A DNA stretch of 64,000 nucleotides from Lactobacillaceae bacterium (GTDB lineage: Bacteria > Pseudomonadota > Alphaproteobacteria > RF32 > CAG-239): assembly GCA_031271345.1 (NCBI GenBank), contig JAISVX010000001.1, forward strand, positions 62,001-126,000, written 5' to 3'. A program made the translations under genes and the position numbers. Shown one piece after another: positions 1 to 64,000 of this stretch (the first letter of the stretch is position 1; the number at the start of each line of letters is the position of its first letter). The notes beneath the pieces are model-generated. The model was not told where the DNA came from. It did no database searches and worked only from the letters and a program-made list of their open reading frames with translations.

Positions 1-1368
1 GAAGAAAAAATCATAAATCTTCTGGAAAAACACAAAACATCCGATAAAAAATTTATAACCGACATACTTGCAAAGTGTCAGGATATAAATCATCAGGGCT
101 TAAGCCTTGAAGAAACCGCGGCTCTTTTACAAAATACCGACCCTGAAACGGAACAACGGATTTTTAAGACCGCCAAAGAAATAAAAAAAAGAATCTACGG
201 AAACAGGATAGTTCTTTTCGCGCCTTTATACGTGTCAAACGCATGCGTAAACAACTGCACGTACTGCGGGTTTAGAATTGATAATAAAAAGCTCGTCCGC
301 AAAACCTTAAACAAAGAAGAAATAAATAAAGAAACAAAAACACTTACCGAAATGGGGCATAAACGCCTATTGATGGTTTATGGAGAGTTCGACTACGATA
401 TGGGCTGGGTTGCCGATACTATTCAAGAAGCTTACGGCGTTAAATCGGAGCCGAGCGGAGAAATAAGAAGAATAAACGTAAACATGGCCCCTCTTTCAAT
501 GGAAAATTTCAAAGCTATAAAAACCGCAAATATTGGAACATATCAATGTTTTCAGGAAACCTATAGTACAAAAACATATAAAGAAGTTCATCCAAGCGGA
601 CCAAAAGCCGATTTTTCCTGGCGTTTATACGCAATGCACAGAGCTATGGAAGCTGGCATTGATGACGTCGGCATGGGCGTTTTATACGGCTTGTCAAATT
701 ATAAGTTTGACACCTTAGGTCTTTTAATGCACTGCCAGCAGTTAGAAAAAGATATGGGCGTCGGTCCTCACACAATTTCTTTTCCAAGAATCGAAGAAGC
801 TATGGGGTCGGAAATGTCTTATAACCCGCCGCATAAAATTAGCGATAACGAGCTGAGAAGAATAATCGCCATAAGCAGGCTTGCCGTTCCATATACGGGG
901 ATGATTTTGTCAACGCGCGAAAGCGCGGAGCTTCGCAAGGAGCTTTTAGAATACGGAATCTCACAAATCTCGGCGGCATCAAGAGTTTATCCCGGGTCTT
1001 ATAACGCCGCGAAAGTTAATCAGAATGACACGCAGCAGTTTACCGTTCACGATCCACGCTCATTAGACGATGTTATTTATGATATGGTCACCACCCTTAA
1101 TTACATACCTTCTTTCTGCACAGGATGCTACCGCAAGGGCAGAACCGGCGACCATTTTATGGGCTTGGCAAAAACTAACTTTATGAGCAGCTTCTGCACT
1201 CCAAACGGCATACTGACCTTTGCCGAATATTTAAGAGATTATGCTTCGCCTAAAACTAAAGAGGCAGGCAAAAAGCTTATCGACAAGCTCATGAAAGACG
1301 GCAGAAACAAACTATTTGAAGACAGCTTATGCAAAGTTCAAACAGGGGAAAGCGATGTTTACTTATAA
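1..1368 (+). CDS. hydG: HydG, [FeFe]-hydrogenase maturase (tyrosine lyase), 5' end missing
   Basis: A radical SAM enzyme that cleaves tyrosine to make the CO and cyanide ligands of the [FeFe]-hydrogenase H-cluster. The frame is open from base 1, so the start lies outside the window; 455 residues are visible against a usual length near 470, so little is missing. The radical SAM cysteines CX3CX2C (CVNNCTYC) fall at codons 82-89. The C-terminal auxiliary cluster motif is also present: CTGC, then 22 residues, then Cys. A GTG at 232 could be mistaken for a start, but conserved HydG sequence runs upstream of it (the motif LFAPLYVSNAC crosses it). The gene overlaps hydE by 14 bases, which points to translational coupling. 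Confidence 0.96.
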   Translation, partial: EEKIINLLEKHKTSDKKFITDILAKCQDINHQGLSLEETAALLQNTDPETEQRIFKTAKEIKKRIYGNRIVLFAPLYVSNACVNNCTYCGFRIDNKKLVRKTLNKEEINKETKTLTEMGHKRLLMVYGEFDYDMGWVADTIQEAYGVKSEPSGEIRRINVNMAPLSMENFKAIKTANIGTYQCFQETYSTKTYKEVHPSGPKADFSWRLYAMHRAMEAGIDDVGMGVLYGLSNYKFDTLGLLMHCQQLEKDMGVGPHTISFPRIEEAMGSEMSYNPPHKISDNELRRIIAISRLAVPYTGMILSTRESAELRKELLEYGISQISAASRVYPGSYNAAKVNQNDTQQFTVHDPRSLDDVIYDMVTTLNYIPSFCTGCYRKGRTGDHFMGLAKTNFMSSFCTPNGILTFAEYLRDYASPKTKEAGKKLIDKLMKDGRNKLFEDSLCKVQTGESDVYL

Positions 1369-2380
1369 AGAAACCGTCGATTTGCTAAACGGCGCCGACG
1401 ATGTCTGGCTTTACCAGACCGCCAACCAGAAAAAAGAAGAGGCGTATGGGAAAGAAGTATATCTGCGAGCTATCATTGAGCCATGGAATTTATGCAAAAA
1501 CAGCTGCCTTTACTGCGGACTGAGAAGAGAAAACACATCACTGACAAGATTTGCGCTTGATTTTGACGATATATATCAGGCCGGTCTCGGCATTGTCGAA
1601 CATGGAATCACCAGCTTGGTCCTGCAGGCGGGAGAGATTATAGACAACGACAAAGTAAAACTCGTCACGCGTTTAATTAAAGAACTAAAAAAAGCGACGC
1701 ATGCCGATATAACTTTGTCTTTCGGCGAACATCCAGATTATGTTTACGAAGAGTGGAAAGATGCCGGCGCTGACAGGTATCTGTTAAAAATTGAAACTCT
1801 TAACGAAACGGTTTTCAAAAATGCCAGACCAGGAAGTTCAATGCCGCGTAGAATTGACAGAATAAAAAAACTTATCGAGCTTGGTTATCAGGCAGGTTCC
1901 GGATTTATTGCGGGAATGCCCGGCTATACGAATGAAATGCTGGCACAGGACATCTTAAAACTAAAAGATATGGGCATACACATGTTTTCGCTGTCGCCTT
2001 TTATCAACACCAAGGATACTCCATGGGCGGATGAACCGCGGTCATATTCGGATTTAGTTCACAGAGCCTGCGCAATTTATCGGATTTTAGACCCAAAAGT
2101 AAACATCCCGGTTACGTCCGCCATGGAAAGCTTGCACCCAGGTTCAAAGGCAGAGGGACTAAAACGAGGATGCAATGTTTTAATGCACTCTTTCACTCCT
2201 GCTTCCGTCAGGAAACACTACAGGATATACGATGGCAAAAACACTGTCGGAGACGAAGCGGAAAACAGAATTCAAGCGGTAAAAGATATGGTGTCCGGCA
2301 TTGGGTTATACATAAACAAGGGCGAACCTGGAAGGTCAAAAAAGGAAATTTGCAATGGAAAATACGCCAAAATCTCTTAG
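1355..2380 (+). CDS. hydE: HydE, [FeFe]-hydrogenase H-cluster radical SAM maturase
   Basis: Radical SAM protein of the BioB/HydE type that works with HydG and HydF to build the 2Fe subcluster of [FeFe] hydrogenase. With this start it has 341 residues, typical for HydE, and the CX3CX2C cysteines are C47, C51 and C54 (CKNSCLYC). The ATG at 1355 is chosen because AGGGGAA lies just upstream; a longer frame from 1316 has no such site and would overlap hydG by over 50 bases. The downstream hydF start lies 26 bases inside this gene. The hydG-hydE-hydF order supports the call. Confidence 0.96.
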   Translation: MFTYKETVDLLNGADDVWLYQTANQKKEEAYGKEVYLRAIIEPWNLCKNSCLYCGLRRENTSLTRFALDFDDIYQAGLGIVEHGITSLVLQAGEIIDNDKVKLVTRLIKELKKATHADITLSFGEHPDYVYEEWKDAGADRYLLKIETLNETVFKNARPGSSMPRRIDRIKKLIELGYQAGSGFIAGMPGYTNEMLAQDILKLKDMGIHMFSLSPFINTKDTPWADEPRSYSDLVHRACAIYRILDPKVNIPVTSAMESLHPGSKAEGLKRGCNVLMHSFTPASVRKHYRIYDGKNTVGDEAENRIQAVKDMVSGIGLYINKGEPGRSKKEICNGKYAKIS

Positions 2381-3500
2381 AAAATCAATCGCATTAGCCG
2401 GCAAGGTTAACGCGGGAAAATCTTCTCTGTTAAATGCCATAATCGGGCAAGATTTGGCAATTGTATCCGATGCTCCTGGAACGACAAACGACGCCGTGGG
2501 AAAAGCTTTTGAGCTGGCTGGGCTTGGACCCGTAACTTTCTATGATACCGCCGGTTTTGAAGATGAAACATCTTTAGCGCCAATGCGAATCGAAGCGGCA
2601 AAAAAAACTATTGAAAACGCCGACCTTGTTTTGGTTGTCGTTGCCGATAATAAGCTGGGCTTATGGGAGGAAGATTTTATAAAAACCATAAAATCTCCGT
2701 TTATAATTGTTTACAGCAAAGCCGACATTTATCATCACCCCGAGGGCGTTTCAACCATAACAGGGCAAGGTATTGAGGAGCTTAAAAATAAGATAGTCGA
2801 AAAATTGGCTGATGAGAAAGAAGCAAAAATATTGGACGGACTGGTAAATAGCAAAGACAAAGTTCTTCTAATCGCTCCGATTGATAAATCCGCTCCTAAA
2901 GGAAGACTTATCCTGCCGCAGGTACAGATTCTAAGAGAGCTTTTAGACATTAATGCCCTGCCCACGATTGTTCAGCCTGAAGAAGTAAAAGACGCCGTTA
3001 AAGACACAACGTTTTCTCTGGCTATTACCGACTCAAGAGTGGTAAAAGAAGTTGCGGAAATGCTGCCTAAGAAACAAAAACTAACGACCTTTTCCATTCT
3101 TTTCGGCAGATTAAAAGGCGATTTTGCCGAATATGCAAAAGGCGCGGCAAAAATTGACAACCTTAAAGACGGCGATAAAATTCTTATTGCCGAAGCTTGT
3201 TCCCATACAACGGAAGAAGACGACATCGCCAGAACCATCCTGCCAAAGCTGCTTAGGGCTTATGCTAAAAAAGACCTTGTTTTTAATATATGCAGCGGCA
3301 AAGATTTTCCAAAAGATTTAGAAAGCTATGCTCTTATTCTTCACTGCGGCTCATGTATGTTAACGGTAAAAGAAACGATGGTTCGCATTGAAAAATGCAA
3401 GAGCTTAAATGTTCCAATAACCAATTATGGTCTTACTATTTCTAAATGTCAGGGTGTCTTTGACAGAGTAATTGAACCAATAACAGGAAAAAAACAATGA
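2355..3500 (+). CDS. hydF: HydF, [FeFe]-hydrogenase maturation GTPase/scaffold
   Basis: GTPase and iron-sulfur scaffold that carries the 2Fe precursor and loads it into apo-hydrogenase. The P-loop GKVNAGKSS is at residues 16-24, followed by the switch region DAPGTTND, DTAG and the guanine-specificity motif YSKAD. The C-terminal cluster ligands are visible as C282-x-H284 and C331/C334 (CGSC). At 381 residues it is near the family norm. AAAGGAAA precedes the ATG, which lies inside the end of hydE. The ATGA at 3497 joins it to the next gene. All three maturases are here, but no catalytic hydrogenase subunit is in the window. Confidence 0.96.
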   Translation: MENTPKSLRKSIALAGKVNAGKSSLLNAIIGQDLAIVSDAPGTTNDAVGKAFELAGLGPVTFYDTAGFEDETSLAPMRIEAAKKTIENADLVLVVVADNKLGLWEEDFIKTIKSPFIIVYSKADIYHHPEGVSTITGQGIEELKNKIVEKLADEKEAKILDGLVNSKDKVLLIAPIDKSAPKGRLILPQVQILRELLDINALPTIVQPEEVKDAVKDTTFSLAITDSRVVKEVAEMLPKKQKLTTFSILFGRLKGDFAEYAKGAAKIDNLKDGDKILIAEACSHTTEEDDIARTILPKLLRAYAKKDLVFNICSGKDFPKDLESYALILHCGSCMLTVKETMVRIEKCKSLNVPITNYGLTISKCQGVFDRVIEPITGKKQ

Positions 3501-4399
3501 AATCTTCTTCGCTGACCCAAAGCTATATATATGTATTTATATCCGCCGTTTTGTTCGGGTTTTTGGTTTTTGGCGGCGGAATGATGGGTAAATACGGTTT
3601 TTCCCTAATTGAGGTTTTGATTATCCCCAATACGGTAATTTTCTTTTTCTTATTATGGTTTGTCAGAAAAGACTTAAAAAGCTTTTTTAGAGTCCCTTTA
3701 TGGATTTCTATTTTTTATCCTATAAACTGCATATTGGAACAAATCGGACAGCTTGCACCGCTGTTTGTCGGCGTATCGGTTTCATTAGTAGTGTTTCTTT
3801 TATATACCCAGCCGATTTGGACAATTTTAATAAGCTCGACATTTTTAAAACAAAAATTTACAAAAACCGAGGCAGTCGTTACCGTATCCGTAATCACGGG
3901 CTTAGTAATTCTGCTGGCTCCATGGCGCGAGATGACATATTCCGTTTTAGGCGTAATATTGGCTCTTATCGGCGGACTGTGTATGTCCGGGTGGGTGATT
4001 ATCGGCGCGTATTATACAAGAAATAATATTAAACCCGTTACAACGACATTTTTTACAAATCTTTATACTTCCCTGCCCTTTATTCTGGCTTATCCATTTT
4101 TGCTGAAACTTGCTCCAGCTCCAGAAATCTCAGGTTTTTCTTTTGACAGGTCCATAGTTATGATGATTTGCGTTATAATATATTCGCTTACGGTTTTTGT
4201 CGCGGCGCCGATGTTTTTTTATAAAGGCTCAAGAAAAGTCAACGACATTCATTTAGGGCTGATATTGTTAATTGAACCCGTTGTCGGAGTTGCTCTGGAT
4301 GTTGTTTTCCTTGGAACGACCTTTACCTGGAACATCGCCGCGGGAGGAGCATTGATTTTATTTGCAAATATGTGTTTAATATTAAAAACAACAAAATAG
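3497..4399 (+). CDS. EamA/DMT-family transporter, first copy
   Basis: An inner-membrane permease of 300 residues with about ten hydrophobic segments, in the drug/metabolite transporter (EamA) pattern. Its start overlaps the hydF stop as ATGA, so it is translated with the maturase operon. It is clearly paralogous to the next gene: both share FGGGMMGKYGFSL near the N-terminus, LxxKFTK in the middle, and LGLILLxEPVVG and FTWNIA near the C-terminus. The substrate cannot be read from sequence. The position suggests a metabolite tied to fermentation, but that is inference only. Confidence 0.85.
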   Translation: MKSSSLTQSYIYVFISAVLFGFLVFGGGMMGKYGFSLIEVLIIPNTVIFFFLLWFVRKDLKSFFRVPLWISIFYPINCILEQIGQLAPLFVGVSVSLVVFLLYTQPIWTILISSTFLKQKFTKTEAVVTVSVITGLVILLAPWREMTYSVLGVILALIGGLCMSGWVIIGAYYTRNNIKPVTTTFFTNLYTSLPFILAYPFLLKLAPAPEISGFSFDRSIVMMICVIIYSLTVFVAAPMFFYKGSRKVNDIHLGLILLIEPVVGVALDVVFLGTTFTWNIAAGGALILFANMCLILKTTK

Positions 4400-4413
4400 G
4401 AAAGAAGAACCTG

Positions 4414-5325
4414 ATGAAAAACAGTTCTATACTAACAAACTATATATACATCACGCTTTCGGGAATACTCTTTGGAATGCTTATATTCGGCGGCGGAATG
4501 ATGGGCAAATACGGCTTTTCTTTGCTTGAAGTGATTATTATTCCCGCTTTAATGGTTGTTGTAATGCTGTTCTGGTTTGTCAGAAAAGAAATTAAAAGCT
4601 TTTATTCCGTTCCTCTCTGGGTAAGCATTTTTTATTTCGCATTTAACGTTATCGGGCATTTTAGCCAGTATGCACCGCTGTTTTTAGGAGTGTCCGTATC
4701 TCTCACATTGTTTTTACTATACTCGCAGCCGCTATGGACCATTATCATAAGCACAGCTTTCTTAAAAGAAAAGTTTACAAAGCAAGACGCCGTAGTTACC
4801 GCCGCGATAGTTTTGGGACTGGTTTTTCTTTTGTCTCCATGGGAAAAAATGACCTACTCCGTTTTAGGAATTATATTTGGATTGATTGCGGGTATAGAAA
4901 TGTCCGTATGGATACTGTTTTCCTCCAACTATTCCAAAAAAGACATCAGCCCTTTAACCACAACATTTTTTGTAAACTTATATGCCTCGCTGCCGTTTAT
5001 TTTAGCCTATCCATTGATTGTTATGTTGTTTCCAAACCCGGAAATATCGGCGCTGTCATTCAATAAGCCGCCGCTGGTTATGTTTTATGTCTTTATTTTT
5101 GCCGTTGTAATATGTATCGGCGCAAGACTTCTTTTTTGTAAAGCCGCGCAAAAAGTAAATAATATTCACCTGGGGCTTATTCTTTTGCTGGAACCAGTTG
5201 TCGGAACATCTTTAGACGTTATATTTTTAGGAACTCCTTTTACTTGGAACATTGCCTTCGGCGGGCTTCTAATTTTACTCGCAAACGCGGGATTAATCAT
5301 AAAAAACAGCAGAGGTGCGGAATGA
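4414..5325 (+). CDS. EamA/DMT-family transporter, second copy
   Basis: The second of two adjacent DMT permeases, 303 residues with the ATG at 4414 behind AGGAAAG. A longer frame from 4372 lies inside the previous gene and lacks a ribosome-binding site. It keeps the features of its neighbour (GGGMMGKYGFSLLEV, KEKFTK, a C-terminal LEPVVGTSLDV), so the pair arose by tandem duplication and then diverged throughout. The last codons overlap the glucokinase ATG (ATGA at 5322). Two related half-length permeases could form a heterodimer, as some DMT pairs do, but each here is full length. Confidence 0.84.
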   Translation: MKNSSILTNYIYITLSGILFGMLIFGGGMMGKYGFSLLEVIIIPALMVVVMLFWFVRKEIKSFYSVPLWVSIFYFAFNVIGHFSQYAPLFLGVSVSLTLFLLYSQPLWTIIISTAFLKEKFTKQDAVVTAAIVLGLVFLLSPWEKMTYSVLGIIFGLIAGIEMSVWILFSSNYSKKDISPLTTTFFVNLYASLPFILAYPLIVMLFPNPEISALSFNKPPLVMFYVFIFAVVICIGARLLFCKAAQKVNNIHLGLILLLEPVVGTSLDVIFLGTPFTWNIAFGGLLILLANAGLIIKNSRGAE

Positions 5326-6251
5326 GATTGATTGGCGATATAGGCGGAACAAATGTCAGGTTCGCTTTTGTCGATGACAAGGGTAAGATTTCTGAAACTA
5401 AAAAGTTTTTGAAATCAGATTTTGAAAATATAACAAAAGCTGTTATTACCTACAAAAGCATGATTAGCAAAAATATAACCGAAGCGGTTATTGCGGTTAA
5501 TACTCCAGTAATTGACAACAAGCCGCATGCGGGAAGCAATGACTGGGGATATAAAACCGCGACTCTGGAGCGGGACACGGGAATAGCTAAAATTGTCTTT
5601 ATCAATGATTTGCTTGCCCATGCTTCGGCAATTCCCCATCTGACAGACGACCATATTGAAAAAATCTACGGCGGGAAAAAAGACAAAGAAGGCTCGGTTG
5701 TTATTATCGGTCCGGGAACGGGGCTTGGCATATCTTACGGATGTTATAATAAAGACACAACCAAAATGGACTATTTCCCATCCGAAGGCGGAGCAGAGCT
5801 TGCAGCGGCGGCAGATTTGAAACAACAGGAAATTATTAAAAAAATGCTCAAATACCAGCCTTATGTGAGATGGGAAGAGCTGACATCGGGAAAAGGCATA
5901 AGCAATTTATACGAAGCGCTTTACGATGATAAAAAAACTACGGAAGAGATTATGTCAGATTTTGGAAAAGGCTCGGAAAAGTCTAGAGAGGTGTTCGGCA
6001 TTTTCTGCGAGTTTTTAGGAATTTTGGCGCGCAACTTCGCCGCAACATTTCTTTCAACCGGGGGAATATACATAATCGGCGGAATCCTAAACAGAGAAGA
6101 GAATTTAGAGTTTTTCAAAAAATCCAGATTTATTGATTACTATAGCTTCACATTCTCAAACAACAAATCGGTCTTTATCAAAGATTATCCTATTTATGTC
6201 ATTACCCACGACAACTCCGCTCTTGTGGGTGCGGCAAATTTTGAAATATAA
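5322..6251 (+). CDS. glk: Glucokinase (Glk family)
   Basis: Phosphorylates glucose with ATP at the entry to glycolysis. The N-terminal phosphate-binding motif GDIGGTNVRFAF starts at residue 4. It is followed by NDLLAHASAI (glucose-binding Asn/Asp), the adenosine motif GPGTGLGISYG, and EGGAEL. At 309 residues it fits the bacterial Glk family rather than ROK kinases, whose CXCGXXGCXE motif is absent. The ATG at 5322 overlaps the stop of the upstream permease and is preceded by GAGGTGCGG. Its place at the end of a hydrogenase-maturation operon is unusual and may couple sugar input with hydrogen-producing fermentation (inference). Confidence 0.9.
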   Translation: MRLIGDIGGTNVRFAFVDDKGKISETKKFLKSDFENITKAVITYKSMISKNITEAVIAVNTPVIDNKPHAGSNDWGYKTATLERDTGIAKIVFINDLLAHASAIPHLTDDHIEKIYGGKKDKEGSVVIIGPGTGLGISYGCYNKDTTKMDYFPSEGGAELAAAADLKQQEIIKKMLKYQPYVRWEELTSGKGISNLYEALYDDKKTTEEIMSDFGKGSEKSREVFGIFCEFLGILARNFAATFLSTGGIYIIGGILNREENLEFFKKSRFIDYYSFTFSNNKSVFIKDYPIYVITHDNSALVGAANFEI

Positions 6252-6265
6252 GTAAAGGAAAACAC

Positions 6266-6724
6266 ATGAAAAAAATATTTATCGCTTTTTTAATAACAAT
6301 TTTCAGCTCGGCTTTTGCCCTTGCGGCAGAACCGATTGCCGGAACATGGAAAACCATTGACGACGAGACCGGCGAAGCTAAAAGCCTCGTTCAAATATAT
6401 GAAAACAACGGAAACGTTTATGGAAGAGTCGTTCGTCTGTTTAAAAATGAAACCGCAACAGCCAAAGGAGTAAAAGGTTCGCCAAAAATTGTCGGACTTG
6501 ATATTCTCTGGAACCTAAAAGATACTGGAGATAAATTTACCGGGGGGAAAATCTTAGACCCGAAAAAAGGCAAAGTATATAATTCCGAAGCATGGCTTGA
6601 AAATAAAAATACCCTAATCGTGCGGGGAAAAATCGGACCTTTTGGAAGAAACCAGAAATGGATAAGAGAAGAAAGCGCAAAGAACGATATTGAGCTTATT
6701 CCGTTAATTCCCGAATTAGACTAA
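6266..6724 (+). CDS. DUF2147 exported protein
   Basis: A 152-residue exported protein with a clear signal peptide of about 20 residues ending AFALA-A. The mature part begins with PIAGTWKTIDDETGEAKS and continues with NVYGRVVRLF, the pattern of the DUF2147 lipocalin-like family, common in Alphaproteobacteria and Bacteroidetes. Its function is not known; the family fold suggests ligand binding in the periplasm. It lies 14 bases after glk behind AAAGGAAA and ends at a strong terminator, so it is the last gene of the hydG operon. Confidence 0.85.
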   Translation: MKKIFIAFLITIFSSAFALAAEPIAGTWKTIDDETGEAKSLVQIYENNGNVYGRVVRLFKNETATAKGVKGSPKIVGLDILWNLKDTGDKFTGGKILDPKKGKVYNSEAWLENKNTLIVRGKIGPFGRNQKWIREESAKNDIELIPLIPELD

Positions 6725-6740
6725 TAAATAAAAACCATAT

Positions 6741-6780
6741 ATCATCTCCAGTTCTTACAGGATTGGAGATGATGTTATTT
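6741..6780 (+). terminator. Bidirectional hairpin terminator
   Basis: A perfect 10-bp stem, ATCATCTCCA at 6741-6750 with TGGAGATGAT at 6764-6773, followed by a T-rich stretch on the plus strand. On the minus strand it is followed by GGTTTTTATTTATT. It lies between two convergent genes and can serve both. Confidence 0.8.
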
Positions 6781-7158
6781 TAGCTTTTCCAGACTTTGTC
6801 CGCCGTTCATAAGCTCATCATAAGCAAACTTGTAAACAGGTATCTTATTGTTTTTGCAATATTCGATTTCTTTTAAAATCCCCGCTGATTTTTCCCAACC
6901 GTCAAGCATTAGTAAAATCAGTCCTTGTGATTTATCCAGCATTGTCAGGCTGAAGGGCATTAAAAACTCTTTTTTTTCTTCCGAGGTCCAGTCCCCCGAG
7001 ACATTGACTATTACATTATTATGAATCGTTGGAGAATATGTTTTTACACCATTTCTAAGCAAATGAGCCGCCGCTTTGCATGTTTGCTCGAACCTTGTAT
7101 TTTTTTCTTCCTCCGTGCCATTGTATGGGTTTGCTAAAAAGTAATACCCCCGCTCCAT
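6775..7158 (-). CDS. DUF1937 family protein (deoxyribosyltransferase-like)
   Basis: A 127-residue protein starting MERGYYFLANPY, with AAHLLRNGVKTYSPTIHN and a late Asp/Glu-rich segment (LMLDGWEKSAGILKEIEYC). This pattern fits DUF1937, a small family related in fold to nucleoside 2-deoxyribosyltransferases. The DGWEKSxGxxxE segment corresponds to the usual nucleotide-handling loop of that fold. Its role is unknown; nucleotide turnover is plausible. GAGGAG lies just upstream of the ATG. It stands alone, convergent with the hyd operon. Confidence 0.7.
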   Translation of the reverse strand: MERGYYFLANPYNGTEEEKNTRFEQTCKAAAHLLRNGVKTYSPTIHNNVIVNVSGDWTSEEKKEFLMPFSLTMLDKSQGLILLMLDGWEKSAGILKEIEYCKNNKIPVYKFAYDELMNGGQSLEKLK

Positions 7159-7290
7159 TTCTGTTCTCCTCTTCTTTTAACTTGAGTTTCTCTGCGTTTT
7201 TTGATATTCTATATGGGTACAATATTATAACAACATACTATAAAATTGTAAATTATTTGCTCACGGAATGTAAACTTAATCTTTTAAAAT

Positions 7291-7980
7291 ATGAAGAAAA
7301 TTGTTTTTGTCGCTGCTATTGCAGTTGCCGTATCCGCCATTATTATCCTCGCAGTAAACAAGAAAAACGAACACGTGAAATTCGACATTGAAGCTTACAC
7401 CAAAGATCTGGTTAAGGTCACTGTTTCGGCTGAAGTTTCGTTTCCTCTTTTTGCTGATAAAGCAATGTCCCGCTCTTCTTTGGAAGAACAGGTGGATTTG
7501 ATGAAAATCATTTTTGCCGGCTCTACTATGGTCACCCTTACCCAGAATCGATGCATTGATTTGGATGTTGAGGAACTTAAGGAAAAGATTGCCGAAGAAT
7601 TTCATGCCAGATATGAATTCAAATCTAAGCTGAAAATTCACAATCTTGAAGTTGAGCTTCCCGAGGCTTTTCAAAAAGCCGTCGAGGAAGCCAAGGGAGT
7701 GTTCAGAACCGACTTCCGCACTATGTATTCCAAGGATCATGCTCCTTTTGAATTCGGTGTGGATTTTATCACAAGAGACAAGAAAGTCTCTGGTAACGAG
7801 AAGGCTGCAATACCCCACTTGGTTACAAGAATTCTCTCAGATTACACATATCAGGAGATTTTTGAAGACTATGAGTGGAGCGGAAAATTACATGATGAAC
7901 TGGGATTGCTGCTTCGTGAAAGGGGCATTATAGTAACCTCTGTCCACGTCAAAGAAATAGACGGCGTGGAGTTGAGGTAA
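7291..7980 (+). CDS. Membrane-anchored protein with SPFH/band 7-like halves
   Basis: A 229-residue protein with one N-terminal membrane anchor (about residues 4-22) and a soluble part that I do not firmly recognise. It appears to hold two similar halves: a predicted beta region, a helix, then a strand such as KLKIHNLEVELPEAFQKAV (first half) or GIIVTSVHVKEIDGVEL (second half). These resemble the end of SPFH/prohibitin domains. No good ribosome-binding site precedes the ATG. Codon choice leans more to GTT, GCT and AAG than the neighbours, which may mark transfer. A strong terminator follows. Function unknown. Confidence 0.6.
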   Translation: MKKIVFVAAIAVAVSAIIILAVNKKNEHVKFDIEAYTKDLVKVTVSAEVSFPLFADKAMSRSSLEEQVDLMKIIFAGSTMVTLTQNRCIDLDVEELKEKIAEEFHARYEFKSKLKIHNLEVELPEAFQKAVEEAKGVFRTDFRTMYSKDHAPFEFGVDFITRDKKVSGNEKAAIPHLVTRILSDYTYQEIFEDYEWSGKLHDELGLLLRERGIIVTSVHVKEIDGVELR

Positions 7981-7998
7981 GCCTTTTAACTGCGAAAT

Positions 7999-8037
7999 TG
8001 GGGTGTTGTTTAGCAATAAACGACACCCCAGCTTTTT
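7999..8037 (+). terminator. Rho-independent terminator
   Basis: Stem of 14 bp (TGGGGTGTTGTTTA at 7999-8012 with TAAACGACACCCCA at 8017-8030, one G-T pair), then CTTTTTT after a single G. It ends the SPFH-like gene. Confidence 0.85.
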
Positions 8038-8052
8038 TATATATTAAACAAA

Positions 8053-8373
8053 TTAAAAATTTTCCATCTCAATTTCAAAAGCATCCCATCCGTGTTTTTC
8101 CATTTTTACTTTTCTGTCACGAGTGAATGAAACCTTTTCATCTTTCAAAAGCTTATATTGCATTTCATGCCAAAGTTTTGGCAAAGAACCGTCTTTAAAG
8201 ACAACTCTGTGCCACGGCGTTGTTTCGGGGTCTGGAAGATTGTGGAGCGCGTAGCCGACAGCGCGCGATGCCATAGAGTTTCCGGCAAGCCGCGCTATCT
8301 GACCATAATTCATCACCATACCCAAAGGTATGCGCTTAACTATATCATATACTTTTTGATTGAAGGTCTTCAT
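8053..8373 (-). CDS. Alkyltransferase-like protein (ATL, MGMT family)
   Basis: A 106-residue DNA-binding protein of the O6-alkylguanine transferase family. The reactive cysteine of MGMT (PCHRV) is replaced by tryptophan: P53-W54-H55-R56-V57. Such ATL proteins bind O6-alkylguanine without repairing it and pass the lesion to nucleotide-excision repair. The helix-turn-helix region VMNYGQIARLAG...SRAVGYALHNLP is intact. The ATG at 8373 is preferred over a TTG one codon upstream. The gene overlaps the end of the ABC permease gene by 29 bases, so it is probably the last gene of that operon. Confidence 0.88.
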   Translation of the reverse strand: MKTFNQKVYDIVKRIPLGMVMNYGQIARLAGNSMASRAVGYALHNLPDPETTPWHRVVFKDGSLPKLWHEMQYKLLKDEKVSFTRDRKVKMEKHGWDAFEIEMENF

Positions 8374-9751
8374 CAAGTTTTAAATCTCTAAATTTCTTTC
8401 TTAAACCCATAACCAGCAGAACAAATATAATTAAAAATTCCGTTGCGGCAGGAGCGATTGTCAAAACCGCACTTTCGGTAAAAGTAAAAGTTTTATCTCC
8501 ATTATAAAAGAACGGAATAAAGAACGGGCAAATCGCATACAATTTCAATTTATAGAAAATTGCGGGCAGTACGGTATATGTCGACAAGGATATTAATACA
8601 GGCACCGCAGTGGTGTCTTTTTCATTTCCCTGCGCAAACAGCGACCATAAATATATGAAACAAAAATCTCTCACCATAAACAGCATAACCGCCCATATTA
8701 CGCAGATAAACGCTACCGAACTGTCGCTGTCCTGACTTGCCAATTGGAAGTTTAAGATGATTACCAACGCCAAAATTATCGGTATGGTTATAAAGCTTCT
8801 GGGCATTATCATAAACAACCGCTTATATTGTTTTGCATTGTAATATTTTGATATTAAATGAGGTCTTAACGCCATATTAGACTCACCGCTCAGAGTGATG
8901 TAGCTTAAGGCGATTAAAGAAAACAAAGATGATATTGTTCCAAAATATCTGCTGAACATAAAGCTTTTGCTATAATTATTTAAACCGAAAAGAACTATAA
9001 CCAAAGAAATCGAAAACAAAAACCATGAAACAGGATAAGGTTCCTGCCCAAACTCTGTTTTTATCTGGTTGATAATCGCAATTATTCCCCAAGCTATAAA
9101 GATAAGTGAGAAAATTATGGCAATTGCCTTCATTGAATATAATTCGCCATACCAGCTGACCATACGGTCTTTTTTGTTGCCCAAAAACACCGCGTATAAA
9201 GGGATAAGCATAAACAAGCCCATCAATTGATAGAAAGTAACTTCAAATCTTTCAAAAAAATGACGCCATCTTATTGAGTGCAGACTTGTCGCAAGCGGCA
9301 GTATATGAGCCAATAAGCCGATGAGCATAAACACCGCGACATTGGTCAGAAGCTCCGCGTTTGAAACAACGGGTAGCTTTTCGCTATTAATTTTATATGA
9401 TAAAACATACAAAATCATACAGATAATATTGCCGTACCATATATACGCCGTGCTGCCGAAAAGTTTGCCGAAAGCCATCTTTGTCGGCGACATCGACGTC
9501 ATTATCTGAAACGGCCAGGTACTGGCATTTATTTCTTTAACAACAGTTTCTCCCGCCAAACGGGTTCCCCACAGAAAAGTAAAAGCCAAATAAAACAAAA
9601 TGCTCAACTGAGGAAGATATGAAACTGGATAATCTTCGTTTAGCGTATACGCAAGATAATAGACCGTAATAAGAAGCAAAGGCAGGGAAACAAGCCTTTT
9701 AAGAGACAGCTCCACCCACGCGTTTCTGGTAAATTCTGGATTTCTAAGCAT
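8345..9751 (-). CDS. ABC-2-type transporter permease
   Basis: A 468-residue membrane protein with about ten to twelve hydrophobic segments and few charged stretches. It overlaps the upstream ATPase gene by eight bases, with AAGGAG inside the end of that gene acting as ribosome-binding site. This makes a two-gene ABC exporter. The early soluble loop EINASTWPFQIMTSMSPTKMAFGK resembles the conserved cytoplasmic segment of ABC-2 permeases. The substrate is unknown; such pairs often export lipids, peptides or drugs. The 3' end overlaps the ATL gene. Confidence 0.75.
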   Translation of the reverse strand: MLRNPEFTRNAWVELSLKRLVSLPLLLITVYYLAYTLNEDYPVSYLPQLSILFYLAFTFLWGTRLAGETVVKEINASTWPFQIMTSMSPTKMAFGKLFGSTAYIWYGNIICMILYVLSYKINSEKLPVVSNAELLTNVAVFMLIGLLAHILPLATSLHSIRWRHFFERFEVTFYQLMGLFMLIPLYAVFLGNKKDRMVSWYGELYSMKAIAIIFSLIFIAWGIIAIINQIKTEFGQEPYPVSWFLFSISLVIVLFGLNNYSKSFMFSRYFGTISSLFSLIALSYITLSGESNMALRPHLISKYYNAKQYKRLFMIMPRSFITIPIILALVIILNFQLASQDSDSSVAFICVIWAVMLFMVRDFCFIYLWSLFAQGNEKDTTAVPVLISLSTYTVLPAIFYKLKLYAICPFFIPFFYNGDKTFTFTESAVLTIAPAATEFLIIFVLLVMGLRKKFRDLKLDEDLQSKSI

Positions 9752-10688
9752 CTTTTTTCTCCTTTTTTACGGTTTCAAAATACGCGTTTTTCAACGAAGA
9801 TTTCTCAACCATAAACTCTACAACTTCATGATTGGCATTAATTAGAGATTTTAAAAGATTATGCAAACCTTCCGCATTGCCTCTTAATGTGCAGCTGATT
9901 ATATTGTTCTCGAACACCGCGGCTTTTACTTTTTCCTGCTTCTTTAAAAATTCGACTGTCTTTTCAGGGTTTGCTCTAACTCTGATTTCTAACGGGATTA
10001 ATCTCTCTTCTTTTAATAAAGTTGTATCCCGCAGGAGTTTCTCATTTTTAATCAAATGCCCGTCATCAAGAACTATCACGTGCGTCGCATAGTCTTCAAG
10101 CTCGGCAAGAATATGGGATGAGATTAAAAGAGTATGACCGCGGTTTTTCAAATCCGTAAACAGTTTTGAAAGCTCCAGTCTTGCCTCCGGGTCAAGACCC
10201 GATGCCGGCTCGTCTAAAATGATGAACTGGGGTTTATGAATGATCCCCAGCGCAATTGCCAACCTCTGCCGCAAGCCGCGCGAAAGGTTTCCCGCGTAAT
10301 CATCAAGATGTTCCGTCAGATTCAGCATTTCGGCAGTTTCTGCAATCGCACTATCAATTTCTGCCGCTTTAATATCAAACGCCAAAGCGGCATAACGCAG
10401 ACACTGTCTTGCCGTCAGGTTGTCATACAAGCCGAAGACATCGGAAAGGTAGGATATATATTTATGGGCATGACGGGAATCCTCTGGAACATTGATGTCA
10501 TTAAGGTAAATTTCACCGCTAAAAGGTTTAACAAGTCCTGCCATACATCTCATCAAGGTTGTTTTTCCAGCGCCGTTCGGACCGATTAATGCGACTATAC
10601 TTCCCTTCTCTATCTTAAAGGATATTCCCTTGATAGCTCTTTTGGTCATATAGTCGAAAACTAAATTCTCAACTTTTATCATAGGCAT
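9744..10688 (-). CDS. ABC transporter ATP-binding protein
   Basis: A 314-residue ATPase with Walker A GPNGAGKTT, signature LSRGLRQRL, Walker B FIILDEPASGLD and the switch histidine in LLISSHI. The long C-terminal tail of about 90 residues is typical of ABC-2/CcmA-type exporters. Two ATG codons (10688 and 10682) could start it. The permease follows directly with an eight-base overlap. The pair would form a homodimeric or heterodimeric exporter in the inner membrane; the cargo cannot be told from sequence. Confidence 0.88.
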   Translation of the reverse strand: MPMIKVENLVFDYMTKRAIKGISFKIEKGSIVALIGPNGAGKTTLMRCMAGLVKPFSGEIYLNDINVPEDSRHAHKYISYLSDVFGLYDNLTARQCLRYAALAFDIKAAEIDSAIAETAEMLNLTEHLDDYAGNLSRGLRQRLAIALGIIHKPQFIILDEPASGLDPEARLELSKLFTDLKNRGHTLLISSHILAELEDYATHVIVLDDGHLIKNEKLLRDTTLLKEERLIPLEIRVRANPEKTVEFLKKQEKVKAAVFENNIISCTLRGNAEGLHNLLKSLINANHEVVEFMVEKSSLKNAYFETVKKEKKDA

Positions 10689-10864
10689 AATACTTTCTTA
10701 AGTTGTATCTAAATACTTGCATATTTTATTAAATTTATTCGCAGATGTCGACACATTTTATCTAGTTCTTAAACCACAAATATATTATTTATTGAGTTTA
10801 GAGTGATTATAGGATAAAATTTCCCGCAGATTACAAAGAATTTTCATCTCAAAAAGAGGCTGGT

Positions 10865-12031
10865 ATGAGAGACTTATATTTAAGTAAAATTCAACTAAAG
10901 GCCGAGCTGGAACGCTGCCTAAACTGCAAAACGCAGCCATGTATGAAAGCCTGCCCGGTAAATTGCAGCCCGCAGGAATTTATCAATCATGCCAAAAACT
11001 CAAATTTCGACGACGCGGTAAAGACAATTACCAATAACAACCTTATGGGACAAACCTGCGGGCTGATATGTCCCGATAAGTTCTGCATGAAAGCATGCAC
11101 AAGGGCAAACATTGATTTTGCCGTTAACATACCCAAAGTTCAGGCGACAATTTTAGAAAACTATCGGATCAAAAAAGAAGACTACAGCGGAGCCAGCCAT
11201 AATGGAATGTCCGTGGCGATTATCGGCGCCGGACCAGCCGGAATAGCCGCCGCTCCAGTTTTGGTCAACATGGGATATAAGGTTGCGATGTTTGAAGCCT
11301 CAGACAAAGTCGGCGGTGCATTAAATATGATTCCAGAATCAAGACTGCCTTATAACGTTATTGAAAAAGACTGGGATTATATTTTTGACGAAGACTATAT
11401 ATCTTTAGAGCTTAATAAGAAAATTGACAATCTGGAAGAACTACTGGCAAAATTTGACGGCATAATCGTTGCCACAGGCGAGCCGAATTCTATCAGCCTA
11501 AACGTTCCGGGAGAAGAACACAGCATTTCATATAAAGAATATCTTCTGAACCCTGAAAAATATAAAACAGACGGAAAAGTCGCGATTATCGGCGGCGGAA
11601 ATGTTGCCGCTGACTGCGCTTTTACCGCAAAAATAAACGGCGCGTCCAGCATCGAAATGTTTGTAAGAAGACGGCTTTCAGACATGAAAATAAGCAAAAA
11701 AGAATATATGGAGCTAATCGATTATCAGGTTGATATATCGGTTTTAAACAGCCCGCAAAAAATTGAGAAAAAAGGAAAGACTTTCTCTTTGTTCGTCGGT
11801 AAAAATCATTTTATTGACGGCAAAATAGAGCAGGTGCCAAATTCAACGATTGAACTTCCTTCTTTTTCTTTGATTATAAAAGCCATCGGAAGCAGGGCTG
11901 ACCCTAAAATTGAAAATGAAAGAATTATATACGCCGGCGACTGCAAACACGGAGGTTCGACTATTGTTGAAGCAATTTCATCAGGGCGTTCCGCAGCCGT
12001 CTTTTTAAATGCAAAGCTAACCAGAGTCTAA
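10865..12031 (+). CDS. PreT/GltD-like FAD and NAD(P)-binding oxidoreductase
   Basis: A 388-residue flavoprotein of the glutamate synthase small subunit / dihydropyrimidine dehydrogenase N-terminal type. The first 90 residues carry two cysteine groups (CLNCKTQPCMKACPVNC and CGLICPDKFCMKAC) that bind [4Fe-4S] clusters. Next comes an FAD Rossmann motif, AIIGAGPAGIAAA, then an NAD(P) motif, AIIGGGNVAADCAF. Such proteins pass electrons from NAD(P)H to a partner subunit (PreA, GltB or similar), and no partner gene is adjacent here. An AGAGG lies upstream of the ATG. The likely role is an electron-input subunit; the pathway is not determined. Confidence 0.82.
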   Translation: MRDLYLSKIQLKAELERCLNCKTQPCMKACPVNCSPQEFINHAKNSNFDDAVKTITNNNLMGQTCGLICPDKFCMKACTRANIDFAVNIPKVQATILENYRIKKEDYSGASHNGMSVAIIGAGPAGIAAAPVLVNMGYKVAMFEASDKVGGALNMIPESRLPYNVIEKDWDYIFDEDYISLELNKKIDNLEELLAKFDGIIVATGEPNSISLNVPGEEHSISYKEYLLNPEKYKTDGKVAIIGGGNVAADCAFTAKINGASSIEMFVRRRLSDMKISKKEYMELIDYQVDISVLNSPQKIEKKGKTFSLFVGKNHFIDGKIEQVPNSTIELPSFSLIIKAIGSRADPKIENERIIYAGDCKHGGSTIVEAISSGRSAAVFLNAKLTRV

Positions 12032-12055
12032 TGCTGTTGATATAATGCCAACAGG

Positions 12056-12649
12056 CTAAGATATTAAATCAAATATTTCTTCTATGTCGTAAAGAACTCT
12101 GACATGGCTTAAATCTTTCGGCAAAGGCAAAAATAAATCAGGCTGCATACGAGCAACTTCAACTCCCGCCCTAAGACCGGCTCTGATGTTAAAAAACCTG
12201 TCGTCAATAAATAAGGTTTCCGCTTTATTAAGCCCATATTTATTTATCACTGTTTTTAGCCCTTCATCTTTGGCTACTCCCGCTGGAGAAAGCTCATAGG
12301 CGTTAAACAAATCTCCAAAAGTATCTGCCAGCCAAGACAGTTTTTTTTCTGGAGATGATGCGGCACTCAAGGTTATCAAAGTCAGCTCAAGGGATTTTAG
12401 CTTTTTCAGAACTGAAATGGTGTTTTTGAAAAAAGGACGATTAACATAATACGGGCTATCAATAAAATCTTTAGAAAAACGGCTCGGAAGCTCGAATGCT
12501 CCGTCTTCTCCATCTATAGGGAAAAGCTCTGCCATTTCCTCAATCTTCATGTTTTTATATTCCGGGTATGAAGTTTGCAAAAATTTATGATAACTCGAAT
12601 CTAAGTTAATAAGAACTCCGTCAACATCAAAAATTATGTTCTTTATCAT
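12056..12649 (-). CDS. HAD-superfamily hydrolase
   Basis: A 197-residue phosphatase-like protein. Motif I is FDVDGVLI (D8 and D10 by position), motif II lies in LTLITLSAAS, and the late acidic motif is in TLFIDDRFFNIRAGLRAGV. This is the HAD fold with a small helical cap between residues 15 and 85. The substrate is unknown; the FIDD...N..AG pattern is close to phosphoglycolate phosphatase- and epoxide hydrolase-like members. AAAGGAAT precedes the ATG. Confidence 0.82.
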   Translation of the reverse strand: MIKNIIFDVDGVLINLDSSYHKFLQTSYPEYKNMKIEEMAELFPIDGEDGAFELPSRFSKDFIDSPYYVNRPFFKNTISVLKKLKSLELTLITLSAASSPEKKLSWLADTFGDLFNAYELSPAGVAKDEGLKTVINKYGLNKAETLFIDDRFFNIRAGLRAGVEVARMQPDLFLPLPKDLSHVRVLYDIEEIFDLIS

Positions 12650-12652
12650 TTA

Positions 12653-12724
12653 TATTCCTTTGAAAAATCAGAAACTGCCAAAAGACTACAGGAGCTTGGG
12701 GCGGACGTCAACTTAAAAACGCGC
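12653..12724 (+). pseudogene. Possible ankyrin-repeat remnant
   Basis: In the gap upstream of ald one frame reads ETAKRLQELGADVNLKT, close to the ankyrin consensus with its GADVN turn, and has no usable start or ribosome-binding site. The remaining reading frame has no repeat pattern. It may be the last piece of a decayed ankyrin protein, or chance. Confidence 0.25.
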
Positions 12725-12828
12725 TTAATTCTGCCGATTTATACAGCCTCTGTCGTTTCCGTTGACTGTATAAATTTTAATAGTAAAATATTTTCATTAT
12801 CACAACAATTTATATAAGGACGAAAGAT

Positions 12829-13944
12829 ATGATTATCGGTGTGCCAAAAGAAATTAAAAACAATGAAAACCGCGTTGGAATAACTCCTGCCGGAGTATCT
12901 TCATTCATCAATGCCGGACATACAGTTTATGTCGAAACAAATGCCGGAGCCAACATCGGATTTTCCGACTCAGATTACAGTTCCGCGGGAGCAAAAATTC
13001 TAAACTCCGCTAAAGACGTTTGGGGAAAGTCTGAAATGATAATAAAAGTAAAAGAACCTATTGCCTCGGAATATGGTTTTTTTAGAAAAGATTTGATATT
13101 ATTTACATATTTACACCTTGCTTCCGAACCAGAGCTTACCAAGGCTCTGAAAGACGCCGGCGTAACATCAATAGCTTATGAAACCGTGCAGATTGGCAGA
13201 ACCCTCCCTCTGCTTACGCCGATGAGCGAAGTTGCTGGACGCATGTCCGTACAGGTGGGCGCGCACTTTCTTGAAAAACCTCACGGCGGCAAAGGTGTTC
13301 TGCTCGGCGGCGTGCCAGGCGTTAGAAAAGCAAGCGTTGTTATAATGGGCGGCGGAGTTGTAGGTACAAACGCAGCGAAAATGGCGCTTGGGCTTGGAGC
13401 CGATGTTACAATCATCGACCTTAACGCCAACAGACTTCGCGAACTTGACGATATGTTCTCTATGAAGGTCAAGACCATTATGTCAAACCCATATAATATT
13501 GCGGAAGCAGTCAAAGGAGCCGACCTTCTAATCGGGGCGGTCTTAATCCCCGGAGCAAAAGCGCCAAGACTTGTTACCCGCGAGATGGTAAAAACCATGC
13601 AGGCAGGTTCTGTAATAGTTGACGTCGCTATTGACCAGGGCGGATGCATAGAAAGCTGCGACCATGTTACTACCCACGCTAACCCCACTTATGTTTATGA
13701 AGGGGTTGTACACTACTCTGTCGCAAACATGCCCGGAGCCGTAGCGCGCACGTCTACATTCGCGCTTACAGGCGTAACTATTCCTTATGCTTTGGAAATA
13801 GCAAACAAAGGCTTTACAAAAGCTATATCTGAAAACCCGGCGCTTAAGCTTGGAGTAAATGTTGCGGGCGGCGAAATTACTTATGAAGCCGTGGCTCGCG
13901 ACCTTGGATACAAATATGTTCCCATTGAAGAAGCAATTAAATAA
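12829..13944 (+). CDS. ald: Alanine dehydrogenase
   Basis: NAD-dependent interconversion of L-alanine with pyruvate and ammonia. The 371-residue length is standard. The N-terminus [20 protein letters not shown] holds the substrate-binding region. The NAD Rossmann motif is [13 protein letters not shown], and [11 protein letters not shown] appears here as [10 protein letters not shown]. Conserved [20 protein letters not shown] follows. ATAAGGACG precedes the ATG. In an anaerobe this enzyme can assimilate ammonia or dispose of pyruvate and NADH as alanine. It is a single gene ending at a strong terminator. Confidence 0.96.
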
Positions 13945-13962
13945 ATCTCTTATATCAAGAAT

Positions 13963-13997
13963 AAAAAAAGGATGCTGGTTCTCAGCATCCTTTTTTT
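13963..13997 (+). terminator. Bidirectional terminator after ald
   Basis: An A-tract, stem GGATGCTG with CAGCATCC around a short loop, then a run of seven T. The symmetric A and T tracts let it serve ald and the convergent cyclase gene. Confidence 0.9.
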
Positions 13998-13998
13998 A

Positions 13999-14997
13999 TC
14001 AATAAATCGCCACCGGATTTATATTAACCTGTGTCGAACCGACATATAACGGCTGTCCCAGCACAAACAAAAATTCCCAAATCTTATCGCGGACCAATGG
14101 GCGGCTGTCAATCAGCTCCAGATTATAAATTCCGCGTTTCGCCAATAAATATTGGTTAACAGGAAATTCATCGCCATTGCCTCGAGGATCAGGGTATACT
14201 TCCGAAGCCCATGTATCGCCGCCAAAAGCCACGATACCACGGTCTGCCAGCCACTGCGCGGCTTCCATACCGATACCCGGCTCCACTTCCAAAAATTGTT
14301 TGTCATCAACGCCAATAAGCTCCAGCCAGCCGGTATTAAACAGCACGACGTCTCCTTTGCGCAGGGTAACGCCTTGTTTTTTCAACACCTCCTGAATGTC
14401 CGCAACAGTAAACTCCGTGCCGCCTGGAACAATATTTTTGCCGTAATGTTCTGTCATATCAAGAATAACTCCGCGGGTAACCATTGGCGGAACCTTTTCA
14501 ACTCCAAGCTTTGTTACGCCGTCGACAGTAACAAAATCAGCGGCTTTATTGCCGTTATAATAAACGTTGTCTATGCCGATATGACCAATGCCGTTAAGCT
14601 GAGTGCCGACGCCGGTCCATGCGTTTACCAATTCGTCGTTAAAAGTAAACTTGTTAGGACCCAAAGTTTTTCCGTCCTGCTGCCCCGGCTGAATGTTGTA
14701 CAGACGAAAGCTGCGATGGCGAAACGCGGGAAAGTTCTTGTCAATCGGAACAGCCAAAGCCAGCGTCTTGCCTTGCTTTACCAAGCTCATGGCTTGCAGC
14801 ACAACCTCTGGAGTTATTAAATTGACCGCGCCAATTTCATCATCCGCGCCATAGGCAGACGGATACCAGTTTGAATTTTGATTAGTTTTTTCCATATTTT
14901 CCACCATATTGCTATTAAGATTTTGTGCTGAAGCATTATCTCCCGTCATCAACAGTCCCCCTAATATCATAACGAAAAGTCCACATAAATACTTCAT
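13999..14997 (-). CDS. Exported cyclase-family (kynurenine formamidase-like) hydrolase
   Basis: A 332-residue exported protein with a signal peptide ending near NASAQ. It belongs to the putative cyclase family (PF04199, COG1878), zinc or manganese hydrolases that include kynurenine formamidase and isatin hydrolase. Visible landmarks are GADDEIGAVNLITPE, the metal/active-site region TGVGTQLNGIGHIG, and KGDVVLFNTGWLEL. The usual HxGTHxDxPxH motif is altered to GVGTQLNGIGHIG, as in the larger exported subgroup of this family. AAGGAGAG precedes the ATG. The natural substrate is unknown. Confidence 0.82.
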   Translation of the reverse strand: MKYLCGLFVMILGGLLMTGDNASAQNLNSNMVENMEKTNQNSNWYPSAYGADDEIGAVNLITPEVVLQAMSLVKQGKTLALAVPIDKNFPAFRHRSFRLYNIQPGQQDGKTLGPNKFTFNDELVNAWTGVGTQLNGIGHIGIDNVYYNGNKAADFVTVDGVTKLGVEKVPPMVTRGVILDMTEHYGKNIVPGGTEFTVADIQEVLKKQGVTLRKGDVVLFNTGWLELIGVDDKQFLEVEPGIGMEAAQWLADRGIVAFGGDTWASEVYPDPRGNGDEFPVNQYLLAKRGIYNLELIDSRPLVRDKIWEFLFVLGQPLYVGSTQVNINPVAIY

Positions 14998-15086
14998 ATC
15001 GCTCTCTCCTTTATATATTTTGATAGTACATATCTACGTATCATTCTTATATACGAATTCAAGAGCTGGTGAAAAATATATAAATA

Positions 15087-15893
15087 TCAGAGGTTTATTT
15101 TATAATTGGCAACGGTACCAACCAAATCATATCCAACGGCAGGATAACATTTGTTAGACGGCTCATAATCAAAATCTGTAAACAACATCGGCTGCTTCTT
15201 CATTTCAAAAATGCGTTTGGTTAGAAAGTGAACAAGCATTTTCGCATAGTTTTTGCCGCGTTCTTCTGGAACGGTTAGGACACATCCAATCCGCCCATAT
15301 TCCTCAGACTCTCTGATTCTGGCAACGGCGACAATCCTGCCCGACGGGCTTCTCCATACCTGACTCAACGGGTTGGAGATAAAGCTTCGCGCCTCTTTGA
15401 TATTCTCTTCATAAGTTGAATTTATGTTTTCGCCAGTCTCTTGGCTGAATAAAGAAAACATCTCGGCGACTATCGGAGTTTCGGCTTCGGTAATATTATC
15501 CGGGTATCCCGCATATTTAACATCTTTTAGTCTATCGCACTTATATACTCCCAGAATTTTTACATCGGCAGAATCTACTTTGTTCATGTTTTTTAAAAGG
15601 TCATACATGTTCATTTTTGACATGATTTTAAACGGATGATTTTGAGAAAATTTATTTCTCACAAAACCAAACAACCTCTCATAGTCACTAAAAGAAGCCG
15701 CCGTCCATATAATAACGGGATGTTCGCTGTCGCTGTTTACAATAACGCAGTCTTTATTATTTGAAAATATTTTGGGATTTGGATACTTAATATAATTATC
15801 AACAATAGACAGCATGATATTAAACGCAAGTGCGTCTTTTCCAAAAAGCCCGGACTTAAATATGCCGTCATTGCGTTCAATGGTCTTAAACAT
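15087..15893 (-). CDS. GNAT-family N-acetyltransferase (FR47-like)
   Basis: A 268-residue protein with an N-terminal part that I do not recognise and a C-terminal GNAT domain from about residue 140. The acetyl-CoA-binding region is seen in RIGCVLTVPEERGKNYAKML, followed by a late strand with SNKCYPAVGYDLVG. The two-part build resembles FR47-type acyltransferases. The acceptor is unknown. Its start lies 21 bases after the stop of the VOC gene on the same strand. Confidence 0.75.
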   Translation of the reverse strand: MFKTIERNDGIFKSGLFGKDALAFNIMLSIVDNYIKYPNPKIFSNNKDCVIVNSDSEHPVIIWTAASFSDYERLFGFVRNKFSQNHPFKIMSKMNMYDLLKNMNKVDSADVKILGVYKCDRLKDVKYAGYPDNITEAETPIVAEMFSLFSQETGENINSTYEENIKEARSFISNPLSQVWRSPSGRIVAVARIRESEEYGRIGCVLTVPEERGKNYAKMLVHFLTKRIFEMKKQPMLFTDFDYEPSNKCYPAVGYDLVGTVANYKINL

Positions 15894-15914
15894 CAGGTTT
15901 ACTTAATTTCATTA

Positions 15915-16349
15915 TTACTCGATAATAAGCATATTGTTTTCATCAAATTTCCAGTTTGGTCCATAAGCGGCTTCCCAATAATAGCCGTCGGGATCTTGAA
16001 AATATCCGCTGTATCCGCCCCAAAAGACTTTTTGAGGTTTTTTAACTATTTTTCCGCCATATTTTTCGACCAGTTTTATAAAATCATCCACATCTTTTTC
16101 AGACTTCATATTGCATGCAAGCGTTATCCCGCCAAAACCATTTTGATAAATCGGCGGAGGATTTTCCGGGTTTATATCTTTTGCAAGCTCTTCAATAGGA
16201 TAAAGCTCCAGCTTGCTGCCCTCATTATCAAAAAAAACAATAACCGAGCTGTTTTCTTTTTCATGCGTTTTAAACCCTATGCTTTTATAAAAAGATAAAG
16301 ATTTTTCTATATTTCTAACGCCAAGACAAACAAGATTTATTCTGTTCAT
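15915..16349 (-). CDS. VOC-superfamily (glyoxalase-like) protein
   Basis: A 144-residue single-domain protein with the paired beta-alpha-beta-beta-beta layout of the vicinal oxygen chelate fold. It opens MNRINLVCLGVRNIEKSLSF and ends near YSGYFQDPDGYYWEAAYGP, the usual closing motif. Such proteins are metal-dependent lyases, dioxygenases or resistance proteins, and the exact reaction cannot be assigned. It is upstream of, and probably co-transcribed with, the GNAT gene. Confidence 0.8.
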   Translation of the reverse strand: MNRINLVCLGVRNIEKSLSFYKSIGFKTHEKENSSVIVFFDNEGSKLELYPIEELAKDINPENPPPIYQNGFGGITLACNMKSEKDVDDFIKLVEKYGGKIVKKPQKVFWGGYSGYFQDPDGYYWEAAYGPNWKFDENNMLIIE

Positions 16350-16482
16350 ATCGCTTACTTTCGAATTATTTTCATGAAAAAGAGTTTACCACAGTAATTT
16401 AGGTAAAAGCAATAATTGATTTATGGAAAACGATTGGGAATAAAATCCTTGACATTTATGGTTTAATAAGGAGGATAAAAAT

Positions 16483-16572
16483 ATGCTGTTTAAAATGTCA
16501 AACAAAGCAAAATTCATAATATTAGTTTATGCAATAATATTGCTGTTTTTGGTTTTTTTGCCGGTAATCTGA
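16483..16572 (+). CDS. Small single-span membrane peptide (29 aa)
   Basis: A short ORF with a very strong ribosome-binding site (AAGGAGGATAAAAAT before the ATG). It encodes a few polar residues (MLFKMSNKAKF) and then one hydrophobic helix ending LFLVFLPVI. The layout fits a small inner-membrane protein. The strength of the ribosome-binding site is the main reason to believe it. No family is recognised and it lies alone in the gap between the VOC gene and tRNA-Arg. Confidence 0.45.
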   Translation: MLFKMSNKAKFIILVYAIILLFLVFLPVI

Positions 16573-16591
16573 TTGACTACAGTTGGAAATT

Positions 16592-16657
16592 GTATGGAAT
16601 TAGGGGGAGCTTGGCATAACGAACAAGGCTGTCTTTTAAAATAATCCAGCTCCATAC
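16592..16657 (+). other. Possible structured RNA downstream of the small ORF
   Basis: A 7-bp stem, GTATGGA at 16592-16598 with TCCATAC at 16651-16657, encloses a second imperfect hairpin (AGCTTG with CAAGGCT). There is no T-run typical of a terminator. It could be an untranslated structured region or small RNA. The rest of the gap to the tRNA shows nothing else that I can name. Confidence 0.2.
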
Positions 16658-16730
16658 CATTAAAAAACTCTCCGATATGTAGGGATTAATCTCTGACGAA
16701 AACAAACATTCGTATATGAGTTGTTTGCAT

Positions 16731-16807
16731 TGGCGTTCCCGGCGAGATTCGAACTCACGGCCTCAGGATTAGGAATCCTGCGCTCTATCCTACTGAGCTA
16801 CGGGAAC
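16731..16807 (-). tRNA. tRNA-Arg (anticodon CCT)
   Basis: On the minus strand the cloverleaf is complete: acceptor GTTCCCG with CGGGAAC, anticodon stem CAGGA/TCCTG with loop TTCCTAA (anticodon CCT), and TTCGAAT in the T arm. The 3' CCA is encoded. It reads AGG codons. Confidence 0.97.
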
Positions 16808-16852
16808 AACAACAAAGAATTTATAATTTCTTTGGCGGCAAATGGCAAGTGT

Positions 16853-17956
16853 TTATTTTGCCAATTTTTCAAGAAACCTAATCTGTATATCCGCGATTTG
16901 CTTAACCGTCTCAATTTCGACATACTCATCCAAAGTGTGCATGCCAAACCCCGTGCCTGAGTGCATAATTACGGTTGAACCTCTTACGGCAAATTCTCTC
17001 GCATCGGTCGCACCGCCGATTTGCACAAATTTAATAGGTTTTCCAAGAATACTTTCCGCAAATTTTTTATAGTCTTGAATGTATGGATTATTTTCATCCA
17101 TGACAACAGGCGTGCTGGTCGATGATATTTCATAAGACACGCCGCCGACCAAACATTTTTTTATATTCTTTTCCAAATTTTCTACCGTTGAGTTTTCAGT
17201 CAGGCGAAAATCCAAAAGCGCTTCGGCATAATCGGAAATTACGTTCGACACCTCGCCGCCTTTCATAATTGCAATATGCATTGTGTCAATCCAGGTATTT
17301 TCAGGCTCGCCTGTTTTTTGGGAAAAATAAGGATAATACTTTCTTAAATTTGCCAAACTTGTCATAAGATTTTCATTAGCATCTATGCCTTCCCAAGGAG
17401 TTGAGCCATGAGCGGTAAGCCCTTTTGAGATAATTTTTATAAAAACGGGATTTTTACATTTCGTGATTATTTCCTGAATATCTCCGCCGACATCGTTATC
17501 CAAAACTATTTTGGCTTTGATATTAGGATGCGTTTCAAGAAAAGCTTTGGTGCCTTTTGAGCCTTTTTCTTCGTCGGAAGATAAAATAACGCCGAATTTA
17601 ATTGGAAGCTTCTTTAGAAGAACATGTATCATCGAGTTTATTGCGACAGCGGCAAAAGACTTCATATCAAGTGTTCCGCGTCCATACATTTTTCCGTCTT
17701 TTACAATAGGCGTAAACATGCTGTTCGGAGCTGGAACAACGTCAAGATGTCCTAAAACCAAAACGTCATAATCGTCCGTCTTGACATTTGAAATAGAAAG
17801 AACTGGAGCGTTTAAAACTTTCTCAGAAATTTCAACAACCGCATTTGTGTTTGCGAATAGATTTTTGCAGTAGTTAAAACACTTGTTTATTTCCACTCCG
17901 CTGCCTGTTTCGGTTTTAAATTTTATCAAATTATTGACAACTTCCATCAAATCCAT
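16853..17956 (-). CDS. M20-family metallopeptidase / deacylase
   Basis: A 367-residue zinc hydrolase of the ArgE/DapE/carboxypeptidase G2 family. The metal and catalytic motifs are GHLDVVPAPN, GRGTLDMKSFAA and SSDEEKGSKGTK, with the late metal-binding His in MHSGTGFGMHTLDEYVE. The dimerisation (lid) domain lies between. The ATG at 17956 is chosen because GAGGAGAG sits just ahead; a TTG five codons upstream overlaps that site. The sequence does not separate a desuccinylase, deacetylase or dipeptidase role. It is upstream of tRNA-Arg on the same strand. Confidence 0.85.
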   Translation of the reverse strand: MDLMEVVNNLIKFKTETGSGVEINKCFNYCKNLFANTNAVVEISEKVLNAPVLSISNVKTDDYDVLVLGHLDVVPAPNSMFTPIVKDGKMYGRGTLDMKSFAAVAINSMIHVLLKKLPIKFGVILSSDEEKGSKGTKAFLETHPNIKAKIVLDNDVGGDIQEIITKCKNPVFIKIISKGLTAHGSTPWEGIDANENLMTSLANLRKYYPYFSQKTGEPENTWIDTMHIAIMKGGEVSNVISDYAEALLDFRLTENSTVENLEKNIKKCLVGGVSYEISSTSTPVVMDENNPYIQDYKKFAESILGKPIKFVQIGGATDAREFAVRGSTVIMHSGTGFGMHTLDEYVEIETVKQIADIQIRFLEKLAK

Positions 17957-18031
17957 TAATTCTCTCCTCAAGTTTTATTTATATAAAAGATATATCTATC
18001 TTGTGAAAAAACAATTAAAAGGATTAAAAAA

Positions 18032-18823
18032 TTGAGTTACAGCACACCAAAAGAAATAGCGCAGGATTTTTGTGCGTTTGGCGTTTATAAATACAAAACA
18101 CCGTGGAAAAAATTTGCCGTATTAGCCTTTCTCGGAGGCACATTTATTGCCTTTGGAGGATTGCTGACTGTTATTGTCGCTGGCGGCATGCCAGAAACGC
18201 TGGCAGCGACCCCCGGGCTGGTTAAATTTACCGCCGGTGCATTATTTCCCGTGGGACTGGTTATGGTTTCCGTCGCGGGAGCAGATTTATTTACCAGCGA
18301 CTGCGCGGCAATGGTTCTGCCTTGCGCTCAGAAAGAAACTAAAATTACGGCGTTAATCAAAATCTGGGTATTATCTTATATTTTCAACTTTTTTGGAACT
18401 CAGTTTATCGCATATTTTATGACATATAAAGCGGGGCTTATTTCATCCGATCCATGGCAGTCATACATCCATAATTTGGCAAATGCCAAAGTAAACCAGG
18501 AATTTTGGAAAGTATTTATAAAAGGTATCGGAGCAAACTGGCTGGTCTGCCTTGGAACATGGATGGGCTTTGCGGGAAAAGACGTTATGAGCAAAGCAAT
18601 AGGGATATGGATTCCCGTTATGCTTTTTGTAACCCTTGGATATGAACACTCGATAGCAAATATGTTTTTTGTTCCCGCGGCGATATATTCCGGCGCAGAC
18701 ATAACCTGGAACGCTTTTATTGTTAACAACCTCATTCCTTCGACTCTCGGAAATATTGTCGGCGGAGCCGGTCTGGTCGGCTTTGCATACTGGTATGTTT
18801 ATATGAAAGATTCCAAACAATAG
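18032..18823 (+). CDS. Formate/nitrite transporter (FNT, FocA/NirC family)
   Basis: A 263-residue channel with six membrane segments and the family re-entrant motifs. These appear as VAGADLFTSDC in the first half and LGYEHSIANMFFVP in the second (the conserved pore histidine is in YEHSIANM). FNT channels carry formate, nitrite, hydrosulfide or short acids. Translation starts at TTG, with AAAAGGA 11 bases upstream and no better ATG. With the hydrogenase maturases and class III reductase in this window, formate is the most likely cargo (inference). Confidence 0.9.
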   Translation: MSYSTPKEIAQDFCAFGVYKYKTPWKKFAVLAFLGGTFIAFGGLLTVIVAGGMPETLAATPGLVKFTAGALFPVGLVMVSVAGADLFTSDCAAMVLPCAQKETKITALIKIWVLSYIFNFFGTQFIAYFMTYKAGLISSDPWQSYIHNLANAKVNQEFWKVFIKGIGANWLVCLGTWMGFAGKDVMSKAIGIWIPVMLFVTLGYEHSIANMFFVPAAIYSGADITWNAFIVNNLIPSTLGNIVGGAGLVGFAYWYVYMKDSKQ

Positions 18824-18894
18824 ATTTTTTTACTTTTTATTTATTATATTAAGTTAACTATTAAATATAAGGGAACTAAACAAAGGGTTATGAA

Positions 18895-19395
18895 ATGAAA
18901 AAGTTTTTGCTTGGAATTGCAGTTTTTTTATTGGCGGCAGAAGGTTCGGAAACTGCTGTGGCCGCGGAAGCGGGAGGAGGAGATATTCCCCGCATGGTAT
19001 CCATACGTTCCAACCGCGTAAACGCGCGTTCGGGACCTGGAGCAAGGTATCCTATAGAATGGGTATACTTACAAAAAGACACGCCCGTAGAAATTATTGC
19101 CGAGTTTGAAGTTTGGAGAAAAGTAAAAGACTGGCAGGGTTCGGAATCCTGGGTACATAAATCCATGCTGTCTGGAAAAAGAACCGTAAAAGTTATTACT
19201 CCGGGAGAAAACAACATATACGCAAAAGCTAATTACGACTCTAAAGTAATTGCAAAAGCTGAAGACGACGTTGTCGGCGAAGTAAAGAAATGTCAGGCAA
19301 ATAACAATTTCTGTCTGATCAAGTTTAATTCAATTGAAGGCTGGGTCTCAAAAAACAATCTTTTTGGAATATATCCGAAAGAGATTATCAATTAA
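18895..19395 (+). CDS. Exported SH3-domain protein (SH3_4, COG3807)
   Basis: A 166-residue exported protein with a signal peptide ending around residue 22-25. Two bacterial SH3-like units follow: one from SIRSNRVNARSGPG through WRKVKDWQGSESWVHKSML, and a second from NIYAKANYDSKVIAKAED to CLIKFNSIEGWVSK. This is the COG3807 type, common in Alphaproteobacteria and thought to bind cell-wall material in the periplasm. AAAGGG precedes the ATG, and a strong terminator follows. Confidence 0.85.
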   Translation: MKKFLLGIAVFLLAAEGSETAVAAEAGGGDIPRMVSIRSNRVNARSGPGARYPIEWVYLQKDTPVEIIAEFEVWRKVKDWQGSESWVHKSMLSGKRTVKVITPGENNIYAKANYDSKVIAKAEDDVVGEVKKCQANNNFCLIKFNSIEGWVSKNNLFGIYPKEIIN

Positions 19396-19401
19396 ATTCA
19401 T

Positions 19402-19444
19402 AAAAAAGAGGCTTCAGCATGCAAACCAAAGCCTCTTTTTTTTA
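19402..19444 (+). terminator. Rho-independent terminator
   Basis: A 13-bp stem (AAAAAAGAGGCTT with AAGCCTCTTTTTT) with a 14-base loop and a run of eight T. It follows the SH3 gene. Confidence 0.88.
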
Positions 19445-19587
19445 GATTATATCGATTGTAAAATCAACAGGCGGATTTCGCCTGATGGTCAATATAAATT
19501 TCGAGGATATTTCTATAAACTTTGTTGATTTATTAATGTCTCTGCCTTAATATATATTAAGTTTTAAAGATATGAGGATGTCCAAAA

Positions 19588-20376
19588 ATGATGAAGAAAA
19601 TAGACGACTTTTTAAGGGCTTTGGGAAGACCTTTAGTGAACTTTGTTTCAAGCGTTGGCAACCTGTCTTTATTTATAGGAAAATCTGTATACCACTGCGT
19701 CACGCCGCCTTTTTATTTTAGATTTCTTGGTAAACAATTTATGGACATTGGCTTTTATTCTTTGCCGGTAGTCGCTTTGACAACGGTTTTTGCCGGTATG
19801 GTTATAGCTCTTCAGAGTTATACGGGATTTGCAAAATTCGGCGCGGAAGGAATGGTCGCGTCAGTCGTGCTGATTGCCGTTACCCGCGAGCTGGCGCCTG
19901 TTTTATCAGGACTGATGGTTGCGGGGCGCGTCGGCGCCGCAATGGCAGCGGAAATCGGGACGATGAGAGTTACTGAGCAAATTGACGCTTTGACCACTCT
20001 TTCAACCAATCCATTTAAATATTTGGTTGCTCCGCGCGTTATCGCAGGCATTCTTGTCATGCCTCTCCTGGTTTTAATCGGCGATGTTATCGGCATATTC
20101 GGCGGATATATAATCGGCGTTTATAAATTGCAGTTCAACCCGGCAAACTACATTAACGCAACTCTTCAGGAATTAAGCGCGAACGATATTAACTGCGGCA
20201 TCGCAAAAGCCGCTGTGTTTGGTTTTATCATAACGTTAATGGGCTGCTATAACGGATACAGATCAAGAGGAGGAGCGCAGGGCGTCGGCGAAGCGACGAC
20301 TAACGCCGTGGTTTCTTCGTCTATCTTAATTTTAATATTCAATTATATAATTACAGAACTGTTCTTTGCGAAATAA
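19588..20376 (+). CDS. mlaE: MlaE-family lipid ABC transporter permease
   Basis: The inner-membrane permease of an Mla-type phospholipid transporter, 262 residues, with four to five membrane segments. Landmarks are the conserved AVTRELAPVLSGLMVAGRVGAAMAAEIGTM stretch (positions about 95-125), TNPFKYLVAPRVIAG and the C-terminal TTNAVVSSSILILI. GAGGA lies upstream of the ATG. mlaF follows in the same operon. The substrate-binding mlaD is not in this cluster and must be elsewhere or lost. Confidence 0.93.
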   Translation: MMKKIDDFLRALGRPLVNFVSSVGNLSLFIGKSVYHCVTPPFYFRFLGKQFMDIGFYSLPVVALTTVFAGMVIALQSYTGFAKFGAEGMVASVVLIAVTRELAPVLSGLMVAGRVGAAMAAEIGTMRVTEQIDALTTLSTNPFKYLVAPRVIAGILVMPLLVLIGDVIGIFGGYIIGVYKLQFNPANYINATLQELSANDINCGIAKAAVFGFIITLMGCYNGYRSRGGAQGVGEATTNAVVSSSILILIFNYIITELFFAK

Positions 20377-20393
20377 AAACGGAGATTATTACA

Positions 20394-21158
20394 ATGGATG
20401 ATGTAAAAATAAAAATAAAAAATCTTCACAAAGCTTTTGGAAAAAAGAAAGTTCTTAACGGGGTGGATTTAGAGATAAAAAAAGGCGAATCCCTGGTTGT
20501 TATCGGCGGTTCTGGAACAGGAAAATCAGTTCTTATCAAATGTATTCAGGGACTGCTTACTCCAGATGCCGGCTCCATTGTCATTGACGACAAAGAAACC
20601 GTTGACTTTCGCAGCAGAGAGCGAGACAGGCTGCACGAAAAAATGGGCATGCTTTTTCAGGGCGGCGCTTTATTTGACAGTTTGTCTGTCTGGGAAAATG
20701 TTGCTTTTGCCCTTATCGAAAATAAAAAATTGCAAAAAAAACAGGCAAAAAACGAGGCGGTAAGAGTTCTCCGTCAGGTTGGTCTGGCTCCAGATGTCGC
20801 GGACTTATATCCATCGGAGCTTTCCGGCGGCATGCAGAAACGCGTTGGTCTGGCGCGGGCAATCGCGACAAAACCAGAGATAATCTTTTTCGACGAGCCA
20901 ACAACTGGTCTTGACCCGATTATGGCGGACGTTATCAACGATTTGATTGTAGAAAGCGCAAAAGGATTGGGAGCGACAACATTAACCATTACTCATGATA
21001 TGGCGTCCGTCCGCAAAATCGCCGACAGAGTGGCAATGCTTTTTAATGGGCAGATTATTTGGCAGGGAACCGTAAAAGAAATGGATAAAACCAATAACGA
21101 ATATGTCAGACAATTTGTTAACGGCAGTTCGCATGGTCCGATAAAAGTGGAGGTTTGA
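20394..21158 (+). CDS. mlaF: MlaF-family ABC transporter ATPase
   Basis: The ATPase partner of MlaE, 254 residues. Walker A is GGSGTGKSV, the signature LSGGMQKRVGLARAIA, and Walker B EIIFFDEPTTGLDP. FQGGALFDSLSVWENVAF is typical of MlaF rather than other ABC ATPases. It begins 18 bases after mlaE. The last bases abut the radA TTG start, so three genes are probably co-transcribed. Confidence 0.93.
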   Translation: MDDVKIKIKNLHKAFGKKKVLNGVDLEIKKGESLVVIGGSGTGKSVLIKCIQGLLTPDAGSIVIDDKETVDFRSRERDRLHEKMGMLFQGGALFDSLSVWENVAFALIENKKLQKKQAKNEAVRVLRQVGLAPDVADLYPSELSGGMQKRVGLARAIATKPEIIFFDEPTTGLDPIMADVINDLIVESAKGLGATTLTITHDMASVRKIADRVAMLFNGQIIWQGTVKEMDKTNNEYVRQFVNGSSHGPIKVEV

Positions 21159-21159
21159 C

Positions 21160-22533
21160 TTGGCTAAAAAAACTATCGTAGAATTTGTTTGTCAAAACTG
21201 CGGCACCGCTTATCCTAAGTGGCAGGGCAAATGTGACAGCTGCAGCGAATGGAATACCATTGTCGAAGAAAAAATCGGCGGCGAAGGCTTCTCTAATATC
21301 GGAACGAAAAGAAAAGGCTATATCATTGATTTTGTTCCATTAAGCGGCTCGGGCGTAAACCTTGAAAGATTAAACACAAACATCAAAGAACTTGACCGAG
21401 TTTTGGGCGGAGGTCTTGTTCCAGGTTCGACTATTCTTGTCGGCGGAGACCCTGGTATCGGCAAGTCCACGCTTTTACTTCAATTATGCGCCAGCATTGC
21501 AAATCTTCCTTCTCACCCGGAATGCTACTATATATCCGGAGAAGAGGCGATTGATCAAGTGAGAATCAGGGCAAAAAGGCTGAAACTGGAAAACTCTCCC
21601 GTGCATTTGGCAAGCGCGACAGACGTAAAAGATATTATCGCGACTTTAGAAAAATCAAATGCCGGAGTTGTTATTATTGACTCCATTCAAACAATGTATT
21701 TGGAAGATGTCGAGTCAACCCCAGGAAGCGTTTCGCAGGTCAGAGCAACCGCTTATGAGCTGATTAAGCTCGCGAAAAAAAAGAATTTTGCGCTTTTTCT
21801 GGTCGGACACGTGACAAAGCAGGGTTCTATAGCCGGTCCGAGAGTTCTTGAACACATGGTTGATACGGTCTTATATTTTGAAGGCGAAAGAGGACATCAG
21901 TTTAGAATTCTCCGCGCGGTAAAAAACCGCTATGGCGCTACTGACGAGATAGGCGTTTTTGAAATGCAGGACCAAGGACTTGTTGAAGTTGACAATCCGT
22001 CCGCGCTGTTCTTGGCAGAAAGACAGGGAAATATTTCCGGCTCATGCGTGTTTGCGGGTTTAGAGGGTTCCCGCCCGGTTTTGGTTGAAATTCAGGCTTT
22101 GGTCAGTCCGACGAGTTACTCCAGCCCTAAGCGCGCGGTCGTCGGATGGGATTCCAACAGGCTTTCAATGGTTCTGGCTGTTTTGGAAGCAAGATGCGGA
22201 TTAGGCTTAAGCTCGCAGGACATATATTTAAATATTGCCGGCGGATTAAAAATTTCTGAGCCTGCGGCAGATTTGGCGGTTGCCATGGCAGTAATTTCAT
22301 CCATGAACAACAAACCGCTTCCGCATGATACCGTAATCTTCGGAGAAATTGGATTGTCCGGCGAAATAAGAGGCGTAAGCCAGCCTAATTTAAGATTAAA
22401 AGAGGCGCGCAAGTTAGGCTTCACCAGCGCGATAACGCCGGCATCTTTGAAAAAAGATAAAAAGCCCGCGTATGATGATATTTCGGTTTTCGAAATAGGA
22501 AATGTTCAAAAATTGATAAACTGGTTTAACTAA
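21160..22533 (+). CDS. radA: DNA repair protein RadA
   Basis: A RecA-like ATPase that helps branch migration in recombination repair. It has 457 residues. The N-terminal zinc ribbon is CQNCGTAYPKWQGKCDSC, the Walker A GGDPGIGKST, and the family-specific KNRYG in RAVKNRYGATDE. The C-terminal third is the Lon-protease-like domain, here without a role in proteolysis. The start is TTG at 21160 behind GGAGG, one base after the mlaF stop. The order radA-cvpA is common in Alphaproteobacteria. Confidence 0.96.
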   Translation: MAKKTIVEFVCQNCGTAYPKWQGKCDSCSEWNTIVEEKIGGEGFSNIGTKRKGYIIDFVPLSGSGVNLERLNTNIKELDRVLGGGLVPGSTILVGGDPGIGKSTLLLQLCASIANLPSHPECYYISGEEAIDQVRIRAKRLKLENSPVHLASATDVKDIIATLEKSNAGVVIIDSIQTMYLEDVESTPGSVSQVRATAYELIKLAKKKNFALFLVGHVTKQGSIAGPRVLEHMVDTVLYFEGERGHQFRILRAVKNRYGATDEIGVFEMQDQGLVEVDNPSALFLAERQGNISGSCVFAGLEGSRPVLVEIQALVSPTSYSSPKRAVVGWDSNRLSMVLAVLEARCGLGLSSQDIYLNIAGGLKISEPAADLAVAMAVISSMNNKPLPHDTVIFGEIGLSGEIRGVSQPNLRLKEARKLGFTSAITPASLKKDKKPAYDDISVFEIGNVQKLINWFN

Positions 22534-22543
22534 GGAAAAAGAA

Positions 22544-23206
22544 ATGCAGCTACTAAATAATTTAGACATCGTAATACTGGTTGTCGTCGCCATATCAAGC
22601 TTTTTGGCTTTTAATAGAGGAATTACAAAAGAATTGTTCTCTATTTTAGGCTGGACGCTGATAATTGCCGCGACAGTTTTTCTCCTGCCGATATTAAATA
22701 AATTTGTTTCTCAATATGTTGAAAATGTCGCGCTGGTAAGCGTGATTGGAATGTGTTTTATTTTATTGGCGCTGTTTATTTTTTGGAATATTTTTACCAA
22801 AAAACTGGTCGGTAAAATCAGAGACAGCAAACTAAGCTACTTTGACAGAATCTTTGGATTTGGATTTGGTTTTGTAAGAGGAGGTCTGCTGGTTGTATTG
22901 TTTTATATCCTTGTAAACTGGATTACGCCCAGAGAATATCAGACAGAAACAATAAAAGATTCGGTTTATTTTGAAATGGCTGGGGTTTTGGCAAAGCCGC
23001 TTGAAAAAATGATACCAGAAGAAACGCTTAGAAATATCCACGAAAAAAGTTCGATTGAAAGATTTATAAATGAAATGGATGACGATACAAGCGCTTCGTT
23101 ATTTGAGCTTCTAAGCCAGCCCCAAATTAAAAAGCTGAAAGAGGAGAAAGTAAAACTCGAGGAAGAAAAAGCCGAGCTGGAAAACAGACAGGCGGAAGAA
23201 TATTAG
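22544..23206 (+). CDS. cvpA: CvpA family membrane protein
   Basis: A 220-residue inner-membrane protein with four membrane segments in the first 130 residues. It also has the family pattern DIVILVVVAISSFLAFNRGITKELF and FDRIFGFGFGFVRGGLLVVL. The C-terminal 40 residues form a charged coiled coil (repeats of EEKxKLEEEKAELE). AAGGAAAAAG precedes the ATG. In many genomes purF follows cvpA, but here the next gene is on the other strand. CvpA is linked to envelope homeostasis and colicin V production. Confidence 0.88.
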   Translation: MQLLNNLDIVILVVVAISSFLAFNRGITKELFSILGWTLIIAATVFLLPILNKFVSQYVENVALVSVIGMCFILLALFIFWNIFTKKLVGKIRDSKLSYFDRIFGFGFGFVRGGLLVVLFYILVNWITPREYQTETIKDSVYFEMAGVLAKPLEKMIPEETLRNIHEKSSIERFINEMDDDTSASLFELLSQPQIKKLKEEKVKLEEEKAELENRQAEEY

Positions 23207-23210
23207 TTAA

Positions 23211-23236
23211 AAATCCGGGGAAAAACCCGGCTTTTT
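23211..23236 (+). terminator. Short terminator hairpin after cvpA
   Basis: Stem CCGGG (23215-23219) with CCCGG (23226-23230), a 6-base loop, then CTTTTT. It is flanked by A and T tracts and lies between convergent genes. Confidence 0.75.
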
Positions 23237-24620
23237 ACATATCAAATATCAATGTGTTTTTGTCATGGGTATAAGTCGCACCAGAATTTGGCTTGTTATA
23301 TATAATATAAACAATATTATTATTCCCTTCCCCATTCCATGCATCAAACTCGCCGATAACCTGCCTTTGGATATTATGCCCAAAAATTTTTCTCACAGTA
23401 TTATCAAACTTCATCGTAAATCTGTTGTTGAAACTTGGGCTGGAAATAATGTTCATAACGACAATTCCACCTGGTTTCAGTTTATCTTTAACTCTTTGAA
23501 GATATTCTTCGGTAACTAAATCTTGAGGGATGTTTTCCTGGCTTGAATATGTATCCAGGAATATCAGATCATACATTTTGGGAGTATATTTCAAAAACTG
23601 GCTGGCGTCTTCAACAATAAATTCTTTATTCATCGTGAGCTTTTCTTCAAGGAAATACTTTTCTGAAACCTCAAGCAACGATTTGTCAATATCAATAAAC
23701 GTATAGTTATGAAAATGGTCGTCATAACCGATTGTAAAACCGCCAGCCCCTAAAACCAAAACATCCATTTGTTCGTCTTTCGGCATTTTGGTTATGATAT
23801 TGTCTTCTATATATTTTATGTAAGGCAGATAAAGATTTTTATCTTTTGAAAACTTTGAAGCATTTGACCAGTTCATCACCATAAGCTTTGAATTTCCATC
23901 GTCCCCGTCATGAATAGAAATTGTTGATACCGCGTTGTTTTCAACTATCCGGTGCTGCTCATATAAATAATAGTCGCTGTTTACCGCGTAGGTCATAGCG
24001 AGTATAATCACAAAGGATATTAAACTTTTTTTGCGCGGTTTGGCTATATACGCACCGCATAGAGCTAAAAAGACAACGATGATAACCGTATGGTTTACGC
24101 CTATCATCGGCATAAGAATCAAAGTTGTTAAAAGCGAGCCAAGCACGGAGCCAATGGTATCAATAGCCATTATTTTGCCCGTATAATCGCGGTTGTATCT
24201 ATGAAGAAATCTTGACATCAGCGCCGTATTTAAGCCAAATAAGTATGGCGCCGCCGACAAAAACATCAACGAATAAATAAATGTTCCCGCAATGTTTGAT
24301 TTAATTCCCATATCCGCCATGATGGTAAAATAATCTTCAATCAGCGTGTGGCTGCCGCCAAACATAATCATTAAGGCGATTATGACAAAGCTGATGTATA
24401 AAAGTTTTCTCAAGTTTGTCTTTATGAGCCTGAGAACTGCTCCGTGATAATATCCAAAAGACATAAAAGCTAGGAATATGCCGATTATTATGGAGGTTGT
24501 AACTGCTGTGTTTCCGGCAAAAATGCCAACCTGGCGAATGGCTATAAGCTCTAAAGATAAGCTTACGTATCCATTTATAAAAATCAGCAAAAGGAGGAGG
24601 TATCTTATTCTTTTATTCAT
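23235..24620 (-). CDS. Membrane-fused spermidine synthase-like protein
   Basis: A 461-residue protein with seven or so membrane segments in the N-terminal half. A C-terminal aminopropyltransferase/methyltransferase domain follows from about residue 245. Domain motifs are VLVLGAGGFTIGYDDHF (binding of the aminopropyl donor), YTFIDIDKSLLEVSEKYF, EDASQFLKY and DLIFLDTYSSQENIPQDLVT. Its spermidine synthase activity is unproven: fused MFS/SpeE proteins differ from the soluble enzyme at the active site. It is a single gene, convergent with cvpA. Confidence 0.82.
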   Translation of the reverse strand: MNKRIRYLLLLLIFINGYVSLSLELIAIRQVGIFAGNTAVTTSIIIGIFLAFMSFGYYHGAVLRLIKTNLRKLLYISFVIIALMIMFGGSHTLIEDYFTIMADMGIKSNIAGTFIYSLMFLSAAPYLFGLNTALMSRFLHRYNRDYTGKIMAIDTIGSVLGSLLTTLILMPMIGVNHTVIIVVFLALCGAYIAKPRKKSLISFVIILAMTYAVNSDYYLYEQHRIVENNAVSTISIHDGDDGNSKLMVMNWSNASKFSKDKNLYLPYIKYIEDNIITKMPKDEQMDVLVLGAGGFTIGYDDHFHNYTFIDIDKSLLEVSEKYFLEEKLTMNKEFIVEDASQFLKYTPKMYDLIFLDTYSSQENIPQDLVTEEYLQRVKDKLKPGGIVVMNIISSPSFNNRFTMKFDNTVRKIFGHNIQRQVIGEFDAWNGEGNNNIVYIIYNKPNSGATYTHDKNTLIFDM

Positions 24621-24730
24621 TTCAACATTCCCAAAATTTCAAATCTAAATTATTTATAGAGCATAATAATTAAATTATCGTTATAAATAGCTTGCAAAAA
24701 ATGGAAATTATAATTAAAACTGTTTCTTAA

Positions 24731-24820
24731 GGACAGGTGGCCGAGCGGCTGAAGGCACACGCTTGGAAAGCGTGCATACGGGAAACCGTATCAAGAGTTC
24801 GAATCTCTTCCTGTCCGCCA
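24731..24820 (+). tRNA. tRNA-Ser (anticodon GGA)
   Basis: A complete 90-base class II tRNA. The acceptor GGACAGG pairs with CCTGTCC, the anticodon stem is CACGC/GCGTG around loop TTGGAAA (GGA), the variable arm is TACGGGAAACCGTA, and CCA is encoded. It reads UCC and UCU codons. Confidence 0.97.
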
Positions 24821-24856
24821 TATTATAATAAAGTTGCCATTTATGGCGGTTTTGTT
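24816..24856 (+). terminator. Terminator overlapping the tRNA-Ser(GGA) 3' end
   Basis: CCGCCATA, which includes the tRNA's own 3' CCGCCA, pairs with TATGGCGG at 24842-24849, followed by TTTTGTT. The tRNA end is thus part of the terminator stem. Confidence 0.6.
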
Positions 24857-24891
24857 ATAATATGATGGATGTGAGATTTGAATTCTGAGAA

Positions 24892-25020
24892 CAAGAGTTC
24901 GAAAATCAGGCATAGGCAAGACGGAAGTATCGCCGCGGTTATGCCGCCAGTTCCGGCGCAGCTAATCTCTTCCTGTTCATCACCAGTCTTCGCTTCGCTA
25001 CGCCGAGGTTAGTGATGGGA
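24892..25020 (+). repeat. tRNA-Ser 3' fragment interrupted by a GC-rich palindromic insert
   Basis: The T arm of the upstream tRNA-Ser(GGA) is repeated here in two pieces: AAGAGTTCGA ends at 24902, and AATCTCTTCCTGT resumes at 24964. About 60 GC-rich bases lie between, with inverted repeats GGCATA (24909-24914) / TATGCC (24940-24945) and GCCG/CGGC. Past the second piece lies another hairpin, CATCAC at 24978 with GTGATG at 25012. The pieces cannot form a working tRNA. It looks like a decayed tRNA copy hit by a repeat element. Confidence 0.6.
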
Positions 25021-25093
25021 TGAGCATAGTGAATGAAGATGGGTCGGTAAAGAATTCATCAAAAGACATTTTTAAATTTCAGGTTATTTTTAT

Positions 25094-25183
25094 GGAGAGA
25101 TGGCAGAGTGGTCGAATGCGGTTGACTCGAAATCAATTATACTTGCAAAGGTATCGGGGGTTCAAATCCCTCTCTCTCCGCCA
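25094..25183 (+). tRNA. tRNA-Ser (anticodon CGA)
   Basis: A complete class II tRNA. The acceptor GGAGAGA pairs with TCTCTCC, the anticodon stem is TTGA/TCAA around loop CTCGAAA (CGA), a long variable arm is present, and CCA is encoded. It reads UCG codons. Its nearest neighbour is the GGA isoacceptor, 270 bases upstream. Confidence 0.96.
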
Positions 25184-25196
25184 TCATGCAACACCG

Positions 25197-25219
25197 CCAC
25201 CCATAGGGTGGTTTTGTTG
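25197..25219 (+). terminator. Terminator after tRNA-Ser(CGA)
   Basis: CCACCC with GGGTGG around a 3-base loop, then TTTTGTT, 14 bases beyond the tRNA 3' end. Confidence 0.75.
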
Positions 25220-25335
25220 TATGAATTGCGGAAGGCTGATTTTAAGCCGCGAAATATTAAAGCTCAAAAACTCCTTGAAAAATCTAAGAATTGAGCATAT
25301 TTTGAAAATATGTAAAATTATAAAGGATTATCGTT

Positions 25336-25950
25336 ATGTTGACTCTTTTTTCCATAATAATATTTATCATTTTTGCCGGAATTATATTGGCTGTCGGCGC
25401 TTATGTCGGAATGATAAAAAAAGACAAGACTATCCGTTCAGCATGGCAAAGCGTTTTAAACATCCTAAGACGCCGATATGATTTAGCGCATTTTCTTGTA
25501 AGTGTTATAAGAGATTATGAAAAAGAAGAAGATTCTCTTTTAGAAGAATTGACAGACTTAATATCCGCGGCTAACGGCGTTTCTTCAGTAGAAGACCGCG
25601 CGGCAGTTGAGAATGAAATATCTCTCACCATCGGCGAAATATTGGATTTTTATGACGATTATCCAGACCTCGGAAACAACGAAAACTATTCAAACCTTGT
25701 CTTTTCACTCAATGATATTGAAAGGCAGCTTCAGGTCGCAAAAACTTTTTATAATGAGAATGTTGACGAGTTTAATGAAACAATAAGAATCTTTCCGATA
25801 AGCCTGGTCGCGGAAAGAATGGCGATGAAAGAAAAACAGCCTTTCAATTATGATGGCGAATATAACGATTATAACGAAGAATATAATATTGACGAAGAGG
25901 ATACCGTTGACGAAGGCGTCTATTATGACCCTGTAGACGGCGAAGGCTAA
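25336..25950 (+). CDS. LemA-family protein
   Basis: A 204-residue protein with an N-terminal membrane helix (about residues 3-25). A helical LemA domain follows: SAWQSVLNILRRRYDLAHFLVSVI near the start and YNENVDEFNETIRIFPISLVAERM near the end are the two family signatures. The last 30 residues are acidic and tyrosine-rich (NDYNEEYNIDEEDTVDEG). Function is unknown in general. AAAGGATT precedes the ATG. Confidence 0.82.
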   Translation: MLTLFSIIIFIIFAGIILAVGAYVGMIKKDKTIRSAWQSVLNILRRRYDLAHFLVSVIRDYEKEEDSLLEELTDLISAANGVSSVEDRAAVENEISLTIGEILDFYDDYPDLGNNENYSNLVFSLNDIERQLQVAKTFYNENVDEFNETIRIFPISLVAERMAMKEKQPFNYDGEYNDYNEEYNIDEEDTVDEGVYYDPVDGEG

Positions 25951-26043
25951 AAATTTTAATGGCAATAAATAATGAAAATGAACTTTTTAAACAGTTGCGG
26001 CGTTTCTAAATTTGAATGGCTAATTTTTTAAGAGGACAATAAC

Positions 26044-26445
26044 ATGAGAAAATTATTTATCGCATTTATGATAATAGCATTAAGCGCAACGAGCGTTTAT
26101 GCCAGACCTTACAATAACAACCATTATAAAAGCAGACCAAACTACAACAGACCGATACATAATACGACGGTTATAAAGAAAAGCGGCAGCGGAGAAAGAA
26201 TCGCCCTCGGCGTGGTAACCGGGTTATTCGGGCTTGCCGCAATAAACAGCATTGTGAGCAGCAGACAACCAGCGGCAACGGTACAATATGTCAGCCCGGC
26301 TCCAGCCTATGTAAACGCCCCGGCTTATGTTGCCGGCTCTCCCTCTTCCCAAAACTGCATAACCACTATGGACAGGTACAGCGGAGCAACTACCACAACA
26401 TGCACAAGCGCGCCTCAAGTCCGCGAAATAGTATATGTAAGGTAA
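26044..26445 (+). CDS. Exported low-complexity protein
   Basis: A 133-residue protein with a signal peptide ending SVYA-R. The mature part is rich in Asn, Tyr, Pro and Arg (PYNNNHYKSRPNYNRPIH). Then come a Gly/Ala/Val segment, GERIALGVVTGLFGLAAI, that may insert in a membrane, and a Pro/Ala/Tyr tail with two cysteines. No family is recognised. AAGAGGACA precedes the ATG and a terminator follows, so it is a gene of its own. Confidence 0.7.
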   Translation: MRKLFIAFMIIALSATSVYARPYNNNHYKSRPNYNRPIHNTTVIKKSGSGERIALGVVTGLFGLAAINSIVSSRQPAATVQYVSPAPAYVNAPAYVAGSPSSQNCITTMDRYSGATTTTCTSAPQVREIVYVR

Positions 26446-26463
26446 AATTTACGACCTCTAAAC

Positions 26464-26491
26464 AAAGACCTCTATTCGGAGGTCTTTTTGT
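26464..26491 (+). terminator. Rho-independent terminator
   Basis: Perfect 9-bp stem AAAGACCTC with GAGGTCTTT (26464-26472 / 26479-26487) and a T run. Confidence 0.9.
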
Positions 26492-26593
26492 TATATATCT
26501 TCGGAGATTGTGGAAGAGAAGATATATATTTTTGACTTATATATCAGAATATTTTAATGTGAAATCAGAGATGTAAACAACATAAGGAATAAA

Positions 26594-26977
26594 ATGATGA
26601 AAAATGTTTTTTTAGCCGCCGCTGCCTTAGTATTTTCAGCGACTGCCGCAAATGCGGAAGTAATTGCGCAATTTACCAGCAATATTGAAGAACGCCAGCC
26701 TGTCGATGCTCTTGAAGTAATAACTTTTGATAAGGAAGGTTTAGAAAATATTATTTTCTTCACAGATATTAGAAACGAAGAAGGCAAAACCATTTACCAC
26801 GTATGGAAAAATGGCGAAAACGAAATTTATAAACACAAATTCAATATCGGCGGAGCAAGATGGCGCGTATGGTCTTCGGTCGCAAAACTTCGCTTTACCC
26901 CGGAAGATACCATTTCTGTAGAAGTTGTCGACGACACTGGAAACATCCTTTACTCGGACTCAGTTGAAGTTAAGTAA
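26594..26977 (+). CDS. DUF2914 exported protein
   Basis: A 127-residue protein with a signal peptide ending TAANA-E. The mature part follows the DUF2914 pattern: FTSNIEERQPVD, IIFFTDIRNEEGKTIYHVW and GARWRVWSSVAKLRFTPEDTISVEVVD. The family is of unknown function and is also found fused to OmpA-like or transmembrane proteins. AAGGAATAAA precedes the ATG. Confidence 0.85.
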   Translation: MMKNVFLAAAALVFSATAANAEVIAQFTSNIEERQPVDALEVITFDKEGLENIIFFTDIRNEEGKTIYHVWKNGENEIYKHKFNIGGARWRVWSSVAKLRFTPEDTISVEVVDDTGNILYSDSVEVK

Positions 26978-26988
26978 TTTCAAATCAA

Positions 26989-27016
26989 AAAAGCCCTCAA
27001 TCGAGGGCTTTCATTT
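26989..27016 (+). terminator. Rho-independent terminator
   Basis: AAGCCCTC (26991-26998) with GAGGGCTT (27003-27010), then TCATTTT. Similar GCCCTC hairpins recur in the window. Confidence 0.88.
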
Positions 27017-27103
27017 TGGTGAATAACTTTATATCGTCTTGCCATAAAACAACAATTGGCTTAAATTTATTTTTATATTCAACTAAAAATGAAGGCTGGA
27101 ATT

Positions 27104-28468
27104 ATGGCAAAAGAAACAAATAAGGCGGTTCCTAAAGCTACTTTGGAGAGCTTAGAAGAAGATATTAAAAAGTTAAAAGAAAAAGATATAAGCCTTGAAA
27201 AAGACATAAAAAGTTTTAATACAAAAGTTGATGAAGACATTAATGAAAAAAGAAATGTCTTAAAATGGCTGGGAAGAACGCTCATCATTTTAGGATTAAC
27301 CGCTGGGGTTTTAAGCATTATATTCCTGCTTTTTTTCGACTATAGAACTGTAAAGCTATATGATGAAAACCTTCAATATTATAATAACTTCATAAACTCT
27401 TTAGAGGTTTTGGATAACGACGAAAATGTGAATGTAGGAATAAGATACAAAGACCTTTTTTCCAAACATAAAACCATTCCAGAATATTTGAAAGAGCCGG
27501 AAATCCTAAAACAAAACTTCTTGTCTGACTATTATCAGACACAAAGCAACTGGCTTAATACCTGGCTGACTGTTTTAGGAATAATCATGGCTGTTTTTGG
27601 CGGTATTATTCCTTTCATGTTCATAAAATTTTATGAGAGCAAAAGGGAAGAAATAAGTAAACTTTGCGATAAAATTGAAGATATGAGAAAGGAATATAAA
27701 GAAGATTTGGATAAACTTCTTGAAAAAACAGTTAATCTGCAAGACGAAATGAGGTCGGGTATAACATCAATTCAAACGACCAAAGACGACGTGATAAAAT
27801 TTGCTGAAGAAACGATAAGAGAAATTAAGAAAGATGTCGGTCTGGCTAAGAAATCAGAAGAAAACGCAAAGAAATCTCAAGAAAAAGCAAAAGAAAGCGA
27901 ATATGTTTCGTTTGTAGAAAATATATGCTTTAAAGATGACGGTCCCAAAGAAGAAGTCGATGATGCTTTATCTAAGATAAATTATCTATTAAATAAAAAG
28001 GAAAATAAAGAAAGCGTATATCTAATATTCCTTAGGGCCACGCTGTTCCTAAAACTAAAAGACTATAAAGCCTGTATTAACGACTACAACGAAATAGAAA
28101 AGATTGACCCTGGTTTTGCTTATTTACATAACAATAGAGGCTTCGCATTGATACGCAATAAACAATATAAAGAAGCGATAAAAGATTTGAAAATTGCATT
28201 AAAAGATAAGGAGAAAAACGGAGAGGTTCCTCATAAAGCCTATATTAACCTGATAAGAGCTTATATGTTATCAGAAAATTATGGAGAAGCTTTAGAAACA
28301 TTAAAGAATTATATACTCACCAGCCCTCTCAACGCATTCATATACGATGAGGATGAAGCTTTATACAAAGAAATATTAGAAAATAAAAAATTTAACGAAG
28401 CAACAGAGTTTTCTAAACTTATGCAAAAAGTCAAAATAATAACAAGAAAGAAATTCCGAGCCGAATAA
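27104..28468 (+). CDS. Two-span membrane protein with coiled coil and TPR-like C-terminus
   Basis: A 454-residue protein of unknown function. After a charged N-terminus there are two membrane helices, around LGRTLIILGLTAGVLSIIFL and WLTVLGIIMAVFGGIIPFMF. A lysine/glutamate-rich coiled coil follows (about residues 175-265). The C-terminal part holds TPR-like helices, as in KDYKACINDYNEIEKIDPGF and RNKQYKEAIKDLKIALKD. The start at 27104 has GAAGG eight bases ahead; the in-frame ATG at 27089 has none. A scaffold or assembly role at the inner membrane is possible. Confidence 0.7.
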   Translation: MAKETNKAVPKATLESLEEDIKKLKEKDISLEKDIKSFNTKVDEDINEKRNVLKWLGRTLIILGLTAGVLSIIFLLFFDYRTVKLYDENLQYYNNFINSLEVLDNDENVNVGIRYKDLFSKHKTIPEYLKEPEILKQNFLSDYYQTQSNWLNTWLTVLGIIMAVFGGIIPFMFIKFYESKREEISKLCDKIEDMRKEYKEDLDKLLEKTVNLQDEMRSGITSIQTTKDDVIKFAEETIREIKKDVGLAKKSEENAKKSQEKAKESEYVSFVENICFKDDGPKEEVDDALSKINYLLNKKENKESVYLIFLRATLFLKLKDYKACINDYNEIEKIDPGFAYLHNNRGFALIRNKQYKEAIKDLKIALKDKEKNGEVPHKAYINLIRAYMLSENYGEALETLKNYILTSPLNAFIYDEDEALYKEILENKKFNEATEFSKLMQKVKIITRKKFRAE

Positions 28469-28472
28469 ACAA

Positions 28473-28497
28473 AAAGCCCTCGATGAGGGCTTTGGTT
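28473..28497 (+). terminator. Bidirectional terminator
   Basis: AAAGCCCTC (28473-28481) with GAGGGCTTT (28485-28493) and flanking A and T tracts, between convergent genes. Confidence 0.85.
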
Positions 28498-29440
28498 ACT
28501 TTTTATGTCCTTTGAGTTCTTTGTAGATTCGAACAACTTCTGGAGAAATGGAATTATTTGCTTCCGTCTTCTCAACTGCGGGAGAAGGTTCGTCTTTGCG
28601 CATTCTGGATTTTACATTTTCGACTTTAACGCCGACATCTTCAAATTCGCCCGTACGCTTATTAAAAAACATTCTTTTGCCTGTTTCGTCAGTAAAGGAA
28701 AAAATATCGTCTTCATTTTCCGCAATGAATTCAACCCCGCCGCCATCCGCGTTTAAAGCGGCTGATAATTTCGCGCCTTCGCTTATCAATTCCATATCAT
28801 CTGGCTGTTTAATTCTGTTTTCCGCGCCTTTATAAAGCTTCAGCAAGTTTTCCTGGGTAGGGTCAAAATATTTTAGCGAATTGTCGGTTTTATTAACAAA
28901 ATCCGCATACTTGCCATCATCCAGACCAAACATAATATCATTTAATTTTTCGGCGCCATGTCCTTCTTCAAGAAATTTTTGACGAACAGCGTTATATTCT
29001 TTTTTCAATTCCTCATGTTGGTCTTTAAGATATTTTGGAGTCTGCATGCCAAGTTTTTCGTAAAAATTTCCCGCGGTAAATGTCGGCATTGTAATTATTC
29101 TTCCGCCGCAGCCGGTTTTGACCGAAAGCTCATAAACCTTTTGATAACCCAGCCTGCCATAGCCTTTGCCCTGACTGCCGATAGTAGAATAGCCGTCAAC
29201 TTCCAAAATTGGCAGCAGCTCTTTCGAAGCCTTGTCTTTGTACCAAGAATCTGGATAAAGCTGTTTTTCGCCGCGGTTATCGGTCATATTAGCATGGATT
29301 GACACAGCGCAGTCGCCGACCTTTTTTTCTTCGTCATACATATTAAAAAACATAACCGAAGAATAACCGGCTTCGTCCGAAGGTGTGGTATCAAAAAAAG
29401 ATTTTGCGCGAACAAGATTAACAATATTTTTATTATCCAT
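28496..29440 (-). CDS. GNAT-like protein with uncharacterised C-terminal half
   Basis: A 314-residue protein. The first half has a GNAT-like fold: GSQGKGYGRLGYQKVYELSV is an acetyl-CoA-binding motif, followed by CGGRIITMPTFTAGNFYEKLGM, a typical second landmark. The C-terminal half (from about residue 140) is charged and unlike anything I recognise, with alternating acidic and Asn-rich stretches that suggest little fixed structure at the end. The substrate is unknown. It is the second gene of an accessory stretch of mostly uncharacterised proteins. Confidence 0.65.
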   Translation of the reverse strand: MDNKNIVNLVRAKSFFDTTPSDEAGYSSVMFFNMYDEEKKVGDCAVSIHANMTDNRGEKQLYPDSWYKDKASKELLPILEVDGYSTIGSQGKGYGRLGYQKVYELSVKTGCGGRIITMPTFTAGNFYEKLGMQTPKYLKDQHEELKKEYNAVRQKFLEEGHGAEKLNDIMFGLDDGKYADFVNKTDNSLKYFDPTQENLLKLYKGAENRIKQPDDMELISEGAKLSAALNADGGGVEFIAENEDDIFSFTDETGKRMFFNKRTGEFEDVGVKVENVKSRMRKDEPSPAVEKTEANNSISPEVVRIYKELKGHKK

Positions 29441-29518
29441 GTGAACCTTCTTTATTATTTTATTTTCCTCTATGGTACGCTAATTTTTATTTTTTGTAAA
29501 TCTATCATTAGGCAGTAA

Positions 29519-29546
29519 AAAAGCCCTCTAATCAGGGGGCTTTTTA
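29519..29546 (-). terminator. Terminator of the membrane-protein gene
   Basis: Stem AAGCCCTCT with AGGGGGCTT (one mismatch) and A/T tracts on both sides. Confidence 0.8.
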
Positions 29547-29553
29547 TCTTAAG

Positions 29554-29979
29554 TTATTTTGCCTTCATAATATAATAAGCAGCTGAGGCTAATGATATTA
29601 TTATAACAGAGATAAATACCGATATGAACAATATTAAGTTCTCAGATAAATAACTTATAAAATCTCCCGCTTTTTCCAAACCGAATACTAAAATAAATAT
29701 AAACGAGAAAGCTATTATAAAGTATGGAATCCAGCCAACAGATATAAGATATGCTTGAATTTTCAAATGCTCATTCTTAATTCTTGATATAACCTTTGGA
29801 ACCCTATTAAAGAATAACCTAATACATAAGAATATAAATGTTAGAAACCAAATGTCACTTATAAACTCGGCAACCTTCCATGGGAAGAAGTATAAAGGCA
29901 CAGAACATATAAAATATATTCCCCCCCCAAAATTAAAGCTTCTTTTGAAACAATTTTCATAAACGTCTCCTTTAAACAT
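29554..29979 (-). CDS. Membrane protein with a G8 tract out of frame with its best start
   Basis: A multi-span membrane protein of about 135-141 residues with four hydrophobic segments and no recognised family. The ATG at 29979 opens the full frame but has no ribosome-binding site. The ATG at 29960 is preceded by AAAGGAG but is in another frame. It reads MKIVSKEALILGG and then meets eight G (plus-strand C at 29921-29928), after which it stops within about 20 codons. One added or two removed G would join this start to the long frame as MKIVSKEALILGGGIYFI. The gene is therefore either off-phase, mis-assembled, or starts at 29979. Confidence 0.55.
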   Translation of the reverse strand: MFKGDVYENCFKRSFNFGGGIYFICSVPLYFFPWKVAEFISDIWFLTFIFLCIRLFFNRVPKVISRIKNEHLKIQAYLISVGWIPYFIIAFSFIFILVFGLEKAGDFISYLSENLILFISVFISVIIISLASAAYYIMKAK

Positions 29980-30025
29980 TTCAATAAGTATATTTATCTC
30001 AGCTTTAAATATCAATAAATATCAA

Positions 30026-30406
30026 TTAATTTTCTCTACATGTTTCATCTAATGTTTGCTTGATAACAAACATTTTATTTCCTGAGCTAAAAGCCCTTTT
30101 TGCCCATCCCAGAGGTTTTATAATTCCATCAACTTTTAGATTATTATCCTTTTGAAAATTTTGAACCGCTGTAAACATTCCCTCGTCTGGTATAGGTGTC
30201 ATGCCATATTCAGGCTTTTCATAATATCCAAGCTCATTTAGTATTTTCTTTATTATTAATGTATCTTTCGGGTTATTCTCCGAAGCCCTATCTATTGACC
30301 TTTCCAAACAAACGCCGTTACCAGGAGCTGCCCTTGTGTAAGAAGATACTCTATGTCCATCTCTTGTATGCGTCCTGACTTCAATTAAATTTTTATTTTC
30401 GCTCAT
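30026..30406 (-). CDS. Small protein with peptidoglycan-binding-like domain
   Basis: A 126-residue protein. The C-terminal half (IIKKILNELGYYEKPEYG...FTAVQNFQKDNNLKVDGIIKP) has the three-helix pattern of a PG_binding_1 domain. The N-terminal part (RTHTRDGHRVSSYTRAAPGN) resembles phage-derived or toxin-linker proteins. No signal peptide is seen. AAGGAAG precedes the ATG at 30406. Its place beside the variable membrane protein suggests an accessory cluster. Confidence 0.6.
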   Translation of the reverse strand: MSENKNLIEVRTHTRDGHRVSSYTRAAPGNGVCLERSIDRASENNPKDTLIIKKILNELGYYEKPEYGMTPIPDEGMFTAVQNFQKDNNLKVDGIIKPLGWAKRAFSSGNKMFVIKQTLDETCREN

Positions 30407-30459
30407 TTTTTCTTCCTTAAAAAACAAAAAATAGGCAACCGCCTGTCATCAAATAAATA

Positions 30460-30492
30460 AAAGAGTACTGTATTTTAAATACAGTACTCTTT
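30460..30492. repeat. Perfect 16-bp inverted repeat
   Basis: AAAGAGTACTGTATTT (30460-30475) and AAATACAGTACTCTTT (30477-30492) are exact complements around one base. It could be a bidirectional terminator with T-rich ends or a binding site. It lies between the small PG-binding-like gene and the tsf terminator. Confidence 0.6.
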
Positions 30493-30557
30493 AGTAACGT
30501 TTTTATATAACATAAATTTTGTAAAAAAGCAAGGAATAAAATCCTATATATTTAATA

Positions 30558-30589
30558 GAAAAAGCCCCTCATTAGAGGAGCTTTTTCCA
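30558..30589 (-). terminator. Terminator of the rpsB-tsf operon
   Basis: AAAAAGCCCCTC with GAGGAGCTTTTT around ATTA (one mismatch), with A and T tracts. It follows tsf on the minus strand. Confidence 0.85.
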
Positions 30590-30654
30590 GAACTATATCT
30601 CGTGAAACGCAGTTGAACAGGTAAAAGCTGAATATTGTCTGTCCCTGCTAGAGA

Positions 30655-31581
30655 CTATTTACCTAATTGAGCGGCAACTTCAGCTGCGAAGTCTTCGGTT
30701 CTTTTTTCGATACCTTCGCCAAGTTTGAACATTACAAACTCTTTAAGCTCGACAGGAGCGCCAACTTCTTTTTCCGCTTCTTTAATTACCTGCTTAACTT
30801 TTTTCTCAGTATCCATAATGAACATCTGCTCTTCAAGAACAACCTCGTCATAATATTTTCTGATACGACCCTCAACCATTTTCTCAATGATGTTTGCAGG
30901 TTTGCCAGAAGCCGCGGCCTGCTCGGTGAAAATAGCTTTTTCTCTTTCTACAGACTCTGGAGCAACTTCCGCAATTGTTTTAAATTGAGGAGCAGACGCC
31001 GCGATGTGCATAGCGATTGTTTTGCCCAGCTCTGCCAGCTTGTCTTTGTTGCCGGTTGATTCCAAAGCAACCAAAACGCCGATTTTGCCAACATTTGGAG
31101 CCGCCGCATTGTGAGTATAAGAGGCGATAACGCCGTCTTTTACTTCAATTGATTTTGCGCGGCGAATGTTCATGTTTTCTCCGATTTTTGCGATAAGGTC
31201 GGTTAATCTTTCTTTGAAAGATTTTTTAGTTTTTGGGCAAGCAAACTCGCCCATAGAATTAACGCAGCCATCGCATTTTAACGCAACTTTAGCTGCATCG
31301 CATACATATTCTTGGAATAATTCGTTTTTCGCAACGAAGTCTGTTTCAGAGTTAACTTCAACAACCGCGCCCTTATTGCCTTCAACAGCGATTGCAACCA
31401 GACCTTCGGCGGCAACGCGGCTCGCTTTTTTAGCGGCTGTCGCCAAACCTTTTGTACGAAGCCAGTCTACAGCTGCTTCCATATCTCCGTTTGTTTCAAC
31501 AAGCGCTTTTTTAGCGTCAAGCATGCCTGCGCCAGTTGAATCTCTTAATTCTTTAACCATAGTGGCTGTAATGTTTGTCAT
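30655..31581 (-). CDS. tsf: Elongation factor Ts
   Basis: The nucleotide-exchange factor for EF-Tu, 308 residues. The N-terminal UBA-like domain TAGMLDAKKALVETNGDMEAAVDWLRTKG is clear, and the core begins with SRVAAEGLV and the TDFVAKNE motif. The C-terminal module is FVMFKLGEGIEKRTEDFAAEV. It follows rpsB by 91 bases in the usual rpsB-tsf order. A strong hairpin lies in that gap. Confidence 0.98.
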   Translation of the reverse strand: MTNITATMVKELRDSTGAGMLDAKKALVETNGDMEAAVDWLRTKGLATAAKKASRVAAEGLVAIAVEGNKGAVVEVNSETDFVAKNELFQEYVCDAAKVALKCDGCVNSMGEFACPKTKKSFKERLTDLIAKIGENMNIRRAKSIEVKDGVIASYTHNAAAPNVGKIGVLVALESTGNKDKLAELGKTIAMHIAASAPQFKTIAEVAPESVEREKAIFTEQAAASGKPANIIEKMVEGRIRKYYDEVVLEEQMFIMDTEKKVKQVIKEAEKEVGAPVELKEFVMFKLGEGIEKRTEDFAAEVAAQLGK

Positions 31582-31619
31582 TCTTTAATACCCCTAAATT
31601 TGAAACTTTTTAAATCACT

Positions 31620-31646
31620 GTGGCGATATTACATAAATATCGCCAC
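31620..31646 (-). promoter_or_regulatory. Hairpin between rpsB and tsf
   Basis: A perfect 11-bp inverted repeat (GTGGCGATATT with AATATCGCCAC) around five bases, in the rpsB-tsf gap. It is not followed by a T-run on the minus strand. It may be an RNA-stability or processing signal, or a partial attenuator. Confidence 0.55.
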
Positions 31647-31672
31647 TGTATAACTTTTATAAGACGATAATC

Positions 31673-32479
31673 TTATTCGGCAGCGTCTTCCGCTTCTTCA
31701 GATTTTGCTTTTTTAGCAGTTCTTTTCTTGAAAGCTTTAGCTTCGCCGGCTTCTCCTGATTCTTCTACTTTAACGCCGTGAGCCGCAACTTCTGCCTGAA
31801 TACCGGCAAGAACAGCGCTTGCAACCATGTCTGAATAAAACTGAATAGCTCTGATAGCGTCATCATTGCCCGGAACTGGATAATCAACAGTTTCAGGGTC
31901 AGAGTTTGTATCGCAAATACCTATTACTGGAATACCCAGCTTTCTAGCTTCTTTAACCGCCAAGTCTTCTTTAGTTACGTCAACTACGAAAAGAAGATCA
32001 GGCTGACCGCCCATAGACATGATACCGCCCAATTCCTTTTGAAGCTTTTCCTGCTCTTTTTTCAAGTTAAGCAATTCTTTTTTAGTGTAACCGCTTGTCT
32101 CATTTTTATCAAACATGTTGTTTAATTTTACAAGGCGGGAAATTGACCTGTAGATAGTTTTCCAGTTAGTCATCATACCGCCCAGCCAACGAGCGTTAAC
32201 GTAGTATTGACCGCATCTTTCCGCATGCTCTTTAACAATGTCCTGAGCCTGTCTTTTTGTTCCGACAAAAAGAACCTTACCGCCCTGAGAAGCAACATCT
32301 CTTGCTACTGACAATGCCTGATAAAACATTGGATAAGTTTTTTGAAGATCAATAATGTGAATATTATCTCTTTTTCCATAAATATACGGAGACATTTTTG
32401 GGTTCCAACGACGAGCGTGGTGACCAAAGTGTACGCCAGCTTCCATCATCTGACGCAATGAAAATTGTGGAATAGACAT
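31673..32479 (-). CDS. rpsB: 30S ribosomal protein S2
   Basis: A 268-residue small-subunit protein with the S2 signatures QMMEAGVHFGHHARRWNPKM and the C-terminal-third motif PVIGICDTNSDPETVDYPVPGNDDAIRAIQ. The last 30 residues are a lysine- and alanine-rich tail. AAAGGAAA precedes the ATG. It is the first gene of the rpsB-tsf operon, divergent from parE, with a leader that can fold. Confidence 0.98.
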   Translation of the reverse strand: MSIPQFSLRQMMEAGVHFGHHARRWNPKMSPYIYGKRDNIHIIDLQKTYPMFYQALSVARDVASQGGKVLFVGTKRQAQDIVKEHAERCGQYYVNARWLGGMMTNWKTIYRSISRLVKLNNMFDKNETSGYTKKELLNLKKEQEKLQKELGGIMSMGGQPDLLFVVDVTKEDLAVKEARKLGIPVIGICDTNSDPETVDYPVPGNDDAIRAIQFYSDMVASAVLAGIQAEVAAHGVKVEESGEAGEAKAFKKRTAKKAKSEEAEDAAE

Positions 32480-32511
32480 TTATAAATTTCCTTTTTTCCA
32501 GTTAAACCTCT

Positions 32512-32571
32512 GTAAAGCCTTATCTTTTCAGACACCAGACGGAGACCCAAAACGAATCCCACCCGCTTTAC
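32512..32571 (-). promoter_or_regulatory. Candidate structured rpsB leader
   Basis: A 7-bp stem, GTAAAGC (32512-32518) with GCTTTAC (32565-32571), closes a 46-base loop with repeated GTCT/AGAC elements, 33 bases upstream of the rpsB ATG. In other bacteria S2 represses its own mRNA through the leader; this structure would be the candidate, which is inference. Confidence 0.4.
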
Positions 32572-32713
32572 ATGTGAAATAAGAAGCGGTAAAAACTGCT
32601 TCCGAGCTATCTTTTATATGGTTATTCGGATAATTGCAACTATTTTTTTGATTTTTATTTTCAATTTTGATATAACGAGTCAGATTAATGAAATTTATGA
32701 ACTTAGAGATTTT

Positions 32714-34720
32714 ATGAAAATGCCTGATTTATTTGAAGTTACCATACCAAACTATGATGAATATTCCGCTCAAGACATTCAAGTTTTAGAGGGATTAGAA
32801 CCTGTCCGCCACCGCCCGGGAATGTATATCGGCGGTGTCGATGAACAAGCGCTGCACCATCTTGTCGCGGAAATCCTTGATAACTCAATGGACGAAGCCG
32901 TTGCCGGCTATGCGAATAAAATCGAAGTATCGGTAAACTCGGACTTTTCGGTAACAATTACCGACAACGGTCGCGGAATCCCCGTTGACCCGCACCCGAA
33001 ATACCCTAATAAATCCGCTCTCGAAGTCATTATGACAACTTTGCACTCAGGCGGCAAATTCGGCGGAAACGCATATAAAGTTTCCGGCGGTCTGCATGGC
33101 GTTGGCTTATCGGTGGTTAACGCTTTATCCGAAAACTTGGTGGTTGAAATTGCCCGCGATAAAAAACTTTACCGTCAAATCTACAGCAAAGGCAAACCCC
33201 AAACAGCTTTGGAGCTGGTTGGAAACGTTTCCAACAGACGCGGAACGGCTATTACATTTAAGCCTGATTCAGAAATTTTCGGCATAAGCGCATATTTAAT
33301 CCCCAACCGCATTTTCCGCATGGCGCGCTCAAAAGCTTTTTTGTTCAAAGGCATTCGAATCTTTTGGAAATGCGCTCCAGACGTATTAATGGAAGACGAC
33401 CCGACCCCGCAGGAAGCCGAACTTCATTTTCCTAACGGCTTGCAAGATTTCTTAAATTATCAAATCGGCGGACGGGAAACTATTAACCGCACGGTTTTTG
33501 CCGGAGAAGCAGCCCTTGCCAGCGATGAGGGCAAAGTCGAGTGGGCAATCTCGTGGCCGATAGATGAAAACGGTTTTATATATTCTTATTGCAACACCGT
33601 TATCACCCCTCAGGGCGGAACTCACGAGCTTGGTTTTAAGACCGCATTGGTAAGGGGGCTTAAAGAATACGGCGAAATGGCCAATATCAAAAAAGCGGCG
33701 CAAATCACTGCGGAAGATTTTTTAAGCGACAGCTGCATGACTTTGTCCTTATTTATCAGAGAACCTCAATTTCAAGGACAGACAAAAGACAGGCTGACTT
33801 CCGCCAAAGCGACAAGACTGGTTGAACAAGCCGTTAAAGACAGTTTTGACCACTGGCTGACTTCCGATGTTGAAAACGCCAATGCTCTTCTTGAATATGT
33901 TATTGAAAGAGCGGAAGCCAGAAAGAAGAAAAAAGAAGAAAAAATACAATTAAGAAAAACTCCTACAAAACGCCTGCGCCTGCCGGGAAAACTTGCCGAT
34001 TGTTCAAAAAACGACGCGGAAGATACGGAGCTTTTCATTGTTGAGGGAGACTCTGCCGGCGGTTCGGCAAAACAAGGACGCGACAGGGTCACACAGGCTA
34101 TTCTTCCTCTTAAAGGCAAAATTTTGAACGTTGCCAGCGCATCTTTAGATAAAATCCTCCAAAACCAAGAGATTAAAGACATGATTGAAGCTCTCGGCTG
34201 CGGAGCGAAAGACGCGTATAAGGAAGAAAATCTGCGTTATGAAAAAATCATAATCATGACCGATGCCGATGTCGACGGCGCGCACATAGCGTCGCTTTTG
34301 ATGACTTTTTTCTACCAGCAGATGCCAAAGCTGATAGAAAACGGACATCTTTATATAGCAACTCCGCCATTATATAAAGTTGCGAACGGTACAAAGATTT
34401 TTTACGCGCAGGATGACGAAGACAAAGACCGAATCCTTGGAAAAGAGTTTAAAGGAAATTCCAAACCTTCCGTTTCCAGATTTAAAGGCTTAGGAGAGAT
34501 GAGCGCCATACAGCTTCGCGACACGACCATGGATAAAAAGAAACGCACGCTTCTTAAAGTTATGCTTCCCAATACAAACACTGAGGAAGGACGCGAGGAT
34601 GCGTTTGAAACCCGCCGACTGGTTGAGCGTTTGATGGGCAAAAATCCAGAAATGAGGTTTAACTTTATCATTGAACGCGCAAAATTTGTCTCAGAAGACG
34701 ATTTAGATTTAGTCAGCTAA
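32714..34720 (+). CDS. parE: DNA topoisomerase IV subunit B
   Basis: The ATPase subunit of topoisomerase IV, which unlinks daughter chromosomes. With the ATG at 32714 it has 668 residues. The GHKL ATPase motifs are EILDNSMDEA, DNGRGIPVD and SGGLHGVGLSVVNAL. The TOPRIM motif is FIVEGDSAGGSAKQGRD, with DADVDGAHI beyond. ParE rather than GyrB is favoured by the length and by EEEKIQLRKTPTKRLRLPGKLADCS-like wording (residues near 440-460). An upstream in-frame ATG at 32618 would add 32 hydrophobic residues unlike any ParE and is rejected. Confidence 0.94.
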   Translation: MKMPDLFEVTIPNYDEYSAQDIQVLEGLEPVRHRPGMYIGGVDEQALHHLVAEILDNSMDEAVAGYANKIEVSVNSDFSVTITDNGRGIPVDPHPKYPNKSALEVIMTTLHSGGKFGGNAYKVSGGLHGVGLSVVNALSENLVVEIARDKKLYRQIYSKGKPQTALELVGNVSNRRGTAITFKPDSEIFGISAYLIPNRIFRMARSKAFLFKGIRIFWKCAPDVLMEDDPTPQEAELHFPNGLQDFLNYQIGGRETINRTVFAGEAALASDEGKVEWAISWPIDENGFIYSYCNTVITPQGGTHELGFKTALVRGLKEYGEMANIKKAAQITAEDFLSDSCMTLSLFIREPQFQGQTKDRLTSAKATRLVEQAVKDSFDHWLTSDVENANALLEYVIERAEARKKKKEEKIQLRKTPTKRLRLPGKLADCSKNDAEDTELFIVEGDSAGGSAKQGRDRVTQAILPLKGKILNVASASLDKILQNQEIKDMIEALGCGAKDAYKEENLRYEKIIIMTDADVDGAHIASLLMTFFYQQMPKLIENGHLYIATPPLYKVANGTKIFYAQDDEDKDRILGKEFKGNSKPSVSRFKGLGEMSAIQLRDTTMDKKKRTLLKVMLPNTNTEEGREDAFETRRLVERLMGKNPEMRFNFIIERAKFVSEDDLDLVS

Positions 34721-34746
34721 CGACAAAACTGGAAATAAAGCGAAAC

Positions 34747-34785
34747 AAAATATTAAATTATTAAAAAATTTAATATTTTGTTTAT
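34747..34785 (+). terminator. AT-rich terminator after parE
   Basis: AAAATATTAAATT (34747-34759) with AATTTAATATTTT (34767-34779), then GTTTATAAT. The stem is long but has no GC pairs. Confidence 0.5.
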
Positions 34786-34840
34786 AATAAATCTGTAATA
34801 TAATTAGCTATATAAAGTTGTATATTATATGGAGTGCGCT

Positions 34841-37756
34841 ATGCAGAAATATTTCTTTCCTGTTTTGGTTTTTTTGTTTTCTTTATCTTGTATTACGGCT
34901 GTTGCGGCTTTGGCGGAAGATTCTGAAGAGACGACCTATAGTCCAACGGACCAATATCTGCTTGATTATCAAGGGACCTTAGACAAGTTCCACGCGCAGG
35001 ATGAAAATATTATAGCCAGCGCTTCTGATATAACTTTTACCAAAAGTTATACGCCTCCTCCCGGGTTTGGCACCACCTTAATTGACGATGTTATCGTCGG
35101 CTATGAGATAGTCAGCGGAAAGGTTGCTCCTGTCTATTATACATACACGCAGGATATGCGCGACAACGTGCCGACCATCAGCAGAATGTCGACCGGCAAC
35201 GGTAACCTGCCGATAACGGGACATTTTATCGGATTACGGAGTCCAACCAATATAGGCGCGGCAATCGCTATCAGCTACGGCGGAAAAATCGGCGACATTA
35301 AAGGGGATTTTATCGGAAACTACGTATCAGGAACAGGATACGGCGGAGCCATCTTCCTCGATGACGCCGGCTCAAGCATACAAAGCATCACTGGCGATTT
35401 TATCAAAAACTATGTTAACGGCACATCATCGTCCAGCAACGCTTACGGCGGCGCGATAGAATTACAGGAAAACGCAAGTATCGGAACCATTAACGGCAAC
35501 TTTATCAGCAATCATATAAACGGCAGCCGATATGTGATTGGCGGCGCCATAATGGTCGGCGGCGGCGCAAGTATCACAACCATTAACGGCAATTTCATCG
35601 GCAACTATGTCAAGGCTGTTAATCGCTCCACTTTAATGGGACTGTCTGGAGGCGCCATATATATCGAAGGCGGAAAAATTGATACCATCAACGGCAATTT
35701 CATCGGAAATTATGTCAGCAGCGAAGCATTTGGTCACTCTGGAGCAGTACACGGATCGATCAGCCGTATAAACGGCGACTTTCTCGGCAACCATGTTGAT
35801 GTGGTTACCCATGGACGAGGCGGCGCAGGAAGCATTGGCGGCGCTAACCCGATATTAAACGGAGACTTCCTCGGCAATTATGTAAAAACGACCAGCACCA
35901 ACAAGACTCATTATACCTTAGGCGGCGCTATTTTCAGCAGCACAAACACCCTGACCCTTGAAGCTGACAATGTCGACCATTTTATGGCGGGCAATTATAC
36001 GGAAGATTTCAGAGGCAAAATCTACAACGCCATTTTTGTAGATACGGGGACTACAGGGAGATCATTGGTATTTAAAACATCCAACGGCGGTTCGTGGTCA
36101 GTTTTTGACAGCATTGAGGGAGGCGTGTACAGCAACAATCAGCTCACTTCTTATAACAATCAATACAACATCAACTTTATCGGAGATGACACTGGAGACA
36201 GCGGCGGTTTCACAACAACCAAAAACTTTATCAAAAATGACATTATTAATGCCGGGGTTATCAGCGTTAACAATACGACGCTGTTTCTCCGCGAAGATAT
36301 TTACGGCAAGGGGCAGATTCTTCCCGGCACAAGTATTACCAAAGCGGCAAACGCTGTGGCTTCCATGTCTCTCAATAATGGCGTTTTTCACATTTATAAC
36401 GGATATTTGGAAGATGTTTCATTGTCCGGCTGGTCCGCGGCATCAAACAGTTACTTGCACCTTGATGTTGACACCGACATAATGCTGGCGGACAAACTGC
36501 TCATTAACGGCAATGTTCAAGGGGTTACAAAGCTGGTGGTTTACGGCACCAGCACCAGAGACATCCGCGGAAAAGGTCCTATTGTTTTTGCACAATCCAC
36601 CAATGACAACACTGGTTCCGCAGGGTCTTTTCAGGTCTTCCGCGTTTATACCAGCCCATATCTTTATAATATAGAATATACCGAAAATGGAACGGATAAA
36701 GAATGGTATTTCATTATGAGCAGCAACAAAAACGACAATAAAAACCCTCCTCCAGAAGTTATTACTCCCGATTTGCCCGGAACGCCGGAAATCAGCGTGG
36801 ATATAGAAGTCGCTTCCGAAGTTGTCGGATATATAGCTCTTCACGAAGCCGCGGTTGAGCAAACCAGAAGCATGGTCAGCAATGTCAGAAACAAAATCGC
36901 CGACAATAAAACATACTGTCCGGGCTGCGGAATTTATGACATAGCTTATAACGGCGCACCTCTTTACAATGTATGGGCAAGCCCGGTTTATCATAACGCC
37001 GCTATTAAAAAACCGCAGGACATGGATGCTAATATATATGGTCTTGATGGCGGGTTTGACATTCAATATGACGCGAACCACAAGCTCGGCGTATTTGCCT
37101 CATACAGAAAAGGCAATTATGACTTGAGCGGCAGGGGCAAAAGATTTGGTTCGCCGATTAAGAGCGAGATTGACATAAACAGCTATATCGGAGGATTATA
37201 TTATCGCTATGATAAAAACAACTTCTGGGCATTCGCAGCTGTTTACAGCGGGATGCAGCAGGCAGATCTCAGCACCAAAGACGGCGTTAAAAATGATACC
37301 GATGGAAGCCAGTTTGGCGGAGAGTTGGATATTGGCTATCTGTTCCCTCTGAAAAACAAATACAGTCTTGAGCCTAATGTCGGAGTTTCTTATACCAGAC
37401 TCGATTTTGATACGATTGCCGACAATTTTGGCAAAACCTCCGAATATAAAGTATTAGGTTACATGGAGGCTAAACTGGGTTTAAAACTGGAAAAAACTCT
37501 GCTTTTAAACAGCGGTCCGGCAAAATTATATATCGAACCAAGCGTTATTCTGGTCTTTACCAGCGGCGATAAGGTAAGGATTACAAACCTTTCGGATGAT
37601 ATAGATACTTACGATGAAGGCACGCTGGGCAGAATAGAATTTGGCGGAAGATATGCCGTTGACAAGCAGCTGTCAATTTTTGGAACAACAAATTATACGT
37701 TTGGTTCAAATTATGACGCTTTATCGCTTAATGTAGGAATAAACTACGCCTGGTGA
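34841..37756 (+). CDS. Autotransporter with FxxN/GGAI passenger repeats
   Basis: A 971-residue type V secretion protein. The ATG at 34841 is preceded by GGAG; the in-frame ATG at 34829 contains that site. A signal peptide of about 25 residues ends near AALA. The passenger holds about eight repeats of 20-35 residues with FIGN/FISN/FLGN and GGAI motifs, as predicted for a beta-helix. From about residue 690 (around CPGCGIYDIAYNG) the C-terminal beta-barrel begins, with alternating strands such as NKLGVFASYRKGNYDLSG-like stretches and a final NVGINYAW. The FxxN and GGAI pair recalls chlamydial polymorphic membrane proteins. A likely surface adhesin (inference). Confidence 0.88.
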   Translation: MQKYFFPVLVFLFSLSCITAVAALAEDSEETTYSPTDQYLLDYQGTLDKFHAQDENIIASASDITFTKSYTPPPGFGTTLIDDVIVGYEIVSGKVAPVYYTYTQDMRDNVPTISRMSTGNGNLPITGHFIGLRSPTNIGAAIAISYGGKIGDIKGDFIGNYVSGTGYGGAIFLDDAGSSIQSITGDFIKNYVNGTSSSSNAYGGAIELQENASIGTINGNFISNHINGSRYVIGGAIMVGGGASITTINGNFIGNYVKAVNRSTLMGLSGGAIYIEGGKIDTINGNFIGNYVSSEAFGHSGAVHGSISRINGDFLGNHVDVVTHGRGGAGSIGGANPILNGDFLGNYVKTTSTNKTHYTLGGAIFSSTNTLTLEADNVDHFMAGNYTEDFRGKIYNAIFVDTGTTGRSLVFKTSNGGSWSVFDSIEGGVYSNNQLTSYNNQYNINFIGDDTGDSGGFTTTKNFIKNDIINAGVISVNNTTLFLREDIYGKGQILPGTSITKAANAVASMSLNNGVFHIYNGYLEDVSLSGWSAASNSYLHLDVDTDIMLADKLLINGNVQGVTKLVVYGTSTRDIRGKGPIVFAQSTNDNTGSAGSFQVFRVYTSPYLYNIEYTENGTDKEWYFIMSSNKNDNKNPPPEVITPDLPGTPEISVDIEVASEVVGYIALHEAAVEQTRSMVSNVRNKIADNKTYCPGCGIYDIAYNGAPLYNVWASPVYHNAAIKKPQDMDANIYGLDGGFDIQYDANHKLGVFASYRKGNYDLSGRGKRFGSPIKSEIDINSYIGGLYYRYDKNNFWAFAAVYSGMQQADLSTKDGVKNDTDGSQFGGELDIGYLFPLKNKYSLEPNVGVSYTRLDFDTIADNFGKTSEYKVLGYMEAKLGLKLEKTLLLNSGPAKLYIEPSVILVFTSGDKVRITNLSDDIDTYDEGTLGRIEFGGRYAVDKQLSIFGTTNYTFGSNYDALSLNVGINYAW
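35213..35950 (+). repeat. Passenger repeats: FxxN and GGAI units
   Basis: Eight coding repeats of uneven length inside the autotransporter. Seven carry an FIxN or FLxN motif (GDFIGNYV, GDFIKNYV, GNFISNHI, GNFIGNYV twice, GDFLGNHV, GDFLGNYV). Most end in GGAI or a close variant. The first unit is degenerate (GHFIGLRS). DNA identity between units is highest for the TTAACGGCAATTTCATCGG-type core. Confidence 0.85.
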
Positions 37757-37771
37757 TATTAAGATAAAAAC

Positions 37772-37804
37772 AAAATCCCCCGCTTCCATGACGGGGGATT
37801 TTCT
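37772..37804 (+). terminator. Terminator after the autotransporter gene
   Basis: AAATCCCCCG with CGGGGGATTT around a 9-base loop, with A and T tracts on both sides. Confidence 0.9.
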
Positions 37805-37820
37805 TATCTCAACCGAACGG

Positions 37821-38252
37821 CTACTCAATTGCAGCGCTTACTTCTGGAAGCTCGTCAATATCCACGGTTTCAAAACCTTCGGGAACATCTTCTGAAGAAG
37901 GATAATCTGAAATCGACGGTTCAATAAACATATCTTCTTCCTCATAGAAGTTTTGATCGGGAGTAATTAAATTTCGAGGGTTTTTGTACGATTCCTGTTC
38001 AGCATAACTGCTTGATGATAACGGCTCTTCTTCGTAAAACTCTTCCTGATAGACATTGTCTTTTCCCCAAAGCTCTCGTGTTTCTTTGGAATACTGTCCG
38101 ACGTCTCCCAAAGATTTTCTGATATTTTCTCTGGCATTGTTTATTGCCGTTTCCGCGGCATCAAACGCTTTTTTCACAAAACCGTCCGCCGCATTCGCAG
38201 TATTTGCAAACATAAGACCCAAAGCGGCAACGCTTATCATAAGTTTTCTCAT
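37821..38252 (-). CDS. Exported acidic protein
   Basis: A 143-residue protein with a signal peptide ending TANA-A. The first mature segment is helical and basic (KKAFDAAETAINNARENIRK). The rest is rich in Glu, Asp, Ser and Tyr (EEFYEEEPLSSSSYAEQE) and looks disordered. AAAGGAAG precedes the ATG. No family is recognised. It is convergent with the autotransporter gene. Confidence 0.7.
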   Translation of the reverse strand: MRKLMISVAALGLMFANTANAADGFVKKAFDAAETAINNARENIRKSLGDVGQYSKETRELWGKDNVYQEEFYEEEPLSSSSYAEQESYKNPRNLITPDQNFYEEEDMFIEPSISDYPSSEDVPEGFETVDIDELPEVSAAIE

Positions 38253-38363
38253 AATAACTTCCTTTACATGAGTTTATAACCATACAAATATCATAAAAAA
38301 ATAAATTTGTTGTTAATTATTATAAGATAAGATGTTTTCATCAATTTATCGGAGGATATATTT

Positions 38364-38849
38364 ATGAGTGAAAACAAAGAGTTCAAATGCTGCCCTGAAT
38401 TTACTCCCGAAATATGGAACGAAAAGTTTCATAAATGGAAAAACAAACGCTTTGTAAAAGACAAAGTTTTAACTTTCTTTTATATTCCGCTTAATTTTGG
38501 TTCGGTTATGACCAGGCTCTTCAATAAGATAAAAAAATCTAATGTTGATACGCCGGAATATTTATGTCTTTCAGACCATACGTCAAAATGGAGCATGGAT
38601 ATATACGTCGCGGTTGACGGCAATGTTGAAAAAGCGGAAAACGTGGTTATCAGCGGCGATTTTTTAAGCAAAGTTTATGATGGTCCATACGGCGACACCG
38701 CAAAATGGATGAAAGATTTTGAAAATTATGCAAAAGGCAAAAACGTCAAAATCAAAAAAATATATATGTGGTATGTATACTGCCCAAACTGCGCAAAAGA
38801 ATATGGGCATAATTACTGCACGGTTATCGCGGAAGTGCTGCCGGCTTAA
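38364..38849 (+). CDS. Conserved hypothetical protein with CxxC motif
   Basis: A 161-residue cytoplasmic protein. It matches by eye a widespread uncharacterised family, often labelled hydrolase without proof. Landmarks are FVKDKVLTFFYIPLNFGSVM, YLCLSDHTSKWSMDIYVAV, SGDFLSKVYDGPYGDTAKWM and the C-terminal YCPNCAKEYGHNY. The CPNC pair could bind a metal. CGGAGGA lies upstream of the ATG. No neighbour gives a clue to its role. Confidence 0.7.
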   Translation: MSENKEFKCCPEFTPEIWNEKFHKWKNKRFVKDKVLTFFYIPLNFGSVMTRLFNKIKKSNVDTPEYLCLSDHTSKWSMDIYVAVDGNVEKAENVVISGDFLSKVYDGPYGDTAKWMKDFENYAKGKNVKIKKIYMWYVYCPNCAKEYGHNYCTVIAEVLPA

Positions 38850-38860
38850 GCAGCGGGAGC

Positions 38861-38893
38861 AAAAAAGCCCCCTAATCGGGGGCTTTAATTTTT
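38861..38893 (+). terminator. Bidirectional terminator
   Basis: AAAGCCCCC with GGGGGCTTT (38864-38872 / 38878-38886) between convergent genes, flanked by A and T tracts. Confidence 0.9.
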
Positions 38894-38903
38894 AATCAAT
38901 AGA

Positions 38904-40046
38904 TTATTTAACGTAAATATGAACTTCCGAAGAATTTGCATCAGCTTTGGACTTAGCCGAAAGCGATACGTTTTCCGGGCTGACACCGACAGCGATAACC
39001 TCTTGGAAAATCTCCGTTGCTTTTGTTCTCGCCGTATTTTTAACTTCTGGAGCCGCGCTTACAGGGCTTACGGCAACAATATCAAACATCATTGTCGGCT
39101 TGGCTTGAAGCGCGCCTTTTACGGCTCTGTTTAAGCCGTCTTTATAATTGACGTTGTTTTTATTAAATTTAACAGCCAGTAAAGGTCTGCTTGAAAAACT
39201 CTCCTGCTGAACAGCTGACACATCAATGCTTTTTGCCGCTGGCGCTACAGAAAATGGAACAATGGGGGTTGCGCCGTCAGACGCGGAAGGACGGGTATAC
39301 GCCCCAAAACGACCGACTCTGACCGGCTCTTCCAAAGAAAGAATAGTTTTGTTGGCTGTATCAATATATTGCTGCTGACGAGCATAGTCATTGTTTATCT
39401 CGTTTAACATATTGTTTAATATAACGTTAGTTTTTTCCGCTTCGTCCTGAAGAACCTTTAACTGGGCATGGTCTTCGTCAACCGCGCCGGATACTGAATA
39501 TGATGCCTTTATTGAATTGACGACATAAGATGTCATGGCAATATCTGAAACAACTCTTGTCGAAAGCTGGTTGGTTAAAATCGCGTTTCCAGTCATTCCC
39601 TTAATGTTGTCCTGAGCTTTTTGAAGAGAAGCCACGGCATAAGGGTTGCCGGGGGTGGTTCCCGCCTGAAGCCTTGTTTCAACATCATTTATAGAATTTG
39701 TATAATCTGTAGAGCTTGCAATTACAGAGCCTCTAATTTTTTGAAGGTCGTCATTGTGTTTTTTTATCGCAGTTTGAAGGTTTACCAGCTCGCTTCTGAA
39801 AGACGAAACTTTCTGACCCACAAATGTTCCCGTGCTTTGACCCTGCGCAATGGCAATAGGCTCAAAAACCGTCGTACCCAAAACAGGCAAATCAGACTGC
39901 AATTTGATTGCCGAGCTGCTTTTTGCGCTTGCCGCATTATTAGAATCCGCCGTTGTTGGAAACAATGTCTCGTCTTTTTGAGTGCATCCGCTAATAATGA
40001 ACATGGATAAAGATAGTGCAAACAACTTAATGACTGCTTTTCTCAT
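38904..40046 (-). CDS. Lipoprotein with coiled-coil and OmpA-like C-terminus
   Basis: A 380-residue protein with a lipobox, MFIISGC, near residue 20, so a lipid-anchored envelope protein. The middle (about residues 90-230) is helical with heptad-like stretches (LVNLQTAIKKHNDDLQKI). The end (ALQAKPTMMFDIVAVSPVS to EVHIYVK) looks like a small alpha/beta domain of OmpA type. The ATG at 40046 has GAGAAGG ahead; the ATG at 40064 does not. Function unknown; an envelope role is likely. Confidence 0.72.
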   Translation of the reverse strand: MRKAVIKLFALSLSMFIISGCTQKDETLFPTTADSNNAASAKSSSAIKLQSDLPVLGTTVFEPIAIAQGQSTGTFVGQKVSSFRSELVNLQTAIKKHNDDLQKIRGSVIASSTDYTNSINDVETRLQAGTTPGNPYAVASLQKAQDNIKGMTGNAILTNQLSTRVVSDIAMTSYVVNSIKASYSVSGAVDEDHAQLKVLQDEAEKTNVILNNMLNEINNDYARQQQYIDTANKTILSLEEPVRVGRFGAYTRPSASDGATPIVPFSVAPAAKSIDVSAVQQESFSSRPLLAVKFNKNNVNYKDGLNRAVKGALQAKPTMMFDIVAVSPVSAAPEVKNTARTKATEIFQEVIAVGVSPENVSLSAKSKADANSSEVHIYVK

Positions 40047-40239
40047 TTGTAAAAACCTTCTCATAAAAATTTCATATACCTAGAGTTCTTTGTAAAGTTA
40101 AATTACTAAAATTACAAGCGTAATTTGCTTATTTTCATAGATTATTCTACTTTAATTTTAAAATATGTTTAAATTTTGCTTGCAAAAAAAACCAAAAAGA
40201 GTTATTTAGGCTTTGTACTAAGCATTGCGCCTAGTTTTT

Positions 40240-40316
40240 GCACCCTTAGCTCAACTGGATAGAGCACCTGACTACGGATCAGGAGGTTAGGAGTTCGAAC
40301 CTCTTAGGGTGTGCCA
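40240..40316 (+). tRNA. tRNA-Arg (anticodon ACG)
   Basis: Complete cloverleaf: acceptor GCACCCT with AGGGTGT (G-U at the end), anticodon stem CCTGA/TCAGG around CTACGGA (ACG), T loop TTCGAAC, encoded CCA. It reads CGU, CGC and CGA through inosine. Confidence 0.96.
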
Positions 40317-40317
40317 T

Positions 40318-40351
40318 TAAAAATACCCCCGCTCATCGGGGGTATTTTTAA
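40318..40351 (+). terminator. Terminator after tRNA-Arg(ACG)
   Basis: AAATACCCCCG with CGGGGGTATTT around five bases, then TTA. It also faces the end of the restriction gene on the other strand. Confidence 0.85.
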
Positions 40352-40412
40352 AAGTAAGAACCCCTAATGGAGTTCGACTAACGAGCCAAGTATAACTGAA
40401 TCAGGGCAATTT

Positions 40413-42257
40413 TCATACTACCACCAAAAGTTCATTTTTCCAGCTATTCATCTGCCTATCAATAAATGTTGACCAGTCACCAGAATTATTCACGGAAGAC
40501 AAATCCGTACAAAGGTCATACAAAGCCATTATACTATCCCGACGCATACTGCGACCACTCTCTTTCATCTGTTTGACCACACTTAAAATTTTTGATAATT
40601 GCGCTATTGTTAGGGGAACTATTTTCTGACGCTCGCCTTTATACCCATGTCTTACTGATGTCCAGTACGTTTCAAGCGTGTCTTCATGAAGAGATGGAGC
40701 GACAAACAGACAATAATTAGGAACGGTATTGTTCTTAGTTTCAAAATCTCTTAAATGACGCATAACTGGCTGACCCTCATTATACCACTGGTCACGGCTA
40801 CGCAACATAGTAACCTCACAAATAACACCAAATGTCCCATAATGACATTCTATATCAGGCACTCCCGCAGGAGCAGTAGACGTTGGCTCATTATCATCCC
40901 CAACAGAGGCGTTTAATTTTATACTATCTGCATCATTTATGATGTTTAAAGCAACATTCACCCATTTTTCAAGCTCTAATGGCAATTTGTTGGCAAAGTT
41001 TTCCTTTCGACTGGCTGCTATATCGCCTAAAGTCGTTATTGCCTCATCAATCTTGGAGGTATCACGTGAATAATCAAACTTGATTTCAAGATTTTGCAAC
41101 TCCGTACGATATTCACGAGCAGATTCAATGGCTGCTTTTAACACAACTTTATCCGCAGGAACTGTAAGTGATTTTTCGGCTATGCCAAGTTTTTGTTCCA
41201 GCGCACGAATGTCTACCACGATTGCATTGAATATATTTGTAAGGCTTGGCATTGTATCAAATGGCAATTCATACGCACCATAAGTCCCCATGTATTCTAT
41301 CCATTCGTCTGCGGTATATTCTTTGGCAGAGCCATCGTCATTTTGCAGGATAGCGTCAATTTCAATCATTCGGCGTGGTTCAAGGTCAATATACTGATGG
41401 GCATACTTACCAATAATCCGAATATATTTTGTTTGGCGTAAATAGCGCATCATGCTGTCGCCGTATTCTCTGGAATTTTCAAGCGCATTATCAAAATCAG
41501 CAAGGAATTGCGTTATATAATCTTCTGTATATGCTTTGCGGACCGTTTCACATTCGCGATAATTTCTAAAATCTGCCTGCCTAATACCTTCAAATCCATT
41601 ACGATAATTTAGAAGTTCTGCTGCCGCCGCATCAACATCAGTATAGTTTTTCAATGACAGTGCAAAAATTCCGAATTCTTCTTTGGAAATCCCCTTGACT
41701 TTTTGCCCACGTTCTTCACACATTTCATTTACGCGCTTTATAAGGCGAAGCGTAGAAATAAATGGTTTTGTGTTCCAGTCCCTATACCCCTGCGTTATTG
41801 GGTTTGGCAGTTGGTATTTAAGCATACTGTCTAATATAAAATCGTCCCAGGTTATTGTGCCGTCAGCAAGTTTGCGACCGACATCAGATAAAATAACTTT
41901 TCTATCTACAATATAAACCAATCCCAATTTTTGTAATGGGTTTATTGACTGGCGACCGCGCATAGCTGGGTCTTTGTAGTCCTTCGCTCTAAATATGCTT
42001 TCCGCCTGTTCATAAGTCATATCGAGCGTTTTGTCTTTTAACCAGCTGATTTGTTCGGCAGACAAATTTCTAAATGTTAAAGCGTCTTCGGTTTCGCTTA
42101 AATACTTGCGATGTTGTATAAGCATAATTTGGAAGCGTTCTTGGCACGCTTTGTCCCAAGTCGCGCCATCTAGTAATGCGGCAACCTGCAAAAAGCCAGA
42201 AAGTCGTTCAGGGTTTCTGACAGACGTGGACATATTCCAAAAGATTTCGTTTGGCAT
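40413..42257 (-). CDS. AlwI-family type II restriction endonuclease
   Basis: A 614-residue nuclease of the AlwI family (RE_AlwI), whose relatives cut at a fixed distance from an asymmetric GGATC or GAGTC site. The N-terminal WNMSTSVRNPERLSGFL and INPLQKLGLVY regions fit the family. The catalytic PD-(D/E)xK-like site is seen around residue 480 as PDIECHYG...VICEVTMLRSRDQW, with Thr in place of the usual Lys as in AlwI and PleI. It follows the methyltransferase by nine bases behind AGGAGATTC. The actual site is unknown. Confidence 0.85.
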   Translation of the reverse strand: MPNEIFWNMSTSVRNPERLSGFLQVAALLDGATWDKACQERFQIMLIQHRKYLSETEDALTFRNLSAEQISWLKDKTLDMTYEQAESIFRAKDYKDPAMRGRQSINPLQKLGLVYIVDRKVILSDVGRKLADGTITWDDFILDSMLKYQLPNPITQGYRDWNTKPFISTLRLIKRVNEMCEERGQKVKGISKEEFGIFALSLKNYTDVDAAAAELLNYRNGFEGIRQADFRNYRECETVRKAYTEDYITQFLADFDNALENSREYGDSMMRYLRQTKYIRIIGKYAHQYIDLEPRRMIEIDAILQNDDGSAKEYTADEWIEYMGTYGAYELPFDTMPSLTNIFNAIVVDIRALEQKLGIAEKSLTVPADKVVLKAAIESAREYRTELQNLEIKFDYSRDTSKIDEAITTLGDIAASRKENFANKLPLELEKWVNVALNIINDADSIKLNASVGDDNEPTSTAPAGVPDIECHYGTFGVICEVTMLRSRDQWYNEGQPVMRHLRDFETKNNTVPNYCLFVAPSLHEDTLETYWTSVRHGYKGERQKIVPLTIAQLSKILSVVKQMKESGRSMRRDSIMALYDLCTDLSSVNNSGDWSTFIDRQMNSWKNELLVVV

Positions 42258-42266
42258 AAGAATCTC

Positions 42267-44303
42267 CTAATAGTTTACTATCAAAACCTCTTCGGATTTA
42301 GACACTTTGTCTTTTTTTTGATAGTTTGAGTTACCATAAGAATGGTCAAGCGCAATTACACGGTATTCGTTTTTATCTACCCAGTTTGACAGCAGCGCAT
42401 TTGTTTTTCCTTTACTCGACAATACATTGGACAAGGCAAATTTCACACCTTTTGCATTCAATTTATCCAAGTAATCAAATAGATCTTTTTCGTCACTCTC
42501 ACCCCAGCTTTTTTTTTCATTATATGTGGCACAGGTAATAAGATATGGCGGGTCAACATAAACAAATGTCCCATTATCAAATTTGTTTATATCAACTTTT
42601 CTAAAATCCAAGTGAGAAAATTTACAATTGCTTTGTTTCATACGATCTATAAACAAAGACAACTTCATTTGCATTTTCGAATTAAAGTCCCTCTTACCGA
42701 CTGGCAAATTGAACTTTCCCTTGTTATTGAAGCGGATCTGATTATTGAAAGAATAAACAATCAAAACGTAAAGTACTAAGTAATAATAGTCGTCTTTTTT
42801 TTCAAGAGAATTAAAAACTTCTTTTAATTTTGTAAAGCCCGCCTTGTTGTACTCCTGTAACCCATCATTGCTTCGACAAGAATAATAATCGTATCCGTAT
42901 TTGCTGCTTTCTGATAAGGAAAAATCTTTAATAATATTTTCAATGGCAAAGAGTATGGAGTATTTGTCTTTTTTCTTAAAAAGGTCATATAATCCATACA
43001 AATTTTTATCAATATCATTAAAAATTACCTTTTGTGCTTTTACGTTAATCCCAACATTGCAGCCACCGCAAAATAAATCAACAAATGTTTTTATATTTGA
43101 AGGAAACTCCGGCAAGATTTGTTTTAACAACTTGAATTTGCCTCCAATATAATTTAATGGGGACTGCACTAAGTGCTTCGGAGTTTCTTTGCAAATACAC
43201 AAAAACAAACGTTCTTCGTTGCCCTGAATATCAGATTTTCCCGTTGTAAAAGACTTGTATTGTTTAGAGAAAATTTTCACTTCCCCCTTAGCTTTCAAAA
43301 TGCGCATAATATCTTCGTCAGTTATGCGAGCATTGGAACGATCATTTCCCTTTGCTTCCATGTTATTATACGAAAGCAAGATATAACGAGAGTTTATGTT
43401 CTTAATTAAATCTTCAAAAGCTTTGGGCGCATTAGAAGTGCAGTAATCGCTTTTTAGTCTGTCGCGGTTCATTTTTCGCGCAACACCAAAGACTTTTGGC
43501 TTTTCCCATTTTGCGACATTTTCAAGTAAATGATAAGCATCGCAATACTGTCGCGAATTATATGGCGGATCAATATAAACCAAATCTGCCTCTATTCCTC
43601 CGACCAAAGCATTTGCATCCATATTGAAAAGCCTATTATCTTGTAAACATTCTTCTGGCACAGGCATAAACAACTCAAGCTTTTTATCAAAAGTACCATT
43701 TTGCCTATAAGCGTCGTAGTGACCGCAAGTATTAGCTATTTTATCCATAGAGTACAACAAGGAAGTAATGAGAATCGCCCGCTCGCGGTCATTTATTTTT
43801 TTCGCCTTAAATTCTTTTTCTATATCTTCGCGGATGAAACCTATTTTGCGACAATCGTCTTTATCAAAAAAAGTATTAGCAAAATTCTTACTCATATAAT
43901 TATCTGTAACAACATCTATTCTGTTATAATATTGTATATAATTTTCAATCTTTTTAATTGAATACTTTTGCTGGCTAAACCAAGCGACATGACATATATA
44001 ATTGCTATACAGAATATCGTTAGTTATGAGTTTTTTATCAAGAAAAGCCGAAGACACCGCCCCTGTTCCTGCAAAGATGTCAGCAACAACATTTATGCCA
44101 GCACACTCAGAATCAACAACTTCCTTGATAAAATCAAGAAGTTTATATTTGTTTCCTAAATAGCGCTTATTATTTATTTTGCAGGTTTTTAATTTCAAAT
44201 CATTCTTTGATTTTATAATTGACGAAGTTGTAGAAATTTTTTTATCTTGCCGAAGCAGTTGCAAGGCATCATTTGTGAAATTTTGTGTTTGCACCAGTTC
44301 CAT
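42267..44303 (-). CDS. Fused two-domain DNA adenine methyltransferase
   Basis: A 678-residue protein made of two Dam-type (alpha) N6-adenine methyltransferases. Domain 1 (about residues 45-370) has KRYLGNKYKLLDF, SAM motif DIFAGTGAV and DPPYNSRQYC near 243. Domain 2 (from about 380) has NYIGGKFKLLKQIL, DLFCGGCNVG and VDPPYLITC near 585. Fusion of two methyltransferases is known for asymmetric sites (as in M.FokI), where each strand needs its own enzyme. The ATG at 44303 lies behind AAAGGGGTGG. The AlwI-like nuclease is the next gene. Confidence 0.9.
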   Translation of the reverse strand: MELVQTQNFTNDALQLLRQDKKISTTSSIIKSKNDLKLKTCKINNKRYLGNKYKLLDFIKEVVDSECAGINVVADIFAGTGAVSSAFLDKKLITNDILYSNYICHVAWFSQQKYSIKKIENYIQYYNRIDVVTDNYMSKNFANTFFDKDDCRKIGFIREDIEKEFKAKKINDRERAILITSLLYSMDKIANTCGHYDAYRQNGTFDKKLELFMPVPEECLQDNRLFNMDANALVGGIEADLVYIDPPYNSRQYCDAYHLLENVAKWEKPKVFGVARKMNRDRLKSDYCTSNAPKAFEDLIKNINSRYILLSYNNMEAKGNDRSNARITDEDIMRILKAKGEVKIFSKQYKSFTTGKSDIQGNEERLFLCICKETPKHLVQSPLNYIGGKFKLLKQILPEFPSNIKTFVDLFCGGCNVGINVKAQKVIFNDIDKNLYGLYDLFKKKDKYSILFAIENIIKDFSLSESSKYGYDYYSCRSNDGLQEYNKAGFTKLKEVFNSLEKKDDYYYLVLYVLIVYSFNNQIRFNNKGKFNLPVGKRDFNSKMQMKLSLFIDRMKQSNCKFSHLDFRKVDINKFDNGTFVYVDPPYLITCATYNEKKSWGESDEKDLFDYLDKLNAKGVKFALSNVLSSKGKTNALLSNWVDKNEYRVIALDHSYGNSNYQKKDKVSKSEEVLIVNY

Positions 44304-44528
44304 ATCCACCCCTTTTATGCAACTAAAACATTATATGAGACCCTTGCTTTCCCTATAGTATAATGAAATTAGGCAAATTATATATTGCTTTGATGCAGAA
44401 AGCATCCTTTTCTTTATAACAACTTAATAAATAAAAATCTATATGTTTTTTATTTATTAAAAATCCTGTTGACTTTCGCTTCAAAAGATATATACCGCAA
44501 GTATCTTAATCTTTTTTGAAGAATTTCA

Positions 44529-45911
44529 ATGCAGAACATGACCACTGGCAATCCCGTAAAATTGATTGTCAAATTTACGATTCCTCTTTTAATCGGAAAC
44601 ATCTTTCAGCAGATGTACAGTATTTCCGACATAATAATTGTCGGTCGTTTAATCGGGATTAACGCGCTCGCGGCTTTGGGCGTATCCGCGCCGATTTTTG
44701 CGCTTTTGGTTTTTGCAAGCATTGGTTTTACCAACGGATTGACCGTTATTACCGCCCAAAGTTTCGGCGCCAAAGATTATGCGAAGCTTCGCCGCTCCGT
44801 TACCGCGTCAATCATTTTATGCGCCGCTTTTGTTATTGCCGCTTCCGCGATTACGCTTTTATCCATGGATATTATGTTCGAAATAATGAATGTTCCGGAA
44901 GAGTTGAAAAAAGATGCCGGAATATTTACCAGCGTCATCTGCAGCGGCACCATAATGATTGTGTTCTTCAACCTGCTTTCAAGTTTTATGAGGGCGCTCG
45001 GCGACAGCAAAACCCCTTTATATTTTCTCATATTTGCCACAATGCTAAACGTTGCGTTCAATTTTGTGTTTATAAAATATCTCGGACTCGGAATTGCCGG
45101 CTCGGCTCTCGGCACCATATCGGCTATGTTTGTTTCCGTAATCTGCTGCCTTGTTTACATCCCTAAAAACTTCCCGCTGCTTCTGCCTAAAAAGAGAGAC
45201 TGGAAACCAAACTGGGAGTTTTATAAACAGCACCTTGCCATTGCGTTTCCGATGGCTTTGCAGTTTTCGATTCTTTCAATCAGCATGGCGATTACCCAAA
45301 GCGTCTGCAATTCTTTCGGACCTATTGCAATCGCGGGCTTTATTTCCGCGATGAGGGTCGAGCAAATCGCCGTGCAGCCGATGGTGTCATTAGGCTTGAC
45401 CATGTCGACATTCGTAGCGCAGAACTATGGCGCAAAACTAATATCGCGTATCCGCCGCGGCGTTTTTAAAGCGTCAATGATTTCTGTAAGTTTGAGCATT
45501 TTCCTAGCATTGATGATGTTTGCTTTCAGCGAAAGCCTGATAAAAATATTTATCGAGGAAGAAAATTTTGAAATCATGGATAAAGTGCTTTACTTTGCGA
45601 CTTCATATATAAAGATAAGCATTTTGTTTTATTTTCCTTTGGGGCAGATATTTATATACCGCAACGCCCTGCAGGGAATGGGAAATGCCGTAATTCCGCT
45701 GATTTCCAGCATTGTCGAGCTTCTAATGAGAACTTTTGCCGCTGTTTTTCTTGCCGCAACGTTTGGCTATATCGGCATGTGTTTTGCCAGCCCCATCGCC
45801 TGGATTGGCGGCGGAACCGTAACCAGCATTGGTTACTTTGTCATGATTAAGAGAATTAGAAACCTGCGTATGCGCAAAAAACCCGTCATAATTCCATATT
45901 CAACCATATAG
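44529..45911 (+). CDS. MATE-family efflux transporter
   Basis: A 460-residue exporter with about 12 membrane segments, driven by sodium or protons. MATE landmarks are KFTIPLLIGNIFQQMYSISDIIIVGR, VITAQSFGAKDYAKLRR, ALGDSKTPLYFLI and, in the second half, GLTMSTFVAQNYGAK. The opening ITGNPVKLIVKFT-type sequence is common to the DinF/NorM-like group. The ribosome-binding site is weak. A terminator follows. Its cargo, drugs or dyes, cannot be assigned. Confidence 0.92.
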   Translation: MQNMTTGNPVKLIVKFTIPLLIGNIFQQMYSISDIIIVGRLIGINALAALGVSAPIFALLVFASIGFTNGLTVITAQSFGAKDYAKLRRSVTASIILCAAFVIAASAITLLSMDIMFEIMNVPEELKKDAGIFTSVICSGTIMIVFFNLLSSFMRALGDSKTPLYFLIFATMLNVAFNFVFIKYLGLGIAGSALGTISAMFVSVICCLVYIPKNFPLLLPKKRDWKPNWEFYKQHLAIAFPMALQFSILSISMAITQSVCNSFGPIAIAGFISAMRVEQIAVQPMVSLGLTMSTFVAQNYGAKLISRIRRGVFKASMISVSLSIFLALMMFAFSESLIKIFIEEENFEIMDKVLYFATSYIKISILFYFPLGQIFIYRNALQGMGNAVIPLISSIVELLMRTFAAVFLAATFGYIGMCFASPIAWIGGGTVTSIGYFVMIKRIRNLRMRKKPVIIPYSTI

Positions 45912-45919
45912 CGTAAATT

Positions 45920-45952
45920 AAAAATACCCTCGACAAGCGAGGGTACTTTTAA
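45920..45952 (+). terminator. Bidirectional terminator after the MATE gene
   Basis: TACCCTCG with CGAGGGTA around five bases, with A and T tracts on both sides. Confidence 0.88.
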
Positions 45953-45956
45953 TTTG

Positions 45957-46802
45957 TTAGTTAAGAGCGGTTATAACATCACTCTTAACAACGAAGCTCG
46001 GAATAACGCCCCAATGGGTTACACTTTCACAAACCTGCGGGTTGTCGTCGTAAAACTCCAGCCTGCAGTTGTTGGGGTCAATTCCTTTTTCGCGAAGCTT
46101 TTGCCTTGCGACCTCCAGACCGTTCTTGACGCCATGCTCGGTTTTCTTTGTGTATCCGCCGCAATCGAACTGGTCGATTATGGCGATAAAGTTCCGAGAG
46201 TCATAATGCGAAGACAGAGCCTGCAACCCAGTGATGACATTGGATGAACTGTTGTCGGTCCACACCATGATGACATCGCCGTTTTTTTGCGCCTCCCTGA
46301 TGAGTTCCACCATCGCCATGTTGGGACATATTTTGAAGTCCGAGTAGTTTATCGTCGCATACATGCGATAATAAAGCTCTATCTCATACATCGTAACGCC
46401 CAGTCCGAGATTCATCATCCCGGAAATCCTATGGTTTTTCGGAACGAGGGGGTTCTGTCCGATGATTTTGCCTAAGGCGCGCGCTGCATAAACAGCGGTT
46501 TCAGCCTGGCAAAGTTCCATGAACGTTTTTCCCTCGAGTTCTCTAATCGGAAGCTGCTCCACAGTGTCTCCGCCGGCATTCTGGTTGTGCAGGTTCGGCA
46601 CAAGCTGCGATTTGTCGATAGTTCTGTAAGCTTCATTCAGCATATCAACGCATTTTCGGTACTCGCTTTCAGAAGCCTCCGAAAGCCTTTTCGACAGTAA
46701 ATGAAGCATGGCGCTGTCAATTCTGTCTTCCAAATGCGCGATTGCATTTGTGGGAATTTGATAGAACGCGCCATCAAAGTCCAGTAATAATACTCTTCTC
46801 AT
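45957..46802 (-). CDS. HAD-like protein
   Basis: A 281-residue protein with HAD motif I as MRRVLLLDFDGAFYQ (Asp-x-Asp-Gly), motif II as MVWTDNSSSNV and an acidic late motif FYDDNPQVCES. A long insert of about 150 residues separates motifs I and II. No closer family is recognised. The start at 46802 is the only ATG at the conserved beginning and has no clear ribosome-binding site; an ATG 11 codons upstream has none either. Codon choice is more GC-balanced than the flanking genes, a possible sign of transfer. Confidence 0.6.
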   Translation of the reverse strand: MRRVLLLDFDGAFYQIPTNAIAHLEDRIDSAMLHLLSKRLSEASESEYRKCVDMLNEAYRTIDKSQLVPNLHNQNAGGDTVEQLPIRELEGKTFMELCQAETAVYAARALGKIIGQNPLVPKNHRISGMMNLGLGVTMYEIELYYRMYATINYSDFKICPNMAMVELIREAQKNGDVIMVWTDNSSSNVITGLQALSSHYDSRNFIAIIDQFDCGGYTKKTEHGVKNGLEVARQKLREKGIDPNNCRLEFYDDNPQVCESVTHWGVIPSFVVKSDVITALN

Positions 46803-47178
46803 AATACATATAGTTAGATTTACACAATGATACATTTTAAGCTTTTTTAGGTTAACATATTTTGTCTAAAAATTAAAGCTATTATTTTTTCAAACCTGCA
46901 CAGCCGAAAATTGCATGCAAGCCGGCAACATCATATTTAGTGGTTTTTAAATTTATTTTGTCTTGGCGCATTAATAAAATCTTATCCATAAAATTATGCA
47001 ACTATCTGTTTTTACGCAATACCCATTGTTTTATCAACAGGCTTTAAGGGCGGTATTTTGGGCAACCCATTGATAAGACTCATTGCAACAAATTTCTTTA
47101 AATTACCCTCAAAAAAATTTTATTTTTCAGGTTTTTTTATTTTTTTTAAATAAATCAATCTGTTATGAAAAATAAAGC
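46803..47178. other. Gene-free stretch upstream of nrdD
   Basis: About 375 bases with no credible ORF. It holds an inverted repeat TTATCAA (47031-47037) / TTGATAA (47070-47076) and a related direct repeat, GCAATACCCATTG and GCAACCCATTG. Beyond that it is AT-rich and featureless to the eye. Confidence 0.5.
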
Positions 47179-47225
47179 ATACCATATATGGTTAACATTA
47201 TTTTAATCAACACAATATATTGTGG
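47179..47225 (+). promoter_or_regulatory. Two NrdR-box-like palindromes
   Basis: Box 1 ATACCATATATGGTTA (47179-47194) and box 2 ACACAATATATTGTGG (47210-47225) resemble the NrdR consensus ACACWATATATWGTGT; box 2 is the closer. Their centres are 31 bp apart, three helical turns, as in known tandem NrdR sites. They lie just upstream of the candidate nrdD promoter, so NrdR repression is expected. Confidence 0.8.
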
Positions 47226-47233
47226 ATATATGG

Positions 47234-47261
47234 TTGACAGTTGGAAATGAAAATATATAAG
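47234..47261 (+). promoter_or_regulatory. Candidate sigma-70-type promoter of nrdD
   Basis: TTGACA at 47234-47239 and TATAAG at 47256-47261, 16 bases apart, about 80 bases upstream of the nrdD ATG. The NrdR-like boxes end eight bases before the -35 element. Confidence 0.55.
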
Positions 47262-47341
47262 GTAGTGAACAGAACAAAAATATTTGTTTTTCATTTTATA
47301 TGATCTCATCAAGCACAAATTTAGTTAAGACAGGGGGACTA

Positions 47342-49573
47342 ATGTCTGTAAAAAAGATAAGAAAACGTGATGGAACAATAGCCGACTACGATGCCAAAAA
47401 AATCACCGAAGCAGTTTTGGCAGCTTTTAACGCTGTTTATGGAGAAGATAAAAACCACGCGCCAAAAGCCCAAAAAATTACTGCCGAAATTGATGACAGC
47501 TATGCGTTTTCTTCCGACAAAATCGTCAATGTTGAAGAGATACAGGACGACGTTGAAAAAGCTTTAATGCGCGCAAAAGAGTTTGACGTTGCAAAAGCAT
47601 ATATCTTATATAGAAAAAAACGCGCCGAGGTTAGAAAGCGCGGCGAAGAGCTTGTCGAAATATTTAAAGACTTAGTAAAAAAAGATTCCAAAGACAACGA
47701 GTTAAAAAGAGAAAATGCCAATATTGACGGCGATACGGCTATGGGAACAATGCTGAGATTTGGCTCGGAGGCTTCAAAGCTCTATTATGAAACAGACTTA
47801 ATCGACCCCAAATATGTCAAAGCGCATAAATCCGGCGACATTCACATTCATGACGAAGATTTTTATGCCTTAACAATGACATGCTGCCAGATTGACTTGG
47901 TAAAGCTTTTGAAAAACGGTTTTTCGACAGGACACGGATATATCCGCGAGCCAAACGGCATTGAGACTTATGCAGCATTAGCCTGCATTGCGATACAGGC
48001 CAACCAAAACGACCAGCATGGCGGACAGTCTATTCCAAACTTTGACTACGCGATGTCCAGAGGCGTTGCAAAAACATTTATTAAAGAAATTGCCCGTATT
48101 TTCGATTTCTTAGACGCGCCGAAAGAGGAAATAGACGTTCTGAAAGCAAAACTCAAAGTTCTTTTAGAAGAAAAAGGCTCGTTGTTAAACAGTGACATTC
48201 GCCCTCTGGTTGAGAAAACAATTAAAGAGGTTATGAATTATGAAAAATCGGACTTTATCTTTAGCAAAGCATTAAAATCTACCGAAAGAGCAACGTTCCA
48301 ATCAATGGAAGCGGTTATACACAACCTTAACACCATGCACTCAAGAGCCGGCGCGCAGGTTCCTTTCTCATCACTAAACTACGGAACGGACACATCCGAA
48401 GAAGGACGCCTGGCTACAAAAGCAATTTTAGAGGCGACATGGCAGGGACTTGGAGACGGAGAAACTCCTATCTTCCCTATCCAGATATTTAAAGTCAAAG
48501 ACGGCGTATCAGGAAACCCGCAGGATCCCAACTATGACTTGTTTGAATTTGCCTGCAAAGTATCGGCAAAAAGACTTTTCCCTAACTTTTCTTTCTTAGA
48601 CGCTCCGTTTAACGCCGCTTATTATAAGAAAGGCGACCCAAAAACCGAAGTCGCGTATATGGGATGCCGCACGCGCGTATTATCAAATGTTTACGACCCG
48701 GCAAACTCTGTTACTTATGGTCGCGGAAACTTGTCTTTCACATCGATTAATCTTCCAAGAATCGCCATCAGAGCTTCAAGAGGAGAAATTGATTTTTGGC
48801 AGGGGCTGGAAGAAACTTTGAATCTGGTCTTTGACCAGTTGTACGCAAGATTCGAAATTCAGGCAAAACGCAAAGTTAAAAACTATCCGTTCTTAATGGG
48901 ACAAGGTATATGGATGGGTTCCGACAAGCTCGGATACGACGATGAAATCCGCGATATAATTAAACACGGATCTTTATCAGTCGGCTTTATCGGTCTTGCG
49001 GAAGCGGTTGCGGCTTTAACGGGAAAACACCACGGTGAATCTAAAGAATCGTGGGATTTAGGATATAAAATCGTAAAGTTTATGCGCGAAAAAGCCGACC
49101 AAAAAGCAAATCAAACAAAATTAAACTATTCTATTTTGGCAACGCCTGCCGAAGGTTTGTCTGGAAGATTTGTAAGAATCGACAGAAACCGTTTTGGCGA
49201 GATTAAAGGCGTTACCGACAAAGAATATTATACAAACTCTTTCCATATTCCAGTCGGCTATGAGATAAACGCTTTTACAAAAATACAATTAGAGGCGCCT
49301 TTCCATGAGCTTACAAACGCTGGACACATTACGTATGTTGAGATGGATGGAGATCCATTAAAAAATCTTGATGCTTTCATGCAGATAATTCAGGCAATGA
49401 AATATGAAGGCATTGGTTATGGAGCAATTAACCACCCTGTTGATAGATGTCCTGTCTGTGGATATGTCGGAATAATTGATGACGTTTGCCCAGGATGTAA
49501 TAGAAAAGAGGGTGAAGCCGTATTATTGGCAAATCTGCCAAAACGTAAACAAGAACAAATTCTAGGGGGATAA
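47342..49573 (+). CDS. nrdD: Anaerobic ribonucleoside-triphosphate reductase, lacking its glycyl-radical end
   Basis: Class III reductase that makes deoxynucleotides without oxygen. The ATG at 47342 follows AGGGGGA; the product is 743 residues. An N-terminal ATP-cone (IRKRDGTIADYDAKKITEAV), the catalytic AYMGCRTRV cysteine region and a C-terminal zinc site (C703, C706, C716, C719) are present. The expected glycyl-radical motif does not follow the zinc site. The protein ends KRKQEQILGG, and the motif is in the next, separate ORF. The nearby nrdG and NrdR boxes support the call. Confidence 0.95.
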   Translation: MSVKKIRKRDGTIADYDAKKITEAVLAAFNAVYGEDKNHAPKAQKITAEIDDSYAFSSDKIVNVEEIQDDVEKALMRAKEFDVAKAYILYRKKRAEVRKRGEELVEIFKDLVKKDSKDNELKRENANIDGDTAMGTMLRFGSEASKLYYETDLIDPKYVKAHKSGDIHIHDEDFYALTMTCCQIDLVKLLKNGFSTGHGYIREPNGIETYAALACIAIQANQNDQHGGQSIPNFDYAMSRGVAKTFIKEIARIFDFLDAPKEEIDVLKAKLKVLLEEKGSLLNSDIRPLVEKTIKEVMNYEKSDFIFSKALKSTERATFQSMEAVIHNLNTMHSRAGAQVPFSSLNYGTDTSEEGRLATKAILEATWQGLGDGETPIFPIQIFKVKDGVSGNPQDPNYDLFEFACKVSAKRLFPNFSFLDAPFNAAYYKKGDPKTEVAYMGCRTRVLSNVYDPANSVTYGRGNLSFTSINLPRIAIRASRGEIDFWQGLEETLNLVFDQLYARFEIQAKRKVKNYPFLMGQGIWMGSDKLGYDDEIRDIIKHGSLSVGFIGLAEAVAALTGKHHGESKESWDLGYKIVKFMREKADQKANQTKLNYSILATPAEGLSGRFVRIDRNRFGEIKGVTDKEYYTNSFHIPVGYEINAFTKIQLEAPFHELTNAGHITYVEMDGDPLKNLDAFMQIIQAMKYEGIGYGAINHPVDRCPVCGYVGIIDDVCPGCNRKEGEAVLLANLPKRKQEQILGG

Positions 49574-49578
49574 ATAAA

Positions 49579-49761
49579 ATGATTAAGCTTAAAGTTGAGA
49601 ACGGCTATGTAGGTAAAGGCGTCAGCGTTGAGAGAATCAGACGCATAACCGGATATTTAGTGGGAACGTTAGATCGTTTTAACAGCGCAAAACGCTCCGA
49701 AGTTGAAGACCGTATTATACACGGCACAGAAAGCGAAAATATTAGTATCAAAGCCGCGTAA
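49579..49761 (+). CDS. nrdD: Stand-alone glycyl-radical peptide of class III ribonucleotide reductase
   Basis: A 60-residue ORF between nrdD and nrdG that carries the missing C-terminal motif of NrdD, RIRRITGYLVGTLDRFNSAK, with the radical glycine at position 25. It starts five bases after the nrdD stop, in a different frame (-1 relative to nrdD). GGGGGA, which forms the last two nrdD codons, is its ribosome-binding site. The segment would be activated by NrdG and dock into NrdD, much as GrcA repairs pyruvate formate-lyase. A base lost in the G5 run could also explain the split. The extra 15-20 residues on each side of the break favour a true split. Confidence 0.85.
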   Translation: MIKLKVENGYVGKGVSVERIRRITGYLVGTLDRFNSAKRSEVEDRIIHGTESENISIKAA

Positions 49762-49763
49762 AA

Positions 49764-50255
49764 ATGGATTCTATAAGAATCGCCGGCGTTGTTACAGACT
49801 CTATTGTCGACGGTCCAGGCGTCAGATATACAATATTCACTCAAGGATGCTCCCATAAATGTCCAGGATGTCATAATCCTCAAACGCATGACTATAACGG
49901 GGGCATTCTTGTAAGTATTGAAGATATTATAAAAGATATTGAAAGCTTCAAATATATAAAAGGCGTTACATTCAGCGGCGGGGAGCCTTTTGACCAGCCA
50001 AAGCCGTTAGCCGCTTTTATCGATAAACTAAAATCAAAAGGTTATCATATTTTAGCGTTCTCAGGATATACATTCGAGCAATTGTCAAAAAATCCCGAAA
50101 AATTTGAAGCGCTGAAAAAAATTGACGTTTTAATTGATGGTAAATTTGACATCAACCTCAAATCTCTGGATTTAAAGTTTAGAGGCTCAGGCAATCAAAG
50201 AATGATTGACGTACAGGAAACCCTTAAAACCAACCAAATTACAGAAATGGATTAG
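49764..50255 (+). CDS. nrdG: Anaerobic ribonucleoside-triphosphate reductase activating protein
   Basis: The radical SAM activase that installs the glycyl radical, 163 residues. The CX3CX2C cluster ligands are C29, C33 and C36 (CSHKCPGC), with TFSGGEPFDQP following. It begins two bases after the stop of the glycyl-radical peptide. The three genes nrdD, glycyl peptide and nrdG form one operon. The activase is of normal size. Confidence 0.95.
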   Translation: MDSIRIAGVVTDSIVDGPGVRYTIFTQGCSHKCPGCHNPQTHDYNGGILVSIEDIIKDIESFKYIKGVTFSGGEPFDQPKPLAAFIDKLKSKGYHILAFSGYTFEQLSKNPEKFEALKKIDVLIDGKFDINLKSLDLKFRGSGNQRMIDVQETLKTNQITEMD

Positions 50256-50261
50256 ACCCCG

Positions 50262-51134
50262 CTATCCCAGCGGCAATGGACCGCGGCTGTCAAACCCCAC
50301 AGCCTCCTGGCGCGGAAAATTATCCGACAAGCTTTTCCAATCTTCCGGCAACAATTTAAAATCCTGTGCGTCTATTATTTCCCGGATATGCTCTGGTTTT
50401 CCGCTTTTAAAAATAATGCTTACGTTTTCCTGCCGGGTCAGCCAGCGAACAGCTATCTGCGCGTTAGTTTTTCCATATTTATCCGCCATCTCATCCAACA
50501 ATGGGTATGCTCCGCGAGAAGCCAGCGATTTAATGTTCCTTTCCGGCAAATCTGTCTGTATAGGACGCCATGCGATAAAGTGTATCTTGTTCTCAAGGCA
50601 ATAATCTACAAGTTTTGTCTTTTGCGGTTCGCGCGCAATTAAATTGAAATGGTTTTGACTGGCAAAAAACGGCGCGTCCAAGTGCCTTTGATAACTTTCA
50701 ATGGTTTCTATTTTAGCGTTGCAAATTCCAAAATTTTTAACCAACCCTTCAGCGCGCAGCCTGTTAAATGCGCGGGCGGTTTCTTCATGCGGAATTTCCG
50801 AACTGGGAAAATGTATATAATATAAATCAAGATAATCCATGTTCAGACGCTTTAGAGAATTTTCGCATTCTTGCAAAACTTCGTCATACCGCATGCGGCT
50901 TGACAGTACTTTCGACGCGACAAAAAGATCCACCCTGCGGAAGTCTTTTGCCGCGGCACCGACCAGTTCTTCGGTTTTGCCGCCGGCATATAACGCCGCT
51001 GTGTCAATATGACGCAGTCCCATTTTAACCGCCGTTTTGATGGCAGAAATATCAGCGGCATCATCATTATTCGGGTTTGGCTCACGGCGCCCGCCCAAAG
51101 TCCAGGTTCCGAAACCTATTTTGGGAAATTCCAT
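50262..51134 (-). CDS. Aldo/keto reductase
   Basis: A 290-residue NADPH-dependent oxidoreductase with the (beta/alpha)8 barrel motifs GFGTWTLGGR, GLRHIDTAALYAGGKTEELVGAA, MDYLDLYYIHFP and NFGICNAKIE. The catalytic tetrad Asp, Tyr, Lys and His is represented in HIDTAALYAG, KVLS and YIHFP. The ATG at 51134 has AAAGGAAAAG ahead; a start 23 codons upstream would overlap the next gene. The substrate is unknown. It is convergent with nrdG with only six bases between. Confidence 0.87.
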   Translation of the reverse strand: MEFPKIGFGTWTLGGRREPNPNNDDAADISAIKTAVKMGLRHIDTAALYAGGKTEELVGAAAKDFRRVDLFVASKVLSSRMRYDEVLQECENSLKRLNMDYLDLYYIHFPSSEIPHEETARAFNRLRAEGLVKNFGICNAKIETIESYQRHLDAPFFASQNHFNLIAREPQKTKLVDYCLENKIHFIAWRPIQTDLPERNIKSLASRGAYPLLDEMADKYGKTNAQIAVRWLTRQENVSIIFKSGKPEHIREIIDAQDFKLLPEDWKSLSDNFPRQEAVGFDSRGPLPLG

Positions 51135-51174
51135 TTTCTTTTCCTTTAGACTAGAGTTCACTTTTGCGAATTTT

Positions 51175-51987
51175 TTATTTAATCGGTTCGAATCTATAGC
51201 CAATATCTTCTTTATAAACTCTTCCCATTGCCGGCGCGGCTAAGTGCATACCGCCGACAACAACATCTTCATCCGCGACTCTTTTTAACAAATCGTTACG
51301 AACATCAAGAGCATCCAAATGATTTGTATCATATCTTAAATAAATCTCCGGGTACATAAATTGAATCTGAGCATGAATTACATCGCCCCAAATCAACATT
51401 TTCCGCCCTTCGCTCTCAAGCCAAAAAACCGTGTGTCCTAAAGTATGACCAAATGCCGGTTCTGAAACTATGCCTTCAATAATTTTCTCAAACCTGCCGA
51501 AAGTCTTTACTTTTTCGCCATAAGCGGCAAGTTTCGGATTATCTGGATTAGCCGCCAGTTCTTCCTCAGACACATAAATGACGGCATTAGGAAAATTCTG
51601 CCTGCCGGCGCTGTCCAGCAGCCCGCCGACATGATCTCCGTGTGTATGGGTAATAATAACCATATCAATATCCTTCGGCTGAACATTTATGCTTTCAAGA
51701 AGCTCCGATGTTTTAGAGCTTAACCCTGTGTCAAACAGAATTTTGCGGCTTCCCGTATCAACATAGAACTCGCCCATACTTCCTAAATTAGCATCATTTT
51801 CGCTAAGAAGCTCTTTTAGCTTTTCGCTGTCTCCATAATGAAAAAGAGATTTATCATGCTCCGCTTTTTGATTGATTAAAGACGTAACTTCAAAAGCTCC
51901 AAGCTTGTAGCTGTGTGTTTTAGAATCTTCCGCGTGCGCTGGCATAATCATAAATACTCCAAATAAAACCGCTAAAAATTTATACAT
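51175..51987 (-). CDS. Exported MBL-fold metallo-hydrolase
   Basis: A 270-residue protein with a signal peptide ending PAHA-E. The metal-binding motif is HTHGDHVGGL, followed by GHTLGHTVFWLES (a second His) and WGDVIHAQ (Asp). It is a metallo-beta-lactamase-fold enzyme acting in the periplasm or outside; a lactonase or esterase activity is possible, but no specific one can be assigned. GGAGG precedes the ATG. It follows apt on the same strand by 32 bases. Confidence 0.85.
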   Translation of the reverse strand: MYKFLAVLFGVFMIMPAHAEDSKTHSYKLGAFEVTSLINQKAEHDKSLFHYGDSEKLKELLSENDANLGSMGEFYVDTGSRKILFDTGLSSKTSELLESINVQPKDIDMVIITHTHGDHVGGLLDSAGRQNFPNAVIYVSEEELAANPDNPKLAAYGEKVKTFGRFEKIIEGIVSEPAFGHTLGHTVFWLESEGRKMLIWGDVIHAQIQFMYPEIYLRYDTNHLDALDVRNDLLKRVADEDVVVGGMHLAAPAMGRVYKEDIGYRFEPIK

Positions 51988-52019
51988 TGTTTGCCTCCTT
52001 ATTGTTTTCTTAAATATAA

Positions 52020-52556
52020 TTAATATAAAACAAGCGCCAGAATTTCAACGTCCTTAGGGAGTTTATCTCTGCCTTTAAGCTCTGTAAGCTCTAATAGAAA
52101 ATCCACGGACACAACGTTTCCGCCAAGTTTTTTTATCAAACTATATGCGGCTGCGGCTGTTCCGCCGGTTGCCAAAAGGTCGTCGATTATTGCGACTCTT
52201 TTGCCTTTTTCTATGGCATCCTTATGTATCTCTATAACATCAGAGCCATATTCCAGCTCATAACTTTCCCTTTCAACGTCATGGGGCAGTTTTCCCGGTT
52301 TGCGGATTGGGATAAATCCGGCATTGAGCTTGTATGCGACTGTCGGCGCAAAAATAAACCCTCTTGATTCAAGTCCGACTACGTAATCAACGTTTTTGTC
52401 TTTAAGCTTCTCGACGAACCAATCGATAATTAAATTAAATGTATCCGAATCCTTAATCGCGGTCGTAATATCTTTAAACAAAATGCCTTTTTTCGGAAAA
52501 TCTGGAATACTTCTTATTCTTTTTCCGACTATGTCCGCAACATCACACTCATTCAT
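52020..52556 (-). CDS. apt: Adenine phosphoribosyltransferase
   Basis: Converts adenine and PRPP to AMP (purine salvage). It has 178 residues with the PRPP-binding motif RVAIIDDLLATGGTAAAAYSL and the N-terminal IRSIPDFPKKGILFKDIT. GLESRGFIFAPTVAYKL is the substrate loop. GGAGG precedes the ATG, which lies two bases after the stop of the upstream nucleosidase gene. The pairing makes sense: adenine released by the nucleosidase is the substrate of Apt. Confidence 0.96.
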   Translation of the reverse strand: MNECDVADIVGKRIRSIPDFPKKGILFKDITTAIKDSDTFNLIIDWFVEKLKDKNVDYVVGLESRGFIFAPTVAYKLNAGFIPIRKPGKLPHDVERESYELEYGSDVIEIHKDAIEKGKRVAIIDDLLATGGTAAAAYSLIKKLGGNVVSVDFLLELTELKGRDKLPKDVEILALVLY

Positions 52557-52558
52557 AA

Positions 52559-53149
52559 TTATGCCTCCGTTAATGACATTAAATATTCGTACATAACGTC
52601 TGACGAGCTTTTGACTTCATTTTTCCAGTCATCATGCCCGGTTTCATCCAGACCGTCCGTTATATATTTTATCGCAATGAAATCTATTTTTTCAAGCTTG
52701 CATATCTTTGCAAGAGAGTATGCTTCCATCTCAACGACATCAATCCTTGAATCTACTTCTTCGGTTGTAACAAAACTATCCCCCGTGCCGCATACGCCGT
52801 CTGGAAGATTTTCTATCAGCTTTTTATGTTCGATTATCAGAGGGAGAAAATCTCCCGGAGTTTGACCTTTTTCATAACCAAAAACCGTGCAGTCCATGTC
52901 TCTTTGCACAAATTTATAACAATATACCAAAGAGCCTTTTTTATATTTTTTGCTGCCGGCGCTGCCCATATTTATGACATATTTTGGCAGTCTGTTTTGA
53001 GCTTTCAGCTCAATGAGCTTTTTGGTCAGATGATATGCGGCATTAACTTTACCAACGCCCGTAACAACAAGGTTTGCATTAAGCTTTCTAAAATCATCAT
53101 TAAGCTCATCTTTATGCGCAATTACAATCAGGCAGTCTTTTAGTTTCAT
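52559..53149 (-). CDS. Purine nucleosidase-like protein (MTAN/PNP family)
   Basis: A 196-residue member of the nucleoside phosphorylase/nucleosidase family, short for MTA/SAH nucleosidase (about 230). Landmarks are LVVTGVGKVNAAYHL, NMGSAGSKKYKKG, GTGDSFVT and the active-site VVEMEAYSLAKIC (Glu and the Met-Glu-Met-like motif) followed by KYITDGLDETG. The Asp in ITDG is the catalytic acid. The ATG at 53149 sits behind GAGGATGAT. It is upstream of apt in an operon, so it probably releases adenine from MTA, SAH or another nucleoside. Confidence 0.8.
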   Translation of the reverse strand: MKLKDCLIVIAHKDELNDDFRKLNANLVVTGVGKVNAAYHLTKKLIELKAQNRLPKYVINMGSAGSKKYKKGSLVYCYKFVQRDMDCTVFGYEKGQTPGDFLPLIIEHKKLIENLPDGVCGTGDSFVTTEEVDSRIDVVEMEAYSLAKICKLEKIDFIAIKYITDGLDETGHDDWKNEVKSSSDVMYEYLMSLTEA

Positions 53150-53331
53150 ATCATCCTCTGTATTTTTATTTTTTATATATTTGATAATAGGATTTCGAGT
53201 TAAGCTTGTCAAAAGATAAACATAATCTTGTTATAAAAGTTTACCAAACAACGAAATAATTTTTATTGAGTATTCATTTTTTTGCCGTATTATACCGATA
53301 ATTTTCAGGTTGTTTTTAGATTGGAATTTAA

Positions 53332-53973
53332 ATGAAAAAATTTATTCTATCCCCTTTATTCGCTCCGATAGCTACCATAATTTTATGGGGTTTATCTGTT
53401 TGGCTCATTTATATTTTTTATGGCGATATTTTTCCAGAGGTCTATTCGAAAACAAAAACTAATACCGTTCCGGCGGTGGTCGACAAGGGCGGGATAATAG
53501 AAGTGATAACGAATGTTTCATACATTCTTATGTTTGCCGCTTTTCTTTTTTATGCAAAAGGTTTTCTTAAAAACGATAAAAAAACTGATTATTTTGTCTT
53601 CTTTTTGCTTGCCGTAAGCGCTTTTTTAAGAGAACTGGGTATTCAGCACTGGCTGACAAAAACCGACAGCACTGCTTTTAAATCAAGATTTTTTCTAAAA
53701 CCTGAAAATCCCTTGTCGGAAAAAATTACTGCCGGTCTTATTCTCCTTATCTTTTTTGCTCTGCTCCTGTATGTTTTGATAAAATTTACCAAATATTTAA
53801 TTGTGTCTTTCTTCAAGTTGAATCCTATTACATGGTCAATTGCCACACTTTGCGGAATCATGTTTTTAACCAAGACTGCAGATAGATTTCCCGCTCATTA
53901 CAAAAAAGTACATTTCGAAACTATTGATATCGGCTATCGAAACTTTTTATTTGTTGCGGAAGAAACAGGATAG
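53332..53973 (+). CDS. Hypothetical membrane protein
   Basis: A 213-residue protein with five or so membrane segments, the first at residues 10-30. Between them lie KTNTVPAVVDKGGIIEVIT and FRELGIQHWLTKTDSTAFKSRF-like loops with conserved-looking charged residues. No family is recognised. The ribosome-binding site is weak (GATTGGAATTT). It stands alone between divergent and convergent neighbours. Confidence 0.6.
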   Translation: MKKFILSPLFAPIATIILWGLSVWLIYIFYGDIFPEVYSKTKTNTVPAVVDKGGIIEVITNVSYILMFAAFLFYAKGFLKNDKKTDYFVFFLLAVSAFLRELGIQHWLTKTDSTAFKSRFFLKPENPLSEKITAGLILLIFFALLLYVLIKFTKYLIVSFFKLNPITWSIATLCGIMFLTKTADRFPAHYKKVHFETIDIGYRNFLFVAEETG

Positions 53974-54051
53974 GTATTTCTGCCATTATTAGCCATCTTC
54001 ATTTTATGGCAATATACCGCAATAAAAAAAGAAAATTTGCGTTAAACATAA

Positions 54052-54570
54052 TTACCAAGAAGAAAACCCATCGCAAACACAACGCGCATAAGCTCCTCTG
54101 CCGCTCGAAACCCAAAACTCGACTAACTGCATTTCTCCTTGGTTTCCAAACTTTCTGACAAACTTATCATTCGGAAATTTAACATAATCTTCACTTCCCT
54201 CGCCGAAAATTATTCGCCAGCCAAAATCTTTGCCATCAGAATGATTTCCTGTTCGTTCTCCCCAATACGGCCAACCGCCGGCATCCTCAAATTCGGTATT
54301 GAAACAGGATTTCGGATTTTTATCATAATATCGGCAGATGTTATCTCTGCTATCATACATTTCTTTCAGTTCTTCTTTTGTCGGCAGACGCATTCCCTTT
54401 TCCAAACACCATTTTTCCGCAACAGCTCCGTTAGGACCACCTTCTCCGATTCTTTCATAATCTACGCGCGCACCGGTAGACAACTGATATAAGCTTGTGC
54501 TGCATTCGGCATAAACGTTTGAAGAAAAGAGCAAAAATGTTATTAAAACCAAAAATAAATATTTCGTCAT
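54052..54570 (-). CDS. Exported DUF1566-like protein
   Basis: A 172-residue exported protein with a signal peptide ending VYAE. The mature part has AEKWCLEKGMRLPTKEELKEMYD, YWGERTG, a QLVEFWVSSGRG segment and cysteines, as in Lcl/DUF1566 proteins related to formylglycine-type folds. These occur in surface and adhesion proteins. GGAGGG precedes the ATG at 54570. The gene sits directly downstream of dnaJ. Role unknown. Confidence 0.7.
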   Translation of the reverse strand: MTKYLFLVLITFLLFSSNVYAECSTSLYQLSTGARVDYERIGEGGPNGAVAEKWCLEKGMRLPTKEELKEMYDSRDNICRYYDKNPKSCFNTEFEDAGGWPYWGERTGNHSDGKDFGWRIIFGEGSEDYVKFPNDKFVRKFGNQGEMQLVEFWVSSGRGAYARCVCDGFSSW

Positions 54571-54600
54571 GAACCCTCCAAAAATAAAAAATATCAAGCC

Positions 54601-55743
54601 CTATGAAACTTTGGAAAATAAATCTTTTACTTTATCCAGAAAACTTTTTGAGCTTTCATCTTCGCTGATATTTCTAAATTCTTCCAATATTTCTTTTTGC
54701 CGTTCGTTAAGTTTTTTGGGAACATCCACCCGAAGCTGTATTAATAAATCGCCGCGTTTGTCTGAGCGAAGAAACGGCATGCCTTTATTCTTAAGCTTTA
54801 TATGGCTTCCATACTGCGAGCCGGAATTAATTTCAACCTCAAGCTTTTCTCCGTCAACCCCCGGAATCTCTACCTTTGTTCCTAATGCCGCATTTACCAT
54901 TGATATTGGTATCTCGGCATATAGGTTCGCGCCTTCTCTCTCGTATATTTTATGCTGCGCGATAGATACGAGAATATATAAATCTCCGGTAGAACCGCCC
55001 CGCAGACCTGCGTTTCCAGCTCCTGAAAGACGCACTCTAGAACCGTCTTCAATACCTGCCGGTATATTAACCTTTATGTCTTCATGCTTTTTAATATGAC
55101 CATTGCCATGGCATTCAGGGCAGACATCTTTAATAATACGTCCTTCTCCATGACATTCCGGGCAGGCATCTTCCATAATAAAAATACCTCTTTGAACGCG
55201 GACTCTGCCTTTTCCTCTGCAATTAGAACATATTGGAGCCTCTTTCCCGTCTTTGGTGCCAAAGCCTTTACACTTTTTGCATTCTTTGGTTCTGGCAATG
55301 TTTATCTCTTTATCAACCCCTGCAAAAGCTTCTTCCAGCGTCAGCTTAACGGAGTATTGCAAATCATCCCCCCTACGCGACCCATTGGAGCTTTGACGGC
55401 TGCCGCCGCCCATAAACTCAGAAAAAATATCGGAAAAAATATCAGAAAAACCGCCGGCGCCAAAATCAAAGTCAAAACCAAACGGATTTCCTCCGCCCAT
55501 TCCGTTTGCTCTCTGTTTGAACGCACTATGACCGTATCTGTCATAAGCGGCGCGTTTCTGCTCATCTTTCAGGCACTCATAAGCCTCGCAGATATATTTA
55601 AACTTTTCTTCCGCTTCCTTGTTTCCGGGGTTTTTATCCGGATGATACTTCATTGCCAAGCGACGATAAGACTTTTTTACGGTTTCACCGTCCGCATTCT
55701 TATCTACTTCTAAAGCCTGGTAATAATCTAAATCTACGCTCAT
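54601..55743 (-). CDS. dnaJ: Chaperone DnaJ
   Basis: The Hsp40 co-chaperone of DnaK, 380 residues. The J domain has KYHPDKN (HPD motif) near residue 33, followed by a Gly/Phe-rich linker. The zinc domain holds four CxxCxGxG repeats (CKKCKGFG, CSNCRGKG, CPECHGEG, CPECHGNG). C-terminal substrate-binding domains follow. It is usually next to dnaK; here the porin-like gene lies between them. Confidence 0.97.
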   Translation of the reverse strand: MSVDLDYYQALEVDKNADGETVKKSYRRLAMKYHPDKNPGNKEAEEKFKYICEAYECLKDEQKRAAYDRYGHSAFKQRANGMGGGNPFGFDFDFGAGGFSDIFSDIFSEFMGGGSRQSSNGSRRGDDLQYSVKLTLEEAFAGVDKEINIARTKECKKCKGFGTKDGKEAPICSNCRGKGRVRVQRGIFIMEDACPECHGEGRIIKDVCPECHGNGHIKKHEDIKVNIPAGIEDGSRVRLSGAGNAGLRGGSTGDLYILVSIAQHKIYEREGANLYAEIPISMVNAALGTKVEIPGVDGEKLEVEINSGSQYGSHIKLKNKGMPFLRSDKRGDLLIQLRVDVPKKLNERQKEILEEFRNISEDESSKSFLDKVKDLFSKVS

Positions 55744-55830
55744 TTGTTCTTCTATGTTTTTGTTGGTATAATTGATTAAACACTATTTAAGGTTTTTGAA
55801 TCTTAAAATCAAGGCTTTATTTGCAGAAAT

Positions 55831-55862
55831 AAAAAAAGGACCACAAAAGCGGTCCTTTTTCG
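55831..55862 (-). terminator. Terminator of the porin-like gene
   Basis: AAAAAGGACC with GGTCCTTTTT around eight bases, with symmetric A and T tracts. Confidence 0.9.
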
Positions 55863-55877
55863 ACAAGTAAATTCAAA

Positions 55878-57002
55878 TTAGAATTTAACCATCGCTGATA
55901 CGCCAGCCGAAATTTGGTCTTTTTTGCCGTTTCCATCTACGAACATTCTCTCGCCGCCATATCTGTCATAACGAACTTCCGGCTTAATCGTCAACCAGTC
56001 AAGCTCCGAAGGATTGTAGTTGGCGCCAAGCACAAAGCTGTACATATCTACACTGTCTTTAGTAACGTTTTCATATTCGTGGGTATACTCAAAACGTCCT
56101 CCTAATGCCCAGTCGCCGGTCAATTCATAAACCAGCTCGTTGTTGTATGAATATGTTCTTGCTTTAAGACCGACTATAGTAGTTTTATTTTGAGCATAAG
56201 TAACTTCAAACGTGTAGTTTAATCTTGAGCTGATTTCATAATCAACTACTAAGTTAGCGGAAGTATTGTGCTGATTTGGGTCTGTCTGGTCATGTTTTTC
56301 ATAAATCGCACCAGCTTTAACTCCCAGCTGGTCAGTCAATTTAACGCCGAAACCTGCTATTATGCCGTTGTTATCGCCGGAATCAAAAGTTTGATCCATA
56401 GCTGATATATAACCTGCATATACATTATAGTTGCCGCAAGATGAGTCCCAATTGACTATTGCGCCGGAAACAGTAGCTGGACGATAAGTGAAGCCGCCGG
56501 ATAGAGAATAGAAAAATCTATCTGGAGAGTAAATTGATTCATGTCCCATTGGGTTCAACATTTTACCAACTTTTAGAGTAAACATGTCGTATCCAGCTTC
56601 TATATAAGCCTGAGATACAGCTGAGAAATAGTCTCCAGTACCCCAGCCGCGCTCGCCGTTTTTAGTTTTGCTGTTGCGCTCCAAACCATCAGACTGAACC
56701 ATACGTGCGTCTGTACCAAACATATAATCAATACGACCGCCAACATCAAAAGTTCTTGCCTTGTCTAATTTCTTGCCAACCGCAATAACTCCCTGATTAA
56801 ACTGTACATCATCACGAGTGTTTTGCATTACTTCTGTCTCGTTGTTCCAATATTCATTTTTATAAATGCCCGCTTCAGCATGACCGCTGACAAAAAACAA
56901 GTCATTGCCATTAATTGGATTAATTTCCGCTTTTGCATTTCCTGCGAAAGCCACTGTTAGAGCTGCAACTGCTACAGCGCTGTATAAATTTGTTTTCTTC
57001 AT
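55878..57002 (-). CDS. Outer-membrane beta-barrel (porin-like) protein
   Basis: A 374-residue protein with a signal peptide ending AGNAKA-E. The rest is a run of alternating strands with aromatic girdles and ends in a Phe (VSAMVKF), the classical outer-membrane signal. The pattern fits the BBP2-like family, with VGKMLNPMGHESIYSPDRFFYS as its inner-loop landmark. It may be a general porin. AAAGGAAC precedes the ATG. It has its own terminator, and its place between dnaK and dnaJ is unusual. Confidence 0.82.
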   Translation of the reverse strand: MKKTNLYSAVAVAALTVAFAGNAKAEINPINGNDLFFVSGHAEAGIYKNEYWNNETEVMQNTRDDVQFNQGVIAVGKKLDKARTFDVGGRIDYMFGTDARMVQSDGLERNSKTKNGERGWGTGDYFSAVSQAYIEAGYDMFTLKVGKMLNPMGHESIYSPDRFFYSLSGGFTYRPATVSGAIVNWDSSCGNYNVYAGYISAMDQTFDSGDNNGIIAGFGVKLTDQLGVKAGAIYEKHDQTDPNQHNTSANLVVDYEISSRLNYTFEVTYAQNKTTIVGLKARTYSYNNELVYELTGDWALGGRFEYTHEYENVTKDSVDMYSFVLGANYNPSELDWLTIKPEVRYDRYGGERMFVDGNGKKDQISAGVSAMVKF

Positions 57003-57210
57003 TTTTTGTTCCTTTTGTTTTGTTATAACAAGTTAACAATAAGAGCGTAAAACAAAAGAATCGCATAAACAAGGAAAATATCAACTTATCCAAACCGCCA
57101 AACCGCGCGCATTGTATTAACATTTCGCAACATTAACGTATTCCGCGGGTTTTGGCAAATATAACAAATTATTATGATTTGTTACTTTTATTGTTCTAAA
57201 TACGCAAACA

Positions 57211-57240
57211 AAAAGCCCTGCGAAAGCAGGGCTTTTCATT
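57211..57240 (-). terminator. Terminator of dnaK
   Basis: A perfect 11-bp stem, AAAAGCCCTGC with GCAGGGCTTTT, around a GAAA loop. The minus strand continues TGTTTG, so T-rich but short. Confidence 0.88.
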
Positions 57241-57289
57241 AAGGTCTTCTCTGGGTTTCAATAGAGAAATAATTCACAGGATTATCTTT

Positions 57290-59188
57290 CTATTTTACCT
57301 CCTCGAAATCAGCGTCAACAACGCCGTCATCGCCTTCCTGCTGGGCGCCTGACGGGCTTGCTCCAGGCTGAGGCTCGCTGGCTTGCTGCTGCTTATACAT
57401 AGCCTCTCCAAGTTTCATTGAAGCCTGCATTAAACTGTCAGTTTTTTCCTTAATTACTGACAAATCCTCTGCTTCAATCGCTGTTTTAAGAGCGCCGATT
57501 TCTTTTTCAATCGCGCCTTTATCCACCGAAGATACTTTGTCTCCCAAATCTTTAATTGATTTTTCAGTAGTATGAATTAAGCCCTCGGCTTGATTTTTAG
57601 CTTCAACCAGTTCTTTTCTCTTTTTATCGTTTTCAGCATTGGCTTCCGCGTCTTTTACCATTTTTTCAATATCATTATCAGACAAACCGCCGGAAGCCTG
57701 AATTCTGATAGCCTGCTCTTTGTTAGTCGCCTTATCTTTAGCGGATACATTGACAATGCCGTTTGCGTCAATATCAAACGTCACTTCAATTTGAGGCATT
57801 CCGCGAGGAGCGGGAGGAATTCCGACAAGGTCAAACTGCGCTAAAAGCTTATTGTCCGCAGCCATTTCGCGCTCGCCTTGGAAGACGCGGATAGTAACTG
57901 CGGTTTGACCGTCTTCCGCCGTTGAGAATACTTGAGATTTGCGGGTTGGAATAGTTGTGTTTCTATCAATCAGTCTTGTAAATACGCCGCCTAATGTTTC
58001 AATTCCCAAAGATAATGGCGTAACGTCAAGAAGAAGCACATCTTTGACATCTCCCATCAACACGCCGCCCTGAATTGCCGCACCGACCGCAACAACTTCA
58101 TCGGGGTTAACGCCTTTATGAGGCTCTTTGCCAAAAATTTCTTTAACTTTTTCTTGAACTTTCGGCATACGAGTCATACCGCCGACCAAAATAACTTCGC
58201 TGATTTCGTTAGCTTTAAGACCGGCGTCGGAAAGGGCTTTTTTGCATGGCTCCATAGTGCGTTCAATTAAATCATCAACAAGACTTTCCAGTTTTGCGCG
58301 GGTTAATTTGATGTTTAAGTGCTTTGGACCAGCAGCGTCAGCCGTAATAAACGGAAGATTAATATCAGTCTGAGTTGTTGAAGAAAGTTCGATTTTAGCC
58401 TTTTCCGCAGCTTCTTTCAGGCGCTGCAATGCTAAACGGTCATTTTTAAGGTCAATTCCAGACTCTTTTTTAAATTCATCCGCAAGATAGCTCACTATTC
58501 TCTGATCAAAGTCTTCACCGCCCAAAAATGTATCGCCGTTTGTTGATTTAACCTCAAATACGCCGTCGCCGATTTCAAGAATAGAAATATCAAACGTACC
58601 GCCGCCCAAGTCGTATACGGCAATGGTGCCGGTTTTGTTTTTATCAAGACCATAAGCTAAAGCTGCCGCTGTCGGCTCGTTAATGATACGAAGAACTTCC
58701 AATCCTGCGATTTTGCCCGCGTCTTTAGTCGCCTGACGCTGGCTGTCGTTGAAATATGCGGGAACAGTAATAACCGCTTTTTCAATTTTTTCACCCAAAT
58801 AGCTTTCGGCATATTCTTTAATTTTTTGCAAAATAAGCGCGGAAATTTGAGATGGAGCATATTTTTTGCCTTTTGCCTCAACCCATGCGTCACCGTTATC
58901 GCCGGGAACAATCTTATATGGAACCAAATCTTTGTCTTTTTTAACTTCCGGGCTGTCATAGCGGCGGCCGATTAATCTTTTGATTGCAAACAGAGTATTC
59001 TCAGGGTTGGTTACAGCTTGTCTTTTTGCCGGAAAGCCGACCAATGTTTCATTGTCTGTGAAAGCAACCATTGACGGAGTTGTTCTCGCGCCTTCCGTGT
59101 TTTCCAGCACTCTTGCTTCTCCGCCTTCCATAACCGCGAAGCAGGAGTTTGTTGTACCTAAGTCAATACCTATTACTTTATTGCTCAT
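57290..59188 (-). CDS. dnaK: Chaperone DnaK (Hsp70)
   Basis: The main Hsp70 chaperone, 632 residues. Landmarks are [11 protein letters not shown] at the start, [33 protein letters not shown], the linker [16 protein letters not shown], and the C-terminal end DADFEEVK. It is complete. AAAGGACAAG precedes the ATG. The next gene downstream is the porin-like gene, then dnaJ. The upstream 130 bases are AT-rich; I do not see a clear heat-shock promoter or CIRCE element. Confidence 0.98.
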
Positions 59189-59320
59189 TATTCTTGTCCT
59201 TTTTATGGTTTTTTCTTTAAAAAATAAAAGTTTCTAAGACTCATATAGGAATGCTTATATTTTTATGCAATAGTTTTTGAAAGTTTTTTTTATTTTTTGG
59301 ATTTTTTCTTACAGCCCTCA

Positions 59321-59437
59321 TCAAACAGCAAAGAGATTTTTTCTACATTTAAAGCTGTTTTTGCCATCCGCCACTGGTTTTTTATTATTTTTATGGCTGC
59401 TTATAAATTCTTCCAGTTCTTGTTTTTGAAGACTCAT
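59321..59437 (-). CDS. Short ORF coupled to the phosphorylase gene (38 aa)
   Basis: Its ATG overlaps the stop of the phosphorylase gene (ATGA), which would allow coupled translation. It encodes MSLQKQELEEFISSHKNN and then a Lys- and Cys-containing tail. A second frame inside the same stretch opens with MAKTALNVEKISLLFDEG, so a frameshift of one longer small gene is possible. Weak evidence. Confidence 0.3.
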   Translation of the reverse strand: MSLQKQELEEFISSHKNNKKPVADGKNSFKCRKNLFAV

Positions 59438-60981
59438 TCGTCTTCCTCTTCAAAATCATTGTCGGTGTCTTCATCTTCTTCATAATCACCATCAAAATCA
59501 TCAGACACTACCGCATATCCATCATAATCTTCGACTGCGCTGTTTACAAAAGCAAAATCCGTGGAGTTTATCGAGTGAACCTTGTATAAAACGTCGCCTT
59601 CTTCCACATAATCACCGATTTTCTTAAAGAGATCCAAACCCGCGCCTTTATATTTATTTGCGCCGGCAAGCACAGCTATTGCATTTATACGCTCATTATC
59701 GATATTTTTAACCGTTCCGCTGATGGTCGAAATTATGTCTTTGGTTAAATGTCCCAGTTGAGGCTGGCTTGATTTTCCCTGCGAATGGATAATCTTATTC
59801 ATCATTTCCAATGCGCGTCCAGAATTTAAAATTTCTTCCGCCACACGTCTGCCCTGCCCGCCTCTGAGTTTAGGATCAAATTCAAGAACTCTGCCGGCAA
59901 TAAACAAAGCTTTTTCTCTTAAATCATCCGGCGCGTCATCTTTGTTTAAAAGCACTTTCATTACATCTCTTGCTTCCAAAACAGCTCCTACGCCGGCACC
60001 TATCGGCTCGGAACCATCGGTAATAACGACATCAACATCTATCGACATCATATCGCCGACATATTCTATCAGTTTTTTCAAGTGAAGAGCTTCGCCGGCA
60101 TTTCTAACCCTTGAATACAATCCTACTGGAATATCAAAAACGAGATGGGTTATGCCTGCTTCTATTTTTAAAGAAAGAATTGCCGCCGCGATATGTTCAA
60201 ACTGAGTCACGCCGATATTTCTCTCAACCGCTCCCATTATGTTGCTGGCTTCCGCTATACCGAGAGATTCAAAGTTTGCAACAGCGACATTATTGTCTCT
60301 GACCAGTTTTTTAAACGTGGTTTCATCTAAGTCGACATTACATAAAACGCTCATAACATCCGCAACGCCTGTCGCCGAAGTTAACGAGCGGGAAGACGTT
60401 TTTGCCATCGGCAGACCATAGGCGGCGGTTATTGCCATTACAATTAAATCGACTTTATTCCCAGGAACTCCGCCGATTGAGTGGCTGTCGACCACAATGT
60501 CTTTGCCCCATGAGATTCTCTTTTCCCCAACCATCGCCTCGGTCATTGAAAGAACTTCCGGGGGAGACATAAACGAGCCGCTGGCAACAAGAAACGCGGC
60601 AATTTCCATATTGGAATATCTTCGAGATATTATATCGTGAAATATCAGTTCATATTCGCCGTAACTTAAAATATTTCCCAGCATTTTGCGCTTTATCGAC
60701 ACCGTGCTGGGCAGCGATAAAACCTGACTGACGGTTACCTTCGCTCCAACTGGAAGATTTATATTATTAAACGCTTCGTTATTAAGCGCAAGCTCGCTTG
60801 GTCTTACAATTCTTTCATCTTCCGTCACCTGAAGAAATGCGAAAACTCTGCGGGAACTTCCATAAATCTCAACTTTTGCTAAAGTTTTTATATCTTTTGC
60901 ATCAAAATAAATGCAGTTTTTATGCACATAGGCGATATTTTCATTAAAAGAGCTTATTGGTAAATGTTTTAGTATCAGCAT
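59434..60981 (-). CDS. Thymidine phosphorylase-family (AMP phosphorylase-like) protein
   Basis: A 515-residue phosphorylase related to thymidine and AMP phosphorylases. DSHSIGGVPGNKVDLIVMAI, KTSSRSLTSATGVADVMSVL and SLKIEAGITHLVFDIPVG are family landmarks. An extra N-terminal domain of about 85 residues is shared with the AMP phosphorylase group. The tail is very acidic (YEEDEDTDNDFEEEDE). The ATG at 60981 is used; a TTG at 61005 is also open. It probably acts in nucleoside or AMP recycling. Confidence 0.8.
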   Translation of the reverse strand: MLILKHLPISSFNENIAYVHKNCIYFDAKDIKTLAKVEIYGSSRRVFAFLQVTEDERIVRPSELALNNEAFNNINLPVGAKVTVSQVLSLPSTVSIKRKMLGNILSYGEYELIFHDIISRRYSNMEIAAFLVASGSFMSPPEVLSMTEAMVGEKRISWGKDIVVDSHSIGGVPGNKVDLIVMAITAAYGLPMAKTSSRSLTSATGVADVMSVLCNVDLDETTFKKLVRDNNVAVANFESLGIAEASNIMGAVERNIGVTQFEHIAAAILSLKIEAGITHLVFDIPVGLYSRVRNAGEALHLKKLIEYVGDMMSIDVDVVITDGSEPIGAGVGAVLEARDVMKVLLNKDDAPDDLREKALFIAGRVLEFDPKLRGGQGRRVAEEILNSGRALEMMNKIIHSQGKSSQPQLGHLTKDIISTISGTVKNIDNERINAIAVLAGANKYKGAGLDLFKKIGDYVEEGDVLYKVHSINSTDFAFVNSAVEDYDGYAVVSDDFDGDYEEDEDTDNDFEEEDE

Positions 60982-61022
60982 AGTCAGTTTCCCAGGTTGA
61001 GCCAAACATCGTATATTCAGAT

Positions 61023-61904
61023 CTATTTATTTTCTAAAGCAAGCCTTGTTATGTTGGGTTTTTTATGCATTAAAAGACTTATAACCTTGACCAGCTCATC
61101 TTTCATTTCCCCGCGGCGGACAACCATATCAACCATTCCATGCTCTTCCACATATTCGGCTCTTTGAAAGCCTGTGGGAAGCTTTTCGCGGATGGTCTGC
61201 TCAATAACCCTCTGACCGGCAAAACCTATCAAACATCCTTTTTCTGCCATATTAACATCCCCGAGCATTGCAAAAGACGCTGTGACGCCGCCGGTTGTAG
61301 GGTCCGTAAGTATGGAAATGAAAGGAAGTCCTTTTTCTTTAACCATATTTACCGCCGCGGTTGTTCTTGCCATCTGCATTAAAGATAAAATACCTTCCTG
61401 CATTCTCGCGCCGCCTGATGACGAAACCGTAATCAACGGATAGCCGCCTTTAACCGCTATTTCCGCAGCCTTGACAATGCCTTCGCCGACAGCCACGCCC
61501 ATGGAGCCGCCCATAAACTTAAAGTCTAATGCCGCGACAACGCTTGTAATTCCGCCAATCTCACCCTGAGCAACGACAATCGCGTCGTCTCTGCCGGTTT
61601 CTTTTCTGTATGCTTTTAATCTGTCGGTGTATTTTTTGGTATCTTTGAACTTTAAAGGGTCGTCTTTTACTTTTGGCAGCGATACCTCGGTATATTTTCC
61701 TTCGTCAAAAAGCATATTAAGCCGCTTATCAATATAAAGGCGCAAGTGGTGGTCACAGTTTGTGCAGACATACATGCTTTTTTTCAAGTCTTTTGAAAAA
61801 AGCATTTGTCCGCAAGCCGGACATTTTTCCCAAAGATTATCCGAATACTCTTTTGGAGTGATTTTCTTAACTTTGGGACGAACGAAATCTCTAAGCCAAT
61901 TCAT
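61023..61904 (-). CDS. accD: Acetyl-CoA carboxylase carboxyltransferase subunit beta
   Basis: The beta subunit of the carboxyltransferase that makes malonyl-CoA for fatty-acid synthesis, 293 residues. The N-terminal zinc ribbon is CPACGQML...YVCTNCDHH (C-x2-C-x15-C-x2-C). The core holds GGSMGVAVGEGIVKA, SSGGARMQEGILSLMQMA and DPTTGGVTASFAMLGD. The ATG at 61904 is preferred over a TTG four codons upstream. The order ihfB-lapA-accD is alphaproteobacterial, but here without the trp genes that often lie between. Confidence 0.97.
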   Translation of the reverse strand: MNWLRDFVRPKVKKITPKEYSDNLWEKCPACGQMLFSKDLKKSMYVCTNCDHHLRLYIDKRLNMLFDEGKYTEVSLPKVKDDPLKFKDTKKYTDRLKAYRKETGRDDAIVVAQGEIGGITSVVAALDFKFMGGSMGVAVGEGIVKAAEIAVKGGYPLITVSSSGGARMQEGILSLMQMARTTAAVNMVKEKGLPFISILTDPTTGGVTASFAMLGDVNMAEKGCLIGFAGQRVIEQTIREKLPTGFQRAEYVEEHGMVDMVVRRGEMKDELVKVISLLMHKKPNITRLALENK

Positions 61905-61927
61905 TTTTATAACCAATCAATGTTAAA

Positions 61928-62323
61928 TTATTTTTCAGGACTTTTAAAAATCTTAATCAAAGACGCTTTTATGCCGCTCTTTTCTTCGGTTGAAGAAGAC
62001 TCAAAGCCAGAATCTCTGTTTTTTAGAGAATCTAAATCTCCTTTTAGTCCCGTTACTTCTTCACAAACTTTTTGATGTTCTTTGCCAAGTTTCTTATTTT
62101 GCATTTTCAGCGTTATTAAGTTCTTTCTCAGCGGAAGATACGCAATCCAGGCAGAAACCCTGCCCAGTATAAAACCTAAAAGAATAAACGCGATAACGAC
62201 AACGCTGAAAGAAGACGTAACTTCAAGCTCGGACCACAAAGTGAATGTTACCAGCTCGTTATTAACAAATGCAAATAATAAAATCGCGGCGATTATCGGT
62301 ATGCTTATCAACATTCGTATCAT
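61928..62323 (-). CDS. lapA: LapA-like membrane protein (DUF1049)
   Basis: A 131-residue inner-membrane protein with two N-terminal membrane segments (FVNNELVTFTLW between them is typical). A coiled-coil tail (NLITLKMQNKKLGKEHQKV) and a Ser/Lys-rich end follow. The family takes part in lipopolysaccharide assembly and control. GGGAGG precedes the ATG. The gene sits between ihfB and accD, its usual place in this class. Confidence 0.82.
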   Translation of the reverse strand: MIRMLISIPIIAAILLFAFVNNELVTFTLWSELEVTSSFSVVVIAFILLGFILGRVSAWIAYLPLRKNLITLKMQNKKLGKEHQKVCEEVTGLKGDLDSLKNRDSGFESSSTEEKSGIKASLIKIFKSPEK

Positions 62324-62361
62324 GGTTCTGGCCTCCCAGCCCTAGTAAAAAAGCGCGTCGA

Positions 62362-62640
62362 TTACTTATTTAGTAATTCGTGCAATTGTTTTCCAGTCTT
62401 AAAGTGCGGAATCATTCTTTCTTCAACAGAAACTTTTTCGCCGGTGCGAGGGTTTTTTGCCACTCTTGGCGAACGTTTACGAACAGAAAAAGCTCCAAAG
62501 CCCCTGAACTCCACTCTTTGGTCGTTAGCTAATGCATTAGTTATACTGTCAAATATTACCGTTACAATCTTCTCAACCTCTTTAACCGAAAGATGAGGGT
62601 TTTTACCTGCAACTTTTTCTATTAGTTCTGATTTTGTCAC
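62362..62640 (-). CDS. ihfB: Integration host factor subunit beta
   Basis: A 92-residue DNA-bending protein of the HU/IHF family. EFRGFGAFSVRKRSPRVAKNPRTGE is the beta-arm region, and the IHF type is shown by RxARxGRNPxTG-like wording. The start is GTG, with AAGAGGTAAAA upstream. It works as a heterodimer with IhfA, which is not in the window. It leads the ihfB-lapA-accD order. Confidence 0.93.
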   Translation of the reverse strand: MTKSELIEKVAGKNPHLSVKEVEKIVTVIFDSITNALANDQRVEFRGFGAFSVRKRSPRVAKNPRTGEKVSVEERMIPHFKTGKQLHELLNK

Positions 62641-62769
62641 TTTTACCTCTTAAATTTAATTATTAATATACGTTTACATTAGCCCTTAAATTATACTGAT
62701 TAATTTTAGAAATCAATAGGCTGATTTAAAAATTTCACCTTATTAACAATTGCGCGGCTATAGAATAAC

Positions 62770-62798
62770 AAAAAAAGCTCCGTTGACGGAGCTTTTTT
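62770..62798 (-). terminator. Terminator of the Lon-like gene
   Basis: AAAAAAGCTCCG with CGGAGCTTTTTT around TTGA, with A and T tracts on both sides. Confidence 0.88.
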
Positions 62799-62873
62799 TC
62801 ATCTAAATTTTCCATTCTTTTGTATTGTCGAAAGATCCTGAAGACGGGTTTTTGTCGGCATATATTTTCAACA

Positions 62874-64000
62874 TTAGCCGCCTTTTTTCTGGTCTCCGCG
62901 ACAGATTATTTCGCGGGCAAACTTCACATATTGATTATAATATTCTTCAATGCTGGTTTGAACCATGCTGTTTACGGTTCCCTTTGGATATTTGCCGTCT
63001 TTTCCCGGCTTGCCGGCTTTAATCCCAGTTAAAATTTCAATGCCGTCATCAACGGAATCAATCGCATAAATATGAAATCTCTTCTCGTTTACCGCTTCTA
63101 AAATCTCTTCTTTCAGCATTAAGTTTACAACATTTGTCCGCGGAATAATCACGCCCTGACTTCCGGTTAAACCATTATGCCTGCAGACATCAAAAAAACC
63201 TTCGATTTTTTCGTTTACGCCGCCGATTGGCTGAATTTCGCCAAACTGGTTAATCGAACCCGTTACCGCTATCGACTGCTTAATCGGAATATTGGCAATC
63301 GCCGAAAGCAGGCAATAATATTCGGTTGAAGACGCGCTGTCTCCGTCAACTCCGCCGTAAGACTGCTCAAAAACTATCGACGCCGATAAAGACAGCGGCG
63401 CATTTTTTGCAAAACGGTTGGTAAGCAAAGACTGCAAAATCAATACGCCCTTGGTATGAATAGGTCCGCTTAAATCTATTTCTCTTTCAATATCAAAAAA
63501 CTCTCCGTTGCCAAGCCTTACCTGAGTTGTTATGCGGGTCGGTTTGCCAAAGGCAAATCTTGATAAATTATAAACGACCAAGCCGTTTATCTGTCCAATT
63601 CTCTCGCCTGTAACATCCATCAAAATTGTGCCGCGCTCGATTTGCTCAAGCATGATTTTGTTAATTCTGCCAAAGCGGTATTTTTGAGCGTCTATAGCTT
63701 GCTGGATGTGGTTTTTGCCAATTTGGTTGGCTTTTGATTTTCTCGCCCAATAATCCGCCTCTCGGAGCAAGTCGCCGATAGACGCGATATGCGCGGTAAG
63801 TTTTAAAGAATCTCCCGCTAACCGCGAAGAATATTCTATCACTTTCGCAACCGCCTGCTTGTTTAGAGAGCGGATTTGTTTTCTTTTTGACAATGAACCG
63901 ATTAATTTTGCGTATTCAAGTTCGGTTTTCTCATTTCTATCCATCAAAGTTGCAAAATCCGCCTCAACCTTGAAAAAGTCGGAGAAATCCGGGTCTCTTT
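62874..64000 (-). CDS. Lon-like ATP-dependent protease, 3' part only
   Basis: The C-terminal part (375 codons visible) of an AAA+ Lon-family protease. The gene runs off the window edge; the frame stays open through DPDFSDFFKVEADF up to base 64000, so the ATG at 63944 is internal. The protease domain has the Ser/Lys dyad motifs GVDGDSASSTEYY and GGVNEKIEGFFDVC. The middle SQEARIxKANQIGKNHIQQAI-like helical region is usual for the LonB/AAA_32 type rather than canonical Lon. The ATPase Walker motifs lie upstream, outside the window. Confidence 0.88.
   Translation of the reverse strand, partial: RDPDFSDFFKVEADFATLMDRNEKTELEYAKLIGSLSKRKQIRSLNKQAVAKVIEYSSRLAGDSLKLTAHIASIGDLLREADYWARKSKANQIGKNHIQQAIDAQKYRFGRINKIMLEQIERGTILMDVTGERIGQINGLVVYNLSRFAFGKPTRITTQVRLGNGEFFDIEREIDLSGPIHTKGVLILQSLLTNRFAKNAPLSLSASIVFEQSYGGVDGDSASSTEYYCLLSAIANIPIKQSIAVTGSINQFGEIQPIGGVNEKIEGFFDVCRHNGLTGSQGVIIPRTNVVNLMLKEEILEAVNEKRFHIYAIDSVDDGIEILTGIKAGKPGKDGKYPKGTVNSMVQTSIEEYYNQYVKFAREIICRGDQKKGG

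Follow-up and report, generated by a model that had tools for sequence, protein, structure and literature searches.

The window, by which we mean the whole 64,000-nucleotide stretch of DNA that was analyzed, encodes a 971-residue protein (P0001) that is probably an adhesin, namely a surface-anchored type Va autotransporter displaying variable loops. Its repeat rungs are built like those of the chlamydial Pmp proteins, and the likeness applies to the rung and not to family membership. The features of the gene and its upstream region are given below in window coordinates.

34841–37756, + strand: autotransporter gene P0001, 971 aa (open frame and barrel profile matches)
34841–34915, + strand: predicted signal peptide, residues 1–25 (hydropathy, by inspection only)
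34743–34783, no strand assigned: AT-rich inverted repeat, 20-nt arms that are 95% complementary and 1 nt apart
35225–35962, + strand: repeat rungs, residues 129–374, seven canonical and one degenerate (the first)
35963–36766, + strand: membrane-proximal β-helix, residues 375–642, with a conserved SPY at 605–607
35984–35995, + strand: end of the Asn column in a non-canonical form, M382 to N385 (family alignment)
36107–36109, + strand: Asp423, in the T2-like turn of the rung after the array
36767–37756, + strand: linker, helices 659–674 and 678–688, and 12-stranded autotransporter barrel, with CPxCG at 693–697

The P0001 frame runs without interruption through 971 codons and ends in tryptophan. 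An alternative in-frame ATG lies at 34829; the ATG at 34841 is preceded by GGAG six bases upstream. Residues 1–25 are hydrophobic, as judged by inspection of the hydropathy, consistent with a signal peptide, and the longest single-nucleotide run near the gene start (T7, read by eye) falls within this segment. The inverted repeat sits between a gyrB/parE-type gene and the autotransporter gene, where it overlaps a promoter-like site (34761–34788). It could be either the terminator of the upstream gene or an operator. A search for further copies, as expected of a shared operator, found none elsewhere in the genome when up to three mismatches were allowed.

The C-terminal region of P0001 matched the autotransporter barrel profiles PF03797 (residues 726–949, 97.6 bits) and TIGR01414 (115.5 bits), and a DUF3575 match inside the barrel was just above its cut-off (23.4 versus 21.1 bits). 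An AlphaFold2 model, computed from P0001 and 34 relatives, had a mean pLDDT of 83.1 and a pTM of 0.61, with ten-residue blocks mostly above 90 for residues 151–630 and below 50 for residues 18–101; the passenger is predicted, mostly with confidence, to be a β-helix. The model barrel superposed on those of EstA, NalP, EspP, and AIDA-I (Z 30–32), and the passenger superposed on pertactin (1dab; Z 17.9, 3.5 Å over 408 aligned residues) and UpaB (6bea; Z 18.7, 4.4 Å over 381 aligned residues). The best 50 Foldseek rows for the model were outer-membrane barrel proteins and autotransporters. A PDB sequence search with P0001 alone returned no match, and a search with the family profile returned four at E ≤ 1: EstA, AaaA, a designed barrel, and huntingtin, the last of which (E 0.0011) was taken as chance. 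P0001 shares with pertactin, UpaB, and Ag43 the type Va layout and a right-handed β-helical passenger on which it superposes; to our knowledge, those three proteins lack FxxN/GGA paired-turn rungs. As a separate observation, a CPxCG motif (residues 693–697, window 36917–36931) sits after the helices and before the barrel, and its second cysteine, C696, is present in all 32 alignment rows that have a letter at that position. Cysteines are unusual in autotransporters, and the motif might form a disulfide or a metal site.

F[IL]xN occurs eight times in P0001, at residues 157, 187, 221, 252, 287, 314, and 343 of the array and as a stray at 463. GGAI occurs five times (residues 168, 203, 234, 270, and 361), the two remaining array rungs carrying SGAV and GGAG in its place, and the two motifs alternate along the protein. 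When residues 1–640 were shuffled 5000 times, F[IL]xN appeared on average 0.43 times (maximum 5, versus 8 observed) and GGAI 0.05 times (maximum 2, versus 5 observed). The features of P0001 that exceed chance are the F[IL]xN version of the motif, its alternation with GGAI, and the spacing (27–35 residues from F to F in the rungs), not the bare FxxN count, which was within chance (8 versus a shuffled mean of 2.9 and maximum of 11). No DNA tandem repeat was detected over the array, indicating that the repeat copies are old or are kept at the protein level.

In the model, each of the seven canonical rungs follows the order β1, turn, FI, turn to N, β2a, loop, β2b, GGA turn, β3, where β1 is six to seven residues long, shortened to three in the final array rung, and the loop between β2a and β2b varies in length. 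This order, judged from DSSP and the sequence, was compared with the published Pmp rung, β1-T1-β2-T2-β2a-T3-β2b-T4-β3-T5, which is matched by the seven canonical rungs and partly by an eighth. Debrine and co-workers (PMC10715098) describe the Pmp rung with this β/turn sequence and at least 27 residues; in their account the motifs are buried, the Asn residues form a ladder, and the rung following the array has a conserved Asp. In the family alignment, the last member of the P0001 Asn column has F at position 382 in 21 of the 30 rows that carry a residue there (M in P0001 itself), and N385, the end of the column, is retained in 30 of 30. Asp423 is present in 29 of 31 such rows and, going by the modeled rung, is possibly the analog of the Pmp Asp that seeds the Asn ladder. 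The sequence-only reading had reported seven F[IL]xN motifs alternating with at least five GGAI motifs, a signal peptide, and a C-terminal barrel, and had proposed an alphaproteobacterial type V autotransporter of Pmp-like build. These claims hold, with the eighth F[IL]xN as an addition, the hydrophobic N-terminus and both barrel profiles behind the second, and the barrel match together with the predicted rung order behind the third. Its further suggestion of a role in host attachment reaches past what these data support.

P0001 belongs to a large, uneven alphaproteobacterial family. In a set with one genome per species, P0001-like proteins were found at E ≤ 0.001 in 16 of 31 family genomes, its own included, and none was found at that threshold in the other 15. 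The window genome (1,504,945 bases in 5 contigs) encodes 11 PF03797 barrels, whose frames total ∼13,088 codons or roughly 2.6% of the genome, and across the 49 family genomes searched the number of barrels per genome ranged from 1 to 17 with a median of 5; the family is expanded. Two further autotransporters of the window genome with FxxN/GGA motifs were seen at L043 16183–19137 and 4178–11884 (984 and 2568 aa, respectively), the first of them above the Chlam_PMP cut-off. Among named genome records, 168 stretches matched a pattern and 85 encode a relative, the best 80 of which were analyzed; the titles of relatives refer to uncultured Alphaproteobacteria, Azospirillum, Rhodospirillales, or proteobacterium, and many derive from rumen, colon, and cecum samples. 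A single-protein scan of genome contigs gave 21 pattern matches and an alignment-based scan of viral contigs gave 43, with no relatives in either. Among the matches listed in a search of the open-licence literature, no title or abstract opening concerned this family.

The gyrB/parE-type neighbor had matches in 49 genomes, and 30 loci were compared. The rpsB gene adjoins it in 25 of the 30, and an autotransporter gene lies near it at the window locus only (1/30, with flanks of up to 1.5 kb and some loci reaching contig ends); P0001 is not fixed at its locus. Elsewhere in the window, positions 38364–38849 encode a 161-residue protein of the Bact_hydrolase family PF20603, and positions 40413–44309 encode an AlwI-type restriction endonuclease (PF09491) beside a 680-residue protein that matches D12 adenine methyltransferase (PF02086) in two stretches. 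On these family matches the pair is probably a restriction-modification system, and a tRNA-Arg gene (40240–40316) adjoins it.

The motif pair and rung order, and the Asp placed as in Pmps in the rung after the array, might suggest that P0001 genuinely belongs to the chlamydial Pmp family, having arrived by gene transfer, and has a Pmp-type adhesin or invasin function. We consider this highly improbable. P0001 gave no match at E ≤ 1 to either Chlam_PMP (PF02415) or POMP_repeat (TIGR01376), and its paralog P0002 matched Chlam_PMP weakly (12.7 bits versus a cut-off of 20.6). Across 35 family members, 7 of which are fragments with little or no passenger, Chlam_PMP was matched at E ≤ 1 by 14 (best 6.5e-7) and POMP_repeat by 6; when eight members were scanned singly, five matched Chlam_PMP, one of them above the cut-off (27.1 bits). 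One of the other barrel proteins of the window genome also exceeds the Chlam_PMP cut-off (C2:77368, 21.1 bits). These family matches speak for the transfer, but the profile is unspecific, as matches at E ≤ 10 also appeared in 5 of the 14 genomes used as controls, in one of them over the cut-off, and according to a 2024 paper (PMC11166332) chlamydial proteins make up 443 of the 1448 that carry PF02415, under one third. The middle domain ChlamPMP_M was found neither in P0001, P0002, and the eight singly scanned members nor among 25 of the 26 families listed for the 35 members. Further against transfer, P0001-like genes are spread over 10 genera of a single alphaproteobacterial family, and none of the 24 genomes from other families gave a match (E ≤ 0.001). 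The spacing of the motifs points the same way: FxxN-to-GGA gaps in the family are mostly 8–10 residues (288/492, with 66 of 4–5), whereas gaps of 4–5 account for 122 of 214 in Pmps, and GGA-to-FxxN gaps are mostly 12–14 (316/503, with 195/503 at 14–18), whereas gaps of 14–18 account for 169 of 226 in Pmps (Pmp values from PMC11166332). All of these comparisons with Pmps used profiles, patterns, and published spacing and not chlamydial sequences directly.

The same paper gives the core pattern GGA[ILV]-x(14,18)-FxxN and a derived HMM that its authors find almost exclusive to Chlamydia (675/744). Applied as a pattern and not as the authors' HMM, it matched 3 times in P0001 and 202 times in 57 distinct ORFs, at least once in 55 of the 57, versus a shuffled mean of 0.34 and maximum of 3; the ORF set still contains a small number of different autotransporters, taken from L043, L123, and L125. 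In common with chlamydial Pmps, P0001 is a type V autotransporter in which paired FxxN and GGA(I/L/V) turns are predicted to frame one loop per rung and an Asn column is followed by a conserved Asp that may correspond to the Pmp one, and several such autotransporters occur per small genome. Unlike Pmps, it comes from a different phylum, falls below both repeat profiles, has no ChlamPMP_M that was seen, and belongs to a family with a rung consensus around IxxIxGxFIxN and the gap lengths given above. Going by the model, P0001 would work like a Pmp rod while carrying no Pmp profile assignment. β-Helices with FxxN/GGA outside Chlamydia were already published for Methanobrevibacter, Phycisphaerae, and Trichomonas (Debrine 2023, PMC10715098); in the available part of that paper the motif pair sits at the same place in the rung as in P0001 and other parts of the rung differ, and the examples named come from other lineages, whereas P0001 is alphaproteobacterial and has its own barrel. 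Because P0001 lacks a Pmp profile match and the motif pair was known outside Chlamydia, P0001 adds a member to a known kind of surface protein. The sequence-only claim that the motif pair marks Pmps is not supported, given these two points and the missing middle domain. The refuting condition set with it would go against P0001 taken singly and does not go against the family, in which 14 of 35 members match Chlam_PMP at E ≤ 1.

A different account would treat these proteins as variable surface antigens, in which a common barrel carries passengers that have been diversified or swapped, yielding antigenic or phage-receptor diversity and not one fixed adhesion function. Barrels and passengers were compared among 39 proteins, the pairs sharing genes and so not being independent, and the blastp passenger identities were taken over the best local stretch, which in some pairs is a small part of the passenger. 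For pairs with barrels at least 80% identical, the median passenger identity was 41.6% (35–60) within genomes versus 74.7% (36–95) between genomes (11 pairs each, the same-genome pairs coming from four genomes and not independent). Four paralogs of the CALXRS record set, compared without L084 (which is included among the 39 proteins), likewise had barrels 84–93% identical and passengers 35–44% identical over the best local stretch. Rung number differs between paralogs, the GGA count being 5 versus 16 in the two paralogs of the window genome, and in half of the related loci (40 of 80) the matching ORF is cut by the end of its contig, as is common for repeated genes. These observations would fit passenger diversification, but below 80% barrel identity the same-genome and cross-genome medians hardly differed (39.9 versus 42.2 at 70–80% and 38.8 versus 36.8 at 60–70%), so the contrast at 80% and above may reflect no more than a split between orthologs and old paralogs. 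Within the window genome, the two paralogs share 71% identity over the barrel but 31% over the passenger, and the lack of a DNA tandem array at the P0001 gene also counts against the idea. Barrel gene conversion is not concluded to be the cause of the contrast. Among 63 barrels, 47 of them from records with at least two, the nearest barrel lay in the same genome for 29 of the 47 (shuffled mean 3.1, maximum 12). Of nine barrels picked for inspection, one (L090) was nearest to a barrel of its own genome, whereas the nearest barrel of the other eight belonged to a different genome and was no paralog (cross-genome nearest barrels included L071-L078, L086-L107, and L096-L118, and L080 and L082 were nearest to two JAFTWG barrels), so barrel gene conversion is not general. 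L071 and L078 are mutual nearest barrels, with 84% identical passengers and 81% identical barrels. The array is also stable in a syntenic six-gene set (L088, L089, L097, L091, L102, and L133; 1004–1031 residues with 10–11 GGA[ILV] motifs), although dS approaches or exceeds 1 in all syntenic pairs except L088-L089; the syntenic L112 has 7 such motifs. We regard this account as unlikely. Far less probable still is a surface-layer or polysaccharide-binding or -cleaving β-helix of the pectate-lyase type, in which the motifs would be purely structural. Generic β-helices are common, and those of phage tailspikes superposed on the P0001 model (Z 15.6–15.8), but no enzyme family was matched on the P0001 passenger, and passengers that are only 35–60% identical between paralogs despite similar barrels disfavor one kept active site.

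Substitutions were divided between loops and rung cores in the seven syntenic genes of relatives, with flanks compared. The loop dN was ∼1.5 to 3 times the rung-core dN, which marks the loops as the freer part of the rung. None of the computable dN/dS values exceeded 1, and several loop dS values were saturated, so these data do not show positive selection in the loops.

The reading that we prefer is the surface-anchored type Va autotransporter with variable loops. The signal peptide would direct the protein to the periplasm, where the C-terminal barrel would insert into the outer membrane, and the passenger would then exit and fold from the barrel outwards, C to N, as a right-handed β-helix. 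In each of the outer rungs, one variable loop would be bracketed by an FxxN turn and a GGA(I) turn, both of them buried, so that some eight loops would be aligned along one face of a rod retained on the surface. By analogy with what similar rods do, these loops would contact a target, most likely the mucus or cell surfaces of a host, the cell surfaces of protists, or other bacteria, and the protein would then act as an adhesin. The barrel profiles, the mostly confident β-helix model, the Pmp rung order, the superpositions, the core-pattern excess, and the loop dN argue for this explanation; counting against it are the lack of a computable dN/dS above 1, the 15 of 31 family genomes with no match, and the gene not being fixed at its locus.

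A broader and more tentative suggestion, which we hold to be possible though doubtful, is that these proteins form a variable surface coat of gut and rumen Alphaproteobacteria, made of an expanding set of Pmp-like rods with a shared barrel and fast-diverging, loop-bearing passengers of varying rung number, and that this coat arose independently of Chlamydia with the same rung chemistry, including the Asp seed. The P0001 family is a large alphaproteobacterial addition to the evidence that the FxxN/GGA rung is a general loop-bearing β-helix design and not a mark of chlamydial virulence. It fits the published picture of the motifs as structural elements and the loops as the parts that make contact, and it provides many natural non-chlamydial variants with which that view may be tested.
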